From Oxalobacter formigenes (GTDB lineage Bacteria > Pseudomonadota > Gammaproteobacteria > Burkholderiales > Burkholderiaceae_D), in NCBI RefSeq assembly GCF_002127965.1, contig NZ_CP018787.1:868001-932000 (forward strand): a stretch of DNA of 64,000 nucleotides. The letters run 5' to 3'. Positions 1-64,000 of the stretch are shown here, in pieces; the stretch's first letter is position 1; the number at the start of each line of letters is the position of its first letter. The notes under the pieces were generated by a model that saw only the letters and a list, made by a program, of their open reading frames with translations, was not told the DNA's origin and did no database searches. The position numbers and the translations under genes are program-made.

Positions 1-86
1 AACTGGCAAGAGATGATAACTTGTCTTCAATCAGAATAATTGAAAAGTTTTTTTATCTTCCTTTTTAAAATAATCAGGTAAAAACA

Positions 87-1202
87 ATGAAAAAAACTCT
101 TATTGCATTGGCTGTGATGGGTGCTGCTGCTGGTGTAGCGCATGCACAATCCAACGTCACCATTTATGGTGTCGTTGATACCGGTCTGGTCAAGGAAACT
201 GGTTCCGACGTTCGCATGGGCGGCAATGTCGACAGCCGTATCGGCTTCCGTGGTGTCGAGGATCTGGGCTCCGGCATGAAAGCGACCTTTGAACTGGAAC
301 GCCGTTTCAATCTGAATGATGGTACACAGACAAATTCTGGCGTAATCGATACACAGGATCCAGAAAGCACAAATCTGGAAACTCTGGACAGAGCAAACTG
401 GAATTACAATGACTTCATCAGTGGAAAGAAAGCTGACTGGATTGGTGCTTCCAATGTCGGTCTGAAGGGTGACGCATGGGGTCAGGTTCGTCTGGGCCGT
501 GTGAACAACCTGTCGGTTGAAACCTTCCGTATGCTGGATCCGTTCAACCAGTATGGTGTCGGCGCCTCTTTGGCCAAAGCCAATCTGCTGCGCTCCGAAC
601 AACTCAGCAATACCGTCCGTTATGACAGCCCATTATGGAGCGGTTTCGGTTTTGGTGCGACCTATACCCTGGGTCAGAACACCAAAGGTGGTACTTTAAT
701 GTCAAATTACTATGATCAGCTTGGTAATGACGGCTGGGCAGTCAACCTGAAATACGACAACGGTCCAATCCTGTTGCTGGCCAACTATGACAGAGCGGCC
801 GATTCCAACGATTCCTATACCTGGAACGTGGGTGGTGCATACAGCTATGCCGGTTTCAAGGTTTCTTTGGGCTATCAGGATTCCAGATTGAAACTGTTCG
901 AAGCAGTTGACGGCACCCTGAAAGAAAAAGACTGGATCGTCGGTCTGCAGTACAAGACCGGTGCTCACACCATTGGCGCATCGTATAACCGCGGTAAGGT
1001 CGAAGTTGCTGGTACGAACTTTGACGGCAGCACCAACAAATATGCTTTGGGATATACCTATGATATGTCCAAACGCACATCTGTTTACGCTAACGTAGCC
1101 TATACCGATAACGACGAAGAAATCGCTGGCTGGTACAACCTGAACGGCTCTAACAGAGATTCCGTTACCGGTGTACAGGTCGGTATTACTCACAAATTCT
1201 AA
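87..1202 (+). CDS. Gram-negative porin (outer-membrane general diffusion porin)
   Basis: The 371-residue protein begins with a typical Sec signal peptide (MKKTLIALAVMGAAAGVAHA, cleavage before QSNVTIYG). It ends in the C-terminal Phe (GITHKF) that the BAM machinery recognises in outer-membrane beta-barrels. The mature N terminus (VTIYGVVDTGLV) and repeated aromatic-rich amphipathic strands match the Porin_4/OmpC-like trimeric porins of betaproteobacteria, which are about 350-390 residues long. Its role is passive diffusion of small hydrophilic solutes; selectivity cannot be read from the sequence. The ATG follows a weak AGGT ribosome site. Codon use is strongly biased, as expected for an abundant protein. 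A UUCG-loop terminator follows directly, so the gene appears monocistronic. The 86 bases before it hold only its leader. Confidence 0.96.
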   Translation: MKKTLIALAVMGAAAGVAHAQSNVTIYGVVDTGLVKETGSDVRMGGNVDSRIGFRGVEDLGSGMKATFELERRFNLNDGTQTNSGVIDTQDPESTNLETLDRANWNYNDFISGKKADWIGASNVGLKGDAWGQVRLGRVNNLSVETFRMLDPFNQYGVGASLAKANLLRSEQLSNTVRYDSPLWSGFGFGATYTLGQNTKGGTLMSNYYDQLGNDGWAVNLKYDNGPILLLANYDRAADSNDSYTWNVGGAYSYAGFKVSLGYQDSRLKLFEAVDGTLKEKDWIVGLQYKTGAHTIGASYNRGKVEVAGTNFDGSTNKYALGYTYDMSKRTSVYANVAYTDNDEEIAGWYNLNGSNRDSVTGVQVGITHKF

Positions 1203-1225
1203 GAATTCCGGTTCTTTGAATGGTT

Positions 1226-1253
1226 AAAAGGACAGCTTCGGCTGTCCTTTTTT
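1226..1253 (+). terminator. Rho-independent terminator of the porin gene
   Basis: An 11-bp stem (AAAAGGACAGC / GCTGTCCTTTT) closed by a TTCG tetraloop runs into a T tract 24 bases after the porin stop codon. Confidence 0.93.
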
Positions 1254-1369
1254 GTGTATATTGACCCCCGGAGCAACTTTTTTATGGCGGGGATATGCAG
1301 AGCCGATCTTTTTTGTCTGTCCAGCAAAAAGTCAGGCGGTTTCCTATCCTTCGCTAATCAGATAATGGG

Positions 1370-1394
1370 TCAGGCAAAAAGCTGCCTGATTTTT
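1370..1394 (+). terminator. Second plus-strand terminator-like hairpin between porin and xerC
   Basis: The stem TCAGGCA (1370-1376) / TGCCTGA (1383-1389) has a six-base loop and is followed by TTTTT on the plus strand. It lies just beyond the xerC stop. It may back up the porin terminator and keep porin transcription out of xerC. On the minus strand it lacks a T tract. Confidence 0.6.
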
Positions 1395-1408
1395 ATTTCC
1401 TACTGAAT

Positions 1409-2395
1409 TTACTTGTTCTTTTCGTTTTTTGTTTTGGCGCGGGGATGCGCTGCATCGTAAACCTGAGCCAATCGCTGGAAATCCAGTGCGGTGTAAATTT
1501 GAGTTGATGCAATGGAAGAATGACCAAGCATTTCCTGTACGGCGCGCAAATCGCCGGAAGACTGGAGAATGTGGGAAGCAAAGGAATGGCGCAGGACATG
1601 AGGATGGACGCTAACCGGTAATCCCAACGCATTTGCATGTGATTTCAGCCTCAACTGGACTGTTCTGGGCGATATACGCCGTCCTCTCGAGTTGATGAAA
1701 AGGGCATTTGTATGTTCCTGCTGTAAGGACGGGTCAATCAATGTTTCGCGGGTGAGTAACCAGTTTCTGATGGCATGAACGGCCGCATCTCCAATCGGGA
1801 CAATCCGGGTTTTATTGCCCTTGCCTGTGACAGTGACTTCTTTTTCTTCCAGATTGATCCAGCTGGCCGAACGATATCCGGTGTCTTTGATGGCATGGAT
1901 ATCAAGACTGGTCAATTCGGATACGCGCAAACCACTGGAATAAAGCAGCTCGAACATGGCGTGATTGCATAACAGGGTTGCCCTATCCTGTTCGACTGCT
2001 TCTTTTTCCGAGGTACTCGCGACAACCCGGACAGCATCATCGACAGAGAGAGCTTTAGGCAGAGGTTTGTTCTTTTTTGGCGCGTGAATGTCTTCAACGG
2101 GATTGGCAGACGTGAGATTTTCCTCGATCAGCCAGCGATAAAAACCGCGCCATGCCGACAGTTTTCGGCTGATGGAGCGCGGATTCAGTCCTTTCGCGTG
2201 CAGCTTTGAAGTGAAACGACGAATGTCACTCGATGAAAGAGTAGCCAATTTTGTTTGATTGGCAAGTTCAATCAATTCTTCCAGATCGCGCCGGTAATTA
2301 ATGACAGTCTGGTCGGATAATTGTCTTTGTCCGGTCAATGTATCCAGATACCGGCCAATCAGGACGGTATCTGTGGAGTGGCCGGTGTCATCCAT
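1409..2395 (-). CDS. xerC: Tyrosine recombinase XerC
   Basis: A site-specific tyrosine recombinase of 328 residues that, with XerD, resolves chromosome dimers at dif. The N-terminal SAM-like DNA-binding domain spans about residues 10-100 and the catalytic domain about 115-320. The catalytic residues are visible: Arg157 (SGLRVSEL), Lys192 (GKGNK), His266 and Arg269 (HPHVLRHSF), His292 (LGHSS) and nucleophile Tyr301 (TQIYT). The start codon lies one base after the stop of the DUF484 gene, the usual betaproteobacterial pair, so the two are probably co-transcribed and translationally coupled. XerC is preferred over XerD because of the DUF484 context and the N-terminal sequence. Confidence 0.95.
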   Translation of the reverse strand: MDDTGHSTDTVLIGRYLDTLTGQRQLSDQTVINYRRDLEELIELANQTKLATLSSSDIRRFTSKLHAKGLNPRSISRKLSAWRGFYRWLIEENLTSANPVEDIHAPKKNKPLPKALSVDDAVRVVASTSEKEAVEQDRATLLCNHAMFELLYSSGLRVSELTSLDIHAIKDTGYRSASWINLEEKEVTVTGKGNKTRIVPIGDAAVHAIRNWLLTRETLIDPSLQQEHTNALFINSRGRRISPRTVQLRLKSHANALGLPVSVHPHVLRHSFASHILQSSGDLRAVQEMLGHSSIASTQIYTALDFQRLAQVYDAAHPRAKTKNEKNK

Positions 2396-2396
2396 T

Positions 2397-3071
2397 TCAT
2401 CCGATGGTTAACAGGCGACCAAGGGCGGCGCTTGCCATTTTGCCGATGTCGGTAAGAAAGTCCGTTGCCATATCTTCCTGAAACCGGGCTTTGTCGGGCG
2501 ATCCCAATACCAGAAGACCAAATGCTTCGGAGTCGGTGTTTTCACGAATCGGAATCAGGGCAGTTGAGCGAATGGCTGCCATATTGGTGAACCATGTCAG
2601 CGCTTCGATATTGTCGGATTTTCCGCAATAAGGTGTTTTCAGGGTTTTGACGGCATTGCGGATGTCTTCAGTGACGGATTGCGTAAACCATGCCATCGAA
2701 TATTCTTCACGGACGTTCCAGAGCCGCAGGGTAACGTCTGGTACCGCAAAAACGGATTTCAGGCTCATGACAAGTGTCTGGGGCATGTCGACGTCGTTCT
2801 TTTCTTTCAAAAGCGCCTGCGTCCAGTCCAGCATTTTTTCAGCGAGAGCCTTATTGTCCTGTGCAGTATGCATCAGTTTGGACAATTGGAGCTCCAGCGT
2901 TTTGTATTTTCCCCGCATCACTTCCATCTGCCGTTCATGCAAAGAGACGGTTTTGCCGAGAATGGGGCTGGTCAAATGCATTTCGGGAAGAATGCCCGCG
3001 TTTTTCTGAAAAAAATCGGGATTGTCCAGCAGGTACTGGATGACGGTTGCCTGGTCAATTGCCTGAGTCAT
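2397..3071 (-). CDS. DUF484 family protein
   Basis: A 224-residue protein with the DUF484 signature: an N-terminal segment (VIQYLLDNPDFFQKNAGIL), a short coiled coil at about 45-80, and a GAF-like C-terminal half ending in LTDIGKMASAALGRLL. The biochemical function is unknown. The family is regularly encoded just upstream of xerC and often just after dapF; here dapF is absent and the gene heads the pair. No signal peptide or membrane segment is visible, so it is probably cytoplasmic. The minus-strand promoter must lie in the 226-bp gap shared with divergent apaH. Confidence 0.9.
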   Translation of the reverse strand: MTQAIDQATVIQYLLDNPDFFQKNAGILPEMHLTSPILGKTVSLHERQMEVMRGKYKTLELQLSKLMHTAQDNKALAEKMLDWTQALLKEKNDVDMPQTLVMSLKSVFAVPDVTLRLWNVREEYSMAWFTQSVTEDIRNAVKTLKTPYCGKSDNIEALTWFTNMAAIRSTALIPIRENTDSEAFGLLVLGSPDKARFQEDMATDFLTDIGKMASAALGRLLTIG

Positions 3072-3297
3072 GGTTCGTTTTTTCTAGGAGACAAATAATC
3101 GGTTTTAAAACGTCATTTTACCTGAGCATATAGCCTGTGCGTCAGCTAAATTGAATGAGATAAATCAGATCAAGTCGTCATGAAGCCCATTCACATTCTT
3201 TGTACGGTGTTCCGTATCGGGAAATTGATTTTTCGGCATCCGTAAAAACCCGTTTTCGTATAGACTGGCTTTTTCATCGTATTGAGAAAAAACAGCC

Positions 3298-4131
3298 ATG
3301 ACAAGCTATGCATTGGGCGATATTCAGGGGTGCCAGCCCCAGATGCAGGAACTGCTGGAAATGATTGAAAGGGAATCGCCATACGCAAAACTCCTTTTCG
3401 CAGGTGATCTGGTCAACCGCGGTCCCAATTCGCTTGATGCCTTGCGTCAGGTAAAAAATCTGGAAGAAAAGGCTGTGACCGTACTCGGCAATCACGATCT
3501 CCACCTGCTGGCTGTGGCTGCGGGTATCGGCCAGATTAAACCTGGCGATTCGATTCAACCTATTCTTGATGCTCCTGATCGTGACGAGCTGATCGATTGG
3601 CTCAGACATCGTCCCATGGCCTATACGGATGACGATTATTTGCTCGTTCATGCCGGTGTCTTGCCGCAGTGGGATTTGAACAAGACGATGGAACTGGCAC
3701 ATGAAGTCGAAATGGTATTGCGTGGTTCGGACTGGAAAGCGTTCCTGAAAGAAATGTACGGGAATGTACCGAACCAATGGGATGACGGTCTGACAGGAAC
3801 GGCACGTCTGCGTTGTATCGTCAACGGGTTGACCCGTCTGCGTTTTTGCAAGGCAGATGGTGAAATGGAATTTGCCAGCAAGATGGGAACGTCTGAGGCC
3901 CCTGCAGGGTATATGCCCTGGTTTGACGTGCCGGATCGGAAAACAAAGGATGTGACGCTTGTTTTCGGCCACTGGTCAACGTTGGGCCTGCTGTTACGTG
4001 ACAATTTGATTGCGCTGGATACTGGCTGTGTATGGGGAGGGCAACTTACCGCTGTCCGCCTTGATGATCGGTCTGTGTTTCAGGTGGCTTGTCCCGACTT
4101 TCTTGAACCGTTTGGGGCAGAACGGACATAA
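3298..4131 (+). CDS. apaH: Symmetrical bis(5'-nucleosyl)-tetraphosphatase ApaH
   Basis: Hydrolyses diadenosine tetraphosphate (Ap4A) to two ADP and so controls the alarmone and Np4-capped RNA. The calcineurin-like metallophosphatase motifs are all present: GDIQGC (residues 7-12), GDLVNRGP (36-43), GNHD (64-67), a late VHAGVLP and the C-terminal GHWSTLGL. The length of 277 residues is normal for the family. The start ATG has only a weak purine stretch upstream (GAGAAAAAAC). The 3' end overlaps the tail of the convergent acyltransferase gene by 86 bases, so the last 28 codons are read on both strands. Confidence 0.96.
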   Translation: MTSYALGDIQGCQPQMQELLEMIERESPYAKLLFAGDLVNRGPNSLDALRQVKNLEEKAVTVLGNHDLHLLAVAAGIGQIKPGDSIQPILDAPDRDELIDWLRHRPMAYTDDDYLLVHAGVLPQWDLNKTMELAHEVEMVLRGSDWKAFLKEMYGNVPNQWDDGLTGTARLRCIVNGLTRLRFCKADGEMEFASKMGTSEAPAGYMPWFDVPDRKTKDVTLVFGHWSTLGLLLRDNLIALDTGCVWGGQLTAVRLDDRSVFQVACPDFLEPFGAERT

Positions 4132-4834
4132 TCGCCTTGCGGGCATGCTCGGATAAATCTTTGCGGCTTTTCCCATTGCTGTCAATGACAGGCAGAAGCG
4201 TCAGTTCGGCAAAAATGCGGTCTTTGCCGAGGATGCTGTTAACGTTCTCGTTCATGCCGATATCACCCGAAAAATCGACTGCATCTTCAAACTCTCCCAT
4301 GTGATTGACGTATTTGACGGCAAAAGGCTGTATCGGTAATTCAGCATGGATTGCGCCTTCGAAAAGATTCGGGTGAAATGGCAAAAGCTCTCCCTGTTTT
4401 GCTGTCGTCCCTTCAGGGAAGAAAATACAGCGTTCCCGGGCTTTCAGATATTTGACCAGGGTTTCGAGTGTGCTTTTGAGGTGACGGGTACGGCTGCGTT
4501 CCAGAAAGAGCGTGCCAGTGCTTTTGGCAAGTGAACCGATAATGGGCCAGTCCGCCATTTCTGCCTTGGCAATGAAGTGACAGGGAGTGACGGAATGGAT
4601 CAGGAAAATATCCAGCCAGGATACATGGTTGGACACGATAAGCGCTTTTGATGACAACCGTTCAGGATGATGAACCCTGACTTTTACGCCGCAAATGTCG
4701 AGCAGTTTTTTCGACCATTTCTGGACATATCGACTGCGCCGGGCTTCACCATAAAAGGGATACAGGACGGAAGTCGTCCATAGCGCACCTGAAACGTGAA
4801 GCAACAAACGCAGTCGGGTCAGAAGTGGTTTCAT
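4046..4834 (-). CDS. PlsC-family 1-acyl-sn-glycerol-3-phosphate acyltransferase
   Basis: A lysophosphatidic-acid acyltransferase-like enzyme of 262 residues for phosphatidic acid synthesis at the inner membrane. The catalytic H-x4-D motif is in NHVSWLDIFL (about residue 70). The substrate motif FFPEGTT and a hydrophobic N-terminal anchor (about 1-25) are visible. The start lies 12 bases after the pyrC' stop, making it the last gene of the algH-ruvX-pyrR-pyrB-pyrC' cluster. The final 28 residues, Gln/Arg-rich, lie inside the 86-bp tail-to-tail overlap with apaH. A second PlsC homologue sits at 58160-58906 and has a variant H-x4-E motif. Confidence 0.92.
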   Translation of the reverse strand: MKPLLTRLRLLLHVSGALWTTSVLYPFYGEARRSRYVQKWSKKLLDICGVKVRVHHPERLSSKALIVSNHVSWLDIFLIHSVTPCHFIAKAEMADWPIIGSLAKSTGTLFLERSRTRHLKSTLETLVKYLKARERCIFFPEGTTAKQGELLPFHPNLFEGAIHAELPIQPFAVKYVNHMGEFEDAVDFSGDIGMNENVNSILGKDRIFAELTLLPVIDSNGKSRKDLSEHARKAIMSVLPQTVQESRDKPPETQTDHQGGQR

Positions 4835-4846
4835 ACTGACGCTATT

Positions 4847-6139
4847 TTATCGTTCGAAAGTGACTTTGCCTTCCACAATGGTCAAACGAACGCGTCCCGG
4901 TATTTCACGTCCCAGAAACGGTGTGTGTTTTCCCTGGCTTGCCAGTTTTGACGCCTCGACAGTCCAGCTTTCAGAAGGATCGAACACACAGATGTCGGCT
5001 TTGTCGCCCACGGAGAGTTTTCCGCAATTCTTGCCAAGAATACCGGCCGGGTCGGAGGTGATTTTTGCGATCGCTTTCGACAGATTGGATGGATCGTTTT
5101 CAAGGGATTGTCCCCATTTCAGCGTCAGGGACAACAACAGTTCAAGTCCTGTTGCACCCGGGGTGGCTTCACCGAAAGGCAGGAGTTTTTCATCGTCATC
5201 CACCGGCGTGTGGTCGGAGCAGATTGCGTCGATAGTACCATCCAGCAGGCCTTCTGTGATTGCCAAACGGTCAGCTCTGGAGCGGAGTGGCGGGGTCATT
5301 CTGGCATTGGTATCGAAAAAGTCGATATCGTCTTCCGTCAGATGGATATGGTGAATGCCGACGTCGCAAGTGACGGGCAAACCGTCTTTTTTCGCCTGAC
5401 GAACCAGTTCGATACCCTCTGCGGAAGAAAGGCGTCCCAGGTGGATGCGTGCGCCGGTAACACGTATCAGTTCGAAAATGGTGTGCAAACGGATCGTTTC
5501 TGCAATATAGGAAATGCCGGACAAACCCAATCTGGCAGCAACCGGTCCGGAATGGGCCATACCTTTTTTCGAAAGGTAAGGATCTTCTGGCTGCAACCAT
5601 GTACTGTAATTGAACGAATTGGCATATTGCAGGGCACGCAGCAGGACTTCCGTATCGATGATGGGTTCGTTGGCTTGCGAGAAACCGATACAACCGGCGT
5701 CGGTCAGCTCGGCCATTTCGGTCAGGGCTTGTCCTTTCAAGCCGACTGTCAGGGCTCCCAGGGGATAAACATGTGCCTGATTTAAGGCAGCTGCGCGGTA
5801 CTTCAGCATTTCGACCAGTCCCGGTTCATCAAGAACAGGGTCCGTGTCAGGAGGGCAGACGAGGCTGGTGACGCCACCCTGCATGGCAGCCTGCATTTCG
5901 GAAGCCAGCGTCGCCTTGTGTTCATAACCCGGTTCACGAAGACGGGCAGAGAGATCGACAAAACCCGGAGAGACGACAAGGCCTAAGGCATCGATCGTAC
6001 GGTCAGGAGTGAAATTTTCGATGGCTTTGCCAGCGTCTTCTACAGCCAATACTTTCCCGTCAGCAATGGCGATATTTTTAATGCCATCGATGCCGTTGGC
6101 CGGATCGATCAGTCTTCCGTTTGCGATAAGCAGTTTCAT
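4847..6139 (-). CDS. pyrX: Dihydroorotase-like protein PyrC' (probably non-catalytic partner of aspartate transcarbamoylase)
   Basis: A 430-residue amidohydrolase-fold protein of the class I dihydroorotase family, encoded directly downstream of pyrB. True dihydroorotases carry a zinc-binding DxHxH in this position; here the motif reads PGFVDLSARLREPG (residues 58-71), so both metal histidines are Ser and Arg. The later catalytic region reads SDHTPV instead of DHAPH. This matches the inactive PyrC' (pDHO) of Pseudomonas and related bacteria, which supports assembly of the dodecameric ATCase while an unlinked pyrC provides the enzyme. An AGGAC ribosome site precedes the start. Many databases would label it simply pyrC. 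Confidence 0.85.
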   Translation of the reverse strand: MKLLIANGRLIDPANGIDGIKNIAIADGKVLAVEDAGKAIENFTPDRTIDALGLVVSPGFVDLSARLREPGYEHKATLASEMQAAMQGGVTSLVCPPDTDPVLDEPGLVEMLKYRAAALNQAHVYPLGALTVGLKGQALTEMAELTDAGCIGFSQANEPIIDTEVLLRALQYANSFNYSTWLQPEDPYLSKKGMAHSGPVAARLGLSGISYIAETIRLHTIFELIRVTGARIHLGRLSSAEGIELVRQAKKDGLPVTCDVGIHHIHLTEDDIDFFDTNARMTPPLRSRADRLAITEGLLDGTIDAICSDHTPVDDDEKLLPFGEATPGATGLELLLSLTLKWGQSLENDPSNLSKAIAKITSDPAGILGKNCGKLSVGDKADICVFDPSESWTVEASKLASQGKHTPFLGREIPGRVRLTIVEGKVTFER

Positions 6140-6189
6140 ACCAATATGTCCTCAATACTGTCCGGTTATTCTTTCTTTTAGTCCTGAAC

Positions 6190-7149
6190 CTAGTTGCCTG
6201 CCAGAATGCTCATGACGGCCATTCTGACGGCAATGCCGAAGGTTACCTGGGACAGGATGACGGCCTGTTTGCCATCAGCCACAGCGGAATCGATTTCAAC
6301 TCCCCGGTTCATCGGACCCGGATGCATGACGATGGCATCGGGTTTGGCCAGCGCAAGACGTTCAGGCGTCAAGCCGTAATTCTTGAAAAATTCCTGCGTG
6401 GACGGCAGCAGGGCGCCGTTGATACGTTCATTCTGGACACGCAGCATGATGACGACGTCGACGTCTTTCAAGCCTTCATCCATATTGGTGAAAACACGGA
6501 CACCCATGTCTTCCATGAAAGACGGCAAAAGCGTTTTCGGGCCGATGACCCGGATTTCTGGGACACCCAGCGTTTTCATGGCGTGAATGTCGGAACGGGC
6601 GACACGGCTATGCAAAATATCGCCGATGATGGCCACTTTCAGATTGGTGAAATCTTTTTTGTAGTGCCGGATCGTGTACATGTCGAGCAGGCCCTGTGTG
6701 GGATGGGCATGTCGTCCGTCACCGGCATTGACGACGTGAATGTGATCCAGCTTGTGTTGATTCAGGTGGCTAGCGATCAGAAAAGGCGCTCCGGACTGGT
6801 CGTGACGCACAACGAACATGTCGGCGCTCATCGCGGTCAGGTTATCGACCGTATCCAGCAGCGTTTCCCCCTTGCTGGTACTGGATGCCGCAATGTTCAG
6901 GTTGATGACGTCGGCCGACAGGCGTTTGGCGGCGATTTCGAAAGTCGTCCGGGTACGGGTCGAATTTTCGAAAAAGAGGTTGAAAACGCTTTTCCCACGC
7001 ATCAAAGGCACTTTTTTGACTTCCCTGTCCGAGACACTGACAAAGGAAGAAGCCGTATCGAGAATGTAATTCAGGATGTCTTTCGGCAAGCCGTTCAGGG
7101 CCAGAAGGTGTTTCAGCTCGCCATTGCTGTTCAGTTGAGGATTAGGCAT
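6190..7149 (-). CDS. pyrB: Aspartate carbamoyltransferase catalytic subunit
   Basis: Condenses carbamoyl phosphate with aspartate in the committed step of pyrimidine synthesis. The carbamoyl-phosphate-binding motif STRTR is at residues 63-67 ([12 protein letters not shown]). [12 protein letters not shown] and MLRVQNERI contribute the remaining active-site residues. The length of 319 residues suits a class A enzyme needing the PyrC'-like partner encoded next. The start codon overlaps the pyrR stop by 8 bases, implying translational coupling. No pyrI regulatory subunit is present. Confidence 0.96.
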
Positions 7150-7654
7150 TTTCCACCGTCAGAGAAAAAGTGTTGTCATTCAAACGTTGCAAAACCAGCT
7201 TCTCGTTTTTTTCAAGGGAAACGTGGGCAGCGACAAAATCGGCTGCGATCGGCAGTTCGCGTTCACCACGGTCAACCAGTGCAGCCAGAAGAATGCGGGC
7301 CGGGCGCCCGTAATCGAACAGTTCGTTGATCGCTGCCCGGGTCGTTCTGCCGGTATAAAGAACGTCGTCGATCAATAAAATGGTGGAATCGACCACGTCA
7401 AATGGAATCTGGGTAGGTTTGACTTCGGCTGGCAATCCCTTCTGGGCATAGTCGTCGCGGTAAAAGGAAACATCGATGAATCCAGGTGGATTATCGAGTT
7501 TCAGATCGTCCACGACACGCTCGGCGATCCAGGCGCCCCCGGAGCGGATACCGACCACGGCGACTTTCGGAGTGTTGGCCAGAGCTTCGCGGATTTGTGT
7601 CAAAAGCTTTTGATATAAAGCTTCGGCGTTCAGTTCAGTCAGAGATTGATTCAT
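7142..7654 (-). CDS. pyrR: PyrR bifunctional pyrimidine regulator / uracil phosphoribosyltransferase
   Basis: A 170-residue type I phosphoribosyltransferase with the PRPP loop [17 protein letters not shown] and the flexible-loop region IPFDVV. In Gram-positive bacteria PyrR is an RNA-binding attenuation protein with UPRTase activity; in proteobacteria the regulatory role is less clear. The chosen ATG ([10 protein letters not shown]) fits family length. A longer open frame begins 46 codons upstream but would run deep into ruvX. The chosen start still overlaps the ruvX stop by 20 bases, and the stop overlaps pyrB by 8, so it is tightly embedded in the operon. Confidence 0.93.
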
Positions 7655-8036
7655 CGAAGTATTGTTGCAAAATAAGGGCAGCTGCGTGAGCATCGTCAGC
7701 CTTGCCACGTTGAAAATGGAGAACGGATGAGGAATACCGTTCATCGACCATAATGATTTCAAGCGAGAAACGACCGCGAAGCTGGTTGGCAAAGCGTTTG
7801 CAGCGCCGGGTCATTTCATGTTCGGTTCCATCCGGATAGGAGGGTAGTCCAACTATGAGTTTTACCGGTTGCCATTCTTCTATCAGTTCGCCGATTTTGG
7901 CAAAACGGATATCATTGGCTTCGGCGTTGATGATTTCAAGAGGCCGTGCCGTACGGGACAATTCGTTGCCGATAGCGGTTCCAATCCGTTTCAGCCCGAA
8001 GTCGAAAGCGAGAATGACGCCCGGGGTATTGTTCAT
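7635..8036 (-). CDS. ruvX: Holliday junction resolvase-like RuvX (YqgF), pre-16S rRNA nuclease
   Basis: A 133-residue RNase H-fold nuclease that processes the 5' end of pre-16S rRNA and is also described as a Holliday-junction resolvase homologue. The first strand carries the catalytic Asp in ILAFDFGLKRIG (residues 7-18); the second acidic region is KLIVGLPSYPDG and the last is IIMVDERYSS. The internal ATG was chosen because an AGGT ribosome site precedes it and the product has normal family length. An upstream ATG (8088-8090) would overlap algH. Immediately follows algH, as in many beta- and gammaproteobacteria. Confidence 0.93.
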   Translation of the reverse strand: MNNTPGVILAFDFGLKRIGTAIGNELSRTARPLEIINAEANDIRFAKIGELIEEWQPVKLIVGLPSYPDGTEHEMTRRCKRFANQLRGRFSLEIIMVDERYSSSVLHFQRGKADDAHAAALILQQYFDESISD

Positions 8037-8070
8037 TTTTTCTTTACCTGATAAGCGGTATGTCGTTTTC

Positions 8071-8622
8071 TCAGGCGTGTCCAACCTCATAAGTCAGTTT
8101 GTTCGGGTCGAAACCCAATAGCTTTATCGCAGCAGTATAACGCTGTGAAATCGGCAAATCAAAAATGATCGACGGATCGGCCGATACCGTCAGCCAGCCG
8201 TTGTGGCTGATTTCCTGTTCCAGCTGTCCGGCGCTCCAGCCGGCGTAACCAATGCTGACCAGCATTTTTTCAGGACCTTCTCCTGATGCAATGGCCTCGA
8301 GAATATCCCGCGAAGTCGTAAAAGCCACGTCATTGGAAATGGTCAGCATGGAATTGAATTTCGCGTCCGGAGTATGCAGAACGAAACCACGGTCATCCTG
8401 TACCGGACCACCAAACATGACCGGTTTTTCAAATGGCGCGGGGATTTCGGGTTTAAGGTTCAGTTTTTCAAGCAAATGGTCGAGCGTCAGCTCCATGGGA
8501 CGGTTGATGACGACACCAAGCGCGCCATAGTCATTATGTTCACATAGATAGACAACCGTTCCACCGAATATCGGATCATGCATCGATGGCATCGCTATCA
8601 GAAAATGATTCGAAAGGTTCAT
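8071..8622 (-). CDS. YqgE/AlgH family protein
   Basis: A 183-residue UPF0301 protein with the family signature MNLSNHFLIAMPSMHDPIF, then GGTVVYLCEHN and a later VSIGYAGWSAGQLEQE. The biochemical function is not established; in Pseudomonas the homologue is linked to alginate gene expression. It is the first gene of the algH-ruvX-pyrR-pyrB-pyrC'-plsC transcription unit. A start 16 codons upstream (8670) is also open; the chosen one matches the conserved N terminus of the family. The operon promoter must lie within about 8623-8886, shared with divergent dcd. Confidence 0.9.
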   Translation of the reverse strand: MNLSNHFLIAMPSMHDPIFGGTVVYLCEHNDYGALGVVINRPMELTLDHLLEKLNLKPEIPAPFEKPVMFGGPVQDDRGFVLHTPDAKFNSMLTISNDVAFTTSRDILEAIASGEGPEKMLVSIGYAGWSAGQLEQEISHNGWLTVSADPSIIFDLPISQRYTAAIKLLGFDPNKLTYEVGHA

Positions 8623-8886
8623 GGGTTTTGTCTGCTTAAATGGCGTTTCAAAAATCGGATATTCATCCATTTATATATCCGGTATTGTATCAGTGTTGGC
8701 GTGATTTCCTTCAAACGGACAGTTCCGTCAAATCACTTTCCCGAAAAAATCCTTGCGAAATCTCCTGCTGGCTTCGTCCAAGTGTTCCGTAGAGGGAAAT
8801 CCAAGGTAAAATAAATAAAATGTGTGCAGCAAAAAGTGGATGAAAAACATTTGTTGCAATGACCGAATTTTTTCTTGCCAGTCAAT

Positions 8887-9453
8887 ATGACCATCAAATC
8901 TGATAAATGGATCCGGCGCATGGCCGAAGAACACGGAATGATCGAACCGTTTGAAGCCGGTCAGGTCCGTTCCGTCAATGATAAAAAAATCGTTTCTTAT
9001 GGCGTCTCTTCATATGGTTACGATATCCGGTGCGCCGACGAATTCAAGATTTTCACGAATATCAACAGTACTATCGTCGATCCCAAGAATTTCGATGAAA
9101 ATTCATTTGTCGATGTCAAAAGCGACGTCTGCATTATTCCTCCCAATTCGTTCGCGCTGGCAAGGACGGTTGAATATTTCCGTATCCCGCGCAATGTATT
9201 GACGGTCTGTCTCGGCAAGTCGACTTACGCCCGCTGCGGCATCATTGTCAACGTAACGCCTTTCGAACCGGAATGGGAAGGTTACGTCACACTTGAGTTT
9301 TCCAATACAACCCCGTTGCCAGCCAAGATTTATGCATGGGAAGGCTGTGCACAGGTCCTGTTCTTTGAAAGCGATGAAGTCTGCGAAACATCGTACAAGG
9401 ACAGGAGTGGGAAATATCAGGGGCAGGTTGGGGTGACTCTGCCGAAAGCGTAA
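8887..9453 (+). CDS. dcd: dCTP deaminase
   Basis: Deaminates dCTP to dUTP, feeding dTMP synthesis. The 188-residue sequence shows the trimeric dUTPase-fold motifs: [10 protein letters not shown] near the N terminus, [12 protein letters not shown], the catalytic-Glu motif [15 protein letters not shown], and [13 protein letters not shown]. The ATG at 8887 is preferred to a TTG four codons upstream because it gives the family N terminus MTIKSDKWI. Transcribed divergently from algH and probably alone; the next gene begins 65 bases later. Confidence 0.96.
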
Positions 9454-9518
9454 ATCCGGCAGACAGGTATTTGCAGTACGGGTAATTTGGTTTTCAAGCT
9501 TGTTTTCTATAGAAGTCT

Positions 9519-10268
9519 ATGCTGATCTTTTATCTGCGCAAATTGACCAGTGTGGAAAGAAGCGTCAAAGCGGATATCCACCTGGGATTGTCTTTGGCAT
9601 TCATCGCCGGTGCGATGAATGCGGGTGGTTTTCTGGCTGTCCAGCAATATACCTCGCACATGACGGGGATTATCTCCAGTATGGCCGATGGCCTCATCAT
9701 CGGAAATATCAATCTTGCCCTTGCCAGTGTCGGTGCACTCATCTGTTTTATTGCCGGTGCCGCCCTGACGGAACTCTTCGTTAACTGGGCACGGGGAAAA
9801 CGCCTGCAAAGTGAATATGCGTTGCCGCTCATTGTGGAAGCCGGCCTTCTCCTCTGTTTCGGCATGCTGGGAGCCAAACTTCATCGTCATATGGGGCTTT
9901 TCGTATCCATAACCGTGATGTTGCTCTGTTTCCTGATGGGACTGCAAAACGCCATCATTACCCGTATTTCCCGTTCCGTCATTCGCACGACACACATGAC
10001 CGGTATCGTGACCGACATCGGAATCGAGCTCGGCAAGCTTTTTTACTGGAACCGGAAAATCGACCGGGAAGACGAGGCTTATGTGAAGGCGAACCGCAGC
10101 AAGCTGATGCTGCTCGGGTCTCTCCTGTTCATGTTTTTCTTCGGCGGGGTGGCCGGGGCTTTCGGATTCAAACTGATCGGATATAGTGCCACGATTCCTC
10201 TTGCTGTTTTTCTGCTGGTTCTGGCCTTCATGCCGGTTGTGGACGATTTGAAAAGAATCTTTTACTGA
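9519..10268 (+). CDS. DUF1275 (YoaK-like) membrane protein
   Basis: A 249-residue inner-membrane protein with about six hydrophobic segments and two family signatures, FIAGAMNAGGFLAVQQYTSH and FLMGLQNAIITRISRSVIRT followed by THMTGIVTDIGIELG. These TxHMTG repeats and the overall length match DUF1275. The function is unknown; transport has been suggested for the family but not shown here. There is no clear operon partner: dcd ends 65 bases upstream and ybgC starts 93 bases downstream. Confidence 0.9.
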   Translation: MLIFYLRKLTSVERSVKADIHLGLSLAFIAGAMNAGGFLAVQQYTSHMTGIISSMADGLIIGNINLALASVGALICFIAGAALTELFVNWARGKRLQSEYALPLIVEAGLLLCFGMLGAKLHRHMGLFVSITVMLLCFLMGLQNAIITRISRSVIRTTHMTGIVTDIGIELGKLFYWNRKIDREDEAYVKANRSKLMLLGSLLFMFFFGGVAGAFGFKLIGYSATIPLAVFLLVLAFMPVVDDLKRIFY

Positions 10269-10361
10269 AAGTTTCATTTGTAACAATTTTTCGGAAAATA
10301 GAGCTTGATTGTTACCGTCTAAAGCGCTAGCTTATGCTCATCTTTCACTCGCAATGACATT

Positions 10362-10778
10362 ATGTCCTCTTTATTCGAATGGCCTGTCCGGGTTTACTAT
10401 GAAGACACTGATGCAGAGGGTGTCGTTTATTACGCTAATTACCTGAAATTTTACGAACGTACACGTACCGAATGGCTCCGTTCGCTGGGTATCAGTCAGG
10501 AAATACTGAAAAACAAACACAATATTATTTTTGTAGTCAAAAACGTGTCGATCGATTACAGGCGTCCGGCCTTGCTTGACGATGAATTGACGGTAACGGC
10601 AGAGGTAGCGCAGTTGAAAGGCGCTTCCATGTTGTTCGAGCATACCGTTTTAAAAGAGGGAGATGAATTGAACAAATGCAGTGTGACAATCGTCTGTGTG
10701 GATGGAAAAACCATACGGCCGACTGCCATACCGGATGAAATTGCCAAAAAGATGCGTGACGGACTTGCCGGCAATTAA
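10362..10778 (+). CDS. ybgC: Tol-Pal-associated acyl-CoA thioesterase YbgC
   Basis: A hotdog-fold acyl-CoA thioesterase of 138 residues. The family active-site motif is VYYEDTDAEGVVYYANYLKF (residues 9-28), with catalytic Asp16, followed by FYERTRTEWLR. It is the first gene of the classic ybgC-tolQ-tolR-tolA-tolB-pal-cpoB cluster and acts on the cytoplasmic side of the membrane, linked to phospholipid metabolism. A weak promoter candidate lies just upstream (TTGATT at 10305, 17-base spacer, TAGCTT at 10328). Confidence 0.95.
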   Translation: MSSLFEWPVRVYYEDTDAEGVVYYANYLKFYERTRTEWLRSLGISQEILKNKHNIIFVVKNVSIDYRRPALLDDELTVTAEVAQLKGASMLFEHTVLKEGDELNKCSVTIVCVDGKTIRPTAIPDEIAKKMRDGLAGN

Positions 10779-10847
10779 GGGATAGCTGTACCGGGATAAG
10801 CAGATGTCCGGTGCAGGCGGATTTTCAATGTTTTTACTTTTTATAAA

Positions 10848-11534
10848 ATGACTGTTTCCCAAGATCTTTCGTTTATTTCGCTGATCTCCAATGCGTCTTT
10901 GCTGGTTCAGCTCATTATGGCTTTGCTCGTAGTCGTTTCCCTTATGAGCTGGACGTTTATTTTCCAGAAAATGTTTGCGATCAAAAGCGCCCGGACTGAA
11001 ACCGTCAGTTTCGAACATGCTTTCTGGTCTGGCGGCAACTTGCAAAATCTTTACCAGCGCGCAGGAAGCAATAGCAAAACTGGTGCACTGGAACGAATTT
11101 TCCATGCCGGTATGGGTGAATACATCAAGGGTAAAAACGCCATTTCAGGTCATACGGCACAGGATACCGTTGCCGTTTTGGACGGTGCCCGCCGTGCCAT
11201 GCGTGCCGCATACCAGCGTGAAATGGACAGTCTTGAATCCCATCTGGCCTTTCTGGCCTCCGTCGGTTCGGTTTCTCCCTATGTCGGCCTTTTCGGTACG
11301 GTCTGGGGCATCATGAACGCTTTTCGCGGATTGGCGAACGTGCATCAGGCGACGCTGGCAACGGTTGCACCGGGTATCGCGGAAGCGCTGATTGCGACGG
11401 CTATCGGCCTGTTTGCAGCTATCCCGGCTGTGGTGGCCTATAACCGCTTTTCTCACGATATCGATCGCCTGTCCATCCGGTTTGAAACGTTTATCGAAGA
11501 GTTCTCCAACATTCTCCAGAGACAGTCACGGTAG
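10848..11534 (+). CDS. tolQ: Tol-Pal system protein TolQ
   Basis: An inner-membrane proton-channel subunit (MotA/TolQ/ExbB family) of 228 residues. Transmembrane segments lie at about 15-37, 130-155 and 170-195. The signature SVSPYVGLFGTVWGIMNAF, followed by TLATVAPGIAEALIATAIGLFAAIPAV, is fully present. With TolR it uses the proton motive force to energise TolA during outer-membrane constriction. The ATG lies 69 bases after ybgC. Confidence 0.97.
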   Translation: MTVSQDLSFISLISNASLLVQLIMALLVVVSLMSWTFIFQKMFAIKSARTETVSFEHAFWSGGNLQNLYQRAGSNSKTGALERIFHAGMGEYIKGKNAISGHTAQDTVAVLDGARRAMRAAYQREMDSLESHLAFLASVGSVSPYVGLFGTVWGIMNAFRGLANVHQATLATVAPGIAEALIATAIGLFAAIPAVVAYNRFSHDIDRLSIRFETFIEEFSNILQRQSR

Positions 11535-11541
11535 GTGAGCC

Positions 11542-11985
11542 ATGTCAGAACAGATTTCAGGTTCCTTGCGAAGCGGCCGCAAAAACAAGTTCAAGTCCGA
11601 AATCAATGTCGTCCCGTATATCGACGTCATGCTGGTGCTACTGGTTATTTTCATGGTCGTGGCGCCGATGACGAATCCGGGTACGGTCGATTTGCCTTCA
11701 GCCGAGAAAACGGCGTTGCCCCCAACTGACTATATCCAGATCTCCCTGCGCCCGGACGTTTCTGCTGAAATCGGGATTCACCGGCCCGGCAAGGGAAAGG
11801 ACACTTTCGAATCGGTCCCAGACAGGGATGCACTGATAAACAGCCTGCAGGTCATACATGCGGAAAATCCGGATTTGCCTGTGTTGATCGCGGCGGACAA
11901 GAATATTATTTATAACGAAGTGGTGCAGGTAATATCCGATGCCAAAAAGATGGGTATCAGCCGGGTAGGACTGGCGACGAGGTAA
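11542..11985 (+). CDS. tolR: Tol-Pal system protein TolR
   Basis: A 147-residue ExbD/TolR protein with one N-terminal transmembrane helix (about 22-44) carrying the conserved proton-conducting Asp in VVPYIDVMLVLLVIFMVVAP. A periplasmic domain (about 60-147) follows and contains VLIAADKNIIYNEVVQVI. It starts 7 bases after tolQ, so the two are translationally coupled. Confidence 0.97.
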   Translation: MSEQISGSLRSGRKNKFKSEINVVPYIDVMLVLLVIFMVVAPMTNPGTVDLPSAEKTALPPTDYIQISLRPDVSAEIGIHRPGKGKDTFESVPDRDALINSLQVIHAENPDLPVLIAADKNIIYNEVVQVISDAKKMGISRVGLATR

Positions 11986-12004
11986 ATGGGGTACTCGCAA
12001 GATA

Positions 12005-12937
12005 ATGGAAAACAGTCTGCTCGCCATACCGAAAGAAAAAAAGCTGAAGCCTGCTTTTGTGCTGGCCTTGCTGGTACATCTTGCACTTCTGGTTTTCCTG
12101 TGGATTGGCGTCAGCTGGCAAAGCGAGACCGGTGATACCGTGGAAGCAGAAGTCTGGGATATCAAGGTCCGCGAGGCCGCTCCACGCGCAGCTGGTGAAC
12201 AGTCGGAACTGGCGGCTGCTGAACAGGCAGAACTACAGGCACAGGAAGAAAGCGCTCCTCCGCCTCCCGCTCCGGCTGTAAAAGAGGCAACGCCAGAACC
12301 GAAAGTGACGGCACGTCCGGATATCGCACTGGAGCAGGAGAAGAAAAAAGCGGAAAAGAAAGCGGCAGAAGACCGCAAAAAAGCGGAAGCCAAACAAAGG
12401 GCGGATGAAGCCAGGGCACAGCGGGAAGAGCAGGTTCGCCTGAAAAAAGAAGCGGAGCAAGCTAGCCGAAAACAGAAAGCTGAAGCGGCTGCGTCACAGA
12501 AACGGGCGAAAGCGCTCCTGGATCAGGAAGCTCGCCGGATTGCCGGAGGCGGCAGCGGCGGCGGGAAAGGCAAGGGCTCCGGCGGTGGCGGTACGAGGAC
12601 AACGGGTCCAACCGGAACGGGAGGCAGCGGAACAGCGGCCCGCTCGACGGGACCCGGAACGGCCGACGCAGCTTATATTGCCAAGGTGAGAACCAAAATC
12701 AAGAATAACACCTCGTTTAATGCATCGTCGGCGATCATGGGGAATCCCCCCGTTATTTATGATGTCGAATTGCTGCCGGACGGAACTTTGCGTAATATAC
12801 GTAAACGCAAGTCGTCTGGTATCCCGGGGTTCGATGAAGCGGTGTTGAGAGCCATTGAAAAGTCAGCGCCTTATCCAAAAGACAAGACAGGACGTGTTCC
12901 ATCCAGGTTCTCTGTAACACATAAACCGAAAGACTGA
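12005..12937 (+). CDS. tolA: Cell envelope protein TolA
   Basis: A 310-residue three-domain protein: an N-terminal membrane anchor (about 18-37, FVLALLVHLALLVFLWIG), a long Ala/Glu/Lys-rich helical domain (about 60-180) that spans the periplasm, a glycine-rich hinge (about 181-218) and the C-terminal TolA domain (about 222-310, with YIAKVRTKIKNN and PSSRF-like end). It links TolQR in the inner membrane to Pal and TolB at the outer membrane. Low-complexity composition is normal for the family. Confidence 0.95.
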   Translation: MENSLLAIPKEKKLKPAFVLALLVHLALLVFLWIGVSWQSETGDTVEAEVWDIKVREAAPRAAGEQSELAAAEQAELQAQEESAPPPPAPAVKEATPEPKVTARPDIALEQEKKKAEKKAAEDRKKAEAKQRADEARAQREEQVRLKKEAEQASRKQKAEAAASQKRAKALLDQEARRIAGGGSGGGKGKGSGGGGTRTTGPTGTGGSGTAARSTGPGTADAAYIAKVRTKIKNNTSFNASSAIMGNPPVIYDVELLPDGTLRNIRKRKSSGIPGFDEAVLRAIEKSAPYPKDKTGRVPSRFSVTHKPKD

Positions 12938-12945
12938 ATGTGACT

Positions 12946-14217
12946 ATGAAATCATTTTACCGTTCCTTGCTGTTACTGGTTTTCTCTGTTTTCCTGTCGG
13001 CTCAGGCTGTTGGACAGGAAGTGCTGAACATCGATATTGCCGGTGTCGGAAACAAACAGATTCCCATCGTCATTGCCGGTTTTTCCAATGAAGCGACCGC
13101 ACCTGAAAAAGTGACCAATATCATCAAGGCCGATCTGGCACGAACCGGGATGTTCAGGCTGATCGGTACGGATGCGATTATCGGTGAATCGGCTGATATC
13201 GATTACAGGAAATGGCGTGCGCAGGGGGCGGATGCTCTGGTCGTCGGAACGCTTGTCAAATCACCTGACGGAAAGATCGACGTTCGCTATCGCCTTTTCG
13301 ATCTGGGCAAGTCAAGCCAGTTGTCTGCCTTGTCGATGCTTGCTCCCGCTTCCATGACGCGGGTGACCGCTCACAAAATTGCGGATGACATTTATGAAAA
13401 ACTGACAGGTCATAAGGGCATTTTTGCAACCTGTATCGCTTACGTGACCAAGACAGGCAACGAATACCGGCTTGAAATCGCCGATGCGGACGGCGGCAAT
13501 AAACTGGTTGCCTTAAGGTCGAAAGAACCGATTATTTCCCCGTCATGGTCTCCAGACGGTACCAGGGTCGCCTATGTCTCGTTCGAAGCCAAAAAACCGG
13601 TCGTTTACGTACAGAATCTGGTGACACGCCAGCGGACAATGGTGGCCAATTACAAGGGTAATAATTCAGCGCCGTCCTGGTCTCCTGATGGAAGCAGGCT
13701 GGCTGTGGCCTTGTCGAAAGACGGCTATACGCAGGTTTATACTGTCAGTGCCAATGGTGGGGCCTTAAAGCAGATCACACAGACCAGAAGCATCAATACC
13801 GAACCGCAATTTTCTCCTGATGGCCAGTGGATTTATTTCACGAGCGATCGCAGTGGCGGCCCACAGATTTACAAGGTCGGCGTTAATGGCGGCAATCCGC
13901 AGCGCGTGACTTTCCACGGAAATTACAATATCAGTCCCCGTGTTTCGCCGGACGGCAAGTCACTGGCGTATATTTCAAGACGGGGAGGTTATCAGCTTTA
14001 TCTGCTGGATCTGACGAACGGTCAGGAACAGAGACTGTCTGATACTTCAAGAGATGAATCGCCAAGTTTTTCGCCAAACGGACAGTTCATCATGTATGCG
14101 ACCAATGGCGGTCGTGGCGCTCTTTCGGTGGTTTCGGTTGACGGGCGTGTCAAACAGCGTTTGTCGATGAAAGCCTCAGATGTTCGTGAACCCTCCTGGG
14201 GTCCATTCATGAAGTAA
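12946..14217 (+). CDS. tolB: Tol-Pal system beta-propeller protein TolB
   Basis: A periplasmic protein of 423 residues with a signal peptide (MKSFYRSLLLLVFSVFLSA), an N-terminal alpha/beta domain (about 25-160) and a six-bladed propeller built of PD40-type repeats (SPSWSPDGTRVAY, APSWSPDGSRLAV, EPQFSPDGQWIYF, SPRVSPDGKSLAY, SPSFSPNGQFIMY). It releases Pal from peptidoglycan by binding it. A GTG two codons upstream (12940) is an alternative start; either way it begins within 8 bases of the tolA stop. Confidence 0.95.
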   Translation: MKSFYRSLLLLVFSVFLSAQAVGQEVLNIDIAGVGNKQIPIVIAGFSNEATAPEKVTNIIKADLARTGMFRLIGTDAIIGESADIDYRKWRAQGADALVVGTLVKSPDGKIDVRYRLFDLGKSSQLSALSMLAPASMTRVTAHKIADDIYEKLTGHKGIFATCIAYVTKTGNEYRLEIADADGGNKLVALRSKEPIISPSWSPDGTRVAYVSFEAKKPVVYVQNLVTRQRTMVANYKGNNSAPSWSPDGSRLAVALSKDGYTQVYTVSANGGALKQITQTRSINTEPQFSPDGQWIYFTSDRSGGPQIYKVGVNGGNPQRVTFHGNYNISPRVSPDGKSLAYISRRGGYQLYLLDLTNGQEQRLSDTSRDESPSFSPNGQFIMYATNGGRGALSVVSVDGRVKQRLSMKASDVREPSWGPFMK

Positions 14218-14237
14218 ACATTTATAAGGGAATTATC

Positions 14238-14765
14238 ATGCTTGATTTGAAGAAGTTGGTCGTTATCGTGTCAGGCGCCTTGATCCTGACAGCTTGCGGT
14301 TCATCAGTGAAACTGGATGAAAATGCACCTGTTGAAGACAAATCCGCTTCGGGTTCGTCATCGTCAATGGATTCGCGTCAGGTTGGAACCGTGACGGCGG
14401 GATCGCTCGATCCGTTAAACGATCCGAAAGGTGAACTCGCCCAGCGTAGCGTTTATTTTGATTTCGACAGTTTTGTCGTCAGCAGCCAGTATGAACCGGT
14501 TGTACAGGCTCACGCCAAGTATCTGAACAGCCATAAAGACAGGAAGGTCGTCATTCAGGGAAATACCGATGATCGCGGTGGCCGGGAATACAATCTGGCT
14601 TTGGGACAGAAACGTGCCGAAGCCGTTCGCAAATCCATGAATCTGATGGGCGTTTCCGACAGCCAGATCGAAGCCGTTTCCTTCGGCAAGGAAAAGCCGA
14701 AAGCAACGGGAAATAACGAAGCTGCCTGGGCTGAAAACCGTCGTGCCGACATTGTTTATCAATAA
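14238..14765 (+). CDS. pal: Peptidoglycan-associated lipoprotein Pal
   Basis: A 175-residue outer-membrane lipoprotein. The signal peptide ends in lipobox LTAC (about residue 18), giving a lipidated N-terminal Cys. After a Ser-rich linker comes an OmpA-like peptidoglycan-binding domain (about 70-175) with VYFDFDSFVV, NTDDRGGREYNLALGQKRA and ENRRADIVY. It anchors the outer membrane to the cell wall and recycles through TolB. It starts 20 bases after tolB. Confidence 0.97.
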   Translation: MLDLKKLVVIVSGALILTACGSSVKLDENAPVEDKSASGSSSSMDSRQVGTVTAGSLDPLNDPKGELAQRSVYFDFDSFVVSSQYEPVVQAHAKYLNSHKDRKVVIQGNTDDRGGREYNLALGQKRAEAVRKSMNLMGVSDSQIEAVSFGKEKPKATGNNEAAWAENRRADIVYQ

Positions 14766-14767
14766 TC

Positions 14768-15502
14768 ATGAAAAAATCCTCCCGTTTATTCATCGCTCTG
14801 CTGGTTGCCGCTACATGGCTGCCGATATCGCAGGCACATGCCGGTTTCTTTGAAGATGACGAAGCGCGTCGGTCCATTCTGGATTTACGCGCCAAGGTAA
14901 AAGATCTTGAAAACTCGAAACTGGACAAATCGAGTGGAGTGAATCTGACTAATCAGGATGACGCATTACGTGATGAAATCGCCAGGTTGCGTGGACAGAT
15001 TGAAGTTCTGACCAACCAGGTCAAGACGATGGAAGAACGCCAGAAAGATTTTTATCTGGATCTTGATACGCGTTTGAAAAAACTGGAACCACGTGAGGCG
15101 ACGGCTGCTGCAAAGGAATCGACTGCTGACAGCAATGAAAATGCGGCTTATGCCACAGCGGAAGACAAGTTCAAGGCAGGTGACTACAAGGGAGCTGTGT
15201 CGGCTTACAACAGCTTTCTGAAGCAATATCCGAAATCAAACCTGATTGCATCGGCACAGTATCAATTGGGAAATGCCTACTATTTGCAGGGTGACTATAA
15301 AAATGCGTTGAAACAGCAATCTGCTGTCGTCAAGCGCTATCCCAAAAATCAGGTTACCCCTGATGCCATGCTGAATATGGCAAGTTGCCAGATCGGCTTG
15401 AACGATATTGCCGGTGCCAAAAAGACACTTTCCGAGCTGGCTAGAAAATACCCCAAATCAGGCGCGGCTAAAAAAGCGAAAGAACGTCTGGTACAGCTTT
15501 GA
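14768..15502 (+). CDS. cpoB: Cell division coordinator CpoB (YbgF)
   Basis: A 244-residue periplasmic protein with a signal peptide (to about SQAHA, residue 25), a trimerising coiled coil (about 35-100, DEIARLRGQIEVLTNQVKTM) and tetratricopeptide repeats (about 125-244, for example FKAGDYKGAVSAYNSFLKQY). It coordinates PBP1B activity with Tol-driven outer-membrane constriction. The ATG follows the pal stop by 2 bases. The operon ends at a strong bidirectional terminator. Confidence 0.95.
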   Translation: MKKSSRLFIALLVAATWLPISQAHAGFFEDDEARRSILDLRAKVKDLENSKLDKSSGVNLTNQDDALRDEIARLRGQIEVLTNQVKTMEERQKDFYLDLDTRLKKLEPREATAAAKESTADSNENAAYATAEDKFKAGDYKGAVSAYNSFLKQYPKSNLIASAQYQLGNAYYLQGDYKNALKQQSAVVKRYPKNQVTPDAMLNMASCQIGLNDIAGAKKTLSELARKYPKSGAAKKAKERLVQL

Positions 15503-15533
15503 GGGATTATGGCGCGATCGTTTTAAACATTAA

Positions 15534-15562
15534 AAAGGGGATCATTCGATCCCCTTTCTTTT
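15534..15562. terminator. Bidirectional terminator between the tol-pal operon and the FNR-like gene
   Basis: The stem AAAGGGGATC / GATCCCCTTT with loop ATTC is flanked by A and T tracts, so it can end cpoB transcription on the plus strand and the regulator gene on the minus strand. Confidence 0.92.
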
Positions 15563-15575
15563 TGTCTGCTAGTGA

Positions 15576-16430
15576 TCAGGCGGAAGCATGTTGACCGGCA
15601 TCCGTTGCTTTAGGCAAGGCCGCTACCGAGGCGGACTTTTTTTCTTTGCGCGCCTTTGCTGTCGGCAGTCTGCGAAGATTGCGCAAGGCTGGAAGGTCCT
15701 TGATTTCAATGGTTTTCTGATCGACGCTGATCCAGCCTATTTCATGAAGGGCCGATAAGGTACGGCTGACAGTTTCAAGCGTCAAACCGATATAACTGCC
15801 GATTTCATGTCTCGTCATGCGCAGGTTGAAAATGCGGTGGGAATATCCCATCTGGGCGAAGCGGTCAGAGAGGGAAACCAGAAAACGGGCGACTCTTCCT
15901 TCAGCTGACAAGGTTCCGAGCATGCAGATCATCGCCTGTTCGCGAACGAGTTCACGACTCATGACGCCATACATGGCATGTTCCAGTTCCGGATAGGTTT
16001 TGCCAAGAGAAGTCAGTTTCTTGAAAGGAACCAGAATCAGGTCACAGTCGGACAAGGCAACTGCTTCGGAAGAATGGAATTTGCTGTGGATGCCATCGAC
16101 ACCCAGCAAGTCGGACTTCATCGGAAAGGAAAGCACCTGTTCATTACCCAGTTCGTCGATCATGACGGTTTTCAGAAAATCGGAATTGACGATGTAAAGC
16201 ATTTCGAATGGCTGACCGATTGTGTGAATGCGTTGGCCGGTTTTGAACTGGACATGCTGGAAAAGGACTTCTTCATTTGCCATTGCCGTATTGGCCGGTA
16301 CCGGGATGCGCAACAAAGTGCAGATATCTTTCAGGTTGGACCAGAGTTTTCCATTTTTCTGTCTTCCGGCTTCCATAGAGGAGGTTTTTGAAATGTCGGC
16401 GAAAGAGTCGTTTGGTTTGGCTGAAAACAT
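15576..16430 (-). CDS. CRP/FNR-family transcriptional regulator lacking the FNR cysteine cluster
   Basis: A 284-residue regulator with a cyclic-nucleotide-type sensor fold (about 50-165) and a C-terminal winged helix (about 175-250). The recognition helix LTLETVSRTL carries the E-x-x-S-R residues (Glu219, Ser222, Arg223) with which FNR reads TTGAT half sites. Only three cysteines are present (37, 129, 169), so the four-Cys [4Fe-4S] site of FNR cannot form; the signal sensed is unknown. The ATG is fixed by an excellent GGAGG seven to eight bases upstream. The C terminus is a Lys/Ala-rich tail. Two FNR-type palindromes lie upstream, suggesting autoregulation. Confidence 0.88.
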   Translation of the reverse strand: MFSAKPNDSFADISKTSSMEAGRQKNGKLWSNLKDICTLLRIPVPANTAMANEEVLFQHVQFKTGQRIHTIGQPFEMLYIVNSDFLKTVMIDELGNEQVLSFPMKSDLLGVDGIHSKFHSSEAVALSDCDLILVPFKKLTSLGKTYPELEHAMYGVMSRELVREQAMICMLGTLSAEGRVARFLVSLSDRFAQMGYSHRIFNLRMTRHEIGSYIGLTLETVSRTLSALHEIGWISVDQKTIEIKDLPALRNLRRLPTAKARKEKKSASVAALPKATDAGQHASA

Positions 16431-16526
16431 AATCGATACCTCCAATTAAAATGATTTATGAATTTTTCTTTCGGGAAACTGATTCATTGAGAAAGGTTTG
16501 TTTCTTTATTGAATCAGTTGCGTTGT

Positions 16527-16540
16527 TTGAATTATGTCAA
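16527..16540. promoter_or_regulatory. FNR/CRP-type palindrome, upstream copy
   Basis: TTGAA-TTAT-GTCAA matches the TTGAY-N4-RTCAA pattern with one deviation. It lies 97 bases upstream of the FNR-like start codon. Confidence 0.5.
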
Positions 16541-16646
16541 TTTAACCAAACGATGCATATCAGCTGAAGCTTAATCTGAATGTAGGAATAATAACGTTTC
16601 TTATAGGAATTTTCCTACATGATAGGCTAAGTTGTTAATTTTGCTA

Positions 16647-16660
16647 TTGATTATTATCAA
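16647..16660. promoter_or_regulatory. Perfect FNR box
   Basis: TTGAT-TATT-ATCAA is an exact match to the FNR consensus TTGAT-N4-ATCAA. Its centre is exactly 120 bases from the centre of the other palindrome. It could serve the FNR-like gene, the downstream KGG gene, or both. Confidence 0.7.
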
Positions 16661-17002
16661 ATGCGTCAGTAAACCATTGAAAGGAAACGATTAAAAACGT
16701 ATTTTTTTTGCATGAATTTCTTTAAGGAAACAATATTTTTTCTTTTTAACGTAATAGATGTCTATAAAGCGCTTGAAATTTATCTTTTATTTCACTGTCA
16801 GATTAATTCTCTGTTAATTCAATATTTATTTTCCATGTGGCAATAAAAAGCGAATCAGGAACTTTTAACAGAAGGCCGTCTCCAAGTCGTCGTAGTGTTG
16901 TTATCGATGAATGAAATCTTTTAATCGATTGATTCATTAAAACGAGGTCAGGAATTCAACGAGTTTCCGACTGAAATGTGAATTATCACAAGGAGGATTA
17001 AC

Positions 17003-17332
17003 ATGGCTTCACAATCCAAAAGCAGAGCGGGGAGCAAATCCGGTATGAGTGCCGGCTCCAAATCTTCAAGTTCCCGCAGTACTCCTGCAAAACGCGGTTT
17101 TGCCGCAATGAGTCCCGAAAAACAGCGCCAGATCGCCAGCATGGGTGGCAAAGCGGCTCATGAAAAAGGAACGGCTCATGAATTTACTTCAGAAGAAGCT
17201 CGTGCAGCCGGTCGCAAAGGTGGTGCAGCAGTCAGTAAAAACCGTGCACATATGGCGGCGATCGGTCGTAAAGGTGGAGCAAGCAGCTCCCGTTCCTCGG
17301 CTCCACGTTCGGCAACGAGCGCAAGAAGCTAA
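17003..17332 (+). CDS. KGG-repeat stress-induced protein (YciG-like)
   Basis: A 109-residue basic, low-complexity protein. A Ser/Lys-rich head (1-30) is followed by KGG-type repeats: MSPEKQRQIASMGGKAAHEKG, FTSEEARAAGRKGGAAVSKN and AHMAAIGRKGGA, then a Ser/Arg tail. The family (Con-10/YciG-type) is induced by stress and stationary phase in other bacteria; molecular function is unknown, and DNA or membrane association is conceivable from the charge. A strong AAGGAGG ribosome site lies just upstream. A terminator follows, so it is probably monocistronic. Confidence 0.9.
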   Translation: MASQSKSRAGSKSGMSAGSKSSSSRSTPAKRGFAAMSPEKQRQIASMGGKAAHEKGTAHEFTSEEARAAGRKGGAAVSKNRAHMAAIGRKGGASSSRSSAPRSATSARS

Positions 17333-17407
17333 AGGAAAAACCGGCAATGAGCCCTGTTTGAAAACAGGATTATCAGTAACCGGTTCAAGCCGTTATTCGG
17401 CATGATG

Positions 17408-17448
17408 ACGGGGGGCTTTGCTTTGCAAAGATGCTCCCCGTTATTTTT
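17408..17448 (+). terminator. Terminator of the KGG gene
   Basis: The stem ACGGGGGGC / GCTCCCCGT has one G-T wobble and an inner TTTGC/GCAAA stem, and is followed by TATTTTTT. Confidence 0.85.
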
Positions 17449-17511
17449 TCCGGACGATGCAAACAATATCCGAACGTCGCCTGACGTAAAACATGGATAA
17501 GGAGAAAGAAA

Positions 17512-18366
17512 ATGACGGCAGTAAAAATTGAGGAAAGTTCAGTTGTCGAACGGCAACCGATTTCGCCTGAGGATGCGAAAAGACTCATGCTTCCCGGAAT
17601 TAGATGGAGTGCCATTTTTGCAGGTGTTGTCGTCGGTATTTCCGTACAGACATTGTTGGGAATCCTGGGTATTGCCGGTGGCCTTTCGACGATCAGCAGT
17701 GTCGCAACAGGTGAGAGTGCCGGTTTCGGCCCGATGCTCTGGACACTGGTCAGCCTGCTGATTTCAGCATTTGCGGGCGGTTTTTTTGCTTCCCGTTTGT
17801 CAGGTTCGCGCAGAAAAGGCGATGGTGCCATGTTCGGTGCCGTTACCTGGGCTGTTTCGATGCTGGTTTTTGCGCTGATGCTGTCAACCGCAGCGGGTTC
17901 TATACTGAATGGCATGATGTCGGCCGCCAATACGACGGTCGTCTATTCAGCTCCGGCCAATACAGTGAGCCCTGCTGTTTCTGCGCAATTGCGCCAGGAA
18001 CTCGGGGGTGAACTGAATAATGCCAATTTCCAGCAATTGCAGCAGTATTTACAGGCAGGACAACGCGAGGAAGCAATCGTTTATCTGACTTCACTTGGTA
18101 TCGAATCGTCACGAGCCGTGTCGGTTGTGAATAACGCGATGGATCAGATCGGCAGCACGGCAGTCGTCACGACCCAGCCACTGATTTCACCTGACCAGTT
18201 GATCCGGGCGGTCAGTGCTGCAGCATGGATGGTCTTTGTCGGCGTGACTTTATCGCTGATTGTTTCCGTTTGCGGTGGCATTATCGGTGCCAAATATGCC
18301 TACCGTTCCATCTGGGGAAAAAACGGCTTCCCTCGCATGTCGAAGGAAAAAAATTTCATCGATTGA
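17512..18366 (+). CDS. Four-helix membrane protein of unknown function
   Basis: A 284-residue protein with about four transmembrane segments (about 28-52, 72-93, 105-130 and 238-262) and a Gln/Asn-rich extracytoplasmic loop between the third and fourth (about 140-225). The start region PGIRWSAIFAGVVVGISVQT resembles proteobacterial proteins often annotated PhnA-like or TIGR04086-like, but I cannot name a function. A good AAGGAGA ribosome site precedes the ATG. It follows the stress-associated KGG gene but is separated from it by a terminator, so a shared role is only a guess. Confidence 0.75.
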   Translation: MTAVKIEESSVVERQPISPEDAKRLMLPGIRWSAIFAGVVVGISVQTLLGILGIAGGLSTISSVATGESAGFGPMLWTLVSLLISAFAGGFFASRLSGSRRKGDGAMFGAVTWAVSMLVFALMLSTAAGSILNGMMSAANTTVVYSAPANTVSPAVSAQLRQELGGELNNANFQQLQQYLQAGQREEAIVYLTSLGIESSRAVSVVNNAMDQIGSTAVVTTQPLISPDQLIRAVSAAAWMVFVGVTLSLIVSVCGGIIGAKYAYRSIWGKNGFPRMSKEKNFID

Positions 18367-18488
18367 GTTGATTTGACAAAGACGAAGGACGGTAGAGACA
18401 AACCGGTTTATGTTTATTCCATATTTTATCGCCTGATTAAGTCGGTCGGTAGCCTACAACGTGACAGGTGAAGGGATTGGGTAAAACT

Positions 18489-20060
18489 ATGCAAACCGGT
18501 TTGTCTCTCCAGAATCGATTGATACAAAACTGGCTGGCGATGCTTTCAGAAGCGGAGCCGGCCAGTTCCCTGATTGAAACGCATATTTCCTGGGTACTTT
18601 TAAGTGGCCAATATGCGTACAAGATCAAAAAAGCGCTTCATACCGATTTTCTCGATTATTCCGATCCGGGAATGCGTCGTTTTTATTGCAGGGAAGAGAT
18701 CCGGCTGAATCGGCGAACGGCGCCGGATATTTATCTGGACGTTGTCCAGATAGGAGGCACCCTGGATAGGCCTTCGTTGAGTTCCGGACCTGTTCTGGAA
18801 TATGCCGTCAAAATGCGACAGTTCGATATCGATAAACAACTGGATCATCTTCTGAAAAAAAATCATCTGACGCAAGAGCATGTCGACAGTCTGTCCGACG
18901 CGATTTCGAATTTCCATCTTCTTTTGCTTCAGTCATATGAACAGGAAGAACCATCCCGTTTCGGATCGCCTGAATTTGTGTTGGAACGGATGCTTGAAAA
19001 TCTTCGTGAACTGAAGGTTTTGCTGGTGAAACCGGATGACCTGACATTATGGGAGGAACTAAAGCAATCGCAATTGCATGAGTTCACACTGGAACGTGAC
19101 AAACTGGAAAACCGCGAAAAAAACGGTTTTGTCCGTGAATGTCATGGCGATATGCATATGGGAAATCTCGTGGTCGTCAATGGCAGGGTGATACCGTTTG
19201 ATTCAATCGAATTCGATGCCCAATACCGCTGGATGGATGTCATCAGCGATGTGGCATTCGCTTTTATGGATCTGCTTTATTTCGGAAAGAAATCGTTTGC
19301 ATGGCGATTGTTGAACCATTATCTCGAACAGACGGGCGATTATGATGGCGCCCCTCTTTTGCGGTTTTATGCTTCTTGTCATGCCACGGTCCGGGCAAAA
19401 GTTCACCTGATGCGCGAGTTGCAGGAAACCGATGAAAACCGCAAGCCTGTTGCTGACGATGCACCTTATCGGCGATACATGATTCTGGCTAACGATCTTC
19501 TGAAAAAACGGCAATCCGCACTTGTTATCACGATGGGTTTGCCGGGATCGGGCAAAACGGTTTTTGCCAATCTGGGTGCCGAAAAACTCCCCGGAATCTG
19601 TCTTCACTCCGATGTGGAACGCAAGCGCCTCTTCAATGAACTCTCCGACAGATACAGCGAACAATCGAAATATGAGGTCTACGATTATTAGCTGAAGACG
19701 GCCGATACACTTTTGCAGGCTGGCATGACGGTCATCGTCGATGCCAGTTTCATGAAAGAGGGCAATCGTACCCTTTTCCACAAGCTGGCCCAAAGCCGCT
19801 CGGTTCCATTTGCCATCGCAGTGATCGCTGCTGACATGGATTCGATGAAGCAGCGCCTTCTTGAACGCAAGGAACGCGATGATGATGCATCCGATGCGGA
19901 TGTCGATGTCTTGATGAAACTGCAAGAAGAATGGGAACCATTGACCGAAGCGGAAAAACCGTTCGCCGTGGAATTCGTCAATGAAGGGAATACCGGTTTT
20001 GACATTACTTCATCGGCCTGGCATGCGCTTTACGACAAGTTACGAATCCAGACGGAATGA
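18489..20060 (+). pseudogene. Phosphotransferase-AAA ATPase fusion interrupted by one in-frame amber codon
   Basis: Read through, this is one 523-codon frame. The N-terminal half resembles an aminoglycoside-phosphotransferase-like kinase (HGDMHMGNLVV, then PFDSIEFDAQYRWMDVISD). The C-terminal half is a P-loop ATPase with Walker A GLPGSGKT and a zeta-toxin-like arrangement. A TAG at 19689-19691 (codon 401) interrupts it soon after Walker A, and the same frame continues with clear coding sequence (TVIVDASFMKEGNRTLFHKL) to a normal TGA at 20060. No frameshift is needed. Possibilities are a recent nonsense mutation, a sequencing error, or readthrough. The start is uncertain (ATG 18489 or GTG 18468). 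Confidence 0.8.
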
Positions 20061-20079
20061 TGAATGATTGAAATATACG

Positions 20080-20107
20080 AAAAAGCCGGGTCATTTCCCG
20101 GCTTTTT
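20080..20107. terminator. Bidirectional terminator
   Basis: The stem AAAAAGCCGGG / CCCGGCTTTTT with a TCATTT loop separates the convergent ATPase and metallo-hydrolase genes. Confidence 0.93.
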
Positions 20108-20123
20108 CATTTGCGTTCTTTTG

Positions 20124-21056
20124 TCAGCCTAGCTTGTCGAGACGGAGTATCTTGCCTAGAACCCCGGATTCCAGTTTGCTGCGTTCCAGTTCTTCCTGTT
20201 CCCAGATGTGAGGCAACACATGCATCGGCTCATCAAGTGGTTCGTCCGAAAGCTTGAAAGTTCCCCAGTGCATGCCGACGAATTGTTTCGCCCCCAGAGT
20301 CTTGAATGCCCGGACGGCTTCTTCAGGATCGATATGCTGCGCACGCATGAACCAGCGGGGAGCATACGCGCCTGCCGGTAGCATGGCAGCGTCGATATCC
20401 GGGAAACGCTCTGCGATCTGTGCAAAACCGTCGAACCAGCCTGTATCGCCGGAATGATAAACGCGCAGACCGTTTTTCGAAATGACATAGCCGCCCCACC
20501 AGCTCGTATTGATATCAGCAAGACCCCGGCGGCTCCAGTGTTCGGCCGGGACGAAAGTGACATCGATACCGTCGATTTCTTCCTGCTGCCACCAGCTCAT
20601 TTCAATCACTTTTGGAAAACCGTTCTGACGAAACCAGATACCGAGCCCTTTCGGCACGACATAAACCGGATCGGGTCCCAGTCTCTTCAGGGTCGGCGCA
20701 TCCATATGATCCCGATGGTTGTGTGTGATGAAAACGATGTCGATTTTTTGGGGAAGTGCTGCCCAATCCAGTCCGGGCGGCGAATTGCGTTTGATGAATC
20801 CAAGCGAGCGGGACAGGACAGGATCGATGAGCATGTTTTTGCCGCCCAGCTGAATCAGAAAAGACGCCTGCCCGATCCATGTCAACGTATCGCCTGTCGA
20901 TTTGTAAAGCGATGAACCGTCATTCTGGACATAAGGAATGGGAACACCGGTCGCAGGTGATTTGGGACGGCGCTCGTCATGCCAGCCCAAAAGCCATTTC
21001 AGTGTCTGGCTGCCAGCCGGTTTGCGGAAATTCCCTTTCAGATTCTTGAAAAACAT
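20124..21056 (-). CDS. Metallo-beta-lactamase-fold hydrolase (UlaG/NAPE-PLD-like)
   Basis: A 310-residue enzyme with the metal-binding motif THNHRDHMD (HxHxDH), later His in PAEHWSRRG, the bridging Asp in YHSGDTGWF and a final His in GMHWGTF. The TWIGQASFLIQLGGKNMLIDP opening is typical of the UlaG/NAPE-PLD-like branch, which acts on lactone or phospholipid-type substrates. The true substrate cannot be read from the sequence. No signal peptide is apparent. Transcribed alone; its promoter would lie in the gap before the cobalamin riboswitch. Confidence 0.88.
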   Translation of the reverse strand: MFFKNLKGNFRKPAGSQTLKWLLGWHDERRPKSPATGVPIPYVQNDGSSLYKSTGDTLTWIGQASFLIQLGGKNMLIDPVLSRSLGFIKRNSPPGLDWAALPQKIDIVFITHNHRDHMDAPTLKRLGPDPVYVVPKGLGIWFRQNGFPKVIEMSWWQQEEIDGIDVTFVPAEHWSRRGLADINTSWWGGYVISKNGLRVYHSGDTGWFDGFAQIAERFPDIDAAMLPAGAYAPRWFMRAQHIDPEEAVRAFKTLGAKQFVGMHWGTFKLSDEPLDEPMHVLPHIWEQEELERSKLESGVLGKILRLDKLG

Positions 21057-21249
21057 GCGTTGACTCCTTTGATGGAAGGTATTTTACCTTTTTGGGAGAA
21101 AGACGTTTTGACAAGCCGACAACTGGTTTCAGGGGAACAACATCTTCCTGTAAAAGGCATGACGTTGTTTTTTTGTATATATTCCAAAAAAGAAGAGCGG
21201 TAACCGACGAGTTTTCGCTTTTGAACAGACCTGTCGTTTACAATTTGAA

Positions 21250-21455
21250 ACGTTTTGGTGCTCGCGCATCTTTCTGATGTGCGGTTAAACGGGAAACACG
21301 AAGCTTTCAAAGCCAACGTGTGCTGCCCCCGCAACGGTAAGCAGGTGTCCTTTCAGGACGCGTTGTCCCCCAATACCACTGTGCAAAAGCATGGGAAGGT
21401 AGACGACAGTTTCAGGCATGACCTGAAAACCTGTAGCCCGGATACCGGCCAAGCG
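21250..21455 (+). promoter_or_regulatory. Adenosylcobalamin riboswitch controlling the btu genes
   Basis: The conserved cobalamin-aptamer blocks occur in order: TTGGTGCTCGC (about 21255), GTTAAACGGGAA (about 21283), the B12 box region GCTGCCCCCGCAACGGTAA (about 21323), CCACTG (about 21377), GGGAAGG (about 21394), and GCATGACCTG to GCCCGGATACCGGCC near the 3' end. A GC-rich hairpin (CGCGGA 21469-21474 / TCCGCG 21484-21489) follows and may be part of the expression platform; it has no adjacent T tract, so translational control is as likely as termination. The rest of the 21057-21609 gap holds promoter and leader only. Confidence 0.93.
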
Positions 21456-21609
21456 CGATAGGTTGTACCGCGGACGGGGATGTTCCGCGAATGCGTTCGA
21501 CTGTTGTTTCCGGTTTTTCACGCCTTCGTTTTTCTTCCTTGTAACCGTCGGTGCGTTGTTTTGTTTGAGTCTGCGGGGACGCCGGCTCAGCTCGTTAATG
21601 GAATTTACA

Positions 21610-23517
21610 ATGCATTCCCCTGTTTCAAAAACATATTGCTTTAAAGCGATCAAACCCGTATTGCTCGTATCCATGCTCGCAAGCTGTTTTGCAACTTCTG
21701 CTATTGCAGAGGAAATTGCTGGTACGGAAGAAAAAACCCTTCAACCTGTTGTCGTGACCGCTTCCCGTGTCGAACAGCTGCAAAAGGATGCCATTCCCAG
21801 CACGACTGTGATTACGTCGAAGATGATTGAGAACAATAAATTATCTGATGTACCTTCCTTGTTGCGTAGCGAAGCTGGGATTGAGTTTTCACGTACAGGT
21901 GGTCAGGGAAATGCGGTATCCGTTTTTATGCGTGGAACGGAATCGCGGCATGTTCTTGTTCTTCTGGATGGGATTCCCATTCAGGATGCGGTTTCAACGG
22001 GAACTGTCGATTTTCTCTCACAAGTCCAGCTCGATCAAATCGATAGAATCGAAGTAGTGCGAGGCAATGTTTCTGCCATTTATGGCTCTGGCGCTATGGG
22101 TGGCGTTATTCAAATTTTTACGAAACAGGGATCGGGCAAACCTTCAGGGAATGTTTTTGCCGAGTACGGTACGCATAATACTGTCAAGTTCGGGGCCGGT
22201 GTTTCCGGACAGCATGACGATACCCGGTTTGCTCTTTCGGTTACCCGATACAAGACGAACGGTTTTTCTTCAATGAATCCGGATAAAAATTCTTTGGTCA
22301 ATCCAGATGACGATGGTGACAGGAATGTCAGTTTGAATGCTTCTGTGTCGCAACGTTTGAATAAAGACCATGAAATTGGTGCCCGTTTTTATATGTACAA
22401 TGCCAGATTCGATTTCGACAGCGGCAGTGGACCGGAGGATAATGCTTTTGGTAAATCCAAACAGAAAACAGCGTCTATATTCAGTAAAAACCGGTGGACG
22501 AAAGATTGGCTTTCCACTGTGACACTATCCTATACCGATATGGATCGTCCGACACAGGTTGTCAATACTGTGCCCGGGATGTGGGGAAGCAATGATTACA
22601 AATCGAGATATCAGAATCAGGCAACCCGCATACAATGGGAGAATCAGATTTCATTATCCGAAAACTGGACGTTGACAGCTGGTGTCGACGGAACAAATGA
22701 AAGAGGGAAAGTTGGGGATGGATACTCCACTCATTCTTATGATGGTGATAAATATAGCGCTTTTGCCGGTCTGATCGGTAAAATGGGAAATCATAATCTT
22801 CAGGCCAATGTCCGTTATGATCATGTTGATGATGCCGGAGCGGATACTACTGGATATCTGGGATATGGTTATGATCTCACATCAAATTGGAAACTTCTTG
22901 CAAGTGCTTCAACATCTTTTCTGGCTCCCAATCTTTACCAACGTTATGTCCCGATATATGGAAACAAGGATTTGAAATCGGAACATTCCACGAATTACGA
23001 AGGTGGCATTCAATATGCCAATAACAAGGATTTGCTCAGATTAACTGTTTTCCAGTGGCATACACGCGATCTGATCTCAACGGATGCTAACTGGAACTAT
23101 ATCAATATCGGAAAAGCAAAAAGCACTGGTGTTGAATTAAATGCAGCCACGAATCTTGTTGGTTTGGATGTCCGTGCCAATTTGACATGGCAGGATCCTA
23201 AAAACAGGGAAACGGACAAGCAATTGTTGAAACGGGCCAAATTCTTCGGTTCTTTAAATATTTCCAAAACAATGGGTGCCTGGTATTTCGGAGGGGATAT
23301 TCAATATAACGGAAGTCGTGACGATTACAAGAGTGTAGTTGATACTTACAATTTGAATTCATATTGGCTCGTCAATCTGAATGCCCGTTACAATATAAAC
23401 AAGAATGTCTCATTGTATGCACGCATCGAAAATCTGTTGAATAAAGATTATGAAACGACTTACGGTTACGAACAACCCGGTCGCGGTGCCTATGTCGGCG
23501 TGAACTTCAAGATGTAA
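21610..23517 (+). CDS. btuB: TonB-dependent vitamin B12 receptor BtuB
   Basis: A 635-residue outer-membrane receptor with a signal peptide ending near SAIAEE, a TonB box region (TLQPVVVTASRVEQL), a plug domain (about 55-160, with VFMRGTESRHVLVLLDGIPI and RIEVVRGNVSAIYGSGAMGG) and a 22-strand barrel to the C-terminal YVGVNFKM. It imports cobalamin using TonB energy. The ATG at 21610 is preferred over an in-frame ATG four codons earlier because of a better-spaced GGA. The upstream cobalamin riboswitch gives strong support for B12 as substrate. Confidence 0.94.
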   Translation: MHSPVSKTYCFKAIKPVLLVSMLASCFATSAIAEEIAGTEEKTLQPVVVTASRVEQLQKDAIPSTTVITSKMIENNKLSDVPSLLRSEAGIEFSRTGGQGNAVSVFMRGTESRHVLVLLDGIPIQDAVSTGTVDFLSQVQLDQIDRIEVVRGNVSAIYGSGAMGGVIQIFTKQGSGKPSGNVFAEYGTHNTVKFGAGVSGQHDDTRFALSVTRYKTNGFSSMNPDKNSLVNPDDDGDRNVSLNASVSQRLNKDHEIGARFYMYNARFDFDSGSGPEDNAFGKSKQKTASIFSKNRWTKDWLSTVTLSYTDMDRPTQVVNTVPGMWGSNDYKSRYQNQATRIQWENQISLSENWTLTAGVDGTNERGKVGDGYSTHSYDGDKYSAFAGLIGKMGNHNLQANVRYDHVDDAGADTTGYLGYGYDLTSNWKLLASASTSFLAPNLYQRYVPIYGNKDLKSEHSTNYEGGIQYANNKDLLRLTVFQWHTRDLISTDANWNYINIGKAKSTGVELNAATNLVGLDVRANLTWQDPKNRETDKQLLKRAKFFGSLNISKTMGAWYFGGDIQYNGSRDDYKSVVDTYNLNSYWLVNLNARYNINKNVSLYARIENLLNKDYETTYGYEQPGRGAYVGVNFKM

Positions 23518-23556
23518 AATGCAGGTTATTTAAACCTGTGGAAAGGCTTGTCATTC

Positions 23557-24588
23557 ATGCCGGTACAAAGCAGTTTATCCCAGTCAGGTTTGCCGTCAAA
23601 AAGACGGCAGACAATGTGGCTGCTGATATTGCTGGTGCTGGCAGTGGCAAGCCTTTTGCTTTCCTGCACGATCGGTTCGGTCGGCTTGAGTGTCGGCGAA
23701 CTCTCCGGTGCACTGTTCGAACTGATATCGGGACACTCAGAGTCGCTGGCGGCGACGCTTTTGTCGATGCGGCTGGAGCGGGCATTTGCTGCGTTTGTTG
23801 TCGGCGGATCGCTGGCACTGGCCGGTTGCATGATGCAGGCCTTGTTGCGCAATCCGCTGGCTGATCCTTATGTGCTGGGCGTTTCCGGAGGCGCATCGGT
23901 CGGTGCATTGTCGATGCTGTTTTTATCGGCCTCTCTCATGATGGTCAATATTATCGCTTTTGCCGGAGCGATGGTCGTGGCGCTCATTCTCTATCTGCTT
24001 TCACGACGGGATTTTTCCATTGCTGACGGTTCTTCGCGCCTGTTGTTGACAGGTGTCATTCTGGCATTCGGGTGCAGTGCCATTGTCACCCTGCTGTTGA
24101 CGGTCGCTGCCGATAATGATTTGCGCGGAATGGTTTTCTGGCTGGTCGGTGATCTGGCCGGGGCGACGGTCACAGTCTGGTCGGTAGCGATTATGCTCGT
24201 TGTATTCATATTCGTATGGCTTGCCGCCAGATCAGTCAATCTGCTGGCCCTGCATGCCGATATGGCGGTGACACTGGGCGTGAACGTGGCATCGCTGAAA
24301 AAAAGCCTTTTCGTCGGAGGGGCGCTGTTGACGGCTTCGGCCGTCACGTCGGCAGGCAACATCGCTTTTGTCGGCCTGATTGTCCCACATGCCTGCCGGA
24401 TGATATGGGGGCCTGACCATCGTTTTCTTTTTCCTTCCGCATTGTTGACCGGTGGTTTTTTTCTGGTTCTGGCCGATACGCTTTCCAGAACGGTTCTGGC
24501 TCCACACCAGTTACCCGTTGGAGTGGTAACTTCCCTGATCGGCGTTCCCGTTTTCCTTTTCCAGTTATACAGGAGCCGACGGGTATGA
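23557..24588 (+). CDS. btuC: Cobalamin ABC transporter permease BtuC
   Basis: A 343-residue FecCD-family inner-membrane permease with about ten transmembrane helices. Signatures include RLERAFAAFVVGGSLALAG, MMQALLRNPLADPYVLGVSG and the late AGNIAFVGLIVPHACRMIWG. It forms the cobalamin channel with the ATPase encoded next. The ATG has GGAAAGG about ten bases upstream. The gene lies 39 bases after btuB and its last 4 bases overlap the ATPase start. Confidence 0.93.
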   Translation: MPVQSSLSQSGLPSKRRQTMWLLILLVLAVASLLLSCTIGSVGLSVGELSGALFELISGHSESLAATLLSMRLERAFAAFVVGGSLALAGCMMQALLRNPLADPYVLGVSGGASVGALSMLFLSASLMMVNIIAFAGAMVVALILYLLSRRDFSIADGSSRLLLTGVILAFGCSAIVTLLLTVAADNDLRGMVFWLVGDLAGATVTVWSVAIMLVVFIFVWLAARSVNLLALHADMAVTLGVNVASLKKSLFVGGALLTASAVTSAGNIAFVGLIVPHACRMIWGPDHRFLFPSALLTGGFFLVLADTLSRTVLAPHQLPVGVVTSLIGVPVFLFQLYRSRRV

Positions 24589-25349
24589 CGATGATTCTCG
24601 ATAATGTGTCTTTGCAGGCTGGCGGCAAGCGTCTCATCGATCATCTGGAAATGACGATCGAACCGGGTCAATGCTGGTTCGTATACGGACGCAATGGCGT
24701 CGGGAAGACGACGCTTTTGAAAACAATGGCCGGATTGCAGAAACCGGATTCCGGATATATCGTGCTGGACGATCTTGCCCTGCCGGAATGGGAACCACGG
24801 GAACTGGCCAAAAGACGGGCCTATTTGCCACAGGCTCAAGGCGATACATTCGGTTTTACCGTTATGGAAACGGTGGTAGCGGCACGGTTTCCTTACCAGA
24901 CTGGATATCTTGGGGATTCTGCAGACGATATTGAAAAAGCGGTTTCGGCATTGAAACGTCTGGAAGTGTTTCAGCTGGCTGAGAGGGATATCCGAACCTT
25001 GTCAGGGGGTGAACGGCAAAGAGTGGCTGTAGCCGCCTTGCTCGCACAGGATACGCCCCTGATGCTTCTTGACGAACCGGCGTCAGCGCTTGACCTGTCC
25101 CATCAGGCGTCCCTTCTCGGGCTGATCCGTGAATTGTGTCGTGGACAAAACAAGGCAGTCGTCATGGTCGTTCACGATTTGAATATGGCCTGGGACGTCG
25201 CTTCGCATGTCTTGCTTTTACATGGGAATGGCTTCTGGGAAGCAGGGAAAAGAGAAGCTATGATGTGTACTGAAAAATTGTCGGAGTGCCTGCAATTTCC
25301 GGTACAGACGGTATTGCACGGAGACCGGACGGTTTTCGTTTCTTATTGA
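24585..25349 (+). CDS. btuD: Cobalamin ABC transporter ATPase BtuD
   Basis: A 254-residue ABC ATPase. Walker A is GRNGVGKTTLLK, the Q-loop lies in LPQAQGDTFGF, the signature is LSGGERQRVAVAALLAQ, Walker B is LMLLDEPASALD and the switch His is in VVHDLNM. It overlaps btuC by ATGA, so translation is coupled. Specificity for B12 is inferred from the riboswitch and operon. Confidence 0.94.
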   Translation: MTMILDNVSLQAGGKRLIDHLEMTIEPGQCWFVYGRNGVGKTTLLKTMAGLQKPDSGYIVLDDLALPEWEPRELAKRRAYLPQAQGDTFGFTVMETVVAARFPYQTGYLGDSADDIEKAVSALKRLEVFQLAERDIRTLSGGERQRVAVAALLAQDTPLMLLDEPASALDLSHQASLLGLIRELCRGQNKAVVMVVHDLNMAWDVASHVLLLHGNGFWEAGKREAMMCTEKLSECLQFPVQTVLHGDRTVFVSY

Positions 25350-25378
25350 GGTATTCTCTGGCCAGTGGATCGGATTTC

Positions 25379-26257
25379 ATGAAAAAATTTTGGTGGCTCT
25401 GCCTGTTCTGGATGGCAAATGCCCTGGCGGCCGTTACCGTCACGGATGATACAGGTCGTACCGTAAGGCTATCGAAACCGGCGCAGCGTATCATTTCACT
25501 GGCGCCTCATACGACTGAGCTGATTTATACCATCGGCGCCGGTTCGCAACTGGCAGCCGTCACCAGTTACAGTGATTATCCAGCCGAGGCAAAAAGACTT
25601 CCCATCGTGGGAGATTTCAGGCAAATCGATCTGGAAAGGGTACTTGCCATGAAGCCTGATTTGCTGGTGGTATGGCAGGGAGGGAATCCACAAAAGCAGC
25701 TTGAAAGACTGAAAAGGGCTGGCATTCCTGTTTTTTACAGCGATCCGCGCCGTTTGAGCGATATTCCGGACAATATGGTCAAACTGGGCATATTGACTGG
25801 TCATGAGGTTGCCGCCCGTAAAAAAGCAGTGCAGTGGACGCAGGCCATGAACCGGTTGAAAAAACAGTATGGCAAACGTTCAGGTGTGCGGGTTTTTTAT
25901 CAGGTATCGGATTCGCCGCTGTTTACATTGAATGGCAAGCATATTGTGAATGAGGCGATTTCACTTTGTGGCGGTACGAACATTTTTGCCGATCTGTCCA
26001 TTATTGCACCCAATGTCAGTATTGAATCCGTTATTGCCAAAAATCCCGAAGTGATTGTCAGTTCCAAAGGGCTTGGCACGTCTAATGGCTTGTCGATGTG
26101 GAAACGCTTCAAAACGGTCGATGCAGTACGCTACGGAAATCTCTTCGGCATCAATTCAGACTGGATGGACCGTGCAGGGCCGAGGATGCTGGCCGGGACG
26201 GAAATGCTTTGCAAAAAGCTGGAGGAAAGCCGGAAAAATATCCGCAAATTCCATTAG
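25379..26257 (+). CDS. btuF: Cobalamin-binding periplasmic protein BtuF
   Basis: A 292-residue periplasmic solute-binding protein of the helical-backbone type III family. The signal peptide ends near ANALAAV. Family motifs are RIISLAPHTTELIYTIGAG, KPDLLVVWQGGNPQKQLERL and VISLCGGTNIF-like NEAISLCGGTN. It delivers B12 to BtuCD. The ATG 30 bases after btuD gives a correct signal peptide; an upstream in-frame start would overlap btuD. It is the last gene of the btuBCDF unit. Confidence 0.92.
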   Translation: MKKFWWLCLFWMANALAAVTVTDDTGRTVRLSKPAQRIISLAPHTTELIYTIGAGSQLAAVTSYSDYPAEAKRLPIVGDFRQIDLERVLAMKPDLLVVWQGGNPQKQLERLKRAGIPVFYSDPRRLSDIPDNMVKLGILTGHEVAARKKAVQWTQAMNRLKKQYGKRSGVRVFYQVSDSPLFTLNGKHIVNEAISLCGGTNIFADLSIIAPNVSIESVIAKNPEVIVSSKGLGTSNGLSMWKRFKTVDAVRYGNLFGINSDWMDRAGPRMLAGTEMLCKKLEESRKNIRKFH

Positions 26258-26287
26258 ACAATAAAGATTTTAATATTTTCAGGCATT

Positions 26288-26315
26288 AAAAAAGGCAGAA
26301 CATTCTGCCTTTTTT
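26288..26315. terminator. Bidirectional terminator between btuF and panC
   Basis: The stem AAAAAAGGCAG / CTGCCTTTTTT with loop AACATT separates two convergent operons. Confidence 0.92.
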
Positions 26316-26341
26316 AAATCTTGCGGATTGTTTTATCCGCT

Positions 26342-28115
<1,774 letters not shown>

Positions 28116-28130
28116 AAAACCGTTTGAAAA

Positions 28131-28310
28131 TCAGTGTGAAGATTTGGGTATGGGCTTGTTTTTGCCCTTTTTCAGCTGAAAAGGAAGATGGCTCGCCGGA
28201 ATTTTTCGCAATACTGAGAATTCCTCTTTTTTTTCAGTTTCAGGCAGAACGGGGTTTTTGATCTGCCAGTCTTTTATTTGTGCATCCAGTTCGGATGAAT
28301 AATTGCTCAA
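28131..28310 (-). CDS. Small protein, candidate DUF3460 family, with a TTG start
   Basis: A short frame ends 15 bases before scpA. Read from a TTG at 28308-28310, it gives 59 residues starting MSNYSSELDAQIKDW, with NPVLPETEKKEEFS following. This resembles the small DUF3460 proteins that Burkholderiales often encode next to scpA, and the length is right for that family. A CAGG lies just upstream of the TTG. The open frame extends further upstream but into the GNAT gene. Function is unknown. The family assignment rests on resemblance and position only. Confidence 0.45.
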   Translation of the reverse strand: MSNYSSELDAQIKDWQIKNPVLPETEKKEEFSVLRKIPASHLPFQLKKGKNKPIPKSSH

Positions 28311-28428
28311 GAGCCTGAATTGAATCATTGTACGTGCTATTCGTGTGAATGAATTTATCTGTAAAAGCCGGTGGTGTATTTCGCTATCGATTTTCTCATT
28401 AAAACAGGGATTGGGCCGTCGCACCTGT

Positions 28429-28908
28429 TCAAATATCAAGGACCTTCCGCATCATGATCGGAGGCGGTTCCAGAGTATTACGGGTGGAAAATTCTATTTC
28501 CGGTGCCAGCTCGAAACCGTAAGCCTCGTATAAACTGGTCAGCGGTTCCAGATAAAGATGCAAATAAAGGCGCAATTCGTTTATTTCACACAGTTGGGCG
28601 TGGTGAATGATGGCCTCGATCAGATGCTGGGAGAGTTTCTTGCCGCAAAAAGCGGGAATCAAACCCAGTCGCCGGATTTTCCAGATATGATCGTCTTCAT
28701 CGAGAGCAGCCCACCGGAGTGAACCGGCAGGTATATCGTCAACTGTCAGGATGAAAGCGCCGCCATTGTGCAAATCTTCATTGACGTTGACCCATGTGTC
28801 CCGATGACCTTGTGCAGTGGGCGGACATTTGCCTGCCCAGGATTTTCTCGTCAAATCGGCGATTAAACGGGCATCTTCGATGGAAGCTTCCCTGACGGCG
28901 ATTTTCAT
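28429..28908 (-). CDS. GNAT-family N-acetyltransferase
   Basis: A 159-residue single-domain GNAT enzyme. The N-terminal VREASIEDARLIADLTRKSW is the usual first helix. The acetyl-CoA-binding region lies in IRRLGLIPAFCGKKLSQHLI (about 90-110), which has an unusual FCGKKLS in place of the Q/RxxGxG/A loop. The C-terminal strand YEAYGFELAPE is conserved. The substrate is unknown. It begins 8 bases after metG and is probably co-transcribed. Confidence 0.82.
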   Translation of the reverse strand: MKIAVREASIEDARLIADLTRKSWAGKCPPTAQGHRDTWVNVNEDLHNGGAFILTVDDIPAGSLRWAALDEDDHIWKIRRLGLIPAFCGKKLSQHLIEAIIHHAQLCEINELRLYLHLYLEPLTSLYEAYGFELAPEIEFSTRNTLEPPPIMMRKVLDI

Positions 28909-28916
28909 ATTCAGCC

Positions 28917-31004
28917 TTATCGCAATCGCATGCCCGGTTTGGCACCAGGCCAGGGTTCCAGGATATAAATGCCGGAATCGTCTTTTCCGGAAGCGGCCAT
29001 GACCATGCCTTCGGAAACGCCGAATTTCATTTTCCGCGGAGCCAGATTGGCGACAACGACGGTCAGTTTGCCGACAAGGTCTTCCGGTTTGTAGGCCGAG
29101 CGGATACCCGCAAAGATGTTGCGCAGTTTGCCTTCACCGACATCTACTGACAGACGCAGCAGCTTGTCTGCACCTTCCACAAGACTGCAATCGACGATTT
29201 TGGCGATACGCATATCGACTTTGGCGAAATCGTCAATCGTGATCTGGTCGGCGAGCGGTTCGATTGCCGGTTCTGGTTTTTCTTCTGCGGATGCCGTTTC
29301 TGCTGCCGGTTGTGGTGCGTCAAAAAGGGCTTCCAGCATTTTGTCGTCAACGCGTTGCATCAGATGTTCGTAAGGATTGATGGCATGTCCATCGGCCAAT
29401 GGTTTCGAGACGTCTGACCATTCAAGCGATGGAAGGTTCAAAAATCCTTCGACCTTTTCGGCGACAGCAGGCAAGACCGGTTTCAGGTAAATGGTCAAAA
29501 GCCGGAAAGCTTCGAGCAGGCGGGTGCAGACCTGATGCAATTCTTCTGTTTTTTCCGGATCTTTCGCCAGAACCCAGGGCTTGTGTTCGTCGACATAGGC
29601 ATTGACTTCATCTGCCAGATGCATGATTTGACGCAGCGCCTTGCCGAATTCGCGTGCTTCATAAAGTTCAGCGATTTCGGGCGCAGCGGCACGGAGATTA
29701 TCCAGAATAGGCGTGTCTTTTAATGCCCATCCGGCAGCCAGTTTGCCACCAAAACGTTTGGTAATGAATCCGGCCGCACGGCTGGCGATGTTGACGTATT
29801 TGCCGATCAGGTCGGCATTGACGCGGGCAATGAAATCCTCGCCGGTAAAGTCAAGGTCTTCGACACGGTCGGACAGTTTGGCAGCGAGATAATAACGCAG
29901 CCATTCCGGGTTCATCCCGATGTCCAGATAGCGCAATGGCGAAATGCCGGTGCCGCGCGACTTGGACATTTTTTCACCGCCAACAGTGATGAAACCGTGA
30001 ACGTAAACATTGTTCGGGACACGCATGTCGGCGAAATGCAGCATCGCAGGCCAGAACAGGGTATGGAAATAAATGATGTCCTTGCCGATGAAGTGGTACT
30101 GTTCGGTTTCCGGATCGGCCATGAAAGCGTCGTAATCGCCGCCGGTTTTGCTGAAATAGTTTTTCAATGAAGCGAGATAACCGACCGGTGCGTCCAGCCA
30201 GACGTAAAAATATTTGCCTGGCGCGTCCGGAATTTCAATGCCGAAATAAGGTGCATCACGGCTGATATCCCAGTCGGAGAGGGCGTTTTCTTCACCGTCC
30301 TTGCCCTGCAGCCATTCCCGGGCCTTGTTGGCGACTTCGGGTTGAAGACGCGGATGACCGTTGACCTTGCCCAATGTCCATTCTTTCAAAAATTCGGTAC
30401 ATTGCGGGTCGGACAGGCGGAAGAAAAAGTGTTCCGACTGTTTCATGACCGGCGTGGCACCGGTCAGAATGGAATAGGGGTTTTTCAGTTCGGTAGGAGC
30501 GTAAACCGTGCTGCAGACTTCGCAGGTGTCGCCGTACTGGTCTTTTGCGCCACATTTCGGGCATTCGCCCTTGATGTAGCGGTCCGGGAGGAACATTTCC
30601 TTGACCGGATCGAAGAATTGTTCGATGGTGCGGGAAACGATCAGGCCTTTGGCTTTCAGCCGGCGATAGATTTCGCGGGACAATTCATAGTTTTCAGGAC
30701 CGTCGGTCGAGTGCCAGTTATCAAAACTGATCAGGAAACCATTCAAGGGCGCTTTTCTGCCGGCGGCAATTTCGGCAACGAATTCCTGTGGTGTTTTACC
30801 GGCCTTTTCAGCGGCAATCATGATCGGGGCACCGTGCACATCGTCAGCGCCGACGAAATGGACTTCCCGCTGTTTCCCGTCATCCTTTTGCATTCGCTGG
30901 AAACGGACCCAGATGTCGGCCTGGATATATTCCATGATGTGTCCGATATGAAACGGTGCGTTGGCGTAAGGCAGGGCAGTAGTGACAAACAGCTTTCGTG
31001 ACAT
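28917..31004 (-). CDS. metG: Methionyl-tRNA synthetase
   Basis: A class I aminoacyl-tRNA synthetase of 695 residues. HIGH is in [14 protein letters not shown] (about 16-29), the zinc-binding knuckle is [17 protein letters not shown], and KMSKS is in [12 protein letters not shown]. An anticodon-binding domain follows (about 390-540). A C-terminal EMAP/Trbp111 tRNA-binding domain (about 590-695, [12 protein letters not shown]) is fused, the long dimeric form. The ATG ([11 protein letters not shown]) is chosen over an open 46-codon extension. It leads the metG-GNAT-DUF3460?-scpA-panC cluster and diverges from mrp. Confidence 0.97.
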
Positions 31005-31116
31005 GATAAATAAGTGAAAATGAACGGTAAAAGAACATTTTACCAGTCTTGACGCCGGAAACGGGCATCTTTTGTGTAATTGCGTTAGACTTCCCATGCA
31101 AAAGAAAGGGGAAAAA

Positions 31117-32202
31117 ATGTCCATTACACCAGAAGCTGTCAATCAGGCCATTTCCACGGTGGTTGATGACAATCTCCAGACAGATTATGTCAGTGCCAGA
31201 TCGGTCAAAAACATTCAGATCGACGGAAATGATGTTTCTCTGACAATCGAGATGGGGTATCCAGCGAAAAGTCTCCACGAATTCATCAGAAACCGTGTGA
31301 CGGCTGCGTTGCGAAAAATTGACGGCATCGGCAAGATTCATGTCGATGTCGACACGAAAATCGTCACCCATGAGGTACAACGGGGCGTCAAACCTTTGCC
31401 GGACATCAAAAACATCATTGCCGTGTCGTCGGGAAAAGGGGGCGTCGGAAAATCGACTACAACGGCCAATCTTGCTCTGGCACTGGCTGCCGAAGGCGCT
31501 CGCGTCGGTATTCTGGATGCCGATATTTACGGGCCGTCACAACCGAGCCTCATGGGAATTTCCGAAAAGCCGACCTCGTCCGACGGCAAAAACATGGACC
31601 CGATCATTCAGTACGGATTGCAGCTGATGTCGATCGGTTTCATGATGGATTCGGTCCAGCCACTGGCCTGGCGTGCCCCGATGATCACGCAGGCTGTGAT
31701 GCAGCTCTTGCAGCAGACGAAATGGCAGGATCTGGATTACCTGTTGATCGACATGCCTCCCGGAACGGGCGACATTCAGCTGACGCTGTCGCAAAAAGCG
31801 CCTTTGACGGGGGCGATTGTGGTGACGACACCACAGGATGTGGCTGTTCTCGACGCCAGAAAAGGCTTGATGATGTTCCAGAAAATGAATGTCGATGTTC
31901 TGGGCATTGTCGAAAACATGAGTTCGTATGTCTGTTCACATTGCGGGCAGATCGAGCATATCTTCGGCAAGGATGGCGGCAAACTGATGAGTGAAGCGTA
32001 TGGCGTCGATTCCCTTGGAGAAATTCCATTGAATATTGCTGTCCGGGAACAGACGGACAATGGCAAACCGGTTGTCGTTGCCGAACCGGACGGGTTGATG
32101 GCAGGGATATTCCGGGATATTGCCTGCAGACTGGCAGCGAAAGTGGCTTTGAAACCGAAAGATACGTCAGGGCTGTTCCCGCCGATTGTCAAGGCAGAAT
32201 GA
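31117..32202 (+). CDS. apbC: Iron-sulfur cluster carrier protein Mrp/ApbC
   Basis: A 361-residue P-loop NTPase of the Mrp/NBP35 family that transfers [4Fe-4S] clusters to apoproteins. An N-terminal MIP18-like (DUF59) domain (about 1-80) is followed by the deviant Walker [16 protein letters not shown], the [15 protein letters not shown] switch, [16 protein letters not shown], and the cluster-binding CxxC in SYVCSHCGQ. The ATG is supported by AAAGGGG directly upstream. It ends 7 bases from the convergent regulator gene. Confidence 0.95.
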
Positions 32203-32209
32203 AAAGCGA

Positions 32210-33289
32210 TCAGGCGTCGGCGAGTTTGAAGACTTCGTCGACTGTCAGGATTTCACCGGTTTCGGTGGCGTCATACCCGCCGAGCTGGTTGACCTCGTGC
32301 ATGTATTCATCACTGCGGATGATGCCGAGCATTTCTTTCAGGGTATTGCTTTCCAGCGTTTCTTTTGCAACTGCAAAGAAATAACGTTCTTCGACCAGTG
32401 GAACGAAATCCAGACCGAAACGGTGCGCCGCCGTTTCAACGCCGAATCCCACATCAGCCATATTGCTGGCAATGTAAGCTGCAACAGCGGCGTGGGTGAA
32501 CTCGGCTGTTTCAAAACCGTTGATGTCGCCGGAATCGATCCTGTTCTTTTGCAGCAGGATTTCCAGAACACGGCGAGTGCTGGAACCGATCTGGCGGTTG
32601 ACGAAACGAACATCAGGCCGGGTCAGATCCTGAAACGACAGGATTCTTTTCGGATTGCCACGGGCGATCATCAAACCCTGTTTGAGATTGGCAAGATGGA
32701 TCAGACAATGGTCTTCAGGTGACAGGAAGCGCAAATACAATTGCAAAACACTGTCTTCATATACGCCGACGGGCAAATGGAAACCGGCTATTTCGCAATC
32801 ACCCTGTGCCAGAGCGGCAATCGATTCCATACTGTTCTGGTAACGCAGTTCAATAGGCAGTTCAGCATGATTGATGCTTTCCATCAGGGTAGACACGGCA
32901 AAACCGTGGCTGGCGCACAAACGCATGGAACGGTTGTTTCCCAAAACACTTTTGGAGAGTTCGGTTTCAAGTTCGGAAGAAAGGCTTTCCAGTGTCGGAG
33001 ACAAACGGGCGGCAATTCGCCGTTCAGCCCACAATAAAGTTGTCGCAAAATGGGTAAGTGTTGTACCACGTCCACGGTGTTTCTCTAAAAGAGGCGCACC
33101 AAAGAGGGATTCAGCTTCCCGCAACAGACCCCATGCGTGGCGATATGACAGGCCCAGATTCCGGGCTGCCTGCAAGATAGCACCTTCGGACTGAATGGCC
33201 CCCAAGAGGCGCAACAGCATGGCTGTGTCCATCGAGGGCTTCTTGCCGCGGGCAATTCGCCAGTGAGGTTCTATCGAAACTTTATACAT
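32210..33289 (-). CDS. ModE-like HTH plus periplasmic-binding-protein-like regulator
   Basis: A 359-residue one-component regulator. An N-terminal winged helix of the ModE/LysR type (about 20-80, AILQAARNLGLSYRHAWGLL and LEKHRGRGTTLTHFA) is joined to a PBP-like ligand domain (about 115-340, MRLCASHGFAVSTLM, VGVYEDSVLQLYLRF, RFVNRQIGSSTRRVL). Relatives act on molybdate, tungstate or small anions; the ligand here is unknown. It is divergent from the OFA carrier, so control of that gene is a reasonable inference. The ATG (MYKVSIEPHWRI) has only a weak ribosome site. Confidence 0.82.
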   Translation of the reverse strand: MYKVSIEPHWRIARGKKPSMDTAMLLRLLGAIQSEGAILQAARNLGLSYRHAWGLLREAESLFGAPLLEKHRGRGTTLTHFATTLLWAERRIAARLSPTLESLSSELETELSKSVLGNNRSMRLCASHGFAVSTLMESINHAELPIELRYQNSMESIAALAQGDCEIAGFHLPVGVYEDSVLQLYLRFLSPEDHCLIHLANLKQGLMIARGNPKRILSFQDLTRPDVRFVNRQIGSSTRRVLEILLQKNRIDSGDINGFETAEFTHAAVAAYIASNMADVGFGVETAAHRFGLDFVPLVEERYFFAVAKETLESNTLKEMLGIIRSDEYMHEVNQLGGYDATETGEILTVDEVFKLADA

Positions 33290-33322
33290 GGGGATATTGT
33301 AACCCAGATCGAGAGGAAATAT

Positions 33323-33463
33323 ATGCAAAAAATTGCTTATAGCCTACCTCTTTTTGCAATGGTATTATGCTGCGTCGGAACTTTTTTGTTAACCCGGCTT
33401 GATTATTTGCACAACAAATATTTCAAACCGGTAATTTTGACTGCGTGTAACCCCGCGAACTAA
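33323..33463 (+). CDS. Possible 46-residue single-helix membrane peptide
   Basis: A short frame with a good ribosome site (AGAGGA, spacing 6) encodes a peptide with one hydrophobic segment (about 6-24, SLPLFAMVLCCVGTFLL) and a polar tail. It lies in the gap between the regulator and the OFA carrier. Its 3' third overlaps the inverted repeat described at 33394-33431. It may instead be a chance frame, because the likely promoter of the carrier lies inside and after it. No homologue is recognised. Confidence 0.3.
   Translation: MQKIAYSLPLFAMVLCCVGTFLLTRLDYLHNKYFKPVILTACNPAN
33394..33431. promoter_or_regulatory. Large imperfect inverted repeat upstream of the OFA carrier (candidate operator)
   Basis: The left arm CCGGCTTGATTATTTG (33394-33409) pairs with the right arm CAAATATTTCAAACCGG (33415-33431) around a five-base centre, with about two mismatches and one gap. 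Its centre lies near -60 relative to the start predicted from the promoter at 33437-33466, a classic activator position. Confidence 0.5.
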
Positions 33464-33466
33464 AGA
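33437..33466 (+). promoter_or_regulatory. Candidate promoter of the OFA carrier gene
   Basis: TTGACT (33437-33442), an 18-base spacer and TAAAGA (33461-33466) precede a short leader with the ribosome site AGGAGAG before the ATG at 33496. Confidence 0.45.
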
Positions 33467-33495
33467 TTTCAGTTTTTTTTCTAGGAGAGTAGAGT

Positions 33496-35163
33496 ATGTC
33501 TTTATTGAAATCGCTCGGGAAGGAATACACGGTTGCTGGCGAAGGTTTTAATCGCTGGCTTGTGCCTACTTCCGCGTTGATGATCCACCTGTGCGTCGGC
33601 ATGGGCTATGGTATGTCCGTTTTCTGGCTGCCAATGTCCAAACTGGTTGGCGTATCTCAGGGTCTGGGTAAATCTCTGGCATGTCCTGCGGACATGAGTT
33701 TCTTCGCTCAATTGTTTACCACTGAATGCGACTGGAAAGTCGTCATGTGTAGCGTTGTATTCGGCATTCTGTTCTTCATGCTCGGTACGACAACCGCTAT
33801 CCTCGGTAACTGGCTGGAACATGCTGGCCCACGCAAATGCGGTTTGGCTTCCTGTTGCTGTTTCTGTTTCTTCTTCTTCATGATGGCTGTCGCCACCTTT
33901 ACTCATCAGTTGTGGATCGCATGGCTTTCCGCAGTTGTCGGCGGTATCGGTCTTGGTCTCGGTTACATCACTCCTGTTTCCACACTGATCAAATGGTTCC
34001 CTGACCGTGTCGGTATGGCAACGGGTATGGCTGTCGGTGGTTTCGGCGGTGGCGCTATGGTTGGCGCTCCTCTGGCACAGAAACTGATCGGTTTCTTCCA
34101 GACTCCTACTTCCGTCGGCTTGTGGCAGGCATTTGCCGTTATGGCATGCTGCTATACCGTTATGATGCTCTTGGGCAGCTTCACCATGCGCGTTTCCGCT
34201 CCTGGATACAAACCAGCCGGTTATGTTCCTGTCAACAAGGGCAACATGGTTGACGACGGTCATGGTGGCCTGATTGAAGCTTCCGCATTTAACGTCAATA
34301 CCAGTAAAGCTGTCAGAACGCCTCAGTTCTGGTGCTGCTGGTTCATGCTTTTCTTGAACGTCGCTGCCGGTATCGGTGTTCTGTCCATGGCTTCCCCGCT
34401 GCTGCAGGAAGTGTTTGCAGGTAACCTGATCCATATGCCTGGCGTTCCATTCGACCAGTTGACCGATGCACAAAAAGGTCAGGTTGCGATGATCGCTGCA
34501 GGCTTCACCGGCTTGCTTTCCCTGTTCAACATCGGTGGTCGTGTTGTCTGGGCAGCCCTGTCCGATAAACTGGGTCGTAAAACGGTTTATTTCATCTACT
34601 CGATCGTTGGTGCCATTCTGTACGCTTCCATTCCAACACTGGCTTCTTCCCTGAACCTGTTGATGTTCCTGTGTGCAGTTTGTATCTGTATCTCTTTCTA
34701 CGGTGGTGGCTTCTCGACCATTCCTGCATACCTGGCCGACTTGTTCGGTACCCAGTTCGTCGGCGCCATTCACGGTCGTCTGCTGACTGCATGGTCTGCT
34801 GCCGGTTTGCTGTCTCCATTGCTCATCAACATCATCCGTGACGTACAGTTGAATGCCGGTGTTGCCAAAGCTCAGGCATATTCCGTTACCCTGTACATCA
34901 TGGCTTGCTTCCTGATTGTTGAATTCTTCTTTGCCCTGGCTATCCGTCCGGTCAACAGCAAGTACTACATGACTGAACAAGAAGTCAAGGAAGCCAAAGC
35001 CGAACTGGAAGACAAGGTTCTGGCCGCTCAGGCTTCCGGTGTTGTACCTAAAGCAACCCCGACTTCTGCAGGTACCATGATCATCTGCTGGCTGATCGTT
35101 GGTATTCCTCTGCTCTGGGGTGTTTACCAGACAGCTCTGCAAACGATCAAGATGTTCTCTTAA
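33496..35163 (+). CDS. Oxalate/formate-antiporter (OFA) family MFS transporter
   Basis: A 555-residue major-facilitator transporter with about 12-14 transmembrane segments. OFA-type features are the N-terminal GMGYGMSVFWLPMSKLVG, the central GLGLGYITPVSTLIKWFPDR, GMAVGGFGGGAMVGAP, and SDKLGRKTVYFIYS between helices 8 and 9. It is clearly longer than OxlT (about 418 residues) and differs at the N terminus, so it is a paralogue or relative rather than OxlT itself; the anion carried is unknown. The sequence CGLASCCCFCF is unusually Cys-rich. Codon use is extremely biased, so the protein is probably abundant. It has its own promoter and terminator. Confidence 0.88.
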   Translation: MSLLKSLGKEYTVAGEGFNRWLVPTSALMIHLCVGMGYGMSVFWLPMSKLVGVSQGLGKSLACPADMSFFAQLFTTECDWKVVMCSVVFGILFFMLGTTTAILGNWLEHAGPRKCGLASCCCFCFFFFMMAVATFTHQLWIAWLSAVVGGIGLGLGYITPVSTLIKWFPDRVGMATGMAVGGFGGGAMVGAPLAQKLIGFFQTPTSVGLWQAFAVMACCYTVMMLLGSFTMRVSAPGYKPAGYVPVNKGNMVDDGHGGLIEASAFNVNTSKAVRTPQFWCCWFMLFLNVAAGIGVLSMASPLLQEVFAGNLIHMPGVPFDQLTDAQKGQVAMIAAGFTGLLSLFNIGGRVVWAALSDKLGRKTVYFIYSIVGAILYASIPTLASSLNLLMFLCAVCICISFYGGGFSTIPAYLADLFGTQFVGAIHGRLLTAWSAAGLLSPLLINIIRDVQLNAGVAKAQAYSVTLYIMACFLIVEFFFALAIRPVNSKYYMTEQEVKEAKAELEDKVLAAQASGVVPKATPTSAGTMIICWLIVGIPLLWGVYQTALQTIKMFS

Positions 35164-35201
35164 TCGTCAGAAGGCAGCCTTTAAAGACTGCAACTGAACA
35201 G

Positions 35202-35240
35202 ACATCCGCATGTGCGAAAGCCTTGCGGATGTTTTTTATT
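35202..35240 (+). terminator. Terminator of the OFA carrier gene
   Basis: The stem ACATCCGCA / TGCGGATGT runs into TTTTTATTTT, 39 bases after the stop codon. Confidence 0.9.
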
Positions 35241-35531
35241 TTACGGTCCGGTTATCGGTCTGGCTTCAGCCTGTAAAAGAGTATTCGGCTTTATGTAAGA
35301 AAAGGAAAAGCCGACACTCATCTGAAAAAAGACTTGAGATGGATTTTTTCAAAAGTCCTTTTGTCTCAAAAGTGAATTTATCTTTTGTCCGGAGTGTTGC
35401 CTGAGAGTCCTTTTTGCCGACAATGAATTTCCGGCGAAAGCTTATTTGGAGGATCCGCACGCACAACGCTCGCTAATGATGCCGCTGACGCGGTAAAATA
35501 TGCCTTTCGTTCTATTATTTATCTTTTTATC
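35241..35531. other. Gap between OFA carrier terminator and gltX
   Basis: No gene is supported here. A hairpin (TCGGCTTT 35285-35292 / AAAGCCGA 35307-35314) has no T tract. A TAAAAT -10-like element at 35492 sits about 40 bases before gltX, which has no clear ribosome site. Confidence 0.5.
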
Positions 35532-36920
35532 ATGACTGTAAGAACTCGTTTTGCGCCAAGTCCGACCGGTTTTCTGCATCTGGGCGGTGCCCGTACTGCC
35601 TTGTATTCCTGGGCCTATGCCCGCCATCATGGCGGCCAGTTTGTTTTGCGGATTGAAGATACCGATGTGGAGCGATCCACACCAGAGGCGGTGCAAGCGA
35701 TTATCGACGGCATGCAATGGCTTGGCCTGCAGCATGACGAAGGTCCTTTTTACCAGATGAAACGCATGGATCGCTACCGTGAAGTAATCGATCAAATGTT
35801 AAAAGAGGGTACCGCGTATTACTGTTATTGTTCGCATGAAGAACTCGAAGTCATGCGGGAGAAACAGAAGGCTGCCGGCGAGAGCCCGCGTTACGACGGG
35901 ACATGGCGTCCTGAACCGGGAAAGACGCTTCCTGCCGTACCGGAGGGAAGAAATCCTGTCGTACGCTTCAAAAATCCGAAGGAAGGCGATGTTACCTGGA
36001 ACGACCGCGTCAAAGGCGAAATCACGATTTCCAACAGCCAGCTGGACGATCTGATCATTGCCCGTTCCGATGGAACACCCACGTATAATTTCTGCGTGGT
36101 GGTTGACGATTGGGATATGAGAATCACGCATGTGATTCGTGGTGATGACCATGTCAACAACACGCCTCGCCAGATCAATATCCTGAAAGCGTTGAATGCG
36201 CCTCTGCCGGAATATGCGCATTTGCCGATGATTCTGGGTGACGACGGTGAAAAGCTCTCCAAGCGACATGGTGCTGTTTCAGTAATGGAATATCCCGGTG
36301 CCGGTTATCTGCCGGAAGCCATGTTGAATTATCTGGCCCGTCTGGGCTGGAGCCATGGCGATGACGAAGTTTTTTCAATGGATCAGTTTTGCGAATGGTT
36401 CGATTTCGATCATCTTTCGTCTTCCGCTGCCCAGTTCAATACGGAAAAACTGAACTGGCTGAACAATCACTACATCCGTGAAGCGGACAATGGCCGTCTG
36501 GAAGCACTGGTTCGCCCGCAACTGGAAAAGATGGGTGTCAGGCTCGATCAGGGCCCGGCATTGCAGGATGTGATCGGCCTGATGAAGGATCGTGTCAATA
36601 CAGTTAATGAATTGGCGAATGCATCACTGATGTTCTATATGGAACCCGATCCGGACCCGGAACTGGTCAAAGAGCATTTGACGGACGAAGCGCGTGCCGC
36701 CCTGAAGGAGTATGCAGCCAATATCGAAACGATTGAATGGGACAGGGAAGCGCTTAAAGTCATGATGAAGGGTGTTTTGAAGCAGAACAAGCTGAAAATG
36801 CCTCAGGTGGCGATGCCATTGCGTCTGTTTCTGACCGGACAGCTGCATACGCCTTCAATCGATGCAGTCGTTTGTCTTTTTGGAAGAGAAACGGTTTTAT
36901 CGCGTTTGAAGGACCTGTAA
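35532..36920 (+). CDS. gltX: Glutamyl-tRNA synthetase
   Basis: A class I synthetase of 462 residues, discriminating type length. The HIGH-equivalent is in [20 protein letters not shown] (about 11-30), the active-site region includes [10 protein letters not shown], and the KMSKS-equivalent is [11 protein letters not shown] (about 239). The C-terminal helical anticodon-binding domain covers about 320-462. No convincing Shine-Dalgarno precedes the ATG. It is followed closely by a terminator and then by tRNA genes that include two tRNA-Glu, its own substrate. Confidence 0.96.
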
Positions 36921-36945
36921 GCAGTATTTTGCGTTGCCGGTTTGC

Positions 36946-36978
36946 AGGAATCAGACCATTTTTCTGATTCCTTTTTTA
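36946..36978 (+). terminator. Terminator of gltX
   Basis: The stem AGGAATCAGA / TCTGATTCCT is followed by TTTTTATT, 25 bases after the gltX stop. Confidence 0.92.
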
Positions 36979-37058
36979 TTGCCTCAAAGCATTGAAACCG
37001 GTTTTCTGTTTTCCAAAATGTTGTGCAGAGCTGACACTTCCGGGTTTTATAATTTGGA

Positions 37059-37088
37059 TTGTCAAACTATAAAAAAATTTGCTATAAT
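37059..37088 (+). promoter_or_regulatory. Promoter of the tRNA cluster
   Basis: TTGTCA (37059-37064), an 18-base A/T-rich spacer and a perfect TATAAT (37083-37088) lie 14 bases before tRNA-Ala. Confidence 0.75.
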
Positions 37089-37102
37089 CTTCTTTCTGCA
37101 TT

Positions 37103-37178
<76 letters not shown>

Positions 37179-37205
37179 AATGAAGTAAAGCAGACTGAAG
37201 ATTGT

Positions 37206-37281
37206 GTCTCCATCGTCTAGAGGCCTAGGACACCACCCTTTCACGGTGGGAACAGGGGTTCGAATCCCCTTGGAGATGCCA
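37206..37281 (+). tRNA. tRNA-Glu (anticodon TTC), first copy
   Basis: A 76-nt cloverleaf with acceptor GTCTCCA / TGGAGAT, anticodon arm CCACC-CTTTCAC-GGTGG, T loop GGTTCGAATCC and encoded CCA. It is separated from tRNA-Ala by 27 bases. Confidence 0.97.
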
Positions 37282-37308
37282 TTAAAAGTCTTTTTACCTG
37301 TTGTTTGT

Positions 37309-37384
37309 GTCTCCATCGTCTAGAGGCCTAGGACACCACCCTTTCACGGTGGGAACAGGGGTTCGAATCCCCTTGGAGATGCCA
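37309..37384 (+). tRNA. tRNA-Glu (anticodon TTC), second identical copy
   Basis: Identical in sequence to the copy at 37206-37281 and repeated with a 103-base period. Encoded CCA. T-rich sequence follows and probably ends the cluster. Confidence 0.97.
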
Positions 37385-37534
37385 TCTTTTCTTTCCATTT
37401 TTTCCCTTTTTTGTTCTGGATGGCGGAATTGCGTTTTTTTCATGGCTAACTTGCGGGTATTGCTTATGGCTCAGGGTGATAGTCCGTGAAAAATCCACTA
37501 CAATTACAAGTTCTGTCGCCTCATTGTAAATATC

Positions 37535-38779
37535 ATGCGTCGTTTATCTCGAACCGGATCTTCCAGACTTTGTCCAGATAGCCAGCGGCTTGTGTCACTG
37601 GCTTTGGAAATGTTTCATGCTTCCAGTCTTCTGGAGAGTGAATTTTGCCGGAAAAAAATGGAAACGCTCGTTTCCAGATTGTTGCATGCTAAAAAGCAAT
37701 CTGTTTTGAACGATGCTATCGAATATCTGTTTTCTTCCGACATGGATGCCTATAACTGTCTGCTGGAAGTGGTTGAAGCACTGAGCGAATCAGCGATCAT
37801 TCAGGTGGACGACAAGGAATATCATGTTTTGCTGGTGGCTATTCCGATTCTTGCATGGACACGTTTTTCCATTCCATCCGGTACGCTCTCGCCAGAGTTG
37901 ATTGAAGCGGTTTCAGATCGTTTCGGTGCCTTGATTCTGGCCGACAATGTCAGATTTGCAGTGGCTCCCGGTTTGTATGCTGTCGATCAACTGCCATTTA
38001 CCCATGTTGATGTGATGGCAGTCACTCATGGGCTGGTTCAGTCGATTATCCAGCATTCAAGATTCGAGCTGGCGTCCAAACAGGAAACGGTGCCGTTTCT
38101 GGCTGACGGGCGTTATCTGATTGCTGCGGTCATGGCACCTGCCGGTCTGCCTGTGTTCAGATGGCAGGCCGATCCGGATCTGGTCAATTTCGAAGAGACC
38201 AAGGATGACTGTCTTGAACAGTGGCAGAAACAGGTAAACCCTCTGGTTTCGGAGATGTTGCCGGGTTGCAATGTTGAATTGTTGTTGCCGGGCGGTTTTT
38301 TCAATACCTGCCGCATTGCAGATCAGCTGATCCGGCCTTCAAGCATACGGGCAGCGGTACATTATCTGACCTATGCCCTGGATACCCAGCCTGAGAACCT
38401 GTGTGCGGTTGTCGGTGGTTTCGGCAAGAATCTCGATGGCATTCAGGTAGAAGAATATCGGATCAGTTTCTATCAAAAGGGCAGCGACAAGATCGTGTAC
38501 GGTATCGTCTGGCCGATTTACGGATCGGAAGATTTCGATTCGATGACATGGACGGCACAACTGGAAAGTCCCCTTGCGATTAAAAGAGGGAACCGGCAGC
38601 TGGCCCAGATTTTCGATTTGCTGCGTGAACTGGGTGTTGCGTACGACAAGACAGCCGTGGAAAGATTTGCCATGGAGTTCTGTGAGGATTGCGGGGCACC
38701 CCTGTTTGCCGATACCAATGGTGAACTGGTTCACGCTGAGATGCCGGAAGACGCCAAAAGAGAAGCCCAGTTGCATTAA
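37535..38779 (+). CDS. DUF2863 family protein
   Basis: A 414-residue cytoplasmic protein of a family found in Burkholderiales. The N-terminal RLSRTGSSRLCPDSQRLVSL, the central LLVAIPILAWTRFSIPSGTL and the C-terminal EFCEDCGAPLFADTNGELVH (a possible Cys pair, about 383-386) fit that family. Function is unknown. No membrane segments or signal peptide are evident. It follows the tRNA cluster by 150 bases and converges on moaC. Confidence 0.85.
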   Translation: MRRLSRTGSSRLCPDSQRLVSLALEMFHASSLLESEFCRKKMETLVSRLLHAKKQSVLNDAIEYLFSSDMDAYNCLLEVVEALSESAIIQVDDKEYHVLLVAIPILAWTRFSIPSGTLSPELIEAVSDRFGALILADNVRFAVAPGLYAVDQLPFTHVDVMAVTHGLVQSIIQHSRFELASKQETVPFLADGRYLIAAVMAPAGLPVFRWQADPDLVNFEETKDDCLEQWQKQVNPLVSEMLPGCNVELLLPGGFFNTCRIADQLIRPSSIRAAVHYLTYALDTQPENLCAVVGGFGKNLDGIQVEEYRISFYQKGSDKIVYGIVWPIYGSEDFDSMTWTAQLESPLAIKRGNRQLAQIFDLLRELGVAYDKTAVERFAMEFCEDCGAPLFADTNGELVHAEMPEDAKREAQLH

Positions 38780-38821
38780 GGTTTTTCGCCGGTGAATCCG
38801 GGCGCCGTTACGGAGACAGCT

Positions 38822-39355
38822 TTATTTTTCCGATATCCAGTGACCGGATTGCCCACCACTTTTTTCCTGCAGGTGAATGTCTGTCATCACCATGCCGCGG
38901 TCTACGGCTTTCAACATATCGTAAATGGTCAACAGGCCAACCTGAACAGCGGTCAGCGCTTCCATTTCCACTCCTGTTTTTCCCATCGTTTCGGCTTGTG
39001 CCCGACATGTGACGCAGGTGTTTTCTGTCGTGAAATCAACGGTCACTTTCGTCAATCCGACTGGATGGCAAAGTGGGATCAGCTCGCTCGTTTTTTTGGC
39101 GCCCATAATGGCGGCAATACGCGCAATGCCCAGCACGTCACCCTTGTCGGCTTGTCCGGCGAGGACAAGGGCCATTGTTTCCGGTTTCATGTGAATGGAA
39201 CCGCTTGCAATGGCGATGCGGTGCGTTTCCTTTTTTTCACCGACATCGACCATATGGGCTTTTCCCGAGACATCAAAATGTGTCAGCTGATTTTTATCGT
39301 CTTTTGAAGGAGGATTTTGTGGCATAAAGCGAATGAACGATTGTGCGTTTGACAT
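38822..39355 (-). CDS. moaC: Cyclic pyranopterin monophosphate synthase MoaC
   Basis: A molybdenum-cofactor biosynthesis enzyme converting the MoaA product to cPMP. The 177-residue sequence has the family motifs [51 protein letters not shown] and a catalytic-loop Asp/Lys region [18 protein letters not shown]. An ATG ten codons further in (MPQNPPSK) is also possible. A TATAAT ends 6 bases before the chosen ATG, so the mRNA may be leaderless. Divergent from the M48 peptidase gene. Confidence 0.94.
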
Positions 39356-39422
39356 GAAATGATTATAAAGTACCGGTATGATAGCACCGTGAACCGGTTT
39401 TAATTTATCACCTGACAATCTT

Positions 39423-40910
39423 ATGATTTTACATCTTCGACGTTTTGTGTTGCCTGTACTGGCTGTATTTTGCCTGCAGATTTCAACTGCCGGTGCACAG
39501 TCGGGGATTCCCAGTATGGGCGATACGGCTCGTGGCGAATTGACTCCGGTTGCGGAGTACAAGCTGGGCAGGGAAATCATGCAGCAGATCAAGGGCGATC
39601 CGGCCTATGTCAATGACCTTGTTTTAAGTGAATATCTTTCCAATCTGGGCAACCGCCTCGTGTCGGCCAATGCGGAGACACGAGGGGAACTGTCCAACGA
39701 TTTCACATTTTTTGCCATTCGTGACGGAACCCTGAATGCGTTTGCATTGCCGGGTGGCTTTATCGGTGTTCATACCGGCTTGCTGCTGGCAACCCAGAGT
39801 GAGTCCGAACTGGCATCTGTTTTGTCGCATGAAATCGGGCACGTTTCGCAGCGCCATATTGCCCGGATGATGGGACAGGCAAAGCAGGACATGCTGATTC
39901 CGATCGCATCCGTCGTTCTGGCGATTCTGGCTGCGCAGGCAAGTGCAGATGCAGCAGGAGCCGTTTTGATGGGCGGGCAGGGGTACGCTCTTCAAAAACA
40001 GATCAATTTTACGCGTGATGCGGAAAAAGAAGCGGATCGGGTCGGTTTCCAGATTTTGAAGGGGGCCGGTTTCGACACAACCGGCATGACGACCTTTTTC
40101 CAGAGAATGCAGACGGCAACGCGTACGTATAGCGATGCACCATCGCCTTATTTGAGGACTCACCCGTTGACTGCCGATCGTATCGCCGATATTGAGGCAC
40201 GTGTACGGCATGAGCCATACCGTCAGCATGCAGATGATATCGATTTCTATCTGGTTCGGGGCAATGCAAGAATCGATCAGGATGACAGTGAACCGGCATT
40301 GCACAATGCCGCGACTGTTTTTGAGGAACAGGTCAAAAGCGGGAGCCGTATACAGATGACGGCGGGAAATTATGGCCTGGCTTTGATTGCATTGCATCGC
40401 AAAAATCCGGCTGATGCAAAAGCCTATTTGCAACTGGCGAAGAAATCGGCTGGCAATGCAGCGGCAAAAAGCCTGGCCTTGAACAGTTTGTCGATTGAAA
40501 TTCTTCTTGAGTCAGGGCAGGCTGCTGAAGCGGCTCGCGAAGCGCGTGCCGCGATGAATCTTTTTCCATCTTCAAGAGCGATTGCACACCTTTATGCCAG
40601 CTCTCTTTATGCATCCAAACGCTATGACGAGGCGGCAAAATACCTGAGAAAACAGGCACAGTCTTACCGGGATGATCCCGATTTGCAAAGACAGCTGGCC
40701 AAAGTCTATGACGCTTTAGGCAAGAAAGCCCTGATGCATATGGCACTTGCCGAATCATACGGTCTGGTCGGCGCTTATCAGGCAGCGCTTGAACAGCTCA
40801 AGATGGCCAGGCAGTCTCCGGATGTGAATTTTTACGATCAGTCGATGATCGATGCCCGTGAGCGTGAATGGAAAAAGATTATCCGTGAAAGTCTGAAAGA
40901 AAAATCCTGA
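39423..40910 (+). CDS. BepA-like M48 metallopeptidase with TPR repeats
   Basis: A 495-residue periplasmic protease/chaperone. The signal peptide ends near STAGAQS. The zinc motif HEIGH is at 136-140 and the third ligand Glu is in EKEADRVGF (about 203). The C-terminal part (about 300-495) consists of TPR-like helices (for example [23 protein letters not shown]). BepA-type proteins assist LptD assembly or degrade misfolded outer-membrane proteins. Transcribed alone; ends at a bidirectional terminator. Confidence 0.93.
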
Positions 40911-40933
40911 TGATGATCTTTCATCAGTCAATA

Positions 40934-40967
40934 AAAAAGCCCGTCAAATCAGATTGACGGGCTTTTT
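40934..40967. terminator. Bidirectional terminator between the M48 peptidase and rhlE genes
   Basis: The 14-bp stem AAAAAGCCCGTCAA / TTGACGGGCTTTTT has a six-base loop. Confidence 0.95.
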
Positions 40968-41007
40968 GCATTGGAACAGAGAATTCTTTTCCAATTGTTA
41001 TGGCAGT

Positions 41008-42405
41008 TTAGCGATGGCTTTCTGCCGCTCTGCGACCTTCGCCGCTTCTGCCTTGTCCACGACTGCGTCCCGCGCCGTCTTTTCTGGCGGCAGCCGGTTT
41101 GCCAAAACCGCGCTGGCTGAATTTAGGCGACGCGTTACGTTTGCTGCCGGGTTTCCATCCGGATGGCTTGCGTTTGGATGGTGCTGCCTTGAACGACAGT
41201 TTCGGCTCGAAGCCTTCGATCACGTTGACGGGGATCGATTGTTTGGTGAAGCGTTCAATCTTTCGGACGTTATTGTTATCGTTGTGGTTGACCAGCGAAA
41301 TGGCCAGGCCATGCCGTCCCGCACGGCCGGTACGGCCGATACGATGGACATAATCTTCCGGGAATTTCGGCAGGTCATAGTTGACTACGTGCGTGATGTT
41401 CGGGATATCGATGCCACGTGCCGCGACGTCCGTTGCAACGAGAATCTTGACCTGACCCCTGCGCAATTTCGTCAGGGTTCTGTTGCGTGCTCCCTGTGGC
41501 ATGTCGCCGTGGAGTGCCGCAGCGGAAAAACCGGCGATCGCCAGACGGTCGGCGACGATGTCGGCATCCCGTTTGGTTGCGGTAAAAACGAGTGCCTGAT
41601 CGAGTGAACGGTCGTGCAGCAAATGGTCGAGCAGACGGTTCTTGTGAGGCAGATCGTCGACGAAATGAATCATCTGATCGATGTTTTCATGGCGTGAGGC
41701 CACTGAATGGATATGAATCAATTCAGGGTCACGGGTGATTTTACGGGCCATGTTGCCGACAATACCGTCCAGTGTTGCCGAAAAGAGCATGGTCTGGCGC
41801 GTTTCGGGAGTGGCTGCAATGATGGTCTCGATATCGTCGATAAATCCCATATCCAGCATACGATCGGCTTCGTCGAGCACGAGAATTTCAAGCTGGTCGA
41901 AACGGATCTTGCCTGAATGCATATGATCGATCAGTCTGCCGGGGGTAGCGACCAGAATTTCCGGGTTTTTTGCCAGCAGTTGCATCTGCTTCGGATAAGG
42001 CATGCCTCCCAGAATGGCAACAGTACGGAAATGCTTGAGATACGCACTGTAATCTTCAGAGGATTGTACAATTTGCATGGCCAGTTCGCGGGTCGGCGTC
42101 AGAACGAGCATTTTAGGGTGAGCTGGTTCGTAACGGACTTTTTCGCCTTTTGCGCGGGCTGCCTGACGTTTCTGATTGAACGTTTTCTTGTCCGATTTTT
42201 CAAATGGTACGCTGGCAAAACGATGCAATGCTGGCAGCATGAAGGCAGCCGTTTTTCCGGAACCGGTTTGCGATGAAACCAGCAGATCTTTTCCTTCGAT
42301 ACCTGCAGGGATGGCTTTTTCCTGAACCGGGGTTGGCTTGTCGTAATGGATGTCGGCAAGCGCTTTCTGGATTAATGGATGTAATCCGAGTGCTTCAAAT
42401 GTCAT
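41008..42405 (-). CDS. rhlE: DEAD-box ATP-dependent RNA helicase, RhlE type
   Basis: A 465-residue RNA helicase. The Q motif is KPTPVQEKAIP (23-33), Walker A is SSQTGSGKTAAF (44-55), then LVLTPTRELAMQI, DEAD in VLDEADRMLDMGF, SAT in LFSATLDG, and the C-terminal RecA motifs ARGIDIPNITHVVNYD and YVHRIGRTGRAGRHG. The final 60 residues are Arg/Gly/Lys-rich, as in RhlE proteins that remodel ribosomes or the degradosome. A long leader with a strong stem-loop near its 5' end lies upstream. Confidence 0.95.
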   Translation of the reverse strand: MTFEALGLHPLIQKALADIHYDKPTPVQEKAIPAGIEGKDLLVSSQTGSGKTAAFMLPALHRFASVPFEKSDKKTFNQKRQAARAKGEKVRYEPAHPKMLVLTPTRELAMQIVQSSEDYSAYLKHFRTVAILGGMPYPKQMQLLAKNPEILVATPGRLIDHMHSGKIRFDQLEILVLDEADRMLDMGFIDDIETIIAATPETRQTMLFSATLDGIVGNMARKITRDPELIHIHSVASRHENIDQMIHFVDDLPHKNRLLDHLLHDRSLDQALVFTATKRDADIVADRLAIAGFSAAALHGDMPQGARNRTLTKLRRGQVKILVATDVAARGIDIPNITHVVNYDLPKFPEDYVHRIGRTGRAGRHGLAISLVNHNDNNNVRKIERFTKQSIPVNVIEGFEPKLSFKAAPSKRKPSGWKPGSKRNASPKFSQRGFGKPAAARKDGAGRSRGQGRSGEGRRAAESHR

Positions 42406-42605
42406 TTTTTTTACTCAAATAAAGGATGATTTTCCTTGTGGGAAAATATAAAAATGGCAGTACCTAGCACCAGGTTACGAAATAACTGAATGGAGAGATT
42501 TCGGCACAAAAGCTTTGCGCCAGAAATGTGTCAAGAAACACGGTAAGGCGGAAGGGCTTTAAAAAGCATGAATTATTATCATGCACAGGCTGGCAATGCC
42601 ATCGT

Positions 42606-42640
42606 CTGATTGCGCAGAAAATATGTTTTCGCGCAATCAG
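42606..42640 (-). promoter_or_regulatory. Stable stem-loop near the 5' end of the predicted rhlE leader
   Basis: The arms CTGATTGCGC (42606-42615) and GCGCAATCAG (42631-42640) pair perfectly, with an inner GAAAA/TTTTC stem. A TATAAT on the minus strand at 42643-42648 places the transcript start at about 42636. No T tract follows on either strand, so it is not a standard terminator. Confidence 0.5.
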
Positions 42641-42675
42641 CTATTATAGCATGTATTTCAGGGATGAGACCAGAT

Positions 42676-43479
42676 TTATTCTTTCTGGGCGACAACACCG
42701 TCGGTATTCAGTCCCATGACATGAGAGAAACCGCCGTCAACATAGGTGATTTCACCCGTGATGCCTGATGCCAGATCGGACAGAAGGAAAGCGGCTGCGT
42801 TGCCGATTTCTTCGATCGTGACGTTACGGCGCAGTGGTGCATTTTGTGCGACGAAATTCAACAGGATGTTGAAGTCGCGGATACCGCTGGCTGCAATGGT
42901 CTTGACCGGACCTGCCGAAATGGCATTGACGCGAACGCCGTGCTTGCCAAGGGATTCGGACATGTAACGGACACTGGCTTCCAGAGATGCCTTGGCCAGG
43001 CCCATTGTGTTGTAATAAGGGATGGCACGGTTGGCGCCCAGATAAGTTAAAGCCAAAGCGGAAGAACCCGGTCCCATCAGATGGCGGGCGGCCTTGACCA
43101 TGGCTGGATAACTGTAAGCGGAAATATCATGGGCAATTTTGAAATTTTCGCGGGACAGGCCATCGAAAAAATCACCTGCAATGGCTTCCCGGGGAGCGAA
43201 ACCGATGGAATGAACCAGTCCGTCAAGACGGCCCCATTCTTTTTCGATTTCTGCGAAAACGTGTTCGATCTGCTCGTCGCTGCCGACGTCGCATTCGTAA
43301 ATCATTTCACTGCCCATCTCTTTTGCAAACGAGGTGATGCGGTCTTTAAAACGTTCACCGACGTAGGTAAAGGCCAGTTCTGCTCCTTCGCGTTTACACG
43401 CTTCGGCAATCCCCAATGCAATGGAACGGTTCGATAACAGACCGGTGATAAGAATTTTTTTACCTTGCAAAAAAGCCAT
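42676..43479 (-). CDS. fabI: Enoyl-[acyl-carrier-protein] reductase (NADH) FabI
   Basis: Performs the last reduction of the type II fatty-acid elongation cycle. The 267-residue short-chain dehydrogenase has the FabI signature ITGLLSNRSIALGIAEA (about 10-26) and the catalytic Tyr-x6-Lys in YNTMGLAKASLEA (with an upstream YLGANRAIPYYN). DGGFSHVMG lies near the C terminus. The ATG is fixed by GGAG six bases upstream. Transcribed toward rhlE, 270 bases away. Confidence 0.97.
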   Translation of the reverse strand: MAFLQGKKILITGLLSNRSIALGIAEACKREGAELAFTYVGERFKDRITSFAKEMGSEMIYECDVGSDEQIEHVFAEIEKEWGRLDGLVHSIGFAPREAIAGDFFDGLSRENFKIAHDISAYSYPAMVKAARHLMGPGSSALALTYLGANRAIPYYNTMGLAKASLEASVRYMSESLGKHGVRVNAISAGPVKTIAASGIRDFNILLNFVAQNAPLRRNVTIEEIGNAAAFLLSDLASGITGEITYVDGGFSHVMGLNTDGVVAQKE

Positions 43480-43662
43480 GCATGACTCCAAAACTATATT
43501 GTGTTTGCCGTATGGTGTTACGGCTTTTTATTTAAAAAATCAGACGGATTGATGAATCGTATTCATCATTGTCCTTCTCTTCTGGCAAGATTGTAGTTCG
43601 TCAGAAAGAATGCGGCAACTTTTCCATTCGATTCAGCTTATTTTAAAGACCAAATGTGGTGT

Positions 43663-45324
43663 TTAGGCTTTCTTTTTTGAGGAAGACCGTTTTTTGGCTG
43701 TTGTTTTTTTCGCAGACGCCTGTGCTTTTACCGGTTTTGCCTGTTTTTTGGTGGAAACTGATTTGGCACTGCGGGCATTTCGTGATTTGACCAGTCCTTT
43801 TTTCGAGGATGTTCTTTCCTGTTTGTCCATGACGACTTTGACGCGGGAAGCACGCGAAGAGCCGCGGACGGCGCTGACGGTTCCTGCCCTGACGGCTTTA
43901 CCCGAGGCGGACCGGCTTGGGACGTGGACTTTTAAAATGGTTCCTTTTGGGATGCTGTCGCCTTTGATAGAGTTCCAGGACTTCAGCTGTGCAACACTGA
44001 CACGATAGCGTTTGGCAATGGAGGCGACGTTGGCTTTCTTTCTGACCGGTACGCTGACCAGTCGTGTAGCAGGCGCGTCCTGTTCCCATGCGATACGGGC
44101 GCTATTGACCAGTTCCGGAGCAATATCCTGATTGAATCCGGCTGTTTTCGGAACAAGAATGGCAGACCCGAATTTCAGGTTGGTGCGTGCCGGTATATTG
44201 TTTGCGTGGCGGATGATATCGGGGGATGTATTGAATTTTGCTGCGATATCTTCTACTTTTTCACGTGTGCCGGTAACCTGATACGCCGTCCAGGAAGACA
44301 GCGGGTGAGGCCATTTATCCAGGTTTTTCCTGAATTTTTCCGCGTTTTCTTTTGGCAGCAGAATCTTGACTTCATTGCCGCCGGCAATGACGTATGGACC
44401 GAACTGGGGATTCAATGCCCTGAAATCGTCCAGTGTCATTTCAGCCAGTTTGGCGGCTACTTTTACATCGATGTCACGGGTTTTGCCGATGGTGACGAAG
44501 TATGGCTGATTTTCGACGGCCGGAAGCTTGACGCCATACTGGTCGGCGTGTGCGATGATGTTTTTGACAGCCTGAAGTTTGGGAACGTAGTTGCGTGTTT
44601 CTGCCGGCATGTAGGCCGAGATACTGTTGAAGGTGATCGGTTTGCCTGCCCTTTCAGCCTTTTTGATGGCACGCATGACAGAACCTTCTCCCCAGTTGTA
44701 TGAGGCAAGTGCCAGCTGCCAGTCACCGAACATGTTGTACAGTCTCTGAAGATAAGTCAGTGCGGCATCGGTGGACTGAAGAATGTCGCGTCTTTCGTCA
44801 CGGAAGGCATTTTGTGCCAGATCGTAATGGCGGCCAGTGCTTGGAATGAACTGCCAGAGCCCTTCAGCCTTGGCGATGGAACGGGCGTGCGGGTTGTAGG
44901 CGGATTCAATGAACGGCAAGAGGGCCAGTTCCGTCGGCATGCCACGTTTTTCCAGTTCCTGGACGATATGGAAAAGGTATTTGGAACCGCGTTTTGTCGT
45001 TCTCGCAAAATATTCCGGTTTTTTCAGATAATAGTTTTCATGATTCTGGACCAGCGGGTTGGAGAGGTCCGGGATGGCGAAGCCGTGACGGATGCGTCCC
45101 CATACGTCGACTTCGTTGATCGACAGGATTTCAGTCAGGGGATCGTCATCGTTGAACTGACTTAAAGGATCGATTTCGGCAGCGGTCTGGAATGCCGCAA
45201 GCTGGGCATCTTTACTGTATTTCGGGAGACTGATGTCGCGTGCTTCTACCAGGGCTGGTGCGACAACAGTAAAACATCCGGCCAGAGCCAGTACCAGAAA
45301 TTTAAGTCGTTTTTTAGGCGTCAT
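43663..45324 (-). CDS. mltD: Membrane-bound lytic transglycosylase D with a long basic tail
   Basis: A 553-residue peptidoglycan lytic transglycosylase. A signal-like segment (1-28, with Cys17 that could be lipidated) precedes an SLT domain (about 120-240) with catalytic Glu140 in LALLPFIESAYNPHA and GLWQFIPSTGRHYDL. Two LysM domains follow (about 350-395 and 425-472). The last 75 or so residues are a repetitive Lys/Ser/Ala/Arg tail reminiscent of histone H1, which is not a standard MltD feature and may bind anionic wall polymers. Monocistronic. Confidence 0.93.
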   Translation of the reverse strand: MTPKKRLKFLVLALAGCFTVVAPALVEARDISLPKYSKDAQLAAFQTAAEIDPLSQFNDDDPLTEILSINEVDVWGRIRHGFAIPDLSNPLVQNHENYYLKKPEYFARTTKRGSKYLFHIVQELEKRGMPTELALLPFIESAYNPHARSIAKAEGLWQFIPSTGRHYDLAQNAFRDERRDILQSTDAALTYLQRLYNMFGDWQLALASYNWGEGSVMRAIKKAERAGKPITFNSISAYMPAETRNYVPKLQAVKNIIAHADQYGVKLPAVENQPYFVTIGKTRDIDVKVAAKLAEMTLDDFRALNPQFGPYVIAGGNEVKILLPKENAEKFRKNLDKWPHPLSSWTAYQVTGTREKVEDIAAKFNTSPDIIRHANNIPARTNLKFGSAILVPKTAGFNQDIAPELVNSARIAWEQDAPATRLVSVPVRKKANVASIAKRYRVSVAQLKSWNSIKGDSIPKGTILKVHVPSRSASGKAVRAGTVSAVRGSSRASRVKVVMDKQERTSSKKGLVKSRNARSAKSVSTKKQAKPVKAQASAKKTTAKKRSSSKKKA

Positions 45325-45454
45325 ATTTTCAGTCAGTTAGTGTCGAAAACGGCATCGGCAGTGTAAGCAGGATGCCCGCTTCCGTCAAGAAAATTTACAA
45401 AAAAACCTGTGTTTGAATTATCGTGTTAACTGGTTGATATTCAAGCTGTTTTTA

Positions 45455-46132
45455 TTATTGAAAGGCGAGTGTTTTCACTCCGTCGGAGCAACCCATCAGA
45501 CACAGGTTTGCACCAGTGCGGGCGAAGAGTCCGACAGTAACGACTCCGACAATATTGTTGATTTTTTCTTCCAGATTTGCCGGGTCTTTTATCTGGAGAC
45601 CCGATACATCCAGAATGACATTTCCGTTATCGGTTACAAATGGTTTGCCTTCTTTCATGCGCAATACCGGTTTGCCCCCGAATACGGCGAGTTTTCTGGC
45701 GATCAGTTGTGATGCCATTGGAATGACTTCGACAGGCAGGGGAAATTTTCCCAGTATATCGACCAGTTTCGATTCATCGGCAATACAAATGAATTTTTCG
45801 GAAGCCGATGCGATGATTTTTTCGCGTGTCAATGCACCGCCGCCCCCTTTGATCATGGCCCCTTTGGCTGTGATTTCGTCTGCGCCATCGATATAGACAG
45901 GGAGTGGTTCCGTGATGTCGTTCAAATCGAATACTTTAATGCCGTGTGAGGCGAGACGGTCAGCTGTTGCCCTGGAGGAGGCAACCGCTCCGACGATGCG
46001 ATTTTTGATTCTGGCCAGTTCATCGATAAAAAAATTGGCGGTGGAACCTGTTCCAACGCCGATAATCTTTCCTTCCGGAATGTATTGTATAGCCGCGCGC
46101 GCGACAGAAAGCTTCAGATCGTCTTGTGACAT
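45455..46132 (-). CDS. rpiA: Ribose-5-phosphate isomerase A
   Basis: Interconverts ribose 5-phosphate and ribulose 5-phosphate. The 225-residue protein has the phosphate-binding motif [13 protein letters not shown] (about 25-37), YIDGADEI with the catalytic-site Asp pair, [12 protein letters not shown] and the late [15 protein letters not shown]. Length is normal. The ATG has no strong ribosome site. The 130-base gap to mltD and the 211-base gap to the antiporter gene contain nothing further that I can name. Confidence 0.96.
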
Positions 46133-46343
46133 GATTTATCGGTAAATGAACTGTTTGAAATGGGATGCCTGAACAAAAAACAGCATTTTATCCGTTTTTA
46201 ACGAAAGATCGAGTCAGTTTAGCCCGTAAGAGGCCGTTGAGTCAATTTTTCTTTTCCTCAATAAAGCGTCTTCTTGCGCCTGCTCAAGGTTCTATTCGCT
46301 GCAAAACGGCTTGAAAAGGTGTGACAGGGGTCAGATGTCCCGC

Positions 46344-48137
46344 TCATTCATCTGTTTCATTCTTTTCATGCTGGTCGCGGTCTTCATGATCGAGCGTTTC
46401 GTAAAGTGCGATTTGCAGGCGGGAATGAATACGAACGAACCAGCTCCTGAGCAGAAAAACGATGGCAACGATGGATAAAATAACCAGTATCAACGCTTCC
46501 CGTTTTGGCAGAATACCCGCGGATAGAGCGGACAAGAGCAACATGGTGACTGTCAGAAAAAGCAACGGGAGAGTTTCACTGATGATACGGCGAACCTGTT
46601 GCGTATGTCGTCCAGTAATGCTTTCACGGACACTCATTTCAGCCAGCATCATGGAGAGTGCCTTGAATTTCCTGAAAGCGGCTATCAAAAACGGCAATGA
46701 AATGACCAGTGTCGTTCCCCAGATAAGGGATTTGCGCCAGTCGATATCACCGATCCAGTGGGAAAGGAAACTGCTTTGAAGATTGACCGCCAGATAGGTG
46801 CTGCATAAAAATATGGCGATGACAATGGCCATATTGATGCCAATCTGGGTCAGAATGCGCTTGATCATGTTCCAGATGACAGCGTTTGTCCCTTGAGGAT
46901 GAAGATGGTTGAGCCATTCTCCATATAAACCGGCAATACGGGCTACCGGTTGTGGAATCATTTTGCCTATTTGGCGAGCAACCGGGTCTGCTGCCCTGAT
47001 CAGGTAAGGCGTCGTCAGCGTTGTAATGGCAGAAACGGCTACGGCGATAGGATACAAAAAGTCGCTCGTCACTTTATATGACATGCCCAAGGCAGCGATG
47101 ATGAACGAGAATTCACCGATCTGGGAAAGTCCCATACCAACTTTCAGTGATGTGCGACCGTCGTTTCCGGCAATTAACGCGCCGATGGTACAACTTGTGA
47201 CCTTTCCGAGAATGACGGCTCCGGCGATGATCAGGATCGGAATGGCATATTCAATCATGATTTTCGGGTCTAACAGCAAGCCGACTGCGACGAAAAAGAT
47301 GGCTGAAAACATGTCGCGGACGGGTTCAATCAATTTTTCTATCCAGTGAAGTTCCTTGGCCTCGGCTATGATGGCACCGATAATGAATGCACCCAGTACC
47401 ATGCTGTATTCGAGTTTCACGACCAGAAGGCAAAATCCGAAGCAAAGCCCCAGTACCGTGACCAGCATCATTTCATTGCTACGGAATCGGGCGACGTAAG
47501 CAAGAAGTCGGGGGACCAGAAGGATACCGACCAGCAAGGCGACAATCATGAAAAGCGACAATTTGGAAATCGTGAAGAAAACGTCGCTTCCGCTGACGCT
47601 GCCGGAGATGGCTACGCCGGAGAGCAGGGCGATCAGGCCAATGCCCAGAATGTCCTCGACGATCAGGACACCGAATATCAACTGGGCAAAGCGCTCATGT
47701 TTCATTTTCAGGTCATTCAAGGCCTTGACGATAATGGTTGTCGACGAGATGGCGAGAATGGCTCCGAGAAAGAGGGCGTCAAGGTTATTGTTCCAGCCAA
47801 GCCAGAGGCCGATCTGGTAGCCGAGCCAGATCATGACGACGATTTCAAGTACTGCTGCGATCAGGGCGGTTGCGCCAACCTTTAACAGTTTTCGTATGGA
47901 AAATTCGAGCCCAAGGGAAAACATCAGGAAAATGACGCCCAGTTCTGCAAGAACCTTGATGGTATGTTCATCCCTGATCAGTTCAAACGGAGGCGTATGC
48001 GGGCCGATCAGTATGCCTGCGACGATGTAGCCCAAAACGACAGGTTGTTTCAAACGGTGAAAGATAATCGTGACGAAACCTGCCACGATCATGATGACGG
48101 CAAGGTCGGAAATAAAGGTGATAACGCTGTCGTGCAT
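46344..48137 (-). CDS. CPA2-family cation:proton antiporter (KefB-like core, no RCK domain)
   Basis: A 597-residue membrane protein. The first 12 or so helices form the CPA2 exchanger core (GYIVAGILIGPHTPPF, FLMFSLGLEFSIRKL, AISSTTIIVKALND, FGVLIVEDILGIGLIALL, GMGLSQIGEFSFIIAALG). The region from about 440 onward holds further helices (about 440-460, 480-500, 530-570) and a short acidic tail rather than the nucleotide-binding RCK/TrkA-N domain that gates KefB and KefC. Probably a potassium or sodium/proton antiporter; direction and ion are unknown. Confidence 0.88.
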   Translation of the reverse strand: MHDSVITFISDLAVIMIVAGFVTIIFHRLKQPVVLGYIVAGILIGPHTPPFELIRDEHTIKVLAELGVIFLMFSLGLEFSIRKLLKVGATALIAAVLEIVVMIWLGYQIGLWLGWNNNLDALFLGAILAISSTTIIVKALNDLKMKHERFAQLIFGVLIVEDILGIGLIALLSGVAISGSVSGSDVFFTISKLSLFMIVALLVGILLVPRLLAYVARFRSNEMMLVTVLGLCFGFCLLVVKLEYSMVLGAFIIGAIIAEAKELHWIEKLIEPVRDMFSAIFFVAVGLLLDPKIMIEYAIPILIIAGAVILGKVTSCTIGALIAGNDGRTSLKVGMGLSQIGEFSFIIAALGMSYKVTSDFLYPIAVAVSAITTLTTPYLIRAADPVARQIGKMIPQPVARIAGLYGEWLNHLHPQGTNAVIWNMIKRILTQIGINMAIVIAIFLCSTYLAVNLQSSFLSHWIGDIDWRKSLIWGTTLVISLPFLIAAFRKFKALSMMLAEMSVRESITGRHTQQVRRIISETLPLLFLTVTMLLLSALSAGILPKREALILVILSIVAIVFLLRSWFVRIHSRLQIALYETLDHEDRDQHEKNETDE

Positions 48138-48640
48138 ATTCAGTTCTGGTTGTCAGGCGTCGGATAAAAATCATCGTGCCAGTGATCGATGAAGATATGT
48201 TTTTTATTATCGGCTTGCTGCAGAGTTAAACTTTGCCGGATTTCAAGAAAATGGCACTTGAATGTGACAATTTTATTAAATTCTTCGCTGCATCACTTGA
48301 TCTGCTTGTTATAGATAAGTGTTCTGTTAGCCTAGAGGCTCTAACAGTAACACAGCTGGGGTTTTTTAGGCAGGGAGCAGGTAAGATTTACAGCCCGGTT
48401 TCACATAATTTCATGTCTCTGGACAATGAAATGCATTTCAGAGCGAAAAAAATAATGTCTTCAGGAAAAATCTGACAGAAAAGAGTACCAAAATCATGTT
48501 GGCCGGTTTTGTATTGTGAATTCTGTCCGGGTATGTTGATCGCGGAACGAACAACAGAGAAAAGATCCGTAGTAAAAAGACTTGTCTGATTCATTTTTAC
48601 TTTGCGGTTTTGACAGTTGGATGGACCGGTTTCTGTAAAT
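48138..48640. other. Gene-free stretch between the antiporter and the lipoprotein gene
   Basis: About 500 bases with no supported gene. A stem-loop (CTGTTAG 48324-48330 / CTAACAG 48341-48347) lies 15 bases before a T6 run. A 74-codon plus-strand frame from 48251 has no convincing ribosome site or similarity. The antiporter promoter must be here. Confidence 0.5.
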
Positions 48641-48664
48641 AAAAAGGCCCGTAAGGGCCTTTTT
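48641..48664 (-). terminator. Terminator of the lipoprotein gene
   Basis: The stem AAAAAGGCCC / GGGCCTTTTT with loop GTAA lies directly after the stop codon on the minus strand; it can work in both directions. Confidence 0.93.
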
Positions 48665-48665
48665 A

Positions 48666-49127
48666 TTATTGAGCTGTATCGGCGATAATCCTTGCTTCCT
48701 TGCCATAAACGATCAGGACTTTTTGTCCGACAGCGAACGTCGGGGACGTTCCCTGAACCAGAGTGATGGTTTCACCGTTATTGGTTCTGACAGTGTATTC
48801 GACGCCAGTCTGGTTTGTAATGCCTTTTTCAACCATATTGCCGGCGATACCACCAAGCACGGCGCCGCCGATTGCGCCGAGAATGTTGGCTCTCGAGCTG
48901 CCGCCGATGGCAGAACCTGCAACGCCGCCGGCTGCAGCTCCGATAAGTGTTCCGGTTTGACTGGTGCCTTGTACATTGACAGGACGGGCTCCGACGATCA
49001 CGCCGGAAACACTTCTCTGGGCTCTCTGGGTGGAGCCGACAGAATAGGTGTCAGGATTGATATTGGTGGTACAGGCTGAGGCTAACAGACCCATACACAG
49101 TAAAAGTCCAAATTGTAATTTTTTCAT
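48666..49127 (-). CDS. SlyB/PCP-like glycine-zipper outer-membrane lipoprotein
   Basis: A 153-residue lipoprotein. The signal peptide ends at lipobox LASAC (Cys19 or so), followed by a linker, a Gly-zipper double segment (TLIGAAAGGVAGSAIGGSS, then ILGAIGGAVLGGIAGNMVEKG) and a C-terminal beta domain (VEYTVRTNNGETITLVQG). This matches the 17-kDa surface antigen/SlyB family, which stabilises the outer membrane under stress. The ATG is chosen by an AGAGG ribosome site six bases upstream. Monocistronic. Confidence 0.92.
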   Translation of the reverse strand: MKKLQFGLLLCMGLLASACTTNINPDTYSVGSTQRAQRSVSGVIVGARPVNVQGTSQTGTLIGAAAGGVAGSAIGGSSRANILGAIGGAVLGGIAGNMVEKGITNQTGVEYTVRTNNGETITLVQGTSPTFAVGQKVLIVYGKEARIIADTAQ

Positions 49128-49423
49128 TATCATCCTCTGGGAATGAAACGGGTTTGAAGGTTTCATATGGCTATCCTTGCAGGAAAAAGAAACTGAATTA
49201 TCCGGCAAGTTCATTTTTTACACCTGTAATGATACTTTAAAAAGCGGCGACCGGTATGACGGACCGATGAAAATTTAGGTAACAGAATGTGTCAGGAAAT
49301 GATAAATTCATTTTTCAAATGAACATCATAATATTCGGGCGAATCGATTATGTTTTAGTATAATAAAAACAGTGGGTTATTTTCCAATATATCCTGTTTC
49401 GATCTTTTTTCCTTTTAAAGAGT

Positions 49424-49756
49424 ATGCCAATGTCCATGCCAACTACAGACAAATCCCCGGAAGTCAATGCACAGGTTGATGCCAGGGTTTCAGGAGCCAT
49501 TGACAACCCGATTATTAACGCCAGTCCTATTGTCAATATCGATTCATCCGGAATGCCGAATCCGATAGTGGGCGGCAACCCCATTATCAACGGCCCCGCT
49601 GAAGAGGAATTTTCACCCGATCAGGAATATATGTCGGCAGGCTGTGCGGCGGTTGTTCCGCCGGGCGCTCGCAAGATTTACATGATTATGGTTGTCGTTA
49701 CGATGCTTGTCGGTGCGGGTTTTGTGTATGCCCTTTTCAAGCTGTTCGATCTCTGA
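49424..49756 (+). CDS. Unknown protein with NPI-type repeats and one C-terminal membrane helix
   Basis: A 110-residue protein I do not recognise. The N-terminal half contains a degenerate repeat (DNPIINASPIVNIDS, then PNPIVGGNPIINGP) at about 27-58. An acidic linker follows (EEEFSPDQEY), then a Cys-containing segment and one transmembrane helix at about 85-106 near the C terminus, which suggests a tail-anchored topology with a cytoplasmic head. The 296-base gap upstream contains a TATAAT at 49359 and a weak AAAGAGT ribosome site. A terminator follows, so it is monocistronic. Confidence 0.7.
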   Translation: MPMSMPTTDKSPEVNAQVDARVSGAIDNPIINASPIVNIDSSGMPNPIVGGNPIINGPAEEEFSPDQEYMSAGCAAVVPPGARKIYMIMVVVTMLVGAGFVYALFKLFDL

Positions 49757-49796
49757 TGAAAAAGGCGTGCAATTGGACAGTCTGATGTAAAAATAA

Positions 49797-49835
49797 AACC
49801 TGCCGGTTTCGAAAGAACAGGCGGGTTTGTTTTTT
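49797..49835 (+). terminator. Terminator of the NPI-repeat gene
   Basis: The stem AACCTGCC / GGCGGGTT with one wobble pair is followed by TGTTTTTT. Confidence 0.85.
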
Positions 49836-49916
49836 GAATATATTCTATATTTTTATATAATATGTTTTAATATAATAAATGTCATCCGATCAGTCTATTT
49901 GATGAAAGAATATTTT

Positions 49917-51581
49917 ATGGAACCGAAACAGATCGTGGTTATTGGTGGTGTGGCAGCCGGGGCGTCCTTTGCTGCACGTGTTCGCCGTTTGAATGAGCAT
50001 GCCAGAATTATCCTTGTCGAACGGGGAAAGGACGTATCTTTTGCCAATTGTGGATTGCCCTATTACATTGGTGGAGAGATTCAAACACGTGGTGCATTGT
50101 CTGTGCAAACACCTGAGACATTGAAGGCTTTGCTGAATCTGGATGTTAAAACGCATACGGAAGCGATCAGGATTGATCGGGAAAAAAAACAGGTTTATGT
50201 GAAAAACATCATTTCCGGAGAGGATGAATGGCTTGATTACGACAAACTGATGCTTGCACCCGGCGCTTCACCCCGTATTCCTGATGTGCCCGGTATTCAT
50301 CATGAAAAAATTCTGACGCTTCGCAATCTGGCTGATATGGACAGGATTAGCGAGGTTGCGAAAGCAGGAAAACGAGCTGTTGTTGTCGGGGCCGGGTTTA
50401 TCGGTCTGGAAATGGCGGAGCAGCTTCATCGCAAAGGCTTATCCGTTGAAGTAGTCCAGTATGGTCCTCAGGTTTTGCCGCAATTGGGCAAGAGAATGGC
50501 GAAGCTGCTTGAGAATGAACTGGTACAGCATGGGATCGTCCTGCATTTGAATGACCGTGTCGTACGATATGAAAACAGGAATTCGATATTGGAGTGTTTT
50601 CTCGAATCGGGAACCGTTCTGAAGGCGGATTTTGTCGTTTTGTCAGTCGGTGTCGAACCTGAAAGCCGCCTTGCACGTGAAGCACATCTGGTTCTGGGCA
50701 AGAACGGCCATATTGTCGTGAATGATTTCATGCAGACGTCCGATGCGGATATTTATGCTGCCGGTGACGTGGTCGAAACGGCTCATCGCCTCTCTAACGA
50801 GCGGACGGCTGTGCCATTGGGAGGTCCAGCCAACCGCCAGGGACGTGTCGCGGCAGACCATATTTTTCTGGGTGAAAAAGCACGGCCTTATCCCGGTTCG
50901 CTCGGCACCGCTATCGTTCGTGTTTTCGGGACGACTGCCGGAACAGTCGGCTGGTCAGAAAACGCACTTGAGAAGAACGGACGTTCTTACGGAATGGTGA
51001 CGGTCAACGATTTTCATCATGCCGGTTATTATCCCGGTGCCAAACCATTGGTATTGACTGTTTTCTGGGACAGGGATACGGATGTGTTGCTCGGGGCGCA
51101 GGCCGCCGGTCAGGAGGGGGTGGACAAACGGCTGGATGTGATGGCGACGGCAATCGCGGCGCAAATGACGATTGACGATCTGGTTCATCTTGAACTGGCA
51201 TACGCTCCGCCATTCGGTTCGGCAAAGGATATCGTCAATATTGCGGGGTTCGCGGCCACGAATAAGCGTGACGGGCTGGTCGATACCATTTCTGAATTGC
51301 CAGACAATCCGGATGCCCAGATTATCGATGTTCGAGCCAAGGCGATGGCTGATGCCGATCCGGTTGCGGGGGGCATCAATATTCCCATGCCGGCGTTGCG
51401 CAATCATCTCGATCGTCTTGATCGCGACAAACCGGTTGTTACGGTCTGTGCTCTCGGCAAGAACAGTTATTTCGCTTCGCGTATTTTGAAGCAGAACGGT
51501 TTCGACGTCAAAAGTCTTGAAGGAGGAATGAAGATGATGACGACCGGACGTGCCGGTTTATCCGGTAAAAAAGACGAATAA
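49917..51581 (+). CDS. CoA-disulfide reductase with C-terminal rhodanese domain
   Basis: A 554-residue flavoprotein of the CoADR-RHD class. The FAD-binding Rossmann motif is VVIGGVAAGASFAARVRR (7-24). The single redox-active Cys45 is in DVSFANCGLPYYIGG. The NAD(P)H motif is AVVVGAGFIGLEMAEQL. The dimerisation domain follows (about 330-450) and the rhodanese domain (about 465-554) keeps a Cys in VTVCALGKNSYFA. The family reduces CoA disulfides, persulfides or polysulfide. The upstream region is very AT-rich with two TATAAT motifs. It converges on the decarboxylase operon. Confidence 0.92.
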   Translation: MEPKQIVVIGGVAAGASFAARVRRLNEHARIILVERGKDVSFANCGLPYYIGGEIQTRGALSVQTPETLKALLNLDVKTHTEAIRIDREKKQVYVKNIISGEDEWLDYDKLMLAPGASPRIPDVPGIHHEKILTLRNLADMDRISEVAKAGKRAVVVGAGFIGLEMAEQLHRKGLSVEVVQYGPQVLPQLGKRMAKLLENELVQHGIVLHLNDRVVRYENRNSILECFLESGTVLKADFVVLSVGVEPESRLAREAHLVLGKNGHIVVNDFMQTSDADIYAAGDVVETAHRLSNERTAVPLGGPANRQGRVAADHIFLGEKARPYPGSLGTAIVRVFGTTAGTVGWSENALEKNGRSYGMVTVNDFHHAGYYPGAKPLVLTVFWDRDTDVLLGAQAAGQEGVDKRLDVMATAIAAQMTIDDLVHLELAYAPPFGSAKDIVNIAGFAATNKRDGLVDTISELPDNPDAQIIDVRAKAMADADPVAGGINIPMPALRNHLDRLDRDKPVVTVCALGKNSYFASRILKQNGFDVKSLEGGMKMMTTGRAGLSGKKDE

Positions 51582-51584
51582 AAA

Positions 51585-51616
51585 AACAGCCCGTTTTTGA
51601 TCAAAAACGGGCTGTT
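51585..51616 (-). terminator. Terminator of the antiporter-decarboxylase operon
   Basis: A perfect 16-bp inverted repeat (AACAGCCCGTTTTTGA and its complement) with a T7 tract on the minus strand. Confidence 0.93.
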
Positions 51617-51627
51617 CGGGTTTTCGA

Positions 51628-52899
51628 TCAGGCTTTGCCGGATTTGACCGTTGCAATACGTGCATTGATCGGGATGTTCGAACTGTCCAGTCCAGGTGTC
51701 TGGCCGTGCAGGTCAAATTCAAGATTGACGCCCGGGCGGAAGAACAGACAGTGAGTCGATCCCCCGAAATGGAACATACCGGTCTGTTGTCCTTTTGTGA
51801 GGTGCTGGCCTTCATAGACGTGTACATCACAGGTGGATACTTCAGCCATACCGACTGCCATGAAACACATGAGTCCGATAGCCGGATCGTCCGCCTCGAT
51901 AAAGATCAGGGCGCGTGTCGCGACTTCGGCAATGTAGCCTTGAGAATCGTTCGGGCCGGCAGGATCGCTTCCTTCCGAGAGCGTTTCGGAATAATAAGTA
52001 CCTTCAATCAGCCTGGTCTTGACGACAGTACCCGAGACAGGGGAATGCCAGCGGTGATAACTCAGTGCGGAAAGAAATGCCTGATAGATCGTGCCCCCGA
52101 CAAATTGCTCGGCGAGCGGATCGTTATCCATCATGAACTGGAGAGCGTAAGGTTGTGCCTTGAGCCAGAATTTGTCTCTTAACTGGACGTTATGGGCAAT
52201 TCGGTATGGAGCCGATTCACAGGCATTGACGATAACGGCTGTATTGTCAGGTTCGGCAACCGGTCGCACGCCGTCACGGAATGGGCGCGTAAAGAAATCG
52301 TCCCAGGAGGTGAATCCATAGTGAGGTTTGGATGGATCACACTGGAATTCTTCTGCAAATTTGGGCATGGCCTTTTTTGCATCTGCACCAAACCAGCCAT
52401 TTTTCGGATCGTCTGACAGGACGGCTGTACTTTCCGGAGAAGAAAGATAAACAGCCCATTCATTCAGGATGGCTTTCAAATGGGCATTGATCTCGTCGGT
52501 CAGAAAAGCTGCCCAGCCGCCAGTTGTTGCCATGGACCAGTCCAGAACGGCGTTGAAAGGACAGCCGACCAGACCGGTATCGTTATACTCCGGTGCATGT
52601 GTCATCATGACATTGAACAGGCGCAACATGTGGTTGTAATCACGAACCTGTGGCAAACCTGATGGAGATTTTGTTTCATTCGCCGGAACCTGATTGAACA
52701 TCTGCGTGAAAAACATATACGCTTTCGGGTTGCTTTCGATGAAATTTTTGAAATTTTCAAGTGTCGGCGACAAAGGACGGGTACTGGCCGCTTCCTTGTC
52801 CATGGTTTTTTTCATCCATGCATTCAGGGTTTCCTGATCGGAAGGCATCCATTTTCCGGCGAGAAAGGTTTTTTTGATCGGTTTTTGTGGTGTGTTCAT
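51628..52899 (-). CDS. Phosphatidylserine-decarboxylase-like pyruvoyl enzyme (candidate amino-acid decarboxylase)
   Basis: A 423-residue protein with an N-terminal PSD-associated (PSDC) region (about 20-190) and a C-terminal PSD catalytic domain (about 200-423). The self-cleavage motif GGST (Ser381) would yield a 43-residue pyruvoyl alpha chain. HRWHSPVSGTV supplies the conserved His region. The same two-domain layout occurs in PSD-like enzymes that decarboxylate free amino acids, for example fungal tryptophan decarboxylase PsiD. There is no N-terminal membrane anchor. It follows an amino-acid antiporter gene by 73 bases with a GGAGC ribosome site, which argues for a soluble amino-acid substrate. 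Confidence 0.85.
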   Translation of the reverse strand: MNTPQKPIKKTFLAGKWMPSDQETLNAWMKKTMDKEAASTRPLSPTLENFKNFIESNPKAYMFFTQMFNQVPANETKSPSGLPQVRDYNHMLRLFNVMMTHAPEYNDTGLVGCPFNAVLDWSMATTGGWAAFLTDEINAHLKAILNEWAVYLSSPESTAVLSDDPKNGWFGADAKKAMPKFAEEFQCDPSKPHYGFTSWDDFFTRPFRDGVRPVAEPDNTAVIVNACESAPYRIAHNVQLRDKFWLKAQPYALQFMMDNDPLAEQFVGGTIYQAFLSALSYHRWHSPVSGTVVKTRLIEGTYYSETLSEGSDPAGPNDSQGYIAEVATRALIFIEADDPAIGLMCFMAVGMAEVSTCDVHVYEGQHLTKGQQTGMFHFGGSTHCLFFRPGVNLEFDLHGQTPGLDSSNIPINARIATVKSGKA

Positions 52900-52972
52900 T
52901 GTCGCTCCATAAACTTGGTTAGTTATATTCAGGTGTTGATAGACAGATTGAATTCCAGCCCGGTTTGTCAGG

Positions 52973-54487
52973 TCAGGGTTTGTAAACGGTCGGAAGCGCT
53001 CCGGTAAAAAGCATCCAGATGGCTATGATCGACAGGACGACGAGCGCAAGCGCTATGAAAATCTCGATCTTCGTAAAGACAGGTTCGTTTGGCGCGTTTT
53101 CTTTACGTGCCCAGATAAACACGATCAGTCCTACGGCATAGACGAAAGTGCCGACGAGCAGATATTGCAGACCGGCCGAATACACGAGCCACAAGCCATA
53201 GAATGTCGCAATCACACTGACGAGAAGAGCCATTTTTGCGCTGTACTTCGCTTTTGCAGGGTATTGTTTTGTACCGATCAGCTTCCATAAATATCCGGCA
53301 GAACCGATATAGGCAGGCAAAAGAACGACGCCCGTAATGGAAAGCATGACGTTCCAGGCATTGTTCGAGAAATACACCAGCAACATGGCAAGCTGCATGA
53401 TCACGGTGGAAACCCACAGTGAGATGGACGCAATGCCGTTTTTGTTGGTTTTGCCGAAAATTTTCGGGAAGGTACCGTCCCTGGCGCAAGCCCATGGCAG
53501 CTGCGCTACAAGCAATGTCCAGACAAGCCATGACGACAGAAGAGCGATGATGACGCCGAGATTGATGACGACTTCACCCCATGTACCGACCAGTTGTTTC
53601 AAAATGGCGGCAGTCGAGGGAGGTGCCATAACGGACAGTTCTCCCTGGGACAGAAAACCGAAGGGCAGCACGGACACGATGACGTACATGATTGACACTG
53701 TCAGAAAACCCAGAATGGTTGCTCGGCTGACGGTTCGAGGCGAAGCCTTGTCAGACATCACGACGGCGCCTTCAATACCGATGTACATCCACAAGGTCAC
53801 CAGCATGGTGCTTTTGATTTGTCCGAAAACGTCGCCGAGAGGTTTGTCGGCCAGGGCATGGCTGGATACATTGCCCCAGAAGTCTGTCCCGAAGAGATTG
53901 CCTCTGAAACAGAAGTATCCGGTAATAAGAATGAACAGGATGATCGGGACGAATTTGGCAAAGGTACCGATATTGTTCAATATCGTGGCACCTGTGATGC
54001 CCCGCATGACGAAGAGACTCAGGGTCCAGATGATGACTGAGGCCAGAAGCACAGCTTCCCATGTGTTTCCACCTTTGAAGTATGGCGGAAAGAAATAATT
54101 CAGGGCATCCATCAGCAGGACAGCATAACCGACATTACCGAATGCGGTGGACATCCAGTATCCCCATGCGATCAGAAAGCCGACGAGTTTGCCGAATCCG
54201 GCTCGGGAATACATGTATATTCCCGATGTCATGTCAGGACGGACATCGGCCAGTACCTGAAATGTTCTTGCCAGAAAGAAAATACCCGAAATGGTGACGC
54301 CCCATGCGATGAGAATGGCACCTAACGCGGCTGATTGCGCCATGTTTTGTGGAATATTAAACACACCTCCGCCGAACATGGCACTGACGACAAGAAGTGT
54401 CATGGCCAGAACGCCCAACTGTTTTTTGGCGTTGGCAGCCGTACCCGTCTGATTGTTACCCGTTTGACCTGACGATGAATCAGCCAT
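52973..54487 (-). CDS. APC-family amino acid/polyamine antiporter
   Basis: A 504-residue inner-membrane transporter with about 12 helices and the APC-superfamily helix 1 motif VSAMFGGGVFNIPQNMA. TLWMYIGIEGAVVMSDKA and SWLVWTLLVAQLPWACARDG match the basic amino acid/polyamine antiporter branch (ArcD/AdiC-like). Such proteins exchange an amino acid for its decarboxylation product. It is the first gene of a two-gene operon with the PSD-like enzyme. A clear AGGGAA ribosome site precedes the ATG. The substrate is unknown. Confidence 0.9.
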   Translation of the reverse strand: MADSSSGQTGNNQTGTAANAKKQLGVLAMTLLVVSAMFGGGVFNIPQNMAQSAALGAILIAWGVTISGIFFLARTFQVLADVRPDMTSGIYMYSRAGFGKLVGFLIAWGYWMSTAFGNVGYAVLLMDALNYFFPPYFKGGNTWEAVLLASVIIWTLSLFVMRGITGATILNNIGTFAKFVPIILFILITGYFCFRGNLFGTDFWGNVSSHALADKPLGDVFGQIKSTMLVTLWMYIGIEGAVVMSDKASPRTVSRATILGFLTVSIMYVIVSVLPFGFLSQGELSVMAPPSTAAILKQLVGTWGEVVINLGVIIALLSSWLVWTLLVAQLPWACARDGTFPKIFGKTNKNGIASISLWVSTVIMQLAMLLVYFSNNAWNVMLSITGVVLLPAYIGSAGYLWKLIGTKQYPAKAKYSAKMALLVSVIATFYGLWLVYSAGLQYLLVGTFVYAVGLIVFIWARKENAPNEPVFTKIEIFIALALVVLSIIAIWMLFTGALPTVYKP

Positions 54488-54701
54488 AGTTTTTCCCTTG
54501 TTAACGGTTGTTCGAATGTATTGTTAGGGAGTGGAATGAGGATGTATTAGTTCCGTTGTTCAGACCGATTCACTCCGGTTGAATTGTTTTTTTTCAAGAA
54601 AAAAGGGATGAGTCTGAAAAAGAGAACTGCTATTGACGCATCTGGTAGAAAACGGGATTGACTGCGGGAAGTTTGCCGTCTTTGTGAAAAGAAAAACAAA
54701 A

Positions 54702-54732
54702 AACCCGTCACATCCATGAGAGATGACGGGTT
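54702..54732 (-). terminator. Terminator downstream of tRNA-Ser
   Basis: The stem AACCCGTCA / TGACGGGTT is followed by a T-rich tract on the minus strand. Confidence 0.85.
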
Positions 54733-54763
54733 CGTTGCTTTCTCTTACTACTAAAATGAATTC

Positions 54764-54857
54764 TGGCGGAGATGAAGGGATTCGAACCCTTGATACGAGT
54801 TTTGGCCCGTATGCTCCCTTAGCAGGGGAGTGCCTTCGACCTCTCGGCCACATCTCC
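54764..54857 (-). tRNA. tRNA-Ser (anticodon GCT)
   Basis: A 94-nt class II tRNA with a long variable arm. The acceptor is GGAGATG / CATCTCC, the anticodon loop CTGCTAA lies between ACTCCC and GGGAGC, and the T loop is GGTTCGAATCC. The 3' CCA is encoded. Confidence 0.96.
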
Positions 54858-55008
54858 GTACTGGAATTTTTATTAAATCACAGCAGAGTGCATGATGATA
54901 TCTTTTCATTCGCCTTCGGTCAATGGAACGCTGGCAATTTTAAAGGGTTCATTTCTCTTTTGTATTGAATTTGTGGCCGGATTGACTTTTCGGTCAAAAG
55001 AACGGCTG

Positions 55009-55362
55009 TCATGCCTGGGTCGGTTCAGCTATTTTCATCTTTTTTTCATTTTTGGGCTTGAACTGTTTATCACTGATGCGGAACTTGGTTCTCCGATCTC
55101 CCATCATGTCGCGTAATTCCTTGATGGAAAGATCACTGATTTCCTGCATACGAATGAGCAAGGACGCTCCCACGGGTAAACGGCCGTGGCGAATCTTGCT
55201 GATCACAGGTGGTGCCACTTCCAGTGCACGCGACAGGGCGGCATCATTTTTCAGATTAAGCTTTTTTATCATACCTGTCAGCAGATTGTTCGGATCGTAT
55301 TTATCCGGTTTGCTGGTATGTTTTTCATAGCGTTGTTTGTAACTTTCATGCCCGCTTTTCAT
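55009..55362 (-). CDS. XRE-like helix-turn-helix regulator
   Basis: A 117-residue protein with a single HTH of the XRE/Cro type (about 36-80, LKNDAALSRALEVAPPVISK then IRHGRLPVGASLLIRM) and a basic, Lys-rich C-terminal tail. A perfect AAGGAG precedes the ATG. An 18-bp palindrome (55384-55401) sits just upstream and is a likely operator for this gene. It borders an AT-rich, gene-poor island and may have arrived with it. The target genes are unknown. Confidence 0.82.
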   Translation of the reverse strand: MKSGHESYKQRYEKHTSKPDKYDPNNLLTGMIKKLNLKNDAALSRALEVAPPVISKIRHGRLPVGASLLIRMQEISDLSIKELRDMMGDRRTKFRISDKQFKPKNEKKMKIAEPTQA

Positions 55363-55383
55363 TGATCATCTCCTTTGCTGTCT

Positions 55384-55401
55384 GAAAATAAGTTTATTTT
55401 C
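55384..55401. promoter_or_regulatory. 18-bp palindrome upstream of the XRE-like gene
   Basis: GAAAATAA-GT-TTATTTTC is a perfect 8-2-8 inverted repeat whose edge lies 22 bases from the ATG of the XRE-like gene; it probably overlaps its -10 region and serves autoregulation. Confidence 0.55.
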
Positions 55402-55937
55402 GACAATTTAAAAGATGTCATTTTGATAATGATCAGATAAAGTAATGATGTGTACTTATTCGGAATTGGGAAAAAAACTGAAATGTGGTCTTGGTTATGA
55501 AAAGGTCTTTTTATTTTGTATTGGATGAGTCTGGTGGATTGAAAATAAAAAATGTTTCAAGACTCGTTCAGAATTGAATTTGTATTGTTTACCTTAATGG
55601 GATACATTTATAGATAATTTTCAGTCATTAACGACTATTTATCCCGAAAATCCGGAGTTTGACCGTCTGAATTAGCATTAAAGTGGAATGAATATGGTCT
55701 TTAATGATGTATTTAGACCTTTAATGACTAAATTCATCGTTTTTTGTATCGGACTTTTGGAAAGTTACTTTATAATCCAATGACTTTTTTTGCTTAAAGC
55801 TATGCCAAGTTTTTAAGCTGTGTTAGCCTTGAAGAATGTTATTCTCCAGTATCTCGATAGATAAAATAGTTTGAAGGGAATGAGAACGGAATAATTTTGC
55901 CAGTTGACATGCAACGATGGCACAAAATTATTTATTA

Positions 55938-56046
55938 TTAAAAAATGTAACTTGACCTGAAATTATCAGGCCAAGTTACGTTCGACTTGTTTGTCCCCTT
56001 AAAGTCGAATGCTAAAAAATCAAATATGTTTGATAAACACGGAACC
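55938..56046 (-). ncRNA. Predicted small RNA of about 108 nt (novel candidate)
   Basis: On the minus strand a TTTACA (56076-56081), a 17-base spacer and TAAAAT (56053-56058) define a good promoter with start near 56046. The transcript would fold an 8-bp hairpin (55981-55988 / 56002-56009, loop exposing AAGGGGAC) and a 14-bp hairpin (55947-55960 / 55966-55979) followed by T6 at 55945-55940. In the minus-strand RNA the one imperfect position of the second stem is a G-U pair, whereas in the plus-strand RNA it would be an A-C mismatch. This supports the minus strand as the transcribed one. No coding frame of note lies inside. Confidence 0.4.
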
Positions 56047-56052
56047 AAACAT

Positions 56053-56081
56053 ATTTTAAGTGTATCGAAGTGTATTGTAAA
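56053..56081 (-). promoter_or_regulatory. Promoter of the candidate small RNA, overlapped by repeats
   Basis: The -35 TTTACA and -10 TAAAAT have 17-base spacing. The spacer consists of the tandem AAGTGTAT repeats, and the -10 also lies in an 11-bp palindrome arm (AAATATGTTTG 56022-56032 / CAAACATATTT 56046-56056). Confidence 0.5.
56058..56077. repeat. Tandem operator-like repeat, first pair
   Basis: AAGTGTATCG at 56058 and AAGTGTATTG at 56068 stand head to tail with a 10-bp period, filling the spacer of the minus-strand promoter. Confidence 0.6.
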
Positions 56082-56154
56082 GACCTGTTTTTATTTTTCT
56101 ATTATTCAATAGAATCAATATGTTTTGAGTCTATCTGATTTTTTGACTGTTGTG

Positions 56155-56176
56155 AAGTGTTTTGTAAGTGTATTGA
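56155..56176. repeat. Tandem operator-like repeat, second pair
   Basis: AAGTGTTTTGT at 56155 and AAGTGTATTGA at 56166 have an 11-bp period. They end 30 bases before the ATG of the Mu-type DNA-binding gene and overlap its probable promoter (TTGACT at 56143). Confidence 0.6.
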
Positions 56177-56206
56177 TCGTTTTGTTCATTAGAGACAACT
56201 ATTTCT

Positions 56207-56665
56207 ATGAAAATTTTATTCACAGCTGCTGAGATTGCACGAATGCGTCTGCCTGGCTTGCCAACGACCAAATCGAGTATTTTGTCCAGAGCGGCTAAAG
56301 AAGGCTGGCGTTACGAAGAGCAATATGGAATCGGTGGAATACGTAAAGTTTTTGAAATACCTGAACATTATCTGGTTTTGGCTCATGGAGAAACGGCAGG
56401 TATCGCCGCTTATCAAAATGCTGAACATTATCGTGTTAAAAGAACAGGAGCTGAAAACGATATTTCCGGTTCCGTTAATACTGCGAAATTGACGGCTGCC
56501 GCTCAGGTGGTGGAAAAATGGGATTCCGAAGAGAAAATCGGAATGAGTCCGGATAAAAAGAGCGCGATCATTGCCATCTTTTATAAAATTCTGATGGATG
56601 GCTGTGAAACGGCTGATTTGTCCCATTTGCTGAAAGAACTGTCCGATACTTTGAAAGACAAGTAG
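56207..56665 (+). CDS. Orphan Mu-repressor-type DNA-binding protein
   Basis: A 152-residue protein. The N-terminal domain (about 1-62: FTAAEIARMRLPGLPTTKSS, then AKEGWRYEEQYGIGGIRKVF) resembles the Mu transposase/repressor DNA-binding domain (HTH_Tnp_Mu_1). The rest is a helical region (about 95-150) that may mediate oligomerisation. In phage Mu this domain occurs in the c repressor and MuA, but no other Mu-like gene is nearby, so the gene is an orphan. Tandem AAGTGT repeats lie immediately upstream, suggesting autoregulation. Confidence 0.75.
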   Translation: MKILFTAAEIARMRLPGLPTTKSSILSRAAKEGWRYEEQYGIGGIRKVFEIPEHYLVLAHGETAGIAAYQNAEHYRVKRTGAENDISGSVNTAKLTAAAQVVEKWDSEEKIGMSPDKKSAIIAIFYKILMDGCETADLSHLLKELSDTLKDK

Positions 56666-56795
56666 AAACCGGCAGTCTTTTCCTGAATGAGCTGTTCATT
56701 CAGGTTTTCCTGTTTTTTCCTTTCGAAATCGTTATAAGTGGCTTTTACGATGTTGGACTATATTGTTTTTAGATGATTGAGTCTGCCGGAATTCA

Positions 56796-57182
56796 TTAAT
56801 TGTTTTCCTGGATCAATTCAATTTTGTAGCCATCGGGATCTTCCACAAAAGCGATAACGGTGGTGCCTCCTTTGACAGGACCCGGTTCGCGGGTAATTTT
56901 TCCTCCCTTTTCACGAATACGATTGCAAGTCGCAACGATATCGTCTGATGAAAGGGCGATGTGTCCGTATGCCGTACCCATTTCGTATTCGGATACACCG
57001 TAGTTGTAGGTCAATTCCAGTTCAGCCTGTTCGGGATTGCTTTCATAGCCGAGGTAAGCAAGCGTATATTTATATTCCGGGTTGTCTTTCGTCCTGAGCA
57101 ATTTCATGCCCATTGTATTGGTATAGAAGTCGATGGAACGATTGAGGTCGCCAACTCGCAGCATCGTATGAAGAAAGCGCAT
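56796..57182 (-). CDS. gloA: Lactoylglutathione lyase (glyoxalase I)
   Basis: Converts the hemithioacetal of methylglyoxal and glutathione to S-lactoylglutathione. The 128-residue protein has the metal ligands in [10 protein letters not shown] (His5), [16 protein letters not shown] and GYKIELIQ. The length matches bacterial nickel-type GloA. It is the last gene of the glyQ-glyS-gmhB-plsC-ygjP-gloA run on the minus strand. Confidence 0.96.
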
Positions 57183-57278
57183 GATATCTCCTGTTTTTGT
57201 CCGGTAATGAATTTCTTGCAGTTTTTATTGTAAAAGATAAGTGGTTTTTGTAAACGGTTTTGCCTCATACTTTTATTT

Positions 57279-58136
57279 TCAATCAGCCTGATTTTCGCGT
57301 TTGTCAAAAAGTGAAAATAGTGTGGGTGACTGAAGATGCAGTTGTTTTCGCGCGTGTTTATAGTCGGGGTAATACGTTGCCACGATGTTCCAGAATCGCT
57401 GGCTGTGATTCATTTCAAGGCAATGCGCCAGCTCATGTATGGCGACGTAGTCAATGAGAGAGATATCGCAATGGACAAGTCTCCAGTTCAGCCTGATGTG
57501 ACGTCTGGCTGTACAGGAACCCCATCTTGTTCGGGCATTGGAAAGACTGAATGCACCAAAGGGAATATTCATGCGTTCGGCCTGAAGTTCAAGCCGTTTT
57601 GCAAGGATCGCTCCGGCTTGCTGCACAAGCCAGTTTTTGAGTGGTGAATCGAAAGGCTTTCCGCTGTCTGGATGGTAAATGAGCAGTTTGCCGTTTTCAA
57701 TGTTGAAAAATGTTTTTCCTGTTGTTCCGTTGATTATTTGAAGAGACAGTTTGTCGCCAAGAAAGGGCAGAAGGGCCCCATTTGTCCATTCAATCGGGAC
57801 CGTTTCAGAAGAGTGGTTGAAGTGGTAGAAATCCAGTTTGGAAAGAATCCATTTCTGTTTGTCCATGATGGCGTTTTCAATGGAATACAGGCTGCTTCTT
57901 TTAGGGGCAGTGACCCGCAATCCTGTTTCATTGACCAGAAAACCGATAGAGCGGCGAGACGACCGTCGAAGTGTATAGGCGATTGTTCTTCCATTTAAGG
58001 ATATGGTTTTTGCGAGATCGCCGTTGTTTTGACCATCTCGTGTTTTGCCGAATGGGTGTGACGGATTTTTTTTCGATTCGGGCGATTTTTCGCCGAATAT
58101 TCTAGTCAGGAAACGATCGAACAAATCCTTTTGCAT
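57279..58136 (-). CDS. YgjP-like (DUF45) zinc metallopeptidase
   Basis: A 285-residue SprT/WLM-like metalloprotein. The zinc motif HELAHCLEMNHSQRFW (about residues 234-249) and the preceding NARTRWGSCTARRHIRLNWR are the DUF45 signatures. The N-terminal half is variable with a basic, Ser-rich start. The substrate is unknown. It sits in the conserved gmhB-plsC-ygjP-gloA order of Burkholderiales, 23 bases after plsC. Confidence 0.9.
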   Translation of the reverse strand: MQKDLFDRFLTRIFGEKSPESKKNPSHPFGKTRDGQNNGDLAKTISLNGRTIAYTLRRSSRRSIGFLVNETGLRVTAPKRSSLYSIENAIMDKQKWILSKLDFYHFNHSSETVPIEWTNGALLPFLGDKLSLQIINGTTGKTFFNIENGKLLIYHPDSGKPFDSPLKNWLVQQAGAILAKRLELQAERMNIPFGAFSLSNARTRWGSCTARRHIRLNWRLVHCDISLIDYVAIHELAHCLEMNHSQRFWNIVATYYPDYKHARKQLHLQSPTLFSLFDKRENQAD

Positions 58137-58159
58137 ACGACAGATCAGCAGTTTCGGGT

Positions 58160-58906
58160 TTATGACTCGTTTGGTGGGTAGATATCCGGCGATATCCGGT
58201 GCATTTCGCTTTCAATCCAGCTTTCGACTTCTTTCATCAGTTCATCCGCCGTCAGGCCTTCGGGAGAAATAGCCTTGCCGATGGAAACGGTAATCATGCC
58301 AGGTTTTTTGATGAATGAATTTCTGGGCCAGCATTCTCCGGCATTCAGTGCAATGGGCACGACGGGTGCTCTGGACTCCATGGCCAGTCTTGAACCTCCG
58401 TTCAGATATTTTCCCTTTTTGCCGACGGCAGTACGGGTTCCTTCGGGAAAGATGACTACCCATTGCCCGTCTTTCAAACGCTGGCTTCCTTTTCTGACCA
58501 GTTGCCTGATGGCGGATACTCCCTGGCTTCTGTCGATCGGGATATTACGCATGAGAGCGAGTGCCCAGCCGAAGAAAGGAATATACAACAGTTCTTTTTT
58601 CAGGACGAAGGAAAGGGGTTTGGGTGCAACGGATATCAGGAAAATGGTTTCCCAGGCGGATTGGTGTTTGGATAAAAGGATACTCGGAACGTCAGGCAGG
58701 TTTTCCTTTCCGATTATCTGGTAGTCGATACCACATATGATTTTGGCAAACCAGATCGTGATGACATTCCAGCGCGTGGCGATATAGTAGCGCAATGGGA
58801 AGGGCAGCCAGATGGTGAGGAAACAGACACAGGCCCAGATCGGGGTGAATACCACCTGGACTATCCCGAAACAGAGGGATCGCAAAAAGAGACTTGTTTT
58901 ACTCAA
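58160..58906 (-). CDS. Lysophospholipid acyltransferase (PlsC family, H-x4-E variant)
   Basis: A 248-residue acyltransferase with an N-terminal membrane segment (about 5-35). The catalytic motif reads LSKHQSAWETIF, that is H-x4-E instead of the usual H-x4-D; this variant is typical of the homologue next to gmhB in Burkholderiales. The second motif VIFPEGTRTAVGKKGKY is normal. It probably acylates 1-acylglycerol-3-phosphate. It starts 51 bases after the gmhB stop. Confidence 0.92.
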   Translation of the reverse strand: MSKTSLFLRSLCFGIVQVVFTPIWACVCFLTIWLPFPLRYYIATRWNVITIWFAKIICGIDYQIIGKENLPDVPSILLSKHQSAWETIFLISVAPKPLSFVLKKELLYIPFFGWALALMRNIPIDRSQGVSAIRQLVRKGSQRLKDGQWVVIFPEGTRTAVGKKGKYLNGGSRLAMESRAPVVPIALNAGECWPRNSFIKKPGMITVSIGKAISPEGLTADELMKEVESWIESEMHRISPDIYPPNES

Positions 58907-58957
58907 TGACTTCTCTCCGACGGTTCAGGACTTCGCTTTCAGTTTTGTTGCAGTATT

Positions 58958-59542
58958 TCACGATGTTTCCTGAGAAGTTTTATCTCTGGCCTCAACCGTT
59001 TTCACTTCCCGGGTCAGCAAATGATCCGCGACTGCAGCAAGATTGTCGAATATGACTGTTTTGGGAGGGAGCCCCCCGTTTTCAAGCGTTTGCTTTCCTT
59101 TGCCGGAAAGAACCAGAATAGGGGTGCAACCTGCAAGAAAGGCAGCCTGCAGATCGCGCAGGGAATCGCCGACGGAAGGAACCTCGTCCAGTTTGGTTTC
59201 GTAGCGTTCCGAAATGGAACTGAACATGCCTTGCCGCGGTTTCCGGCAATCACAATTGTCGCTCGCGGTATGAGGACAGAAAAAAATGGCTTCGATCATT
59301 CCACCGGCCGCCTTGACGGCAGCCTGCATCTTCTGGTGGATGGCGTTCAAGGTCATGATGTCGAAATAACCGCGGCCAAGGCCGGACTGGTTTGTTGCGA
59401 CAACGACTTTATAACCGGCCTTGGTCAGGCGGGCAATCGCTTCCAGAGAACCGGGCAGGGCAATCCATTCATCCGGTGTCTTGATGAACGAATCGGAATC
59501 TTCATTAATCACACCATCGCGGTCCAGAATAATGAGTTTCAT
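58958..59542 (-). CDS. gmhB: D-glycero-beta-D-manno-heptose-1,7-bisphosphate 7-phosphatase
   Basis: A HAD-family phosphatase of 194 residues in ADP-heptose synthesis for lipopolysaccharide core. The nucleophile motif is IILDRDGVINEDSDSF (Asp7, Asp9). Motif II is ATNQSGLGRG, the zinc-binding loop is CPHTASDNCDCRKP, and the late acidic motif is SVGDSLRDL. The C-terminal 25 residues extend beyond the typical end. It follows glyS by 15 bases. Confidence 0.95.
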   Translation of the reverse strand: MKLIILDRDGVINEDSDSFIKTPDEWIALPGSLEAIARLTKAGYKVVVATNQSGLGRGYFDIMTLNAIHQKMQAAVKAAGGMIEAIFFCPHTASDNCDCRKPRQGMFSSISERYETKLDEVPSVGDSLRDLQAAFLAGCTPILVLSGKGKQTLENGGLPPKTVIFDNLAAVADHLLTREVKTVEARDKTSQETS

Positions 59543-59557
59543 AAACTAATCCCTGAA

Positions 59558-61642
59558 TTAAGACGCCAGTTTGGATATGTCGGCTACCTGATTCATCATG
59601 GTGTGCAATTGTTTCAGTAGTGCGATGCGGTTGTTTCGCAGTTTCTGATCGTCTGCCATAACCATGACGTTGGTGAAAAAGGCATCGACGTCATCGTGCA
59701 GTTGAGCCATCGTTTTCAGTGTACCAGTATAATCGCCGGCTGCAAATTTCTGATCGGCCTGCGGTTTGACTGCCGTCATGTCGGTAAACAGTTTCTTTTC
59801 GCTGTCTTCGACCAGTACGTCTGGCTGAACCTGTCCGGTATTGACATCGGATTTCTTGAGAATATTGGTAATGCGTTTGTTGGCAGCGGCCAGCGAGGCT
59901 GCTTCAGGCATTTCAGCGAAAGCGCGGACGGCATCGAGCCGTTCGATCAGATTATCGAAACGGTCCGGGTTTTGCGACAGGACGGCTTCGATTTCATCCG
60001 GTGTGTAACCGCGGTCTCGCAACAGCCCGCGCAGCCGATCCATGAAGAAAGCGATAACGCCTTCAGTCGGATCTTTCATGGTAGCGTTAGTCGAGAGAAT
60101 ACTGACTGTTTCGGCAAGTACCTCACGCAGGGAGAGAGGCAGTTTTTTCTCGATGAGGATGCGCAGGAAGCCGAGGGCGTGGCGGCGCAGGGCGAATGGG
60201 TCCCTGTCGCCGGTCGGCTGGAGGCCGATTCCCCAGATACCGACCAGTGTTTCCATCTTGTCGGCCAATGCGATGACTGTTCCGGTTGCCGTTGTCGGCA
60301 GGACATCACCTGCAAAACGGGGCATGTAATGTTCCTGTGCTGCCAGGGCGACTTCTTCGGGTTCTCCGTCGTGACGGGCGTAGTATGTTCCCATGATGCC
60401 TTGCAGTTCCGGGAATTCGCCGACCATTTCAGTCAACAGGTCGGCTTTGGCCAGCTGGGCACCTCGATCGGCAAGCTGTTTGTCGTACCCAAGTTTTTCG
60501 GCAATGAATACGGAAAGCAGTCTGACTCGTGCCATGCGCTGTGCCAGTGTGCCGAGCTTGTTGTGATAAACGACGTTCGCCAATCCGGGCAGGCGGTCTT
60601 CCAGTTTTTTCTTTTTATCCTGCTCGAAGAAGAAACGGGCGTCCGACAGACGGGGACGAACGACGCGTTCGTTGCCGCTGATGATGCGCTGCGGGGTATT
60701 GGTTTCCATATTGGAAACGATCAGAAAACGCGAGCGCAAACGACCGGATGCGTCTGTCAGGGCAAAATATTTCTGGTTGGTTTGCATGGTCAGGATCAGG
60801 CATTCCTGTGGGACTTCAAGGAAAGTGTCCTCAAAGTTGCACTCATAAACGATAGGCCATTCAACCAGTGCGGTGACTTCATCGAGAAGCGATTCAGGCA
60901 TCAGGACTTTGTCACCTTTGGCTTTTTCGTTCAGCATCGCGCGGATGCGTTCTTTCCGGGATTGAAAGCCGGGGATGACTTTGCCGCGTGTTTCAAGTGT
61001 GACGGCATAATAGTCTGCCGCCAGAATGCCGATATCCCCATCTGAAAGGAAACGGTGTCCGTGAGTGATGCGACCAGCTGAAAGACCCAAAAGAGTGATC
61101 GGCAAGACATTTTCGCCGTGCATGGCGATGAATTCATGAACCGGACGGACAAATTCGACCGTTTCACCATCCGGTCGCTGGTAAGTCATCATTTTCGGAA
61201 CGGGCAGGTCATGGGCCGCTTTTTCGACCGCTTTTTGCAAGGCACTTGCCAGTGGCAATCCGGCTGCCGTGTAGGTATAGAAGAAACTTTCGTTTTTGCC
61301 GTCCGGCGCTTTTTCCAGCTTGCTGATGTCGATATCCGGAATGTTCAATGCAGCCAGTTTCTTTTTCAGGGGAGCGGTCGGATTGCCGTCGGCATCCAGT
61401 GCAACATTGACTGGCAATACTTTTTGTCGAACCGTTTTGTCCGGCGATACGTCACGAACGTCGGTAATGGTAACGGCAAGACGTCTGGGCGTTGCGTAAA
61501 TAGTTGTTTTGGACGTGTCGTTTAAAAAATCTTCCTGTTTGAGACTGCTTTCGATGGTCGAGGCAAACGAGTCAGCCAGTTTCATCAATGCCTTTGGAGG
61601 CAATTCTTCAGTCAGGATTTCAACGAGCAGGGTCTGGTTCAT
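59558..61642 (-). CDS. glyS: Glycyl-tRNA synthetase beta subunit
   Basis: The 694-residue beta subunit of the alpha2-beta2 glycyl-tRNA synthetase. The N-terminal signature [15 protein letters not shown] is followed by tRNA-recognition and HD-like domains ([11 protein letters not shown]-type segment [28 protein letters not shown]) and the C-terminal DALR-like anticodon domain. The ATG ([10 protein letters not shown]) was chosen over an open 14-codon extension. It follows glyQ by 84 bases. Confidence 0.97.
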
Positions 61643-61726
61643 GTTAAAGCCTTTTGCTTTTTTCTGGCGGATTTTTCCGCTCAATGATTCATTCAGTACA
61701 GTTCAATGTCCGGCCTGTTTTTCCGA

Positions 61727-62638
61727 TCAGGCGATTTTCCGGTGATCGCCGCACATCGGGAAGCCAAGTGCTTCACGCGATTCATAATAGCCTTGTGCGA
61801 CCATGCGCGACAGGGTACGGATACGGCCGATGTACGCTGCTCGTTCCGTGACGGACAGGGCACCGCGTGCATCGAGCAGATTGAACGTATGTGCCGCTTT
61901 GAGAATGTTTTCGTAAGCAGGCAATGTCAATTTTTCTTCGATCAGCCGTTTCGCTTCGGTTTCATAATTGCCGAACAGGGTGAACAGGAAAGGCACATTG
62001 GCCTGTTCGAAGTTGAAGGCGGATTGTTCCACTTCGTTTTGATGGTAAACGTCGCCGTAGGTCAGGTATTTTTTGACACCACGGTCAGTCCATTCTGTCC
62101 AGACAAGATCGTAAACATTCTCAACACCCTGCAGGTACATGGCGAGACGTTCCAGACCGTAGGTGATTTCACCGAGGATCGGCTTGCAGTCGATGCCTCC
62201 GACTTGCTGGAAATAGGTGAACTGGGTCACTTCCATGCCGTTTAACCAGACTTCCCAGCCAAGGCCCCATGCGCCCAGAGTCGGGTTTTCCCAGTCATCT
62301 TCAACGAAACGGACATCATTTTGCTTCAGATCGAGACCCAGTGCCGCAAGTGATCCAAGATACAGATCAAGAATGTCTTCCGGAGCCGGTTTCAAAACGA
62401 CCTGAAACTGGTAATAGTGCTGCATGCGGTTCGGATTTTCACCATAGCGGCCGTCTTTCGGACGCCGGGATGGCTGGACGTAGGCCGCTCTCCAGGGTTC
62501 CGGGCCGATGGCACGCAGGAAAGTCGCGGTATGCGAAGTGCCTGCACCGACTTCCATATCGTATGGTTGAAGCAGGGCGCAGCCTTGCTGGCTCCAGTAT
62601 TGTTGAAGCGTAAAAATGATTTGTTGAAAAGTGATCAT
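61727..62638 (-). CDS. glyQ: Glycyl-tRNA synthetase alpha subunit
   Basis: The 303-residue catalytic alpha subunit of the bacterial heterotetrameric GlyRS. Class II motifs are visible: [20 protein letters not shown] (about 18-38), [20 protein letters not shown] and [11 protein letters not shown]-like [19 protein letters not shown]. The ATG ([15 protein letters not shown]) fits the family N terminus. It heads the glyQ-glyS-gmhB-plsC-ygjP-gloA run. The 257-base gap to fbp holds its promoter and the fbp terminator. Confidence 0.97.
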
Positions 62639-62849
62639 GTCCGTTTTCCTGTCCCCAAAAACCTTGACGCATTGGGGGAATTTTTGCATAAGGAGAAATT
62701 CTAGCCGTTTTATGGGCGAAGGGGAATTGAAAGGCGGCTATTAGCCTGATTTCATGACGGGATTGTCTGAAATTTTCAGCACTAATGCATGGTAAGGCCT
62801 GAAAAGTGACAAAGGGAATTCGGAAAACAACGAGCGGTAAAAATGAAAC

Positions 62850-62881
62850 GGACACCGCAAATTGCATACGATGCGGTGTCC
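62850..62881 (-). terminator. Terminator of fbp
   Basis: The 10-bp stem GGACACCGCA / TGCGGTGTCC with a 12-base loop runs into a T-rich tract on the minus strand. Confidence 0.8.
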
Positions 62882-62895
62882 GGAGAATAAAAGTT

Positions 62896-63909
62896 TTATC
62901 GCGTTTCCTTGTGGTAACGGGTGATGCGATCGACTTCGTTTTTGGAGCCTAAAAATACCGGAACACGCTGATGCAGTTTTTCAGGAACGACGTCTAGCAT
63001 CGGGATCAGCCCGTTTGTCGCAGCGCCGCCTGCCTGCTCGACGATGAATGCCATTGGATTGGCTTCATAAAGCAGACGGATGCGGCCGCCCTGTTCGATG
63101 TTGCGTTCGTCGGCAGGGTACATGAAGATGCCGCCGCGGTTCAGTATCCGGTGCATGTCGGTGACCATCGAGGCAACCCAGCGCATATTGAAATCTTTTT
63201 TCAACGGGCCTCCCTTGCCGGTCTGCATTTCTTCAAAGTAGCGTTTGACCGGTGGGAACCAGCGACGGGCATTCGATGCATTAATGGCATATTCGCTGGT
63301 GTCTTCAGGAATGCGCATGTTGGCCTGTGTCAGTACCCATGAACCCATTTCACGGTCAAGCGTGAAGCAATGAACGCCACGGCCTGTCGTCAATACCAGC
63401 AGGGTTTGCGGACCGTAAAGTGCATAGCCGGCCGCGATTTGCTGGCGACCCGGTTGCAGGAAATCCTTTTCATCGGCATCGGTCTTGTCTTCCGGCATTT
63501 TCAGCACGGAAAAGATGGTGCCGATGGACACGTTCACGTCGATATTGCTCGATCCGTCCAGCGGATCGAACAGAAGCAGGTAACTGCCGTGGGGGTAGGT
63601 CTTGGATATCGGATGAATGGTTTCCATCTCCTCGGAAGCCATGGCGGAAAGATGGCCACCCCATTCATTGGATTCAAGCAGGATTTCGTTACTCAGAATG
63701 TCCAGTTTTTTCTGGACTTCACCCTGAACGTTTTCTGTTTCGTTGCTGCCCAAAATGTTGCCCAGCGCGCCTTTTCCAACAGAATGGCCGATGGTTTTGC
63801 AGGCCCGTGCAACCACTTCCAGAAGCAGGCGCAGTTCTTCAGGAACCGTGCCGTAACGGCGGTTTTCCTCGATCAGGTGTTGTGTCAGGCTGACTCGTTT
63901 CTGTCTCAT
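62896..63909 (-). CDS. fbp: Class I fructose-1,6-bisphosphatase
   Basis: The gluconeogenic enzyme, 337 residues. The metal-binding motif [20 protein letters not shown] (about 112-131) and the preceding [10 protein letters not shown] are intact. Substrate-binding motifs include the [16 protein letters not shown] segment and the C-terminal [18 protein letters not shown]. The start ([16 protein letters not shown]) matches the family. It lies 23 bases after the stop of the probable pepN gene, suggesting co-transcription. Consistent with an organism that makes sugar from C1/C2 compounds. Confidence 0.96.
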
Positions 63910-63932
63910 TTCGTTCCCGTTTTTTCGTTTTT

Positions 63933-64000
63933 TTAAGCTGACAATGTTTTATTGATGATTTCGCGCGTGTCGCGGGACAATTCCTGTTTCGAAACCTGTT
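63933..64000 (-). CDS. 3' end of a gene, probably aminopeptidase N
   Basis: Only the last 21 codons are in the window. They read ...[15 protein letters not shown] before TAA. The helical, charged C terminus and its place directly upstream of fbp fit pepN in Burkholderiales, but the fragment is too short to be sure. Confidence 0.35.

Follow-up and report, generated by a model that had tools for sequence, protein, structure and literature searches.

The window analysed here, a stretch of 64,000 nucleotides from Oxalobacter formigenes, carries a two-gene operon in which a basic amino acid/polyamine antiporter is followed by a pyruvoyl enzyme of the phosphatidylserine decarboxylase (PSD) fold. 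The operon probably encodes an arginine decarboxylation/arginine-agmatine antiport cycle, a bacterial analogue of AdiA/AdiC whose arginine decarboxylase would be a pyruvoyl enzyme of the PSD fold. A sequence-only reading of this DNA had proposed a pump that takes up an amino acid, decarboxylates it and exports the amine. Its architecture and the general idea of the mechanism hold. The analysis establishes the gene pair, the fold and family of the enzyme, the recurrence of the pair and the fact that phosphatidylethanolamine synthesis does not depend on it; the substrate arginine, the arginine/agmatine exchange and the physiological role are what we infer for it here.

Gene organisation and genomic setting

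Two minus-strand open reading frames separated by 73 bp make up the operon (Table 1), in exact agreement with the order, antiporter first, and the outer limits read earlier from the letters. GGAG and AGGGA-like purine-rich sites precede the starts of the antiporter and enzyme genes. The strong terminator claimed for the end of the operon was also found; as it sits between convergent genes, with an oxidoreductase gene across the gap, it may end both transcripts. At 49827-51581 (+), inside the segment absent from the nearest complete relative (genome G049), a CoA-disulfide-reductase-like FAD protein is encoded, with a C-terminal extension that is rhodanese-like by eye; its homologues elsewhere in the genus have 65-66% DNA identity.

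Table 1. Features of the antiporter-enzyme locus (window positions)
Feature	Position	Strand	Basis or remark
ArcD-like antiporter of the APC superfamily for basic amino acids/polyamines (504 aa); leads the pair	52973..54487	-	TIGR00905
Pyruvoyl enzyme with PSDC-PSD domains (423 aa); candidate arginine decarboxylase, processing predicted at Gly380-Ser381	51628..52899	-	PF12588 + PF02666
Intrinsic terminator: 15-pair stem, loop of 4, then T-run	51584..51617	-	Between convergent genes
tRNA-Ser(GCT), adjoins segment absent from nearest relative	54764..54857	-	ARAGORN
Segment of ~5.0 kb: oxidoreductase + enzyme + antiporter	49757..54763		267 bp in G049; syntenic flanks on both sides

In G049 the flanks lie in the same order, with 267 bp replacing the 5.0 kb of the window, so the pair was either gained here or lost elsewhere. 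The far side of the insert showed no direct repeat matching the end of the tRNA, and the G+C content of the insert (0.49) equals that of the window; a recent foreign origin is thus not proven.

The enzyme and its relatives

The enzyme belongs, by its sequence, to the PSDC-PSD (PsiD-like) pyruvoyl decarboxylase family, and self-cleavage is predicted. The N-terminal PSDC region and the GGST motif with Ser381 named in the sequence-only reading are both present: PSDC (PF12588) covers residues 44-177 with 162 bits (gathering score 23.4), PS_Dcarbxylase (PF02666) covers residues 199-396 with 121 bits (gathering score 22), and G379-G380-S381-T382 is invariant across 18 relatives together with Y281-H285 (YHRWH). 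Likewise, the lack of a membrane anchor stated there agrees with the N-terminus (MNTPQKPIKKTF...), in which no obvious signal or membrane segment was seen by eye. Elsewhere, PsiD-like enzymes in MAGs of Bacteroidales, Acidobacteria and Desulfovibrio (L008, L009, L011, L015) carry signal- or Tat-like leaders at their N-termini, a hint that some pyruvoyl decarboxylases are located beyond the cytosol.

Among solved structures, the best sequence match is 9jer (252 bits, E 7e-74), with PsiD reaching 241 bits and E. coli PSD 36 bits. The structure model of the enzyme (mean pLDDT 78.8) gives the same picture, with Z 27.5 against PsiD (8x4q), 26.6-26.9 against 9jer/9jf5, each over about 315 aligned residues, and 12.7 against E. 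coli PSD. The entries 9jer and 9jf5 are titled 'Arginine decarboxylase in Aspergillus oryzae', and 9jf5 has arginine bound. Fold matches below the PSD family (IIA-Glc, M23/LytM) were set aside, as they probably share the barrel arrangement only. The homology to the A. oryzae arginine decarboxylase and to PsiD strengthens the earlier suggestion that the enzyme would act on a free amino acid.

To our knowledge, the only characterised close relatives are fungal. In the enzyme tree, the window enzyme forms a clade with those of Enterobacter, Klebsiella, Pseudomonas, UBA2767 and two Victivallis members (support 96/91). No relative is encoded on viral contigs. PsiD-like enzymes lacking an adjacent antiporter also occur on large plasmids of Lactobacillus intestinalis (L063) and Plesiomonas shigelloides (L064), where they are annotated as phosphatidylserine decarboxylase family proteins.

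The antiporter

The transporter had been assigned to the basic amino acid/polyamine antiporter type, and its score of 503 bits exceeds the subfamily cut-off of TIGR00905 (409). The equivalog cut-offs of the arginine-ornithine antiporter ArcD (TIGR03810, 471 vs 591 bits) and the arginine/agmatine antiporter AdiC (NF007929, 162 vs 574) are not reached, nor is the cut-off of the histidine-histamine antiporter (NF040512, 430 vs 725). The antiporter inclines to the arginine-ornithine exchanger model, yet stays below its cut-off.

Its best solved relative is AdiC. AdiC residues Y93, N101, W202, E208, W293 and Y365 correspond to Y110, N118, W233, E239, W323 and Y393 of the window antiporter, and I205 and T294 are also kept; among these positions are residues by which AdiC holds and gates arginine. 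The conserved site residues point to an AdiC-like working of the antiporter. Most of these positions are kept as well in the PotE-type antiporters of Klebsiella (L004) and Pseudomonas psychrophila (L007), in which I205, T294 and T361 differ. Cousin antiporters elsewhere have as partners PLP enzymes whose annotation names ornithine or lysine, indicating that this branch handles a range of cationic amino acids.

Probable substrate of the enzyme

The neighbouring genes of close relatives narrow the substrate. AguA and AguB together convert agmatine to putrescine. Klebsiella sp. BIGb0407 (L004) has the order aguB-aguA-potE-enzyme and P. psychrophila HA-4 (L007) has aguB-potE-enzyme, with enzymes 71.5% and 69% identical to that of the window, and the aguA and aguB genes of these clusters score above their equivalog cut-offs. 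As the clusters lack the step from arginine to agmatine, this would be the natural job of the enzyme, with agmatine as the product and arginine as the substrate. The same neighbour-gene logic was used for SpeD-derived enzymes and followed by biochemical confirmation, according to PMC10407285. A Lichenicola plasmid (L112:4935-9095) carries antiporter-PvlArgDC-aguB-aguA followed by an IS5 transposase, its antiporter being 42% identical to that of the window. This cassette would turn arginine into putrescine and bring its own exchanger along, and PvlArgDC beside a cousin antiporter means that two unrelated pyruvoyl enzymes fill the same slot. With moderate confidence, the substrate can thus be narrowed to arginine, with agmatine as the predicted export.

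The same module might instead take L-ornithine and release putrescine, like SpeF/PotE. The antiporters of Klebsiella and P. psychrophila score above the PotE (putrescine-ornithine) cut-offs, in Caballeronia a cousin antiporter (47%) is found together with an ornithine decarboxylase and the arginine deiminase pathway, and the window antiporter itself leans to an arginine-ornithine exchanger. However, aguB and aguA would then have no clear purpose in the enzyme clusters, and the best-matching homologue of known structure decarboxylates arginine, so that ornithine appears unlikely.

Another amino acid, namely lysine, histidine or an aromatic one such as tryptophan, which would make the enzyme a true bacterial PsiD, is quite unlikely. 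PsiD is almost as similar to the enzyme as the arginine decarboxylase: the window enzyme agrees with PsiD in 136 of 320 columns and with the arginine decarboxylase in 144, while 27 family-conserved positions side with the latter and 21 with PsiD, counted over sequence columns. Owing to this near-equal closeness, sequence alone does not fix arginine against tryptophan, and residue signatures tried as a test of this specificity gave no separation. A cousin antiporter adjoins a lysine decarboxylase and cadB, and the histidine-histamine model does match the window antiporter. Nevertheless, that match falls far below its cut-off, the aguB/aguA neighbours speak for arginine, and no aromatic-acid gene was found in the clusters examined.

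Proposed cycle and metabolic context

By analogy with AdiA/AdiC, the antiporter would import L-arginine, and the cytosolic PSD-fold proenzyme would cleave itself at Gly380-Ser381 to form the pyruvoyl group. The mature enzyme would decarboxylate arginine to agmatine with the consumption of one cytosolic proton, and agmatine, bearing one more positive charge, would exit via the same antiporter. Each turn would remove a proton from the cytosol and move net positive charge outward, providing acid resistance and/or proton motive force.

The rest of the genome bears on the fate of agmatine. No agmatine deiminase was found in it, which suggests that agmatine is an export product and not a putrescine precursor by that route; a divergent arginase-family protein is encoded. 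The genome also has a 753-aa PLP decarboxylase of the Orn/Lys/Arg type (L106:6169-8430, near 2010618), below all specific cut-offs, and no antiporter was recognised near it in the list of open reading frames. Together with the missing agmatine deiminase, this existing enzyme favours export over polyamine synthesis, although it was also counted against the arginine-pump reading.

A reading in which the enzyme decarboxylates arginine to supply polyamine synthesis, the antiporter only balances pools and the pair contributes to neither proton motive force nor acid resistance is accordingly very improbable. The Klebsiella cluster, which leads on to putrescine, would fit such a role. Besides the two genomic features just given, the antiporter varies less than the enzyme: on Photobacterium damselae plasmids it is 75% identical to that of the window and the enzyme only 48%.

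Oxalobacter is thought to live almost only on oxalate. An oxalyl-CoA decarboxylase over its cut-off is present in the genome, so the pair would be a second decarboxylation system; the 'second' in the earlier proposal of a second decarboxylation energy system fits in this respect, and the pump itself is what the arginine cycle would add. If true, Oxalobacter would gain a second means of energising its membrane or of surviving acid.

Distribution of the gene pair

The earlier proposal had made its case depend on conservation of the pair in relatives, and the outcome is divided. Within the genus, both genes are absent from all 12 other genomes, one of which (G137) has just an ordinary PSD-domain protein 29% identical to the enzyme. 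The pair nevertheless recurs in unrelated lineages, plasmids included, and with two antiporters, ArcD-like and PotE-type, that are non-orthologous. The proposed search for co-occurrence of antiporter and PSDC-PSD genes thus came out positive.

ArcD-like antiporters stand beside the enzyme in the window and at L003, L062, L118 and L065 (antiporters 66-75% identical), and PotE-type ones at L004 and L007. The MAG UBA2767 (L003) has both genes, 73 and 72% identical; they are convergent and hence not one operon there. On the conjugative plasmid pUPC1 of Enterobacter cancerogenus (L062), antiporter and enzyme are both 69.5% identical. A genome of the gammaproteobacterial class (G722) keeps the same order with a 45 bp gap (68 and 66% identical), and its pair adjoins an IS3 transposase fragment. 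All 4 plasmid antiporters above 60% identity have the enzyme as a neighbour or at the matching place on the same plasmid. Antiporters of this branch (E 1e-60) occur in 6 of 369 genomes of the class and the enzyme in one, the Oxalobacter genome itself; since both genes are so rare, their repeated adjacency is not due to chance. No antiporter adjoins the enzyme in the two Victivallis members of the clade, and most of the more distant enzymes are likewise without one. The gene of the plasmid enzyme was found in no E. coli genome.

Two further arrangements are worth recording. Directly upstream of the pair on pUPC1 (L062:570-4202) lie yfdX and an EmrAB-like efflux pair; yfdX in E. coli belongs to an acid-response region. 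In P. psychrophila (L007:2390-7269), aguB-potE-enzyme follows shortly after a tRNA-like sequence, with a cytochrome oxidase operon beyond. The latter looks like an island insertion, and the window pair likewise lies beside a tRNA (tRNA-Ser).

Separation from the housekeeping decarboxylase

Had this been the only psd in the genome, the enzyme would have been needed for phosphatidylethanolamine. A second, canonical psd of about 216 aa is present (NF003680, 367 vs 262 bits), adjoining pssA (128 vs 107 bits), so lipid synthesis does not need the enzyme, which is free for another role. The enzyme itself scores far under the cut-off of every PSD equivalog model matched in NCBIfam (95 bits against 371 in one case, 45 against 112 in another), and the proposed phylogeny placed it well apart from Psd, across a branch with 100/100 support. 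Despite its PF02666 domain, it is scarcely credible as a phospholipid-making phosphatidylserine decarboxylase with an accidental antiporter neighbour, given the failed cut-offs, the canonical psd-pssA, the tree and the recurrence of that neighbour.

Relatives of the enzyme carry the annotation 'phosphatidylserine decarboxylase family protein'. If the family consists of amino acid decarboxylases, many genomes carry a mistaken lipid annotation, and an overlooked source of agmatine or another amine exists in gut and marine bacteria.

Comparison with known systems

In the literature searched, nothing was found on bacterial PSD/PsiD-like amino acid decarboxylases with antiporters, and with the terms used the gene did not turn up in the Oxalobacter proteome and genome papers searched. 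The novelty claimed for the pump holds only in part: pumps that couple antiport to decarboxylation are known, as is a PSD-fold arginine decarboxylase, and it is their combination in bacteria that was not found in this literature.

The arginine-dependent acid resistance system AdiA/AdiC of E. coli shares the layout of a decarboxylase with an APC antiporter, as well as the substrate-site residues of AdiC. It differs in that AdiA is a PLP enzyme and the window antiporter falls on another branch, far below the AdiC model. AaxB/AaxC of Chlamydia joins a pyruvoyl arginine decarboxylase to a basic amino acid/polyamine antiporter. This system and the Lichenicola cluster resemble the window pair, as predicted here, in both components, whereas their enzymes have the PvlArgDC (PF01862) fold and that of the window the PSD fold. 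The SpeD-derived arginine/ornithine decarboxylases (PMC10407285) likewise use a pyruvoyl group to act on cationic amino acids and show a link to aguA/aguB or speB, but they have the AdoMetDC fold and are biosynthetic, and no antiporter is mentioned in the text searched.

The nearest enzymes are fungal. PsiD, the L-tryptophan decarboxylase of Psilocybe cubensis (8x4q, 8zia), shares the fold family at 37-40% identity, but works in fungal secondary metabolism and lacks several positions common to the bacterial enzymes and the arginine decarboxylase, e.g. Q320 and F244-W245. The A. oryzae arginine decarboxylase (9jer, 9jf5, 9jfn) shares the PSDC-PSD fold family and the pyruvoyl processing motif, with 38-41% identity in structure alignments; it is fungal and we know of no antiporter partner for it, and the activity of the window enzyme on arginine is a prediction. 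In PMC12283126, citing Murakami et al. 2024 (AEM), it is given as a separate, convergent pyruvoyl-dependent arginine decarboxylase. As far as we found, the PSD fold has been reported for arginine decarboxylation only in a fungus. Set against these systems, the chances are evenly balanced that the pair represents a third kind of arginine/agmatine antiport pump, with a PSD-fold enzyme in bacteria, at least two antiporter pairings, carriage on plasmids and, in an oxalate specialist, the role of a second decarboxylation-driven proton pump. If true, yet another pyruvoyl fold would have been independently recruited to the same antiport cycle.
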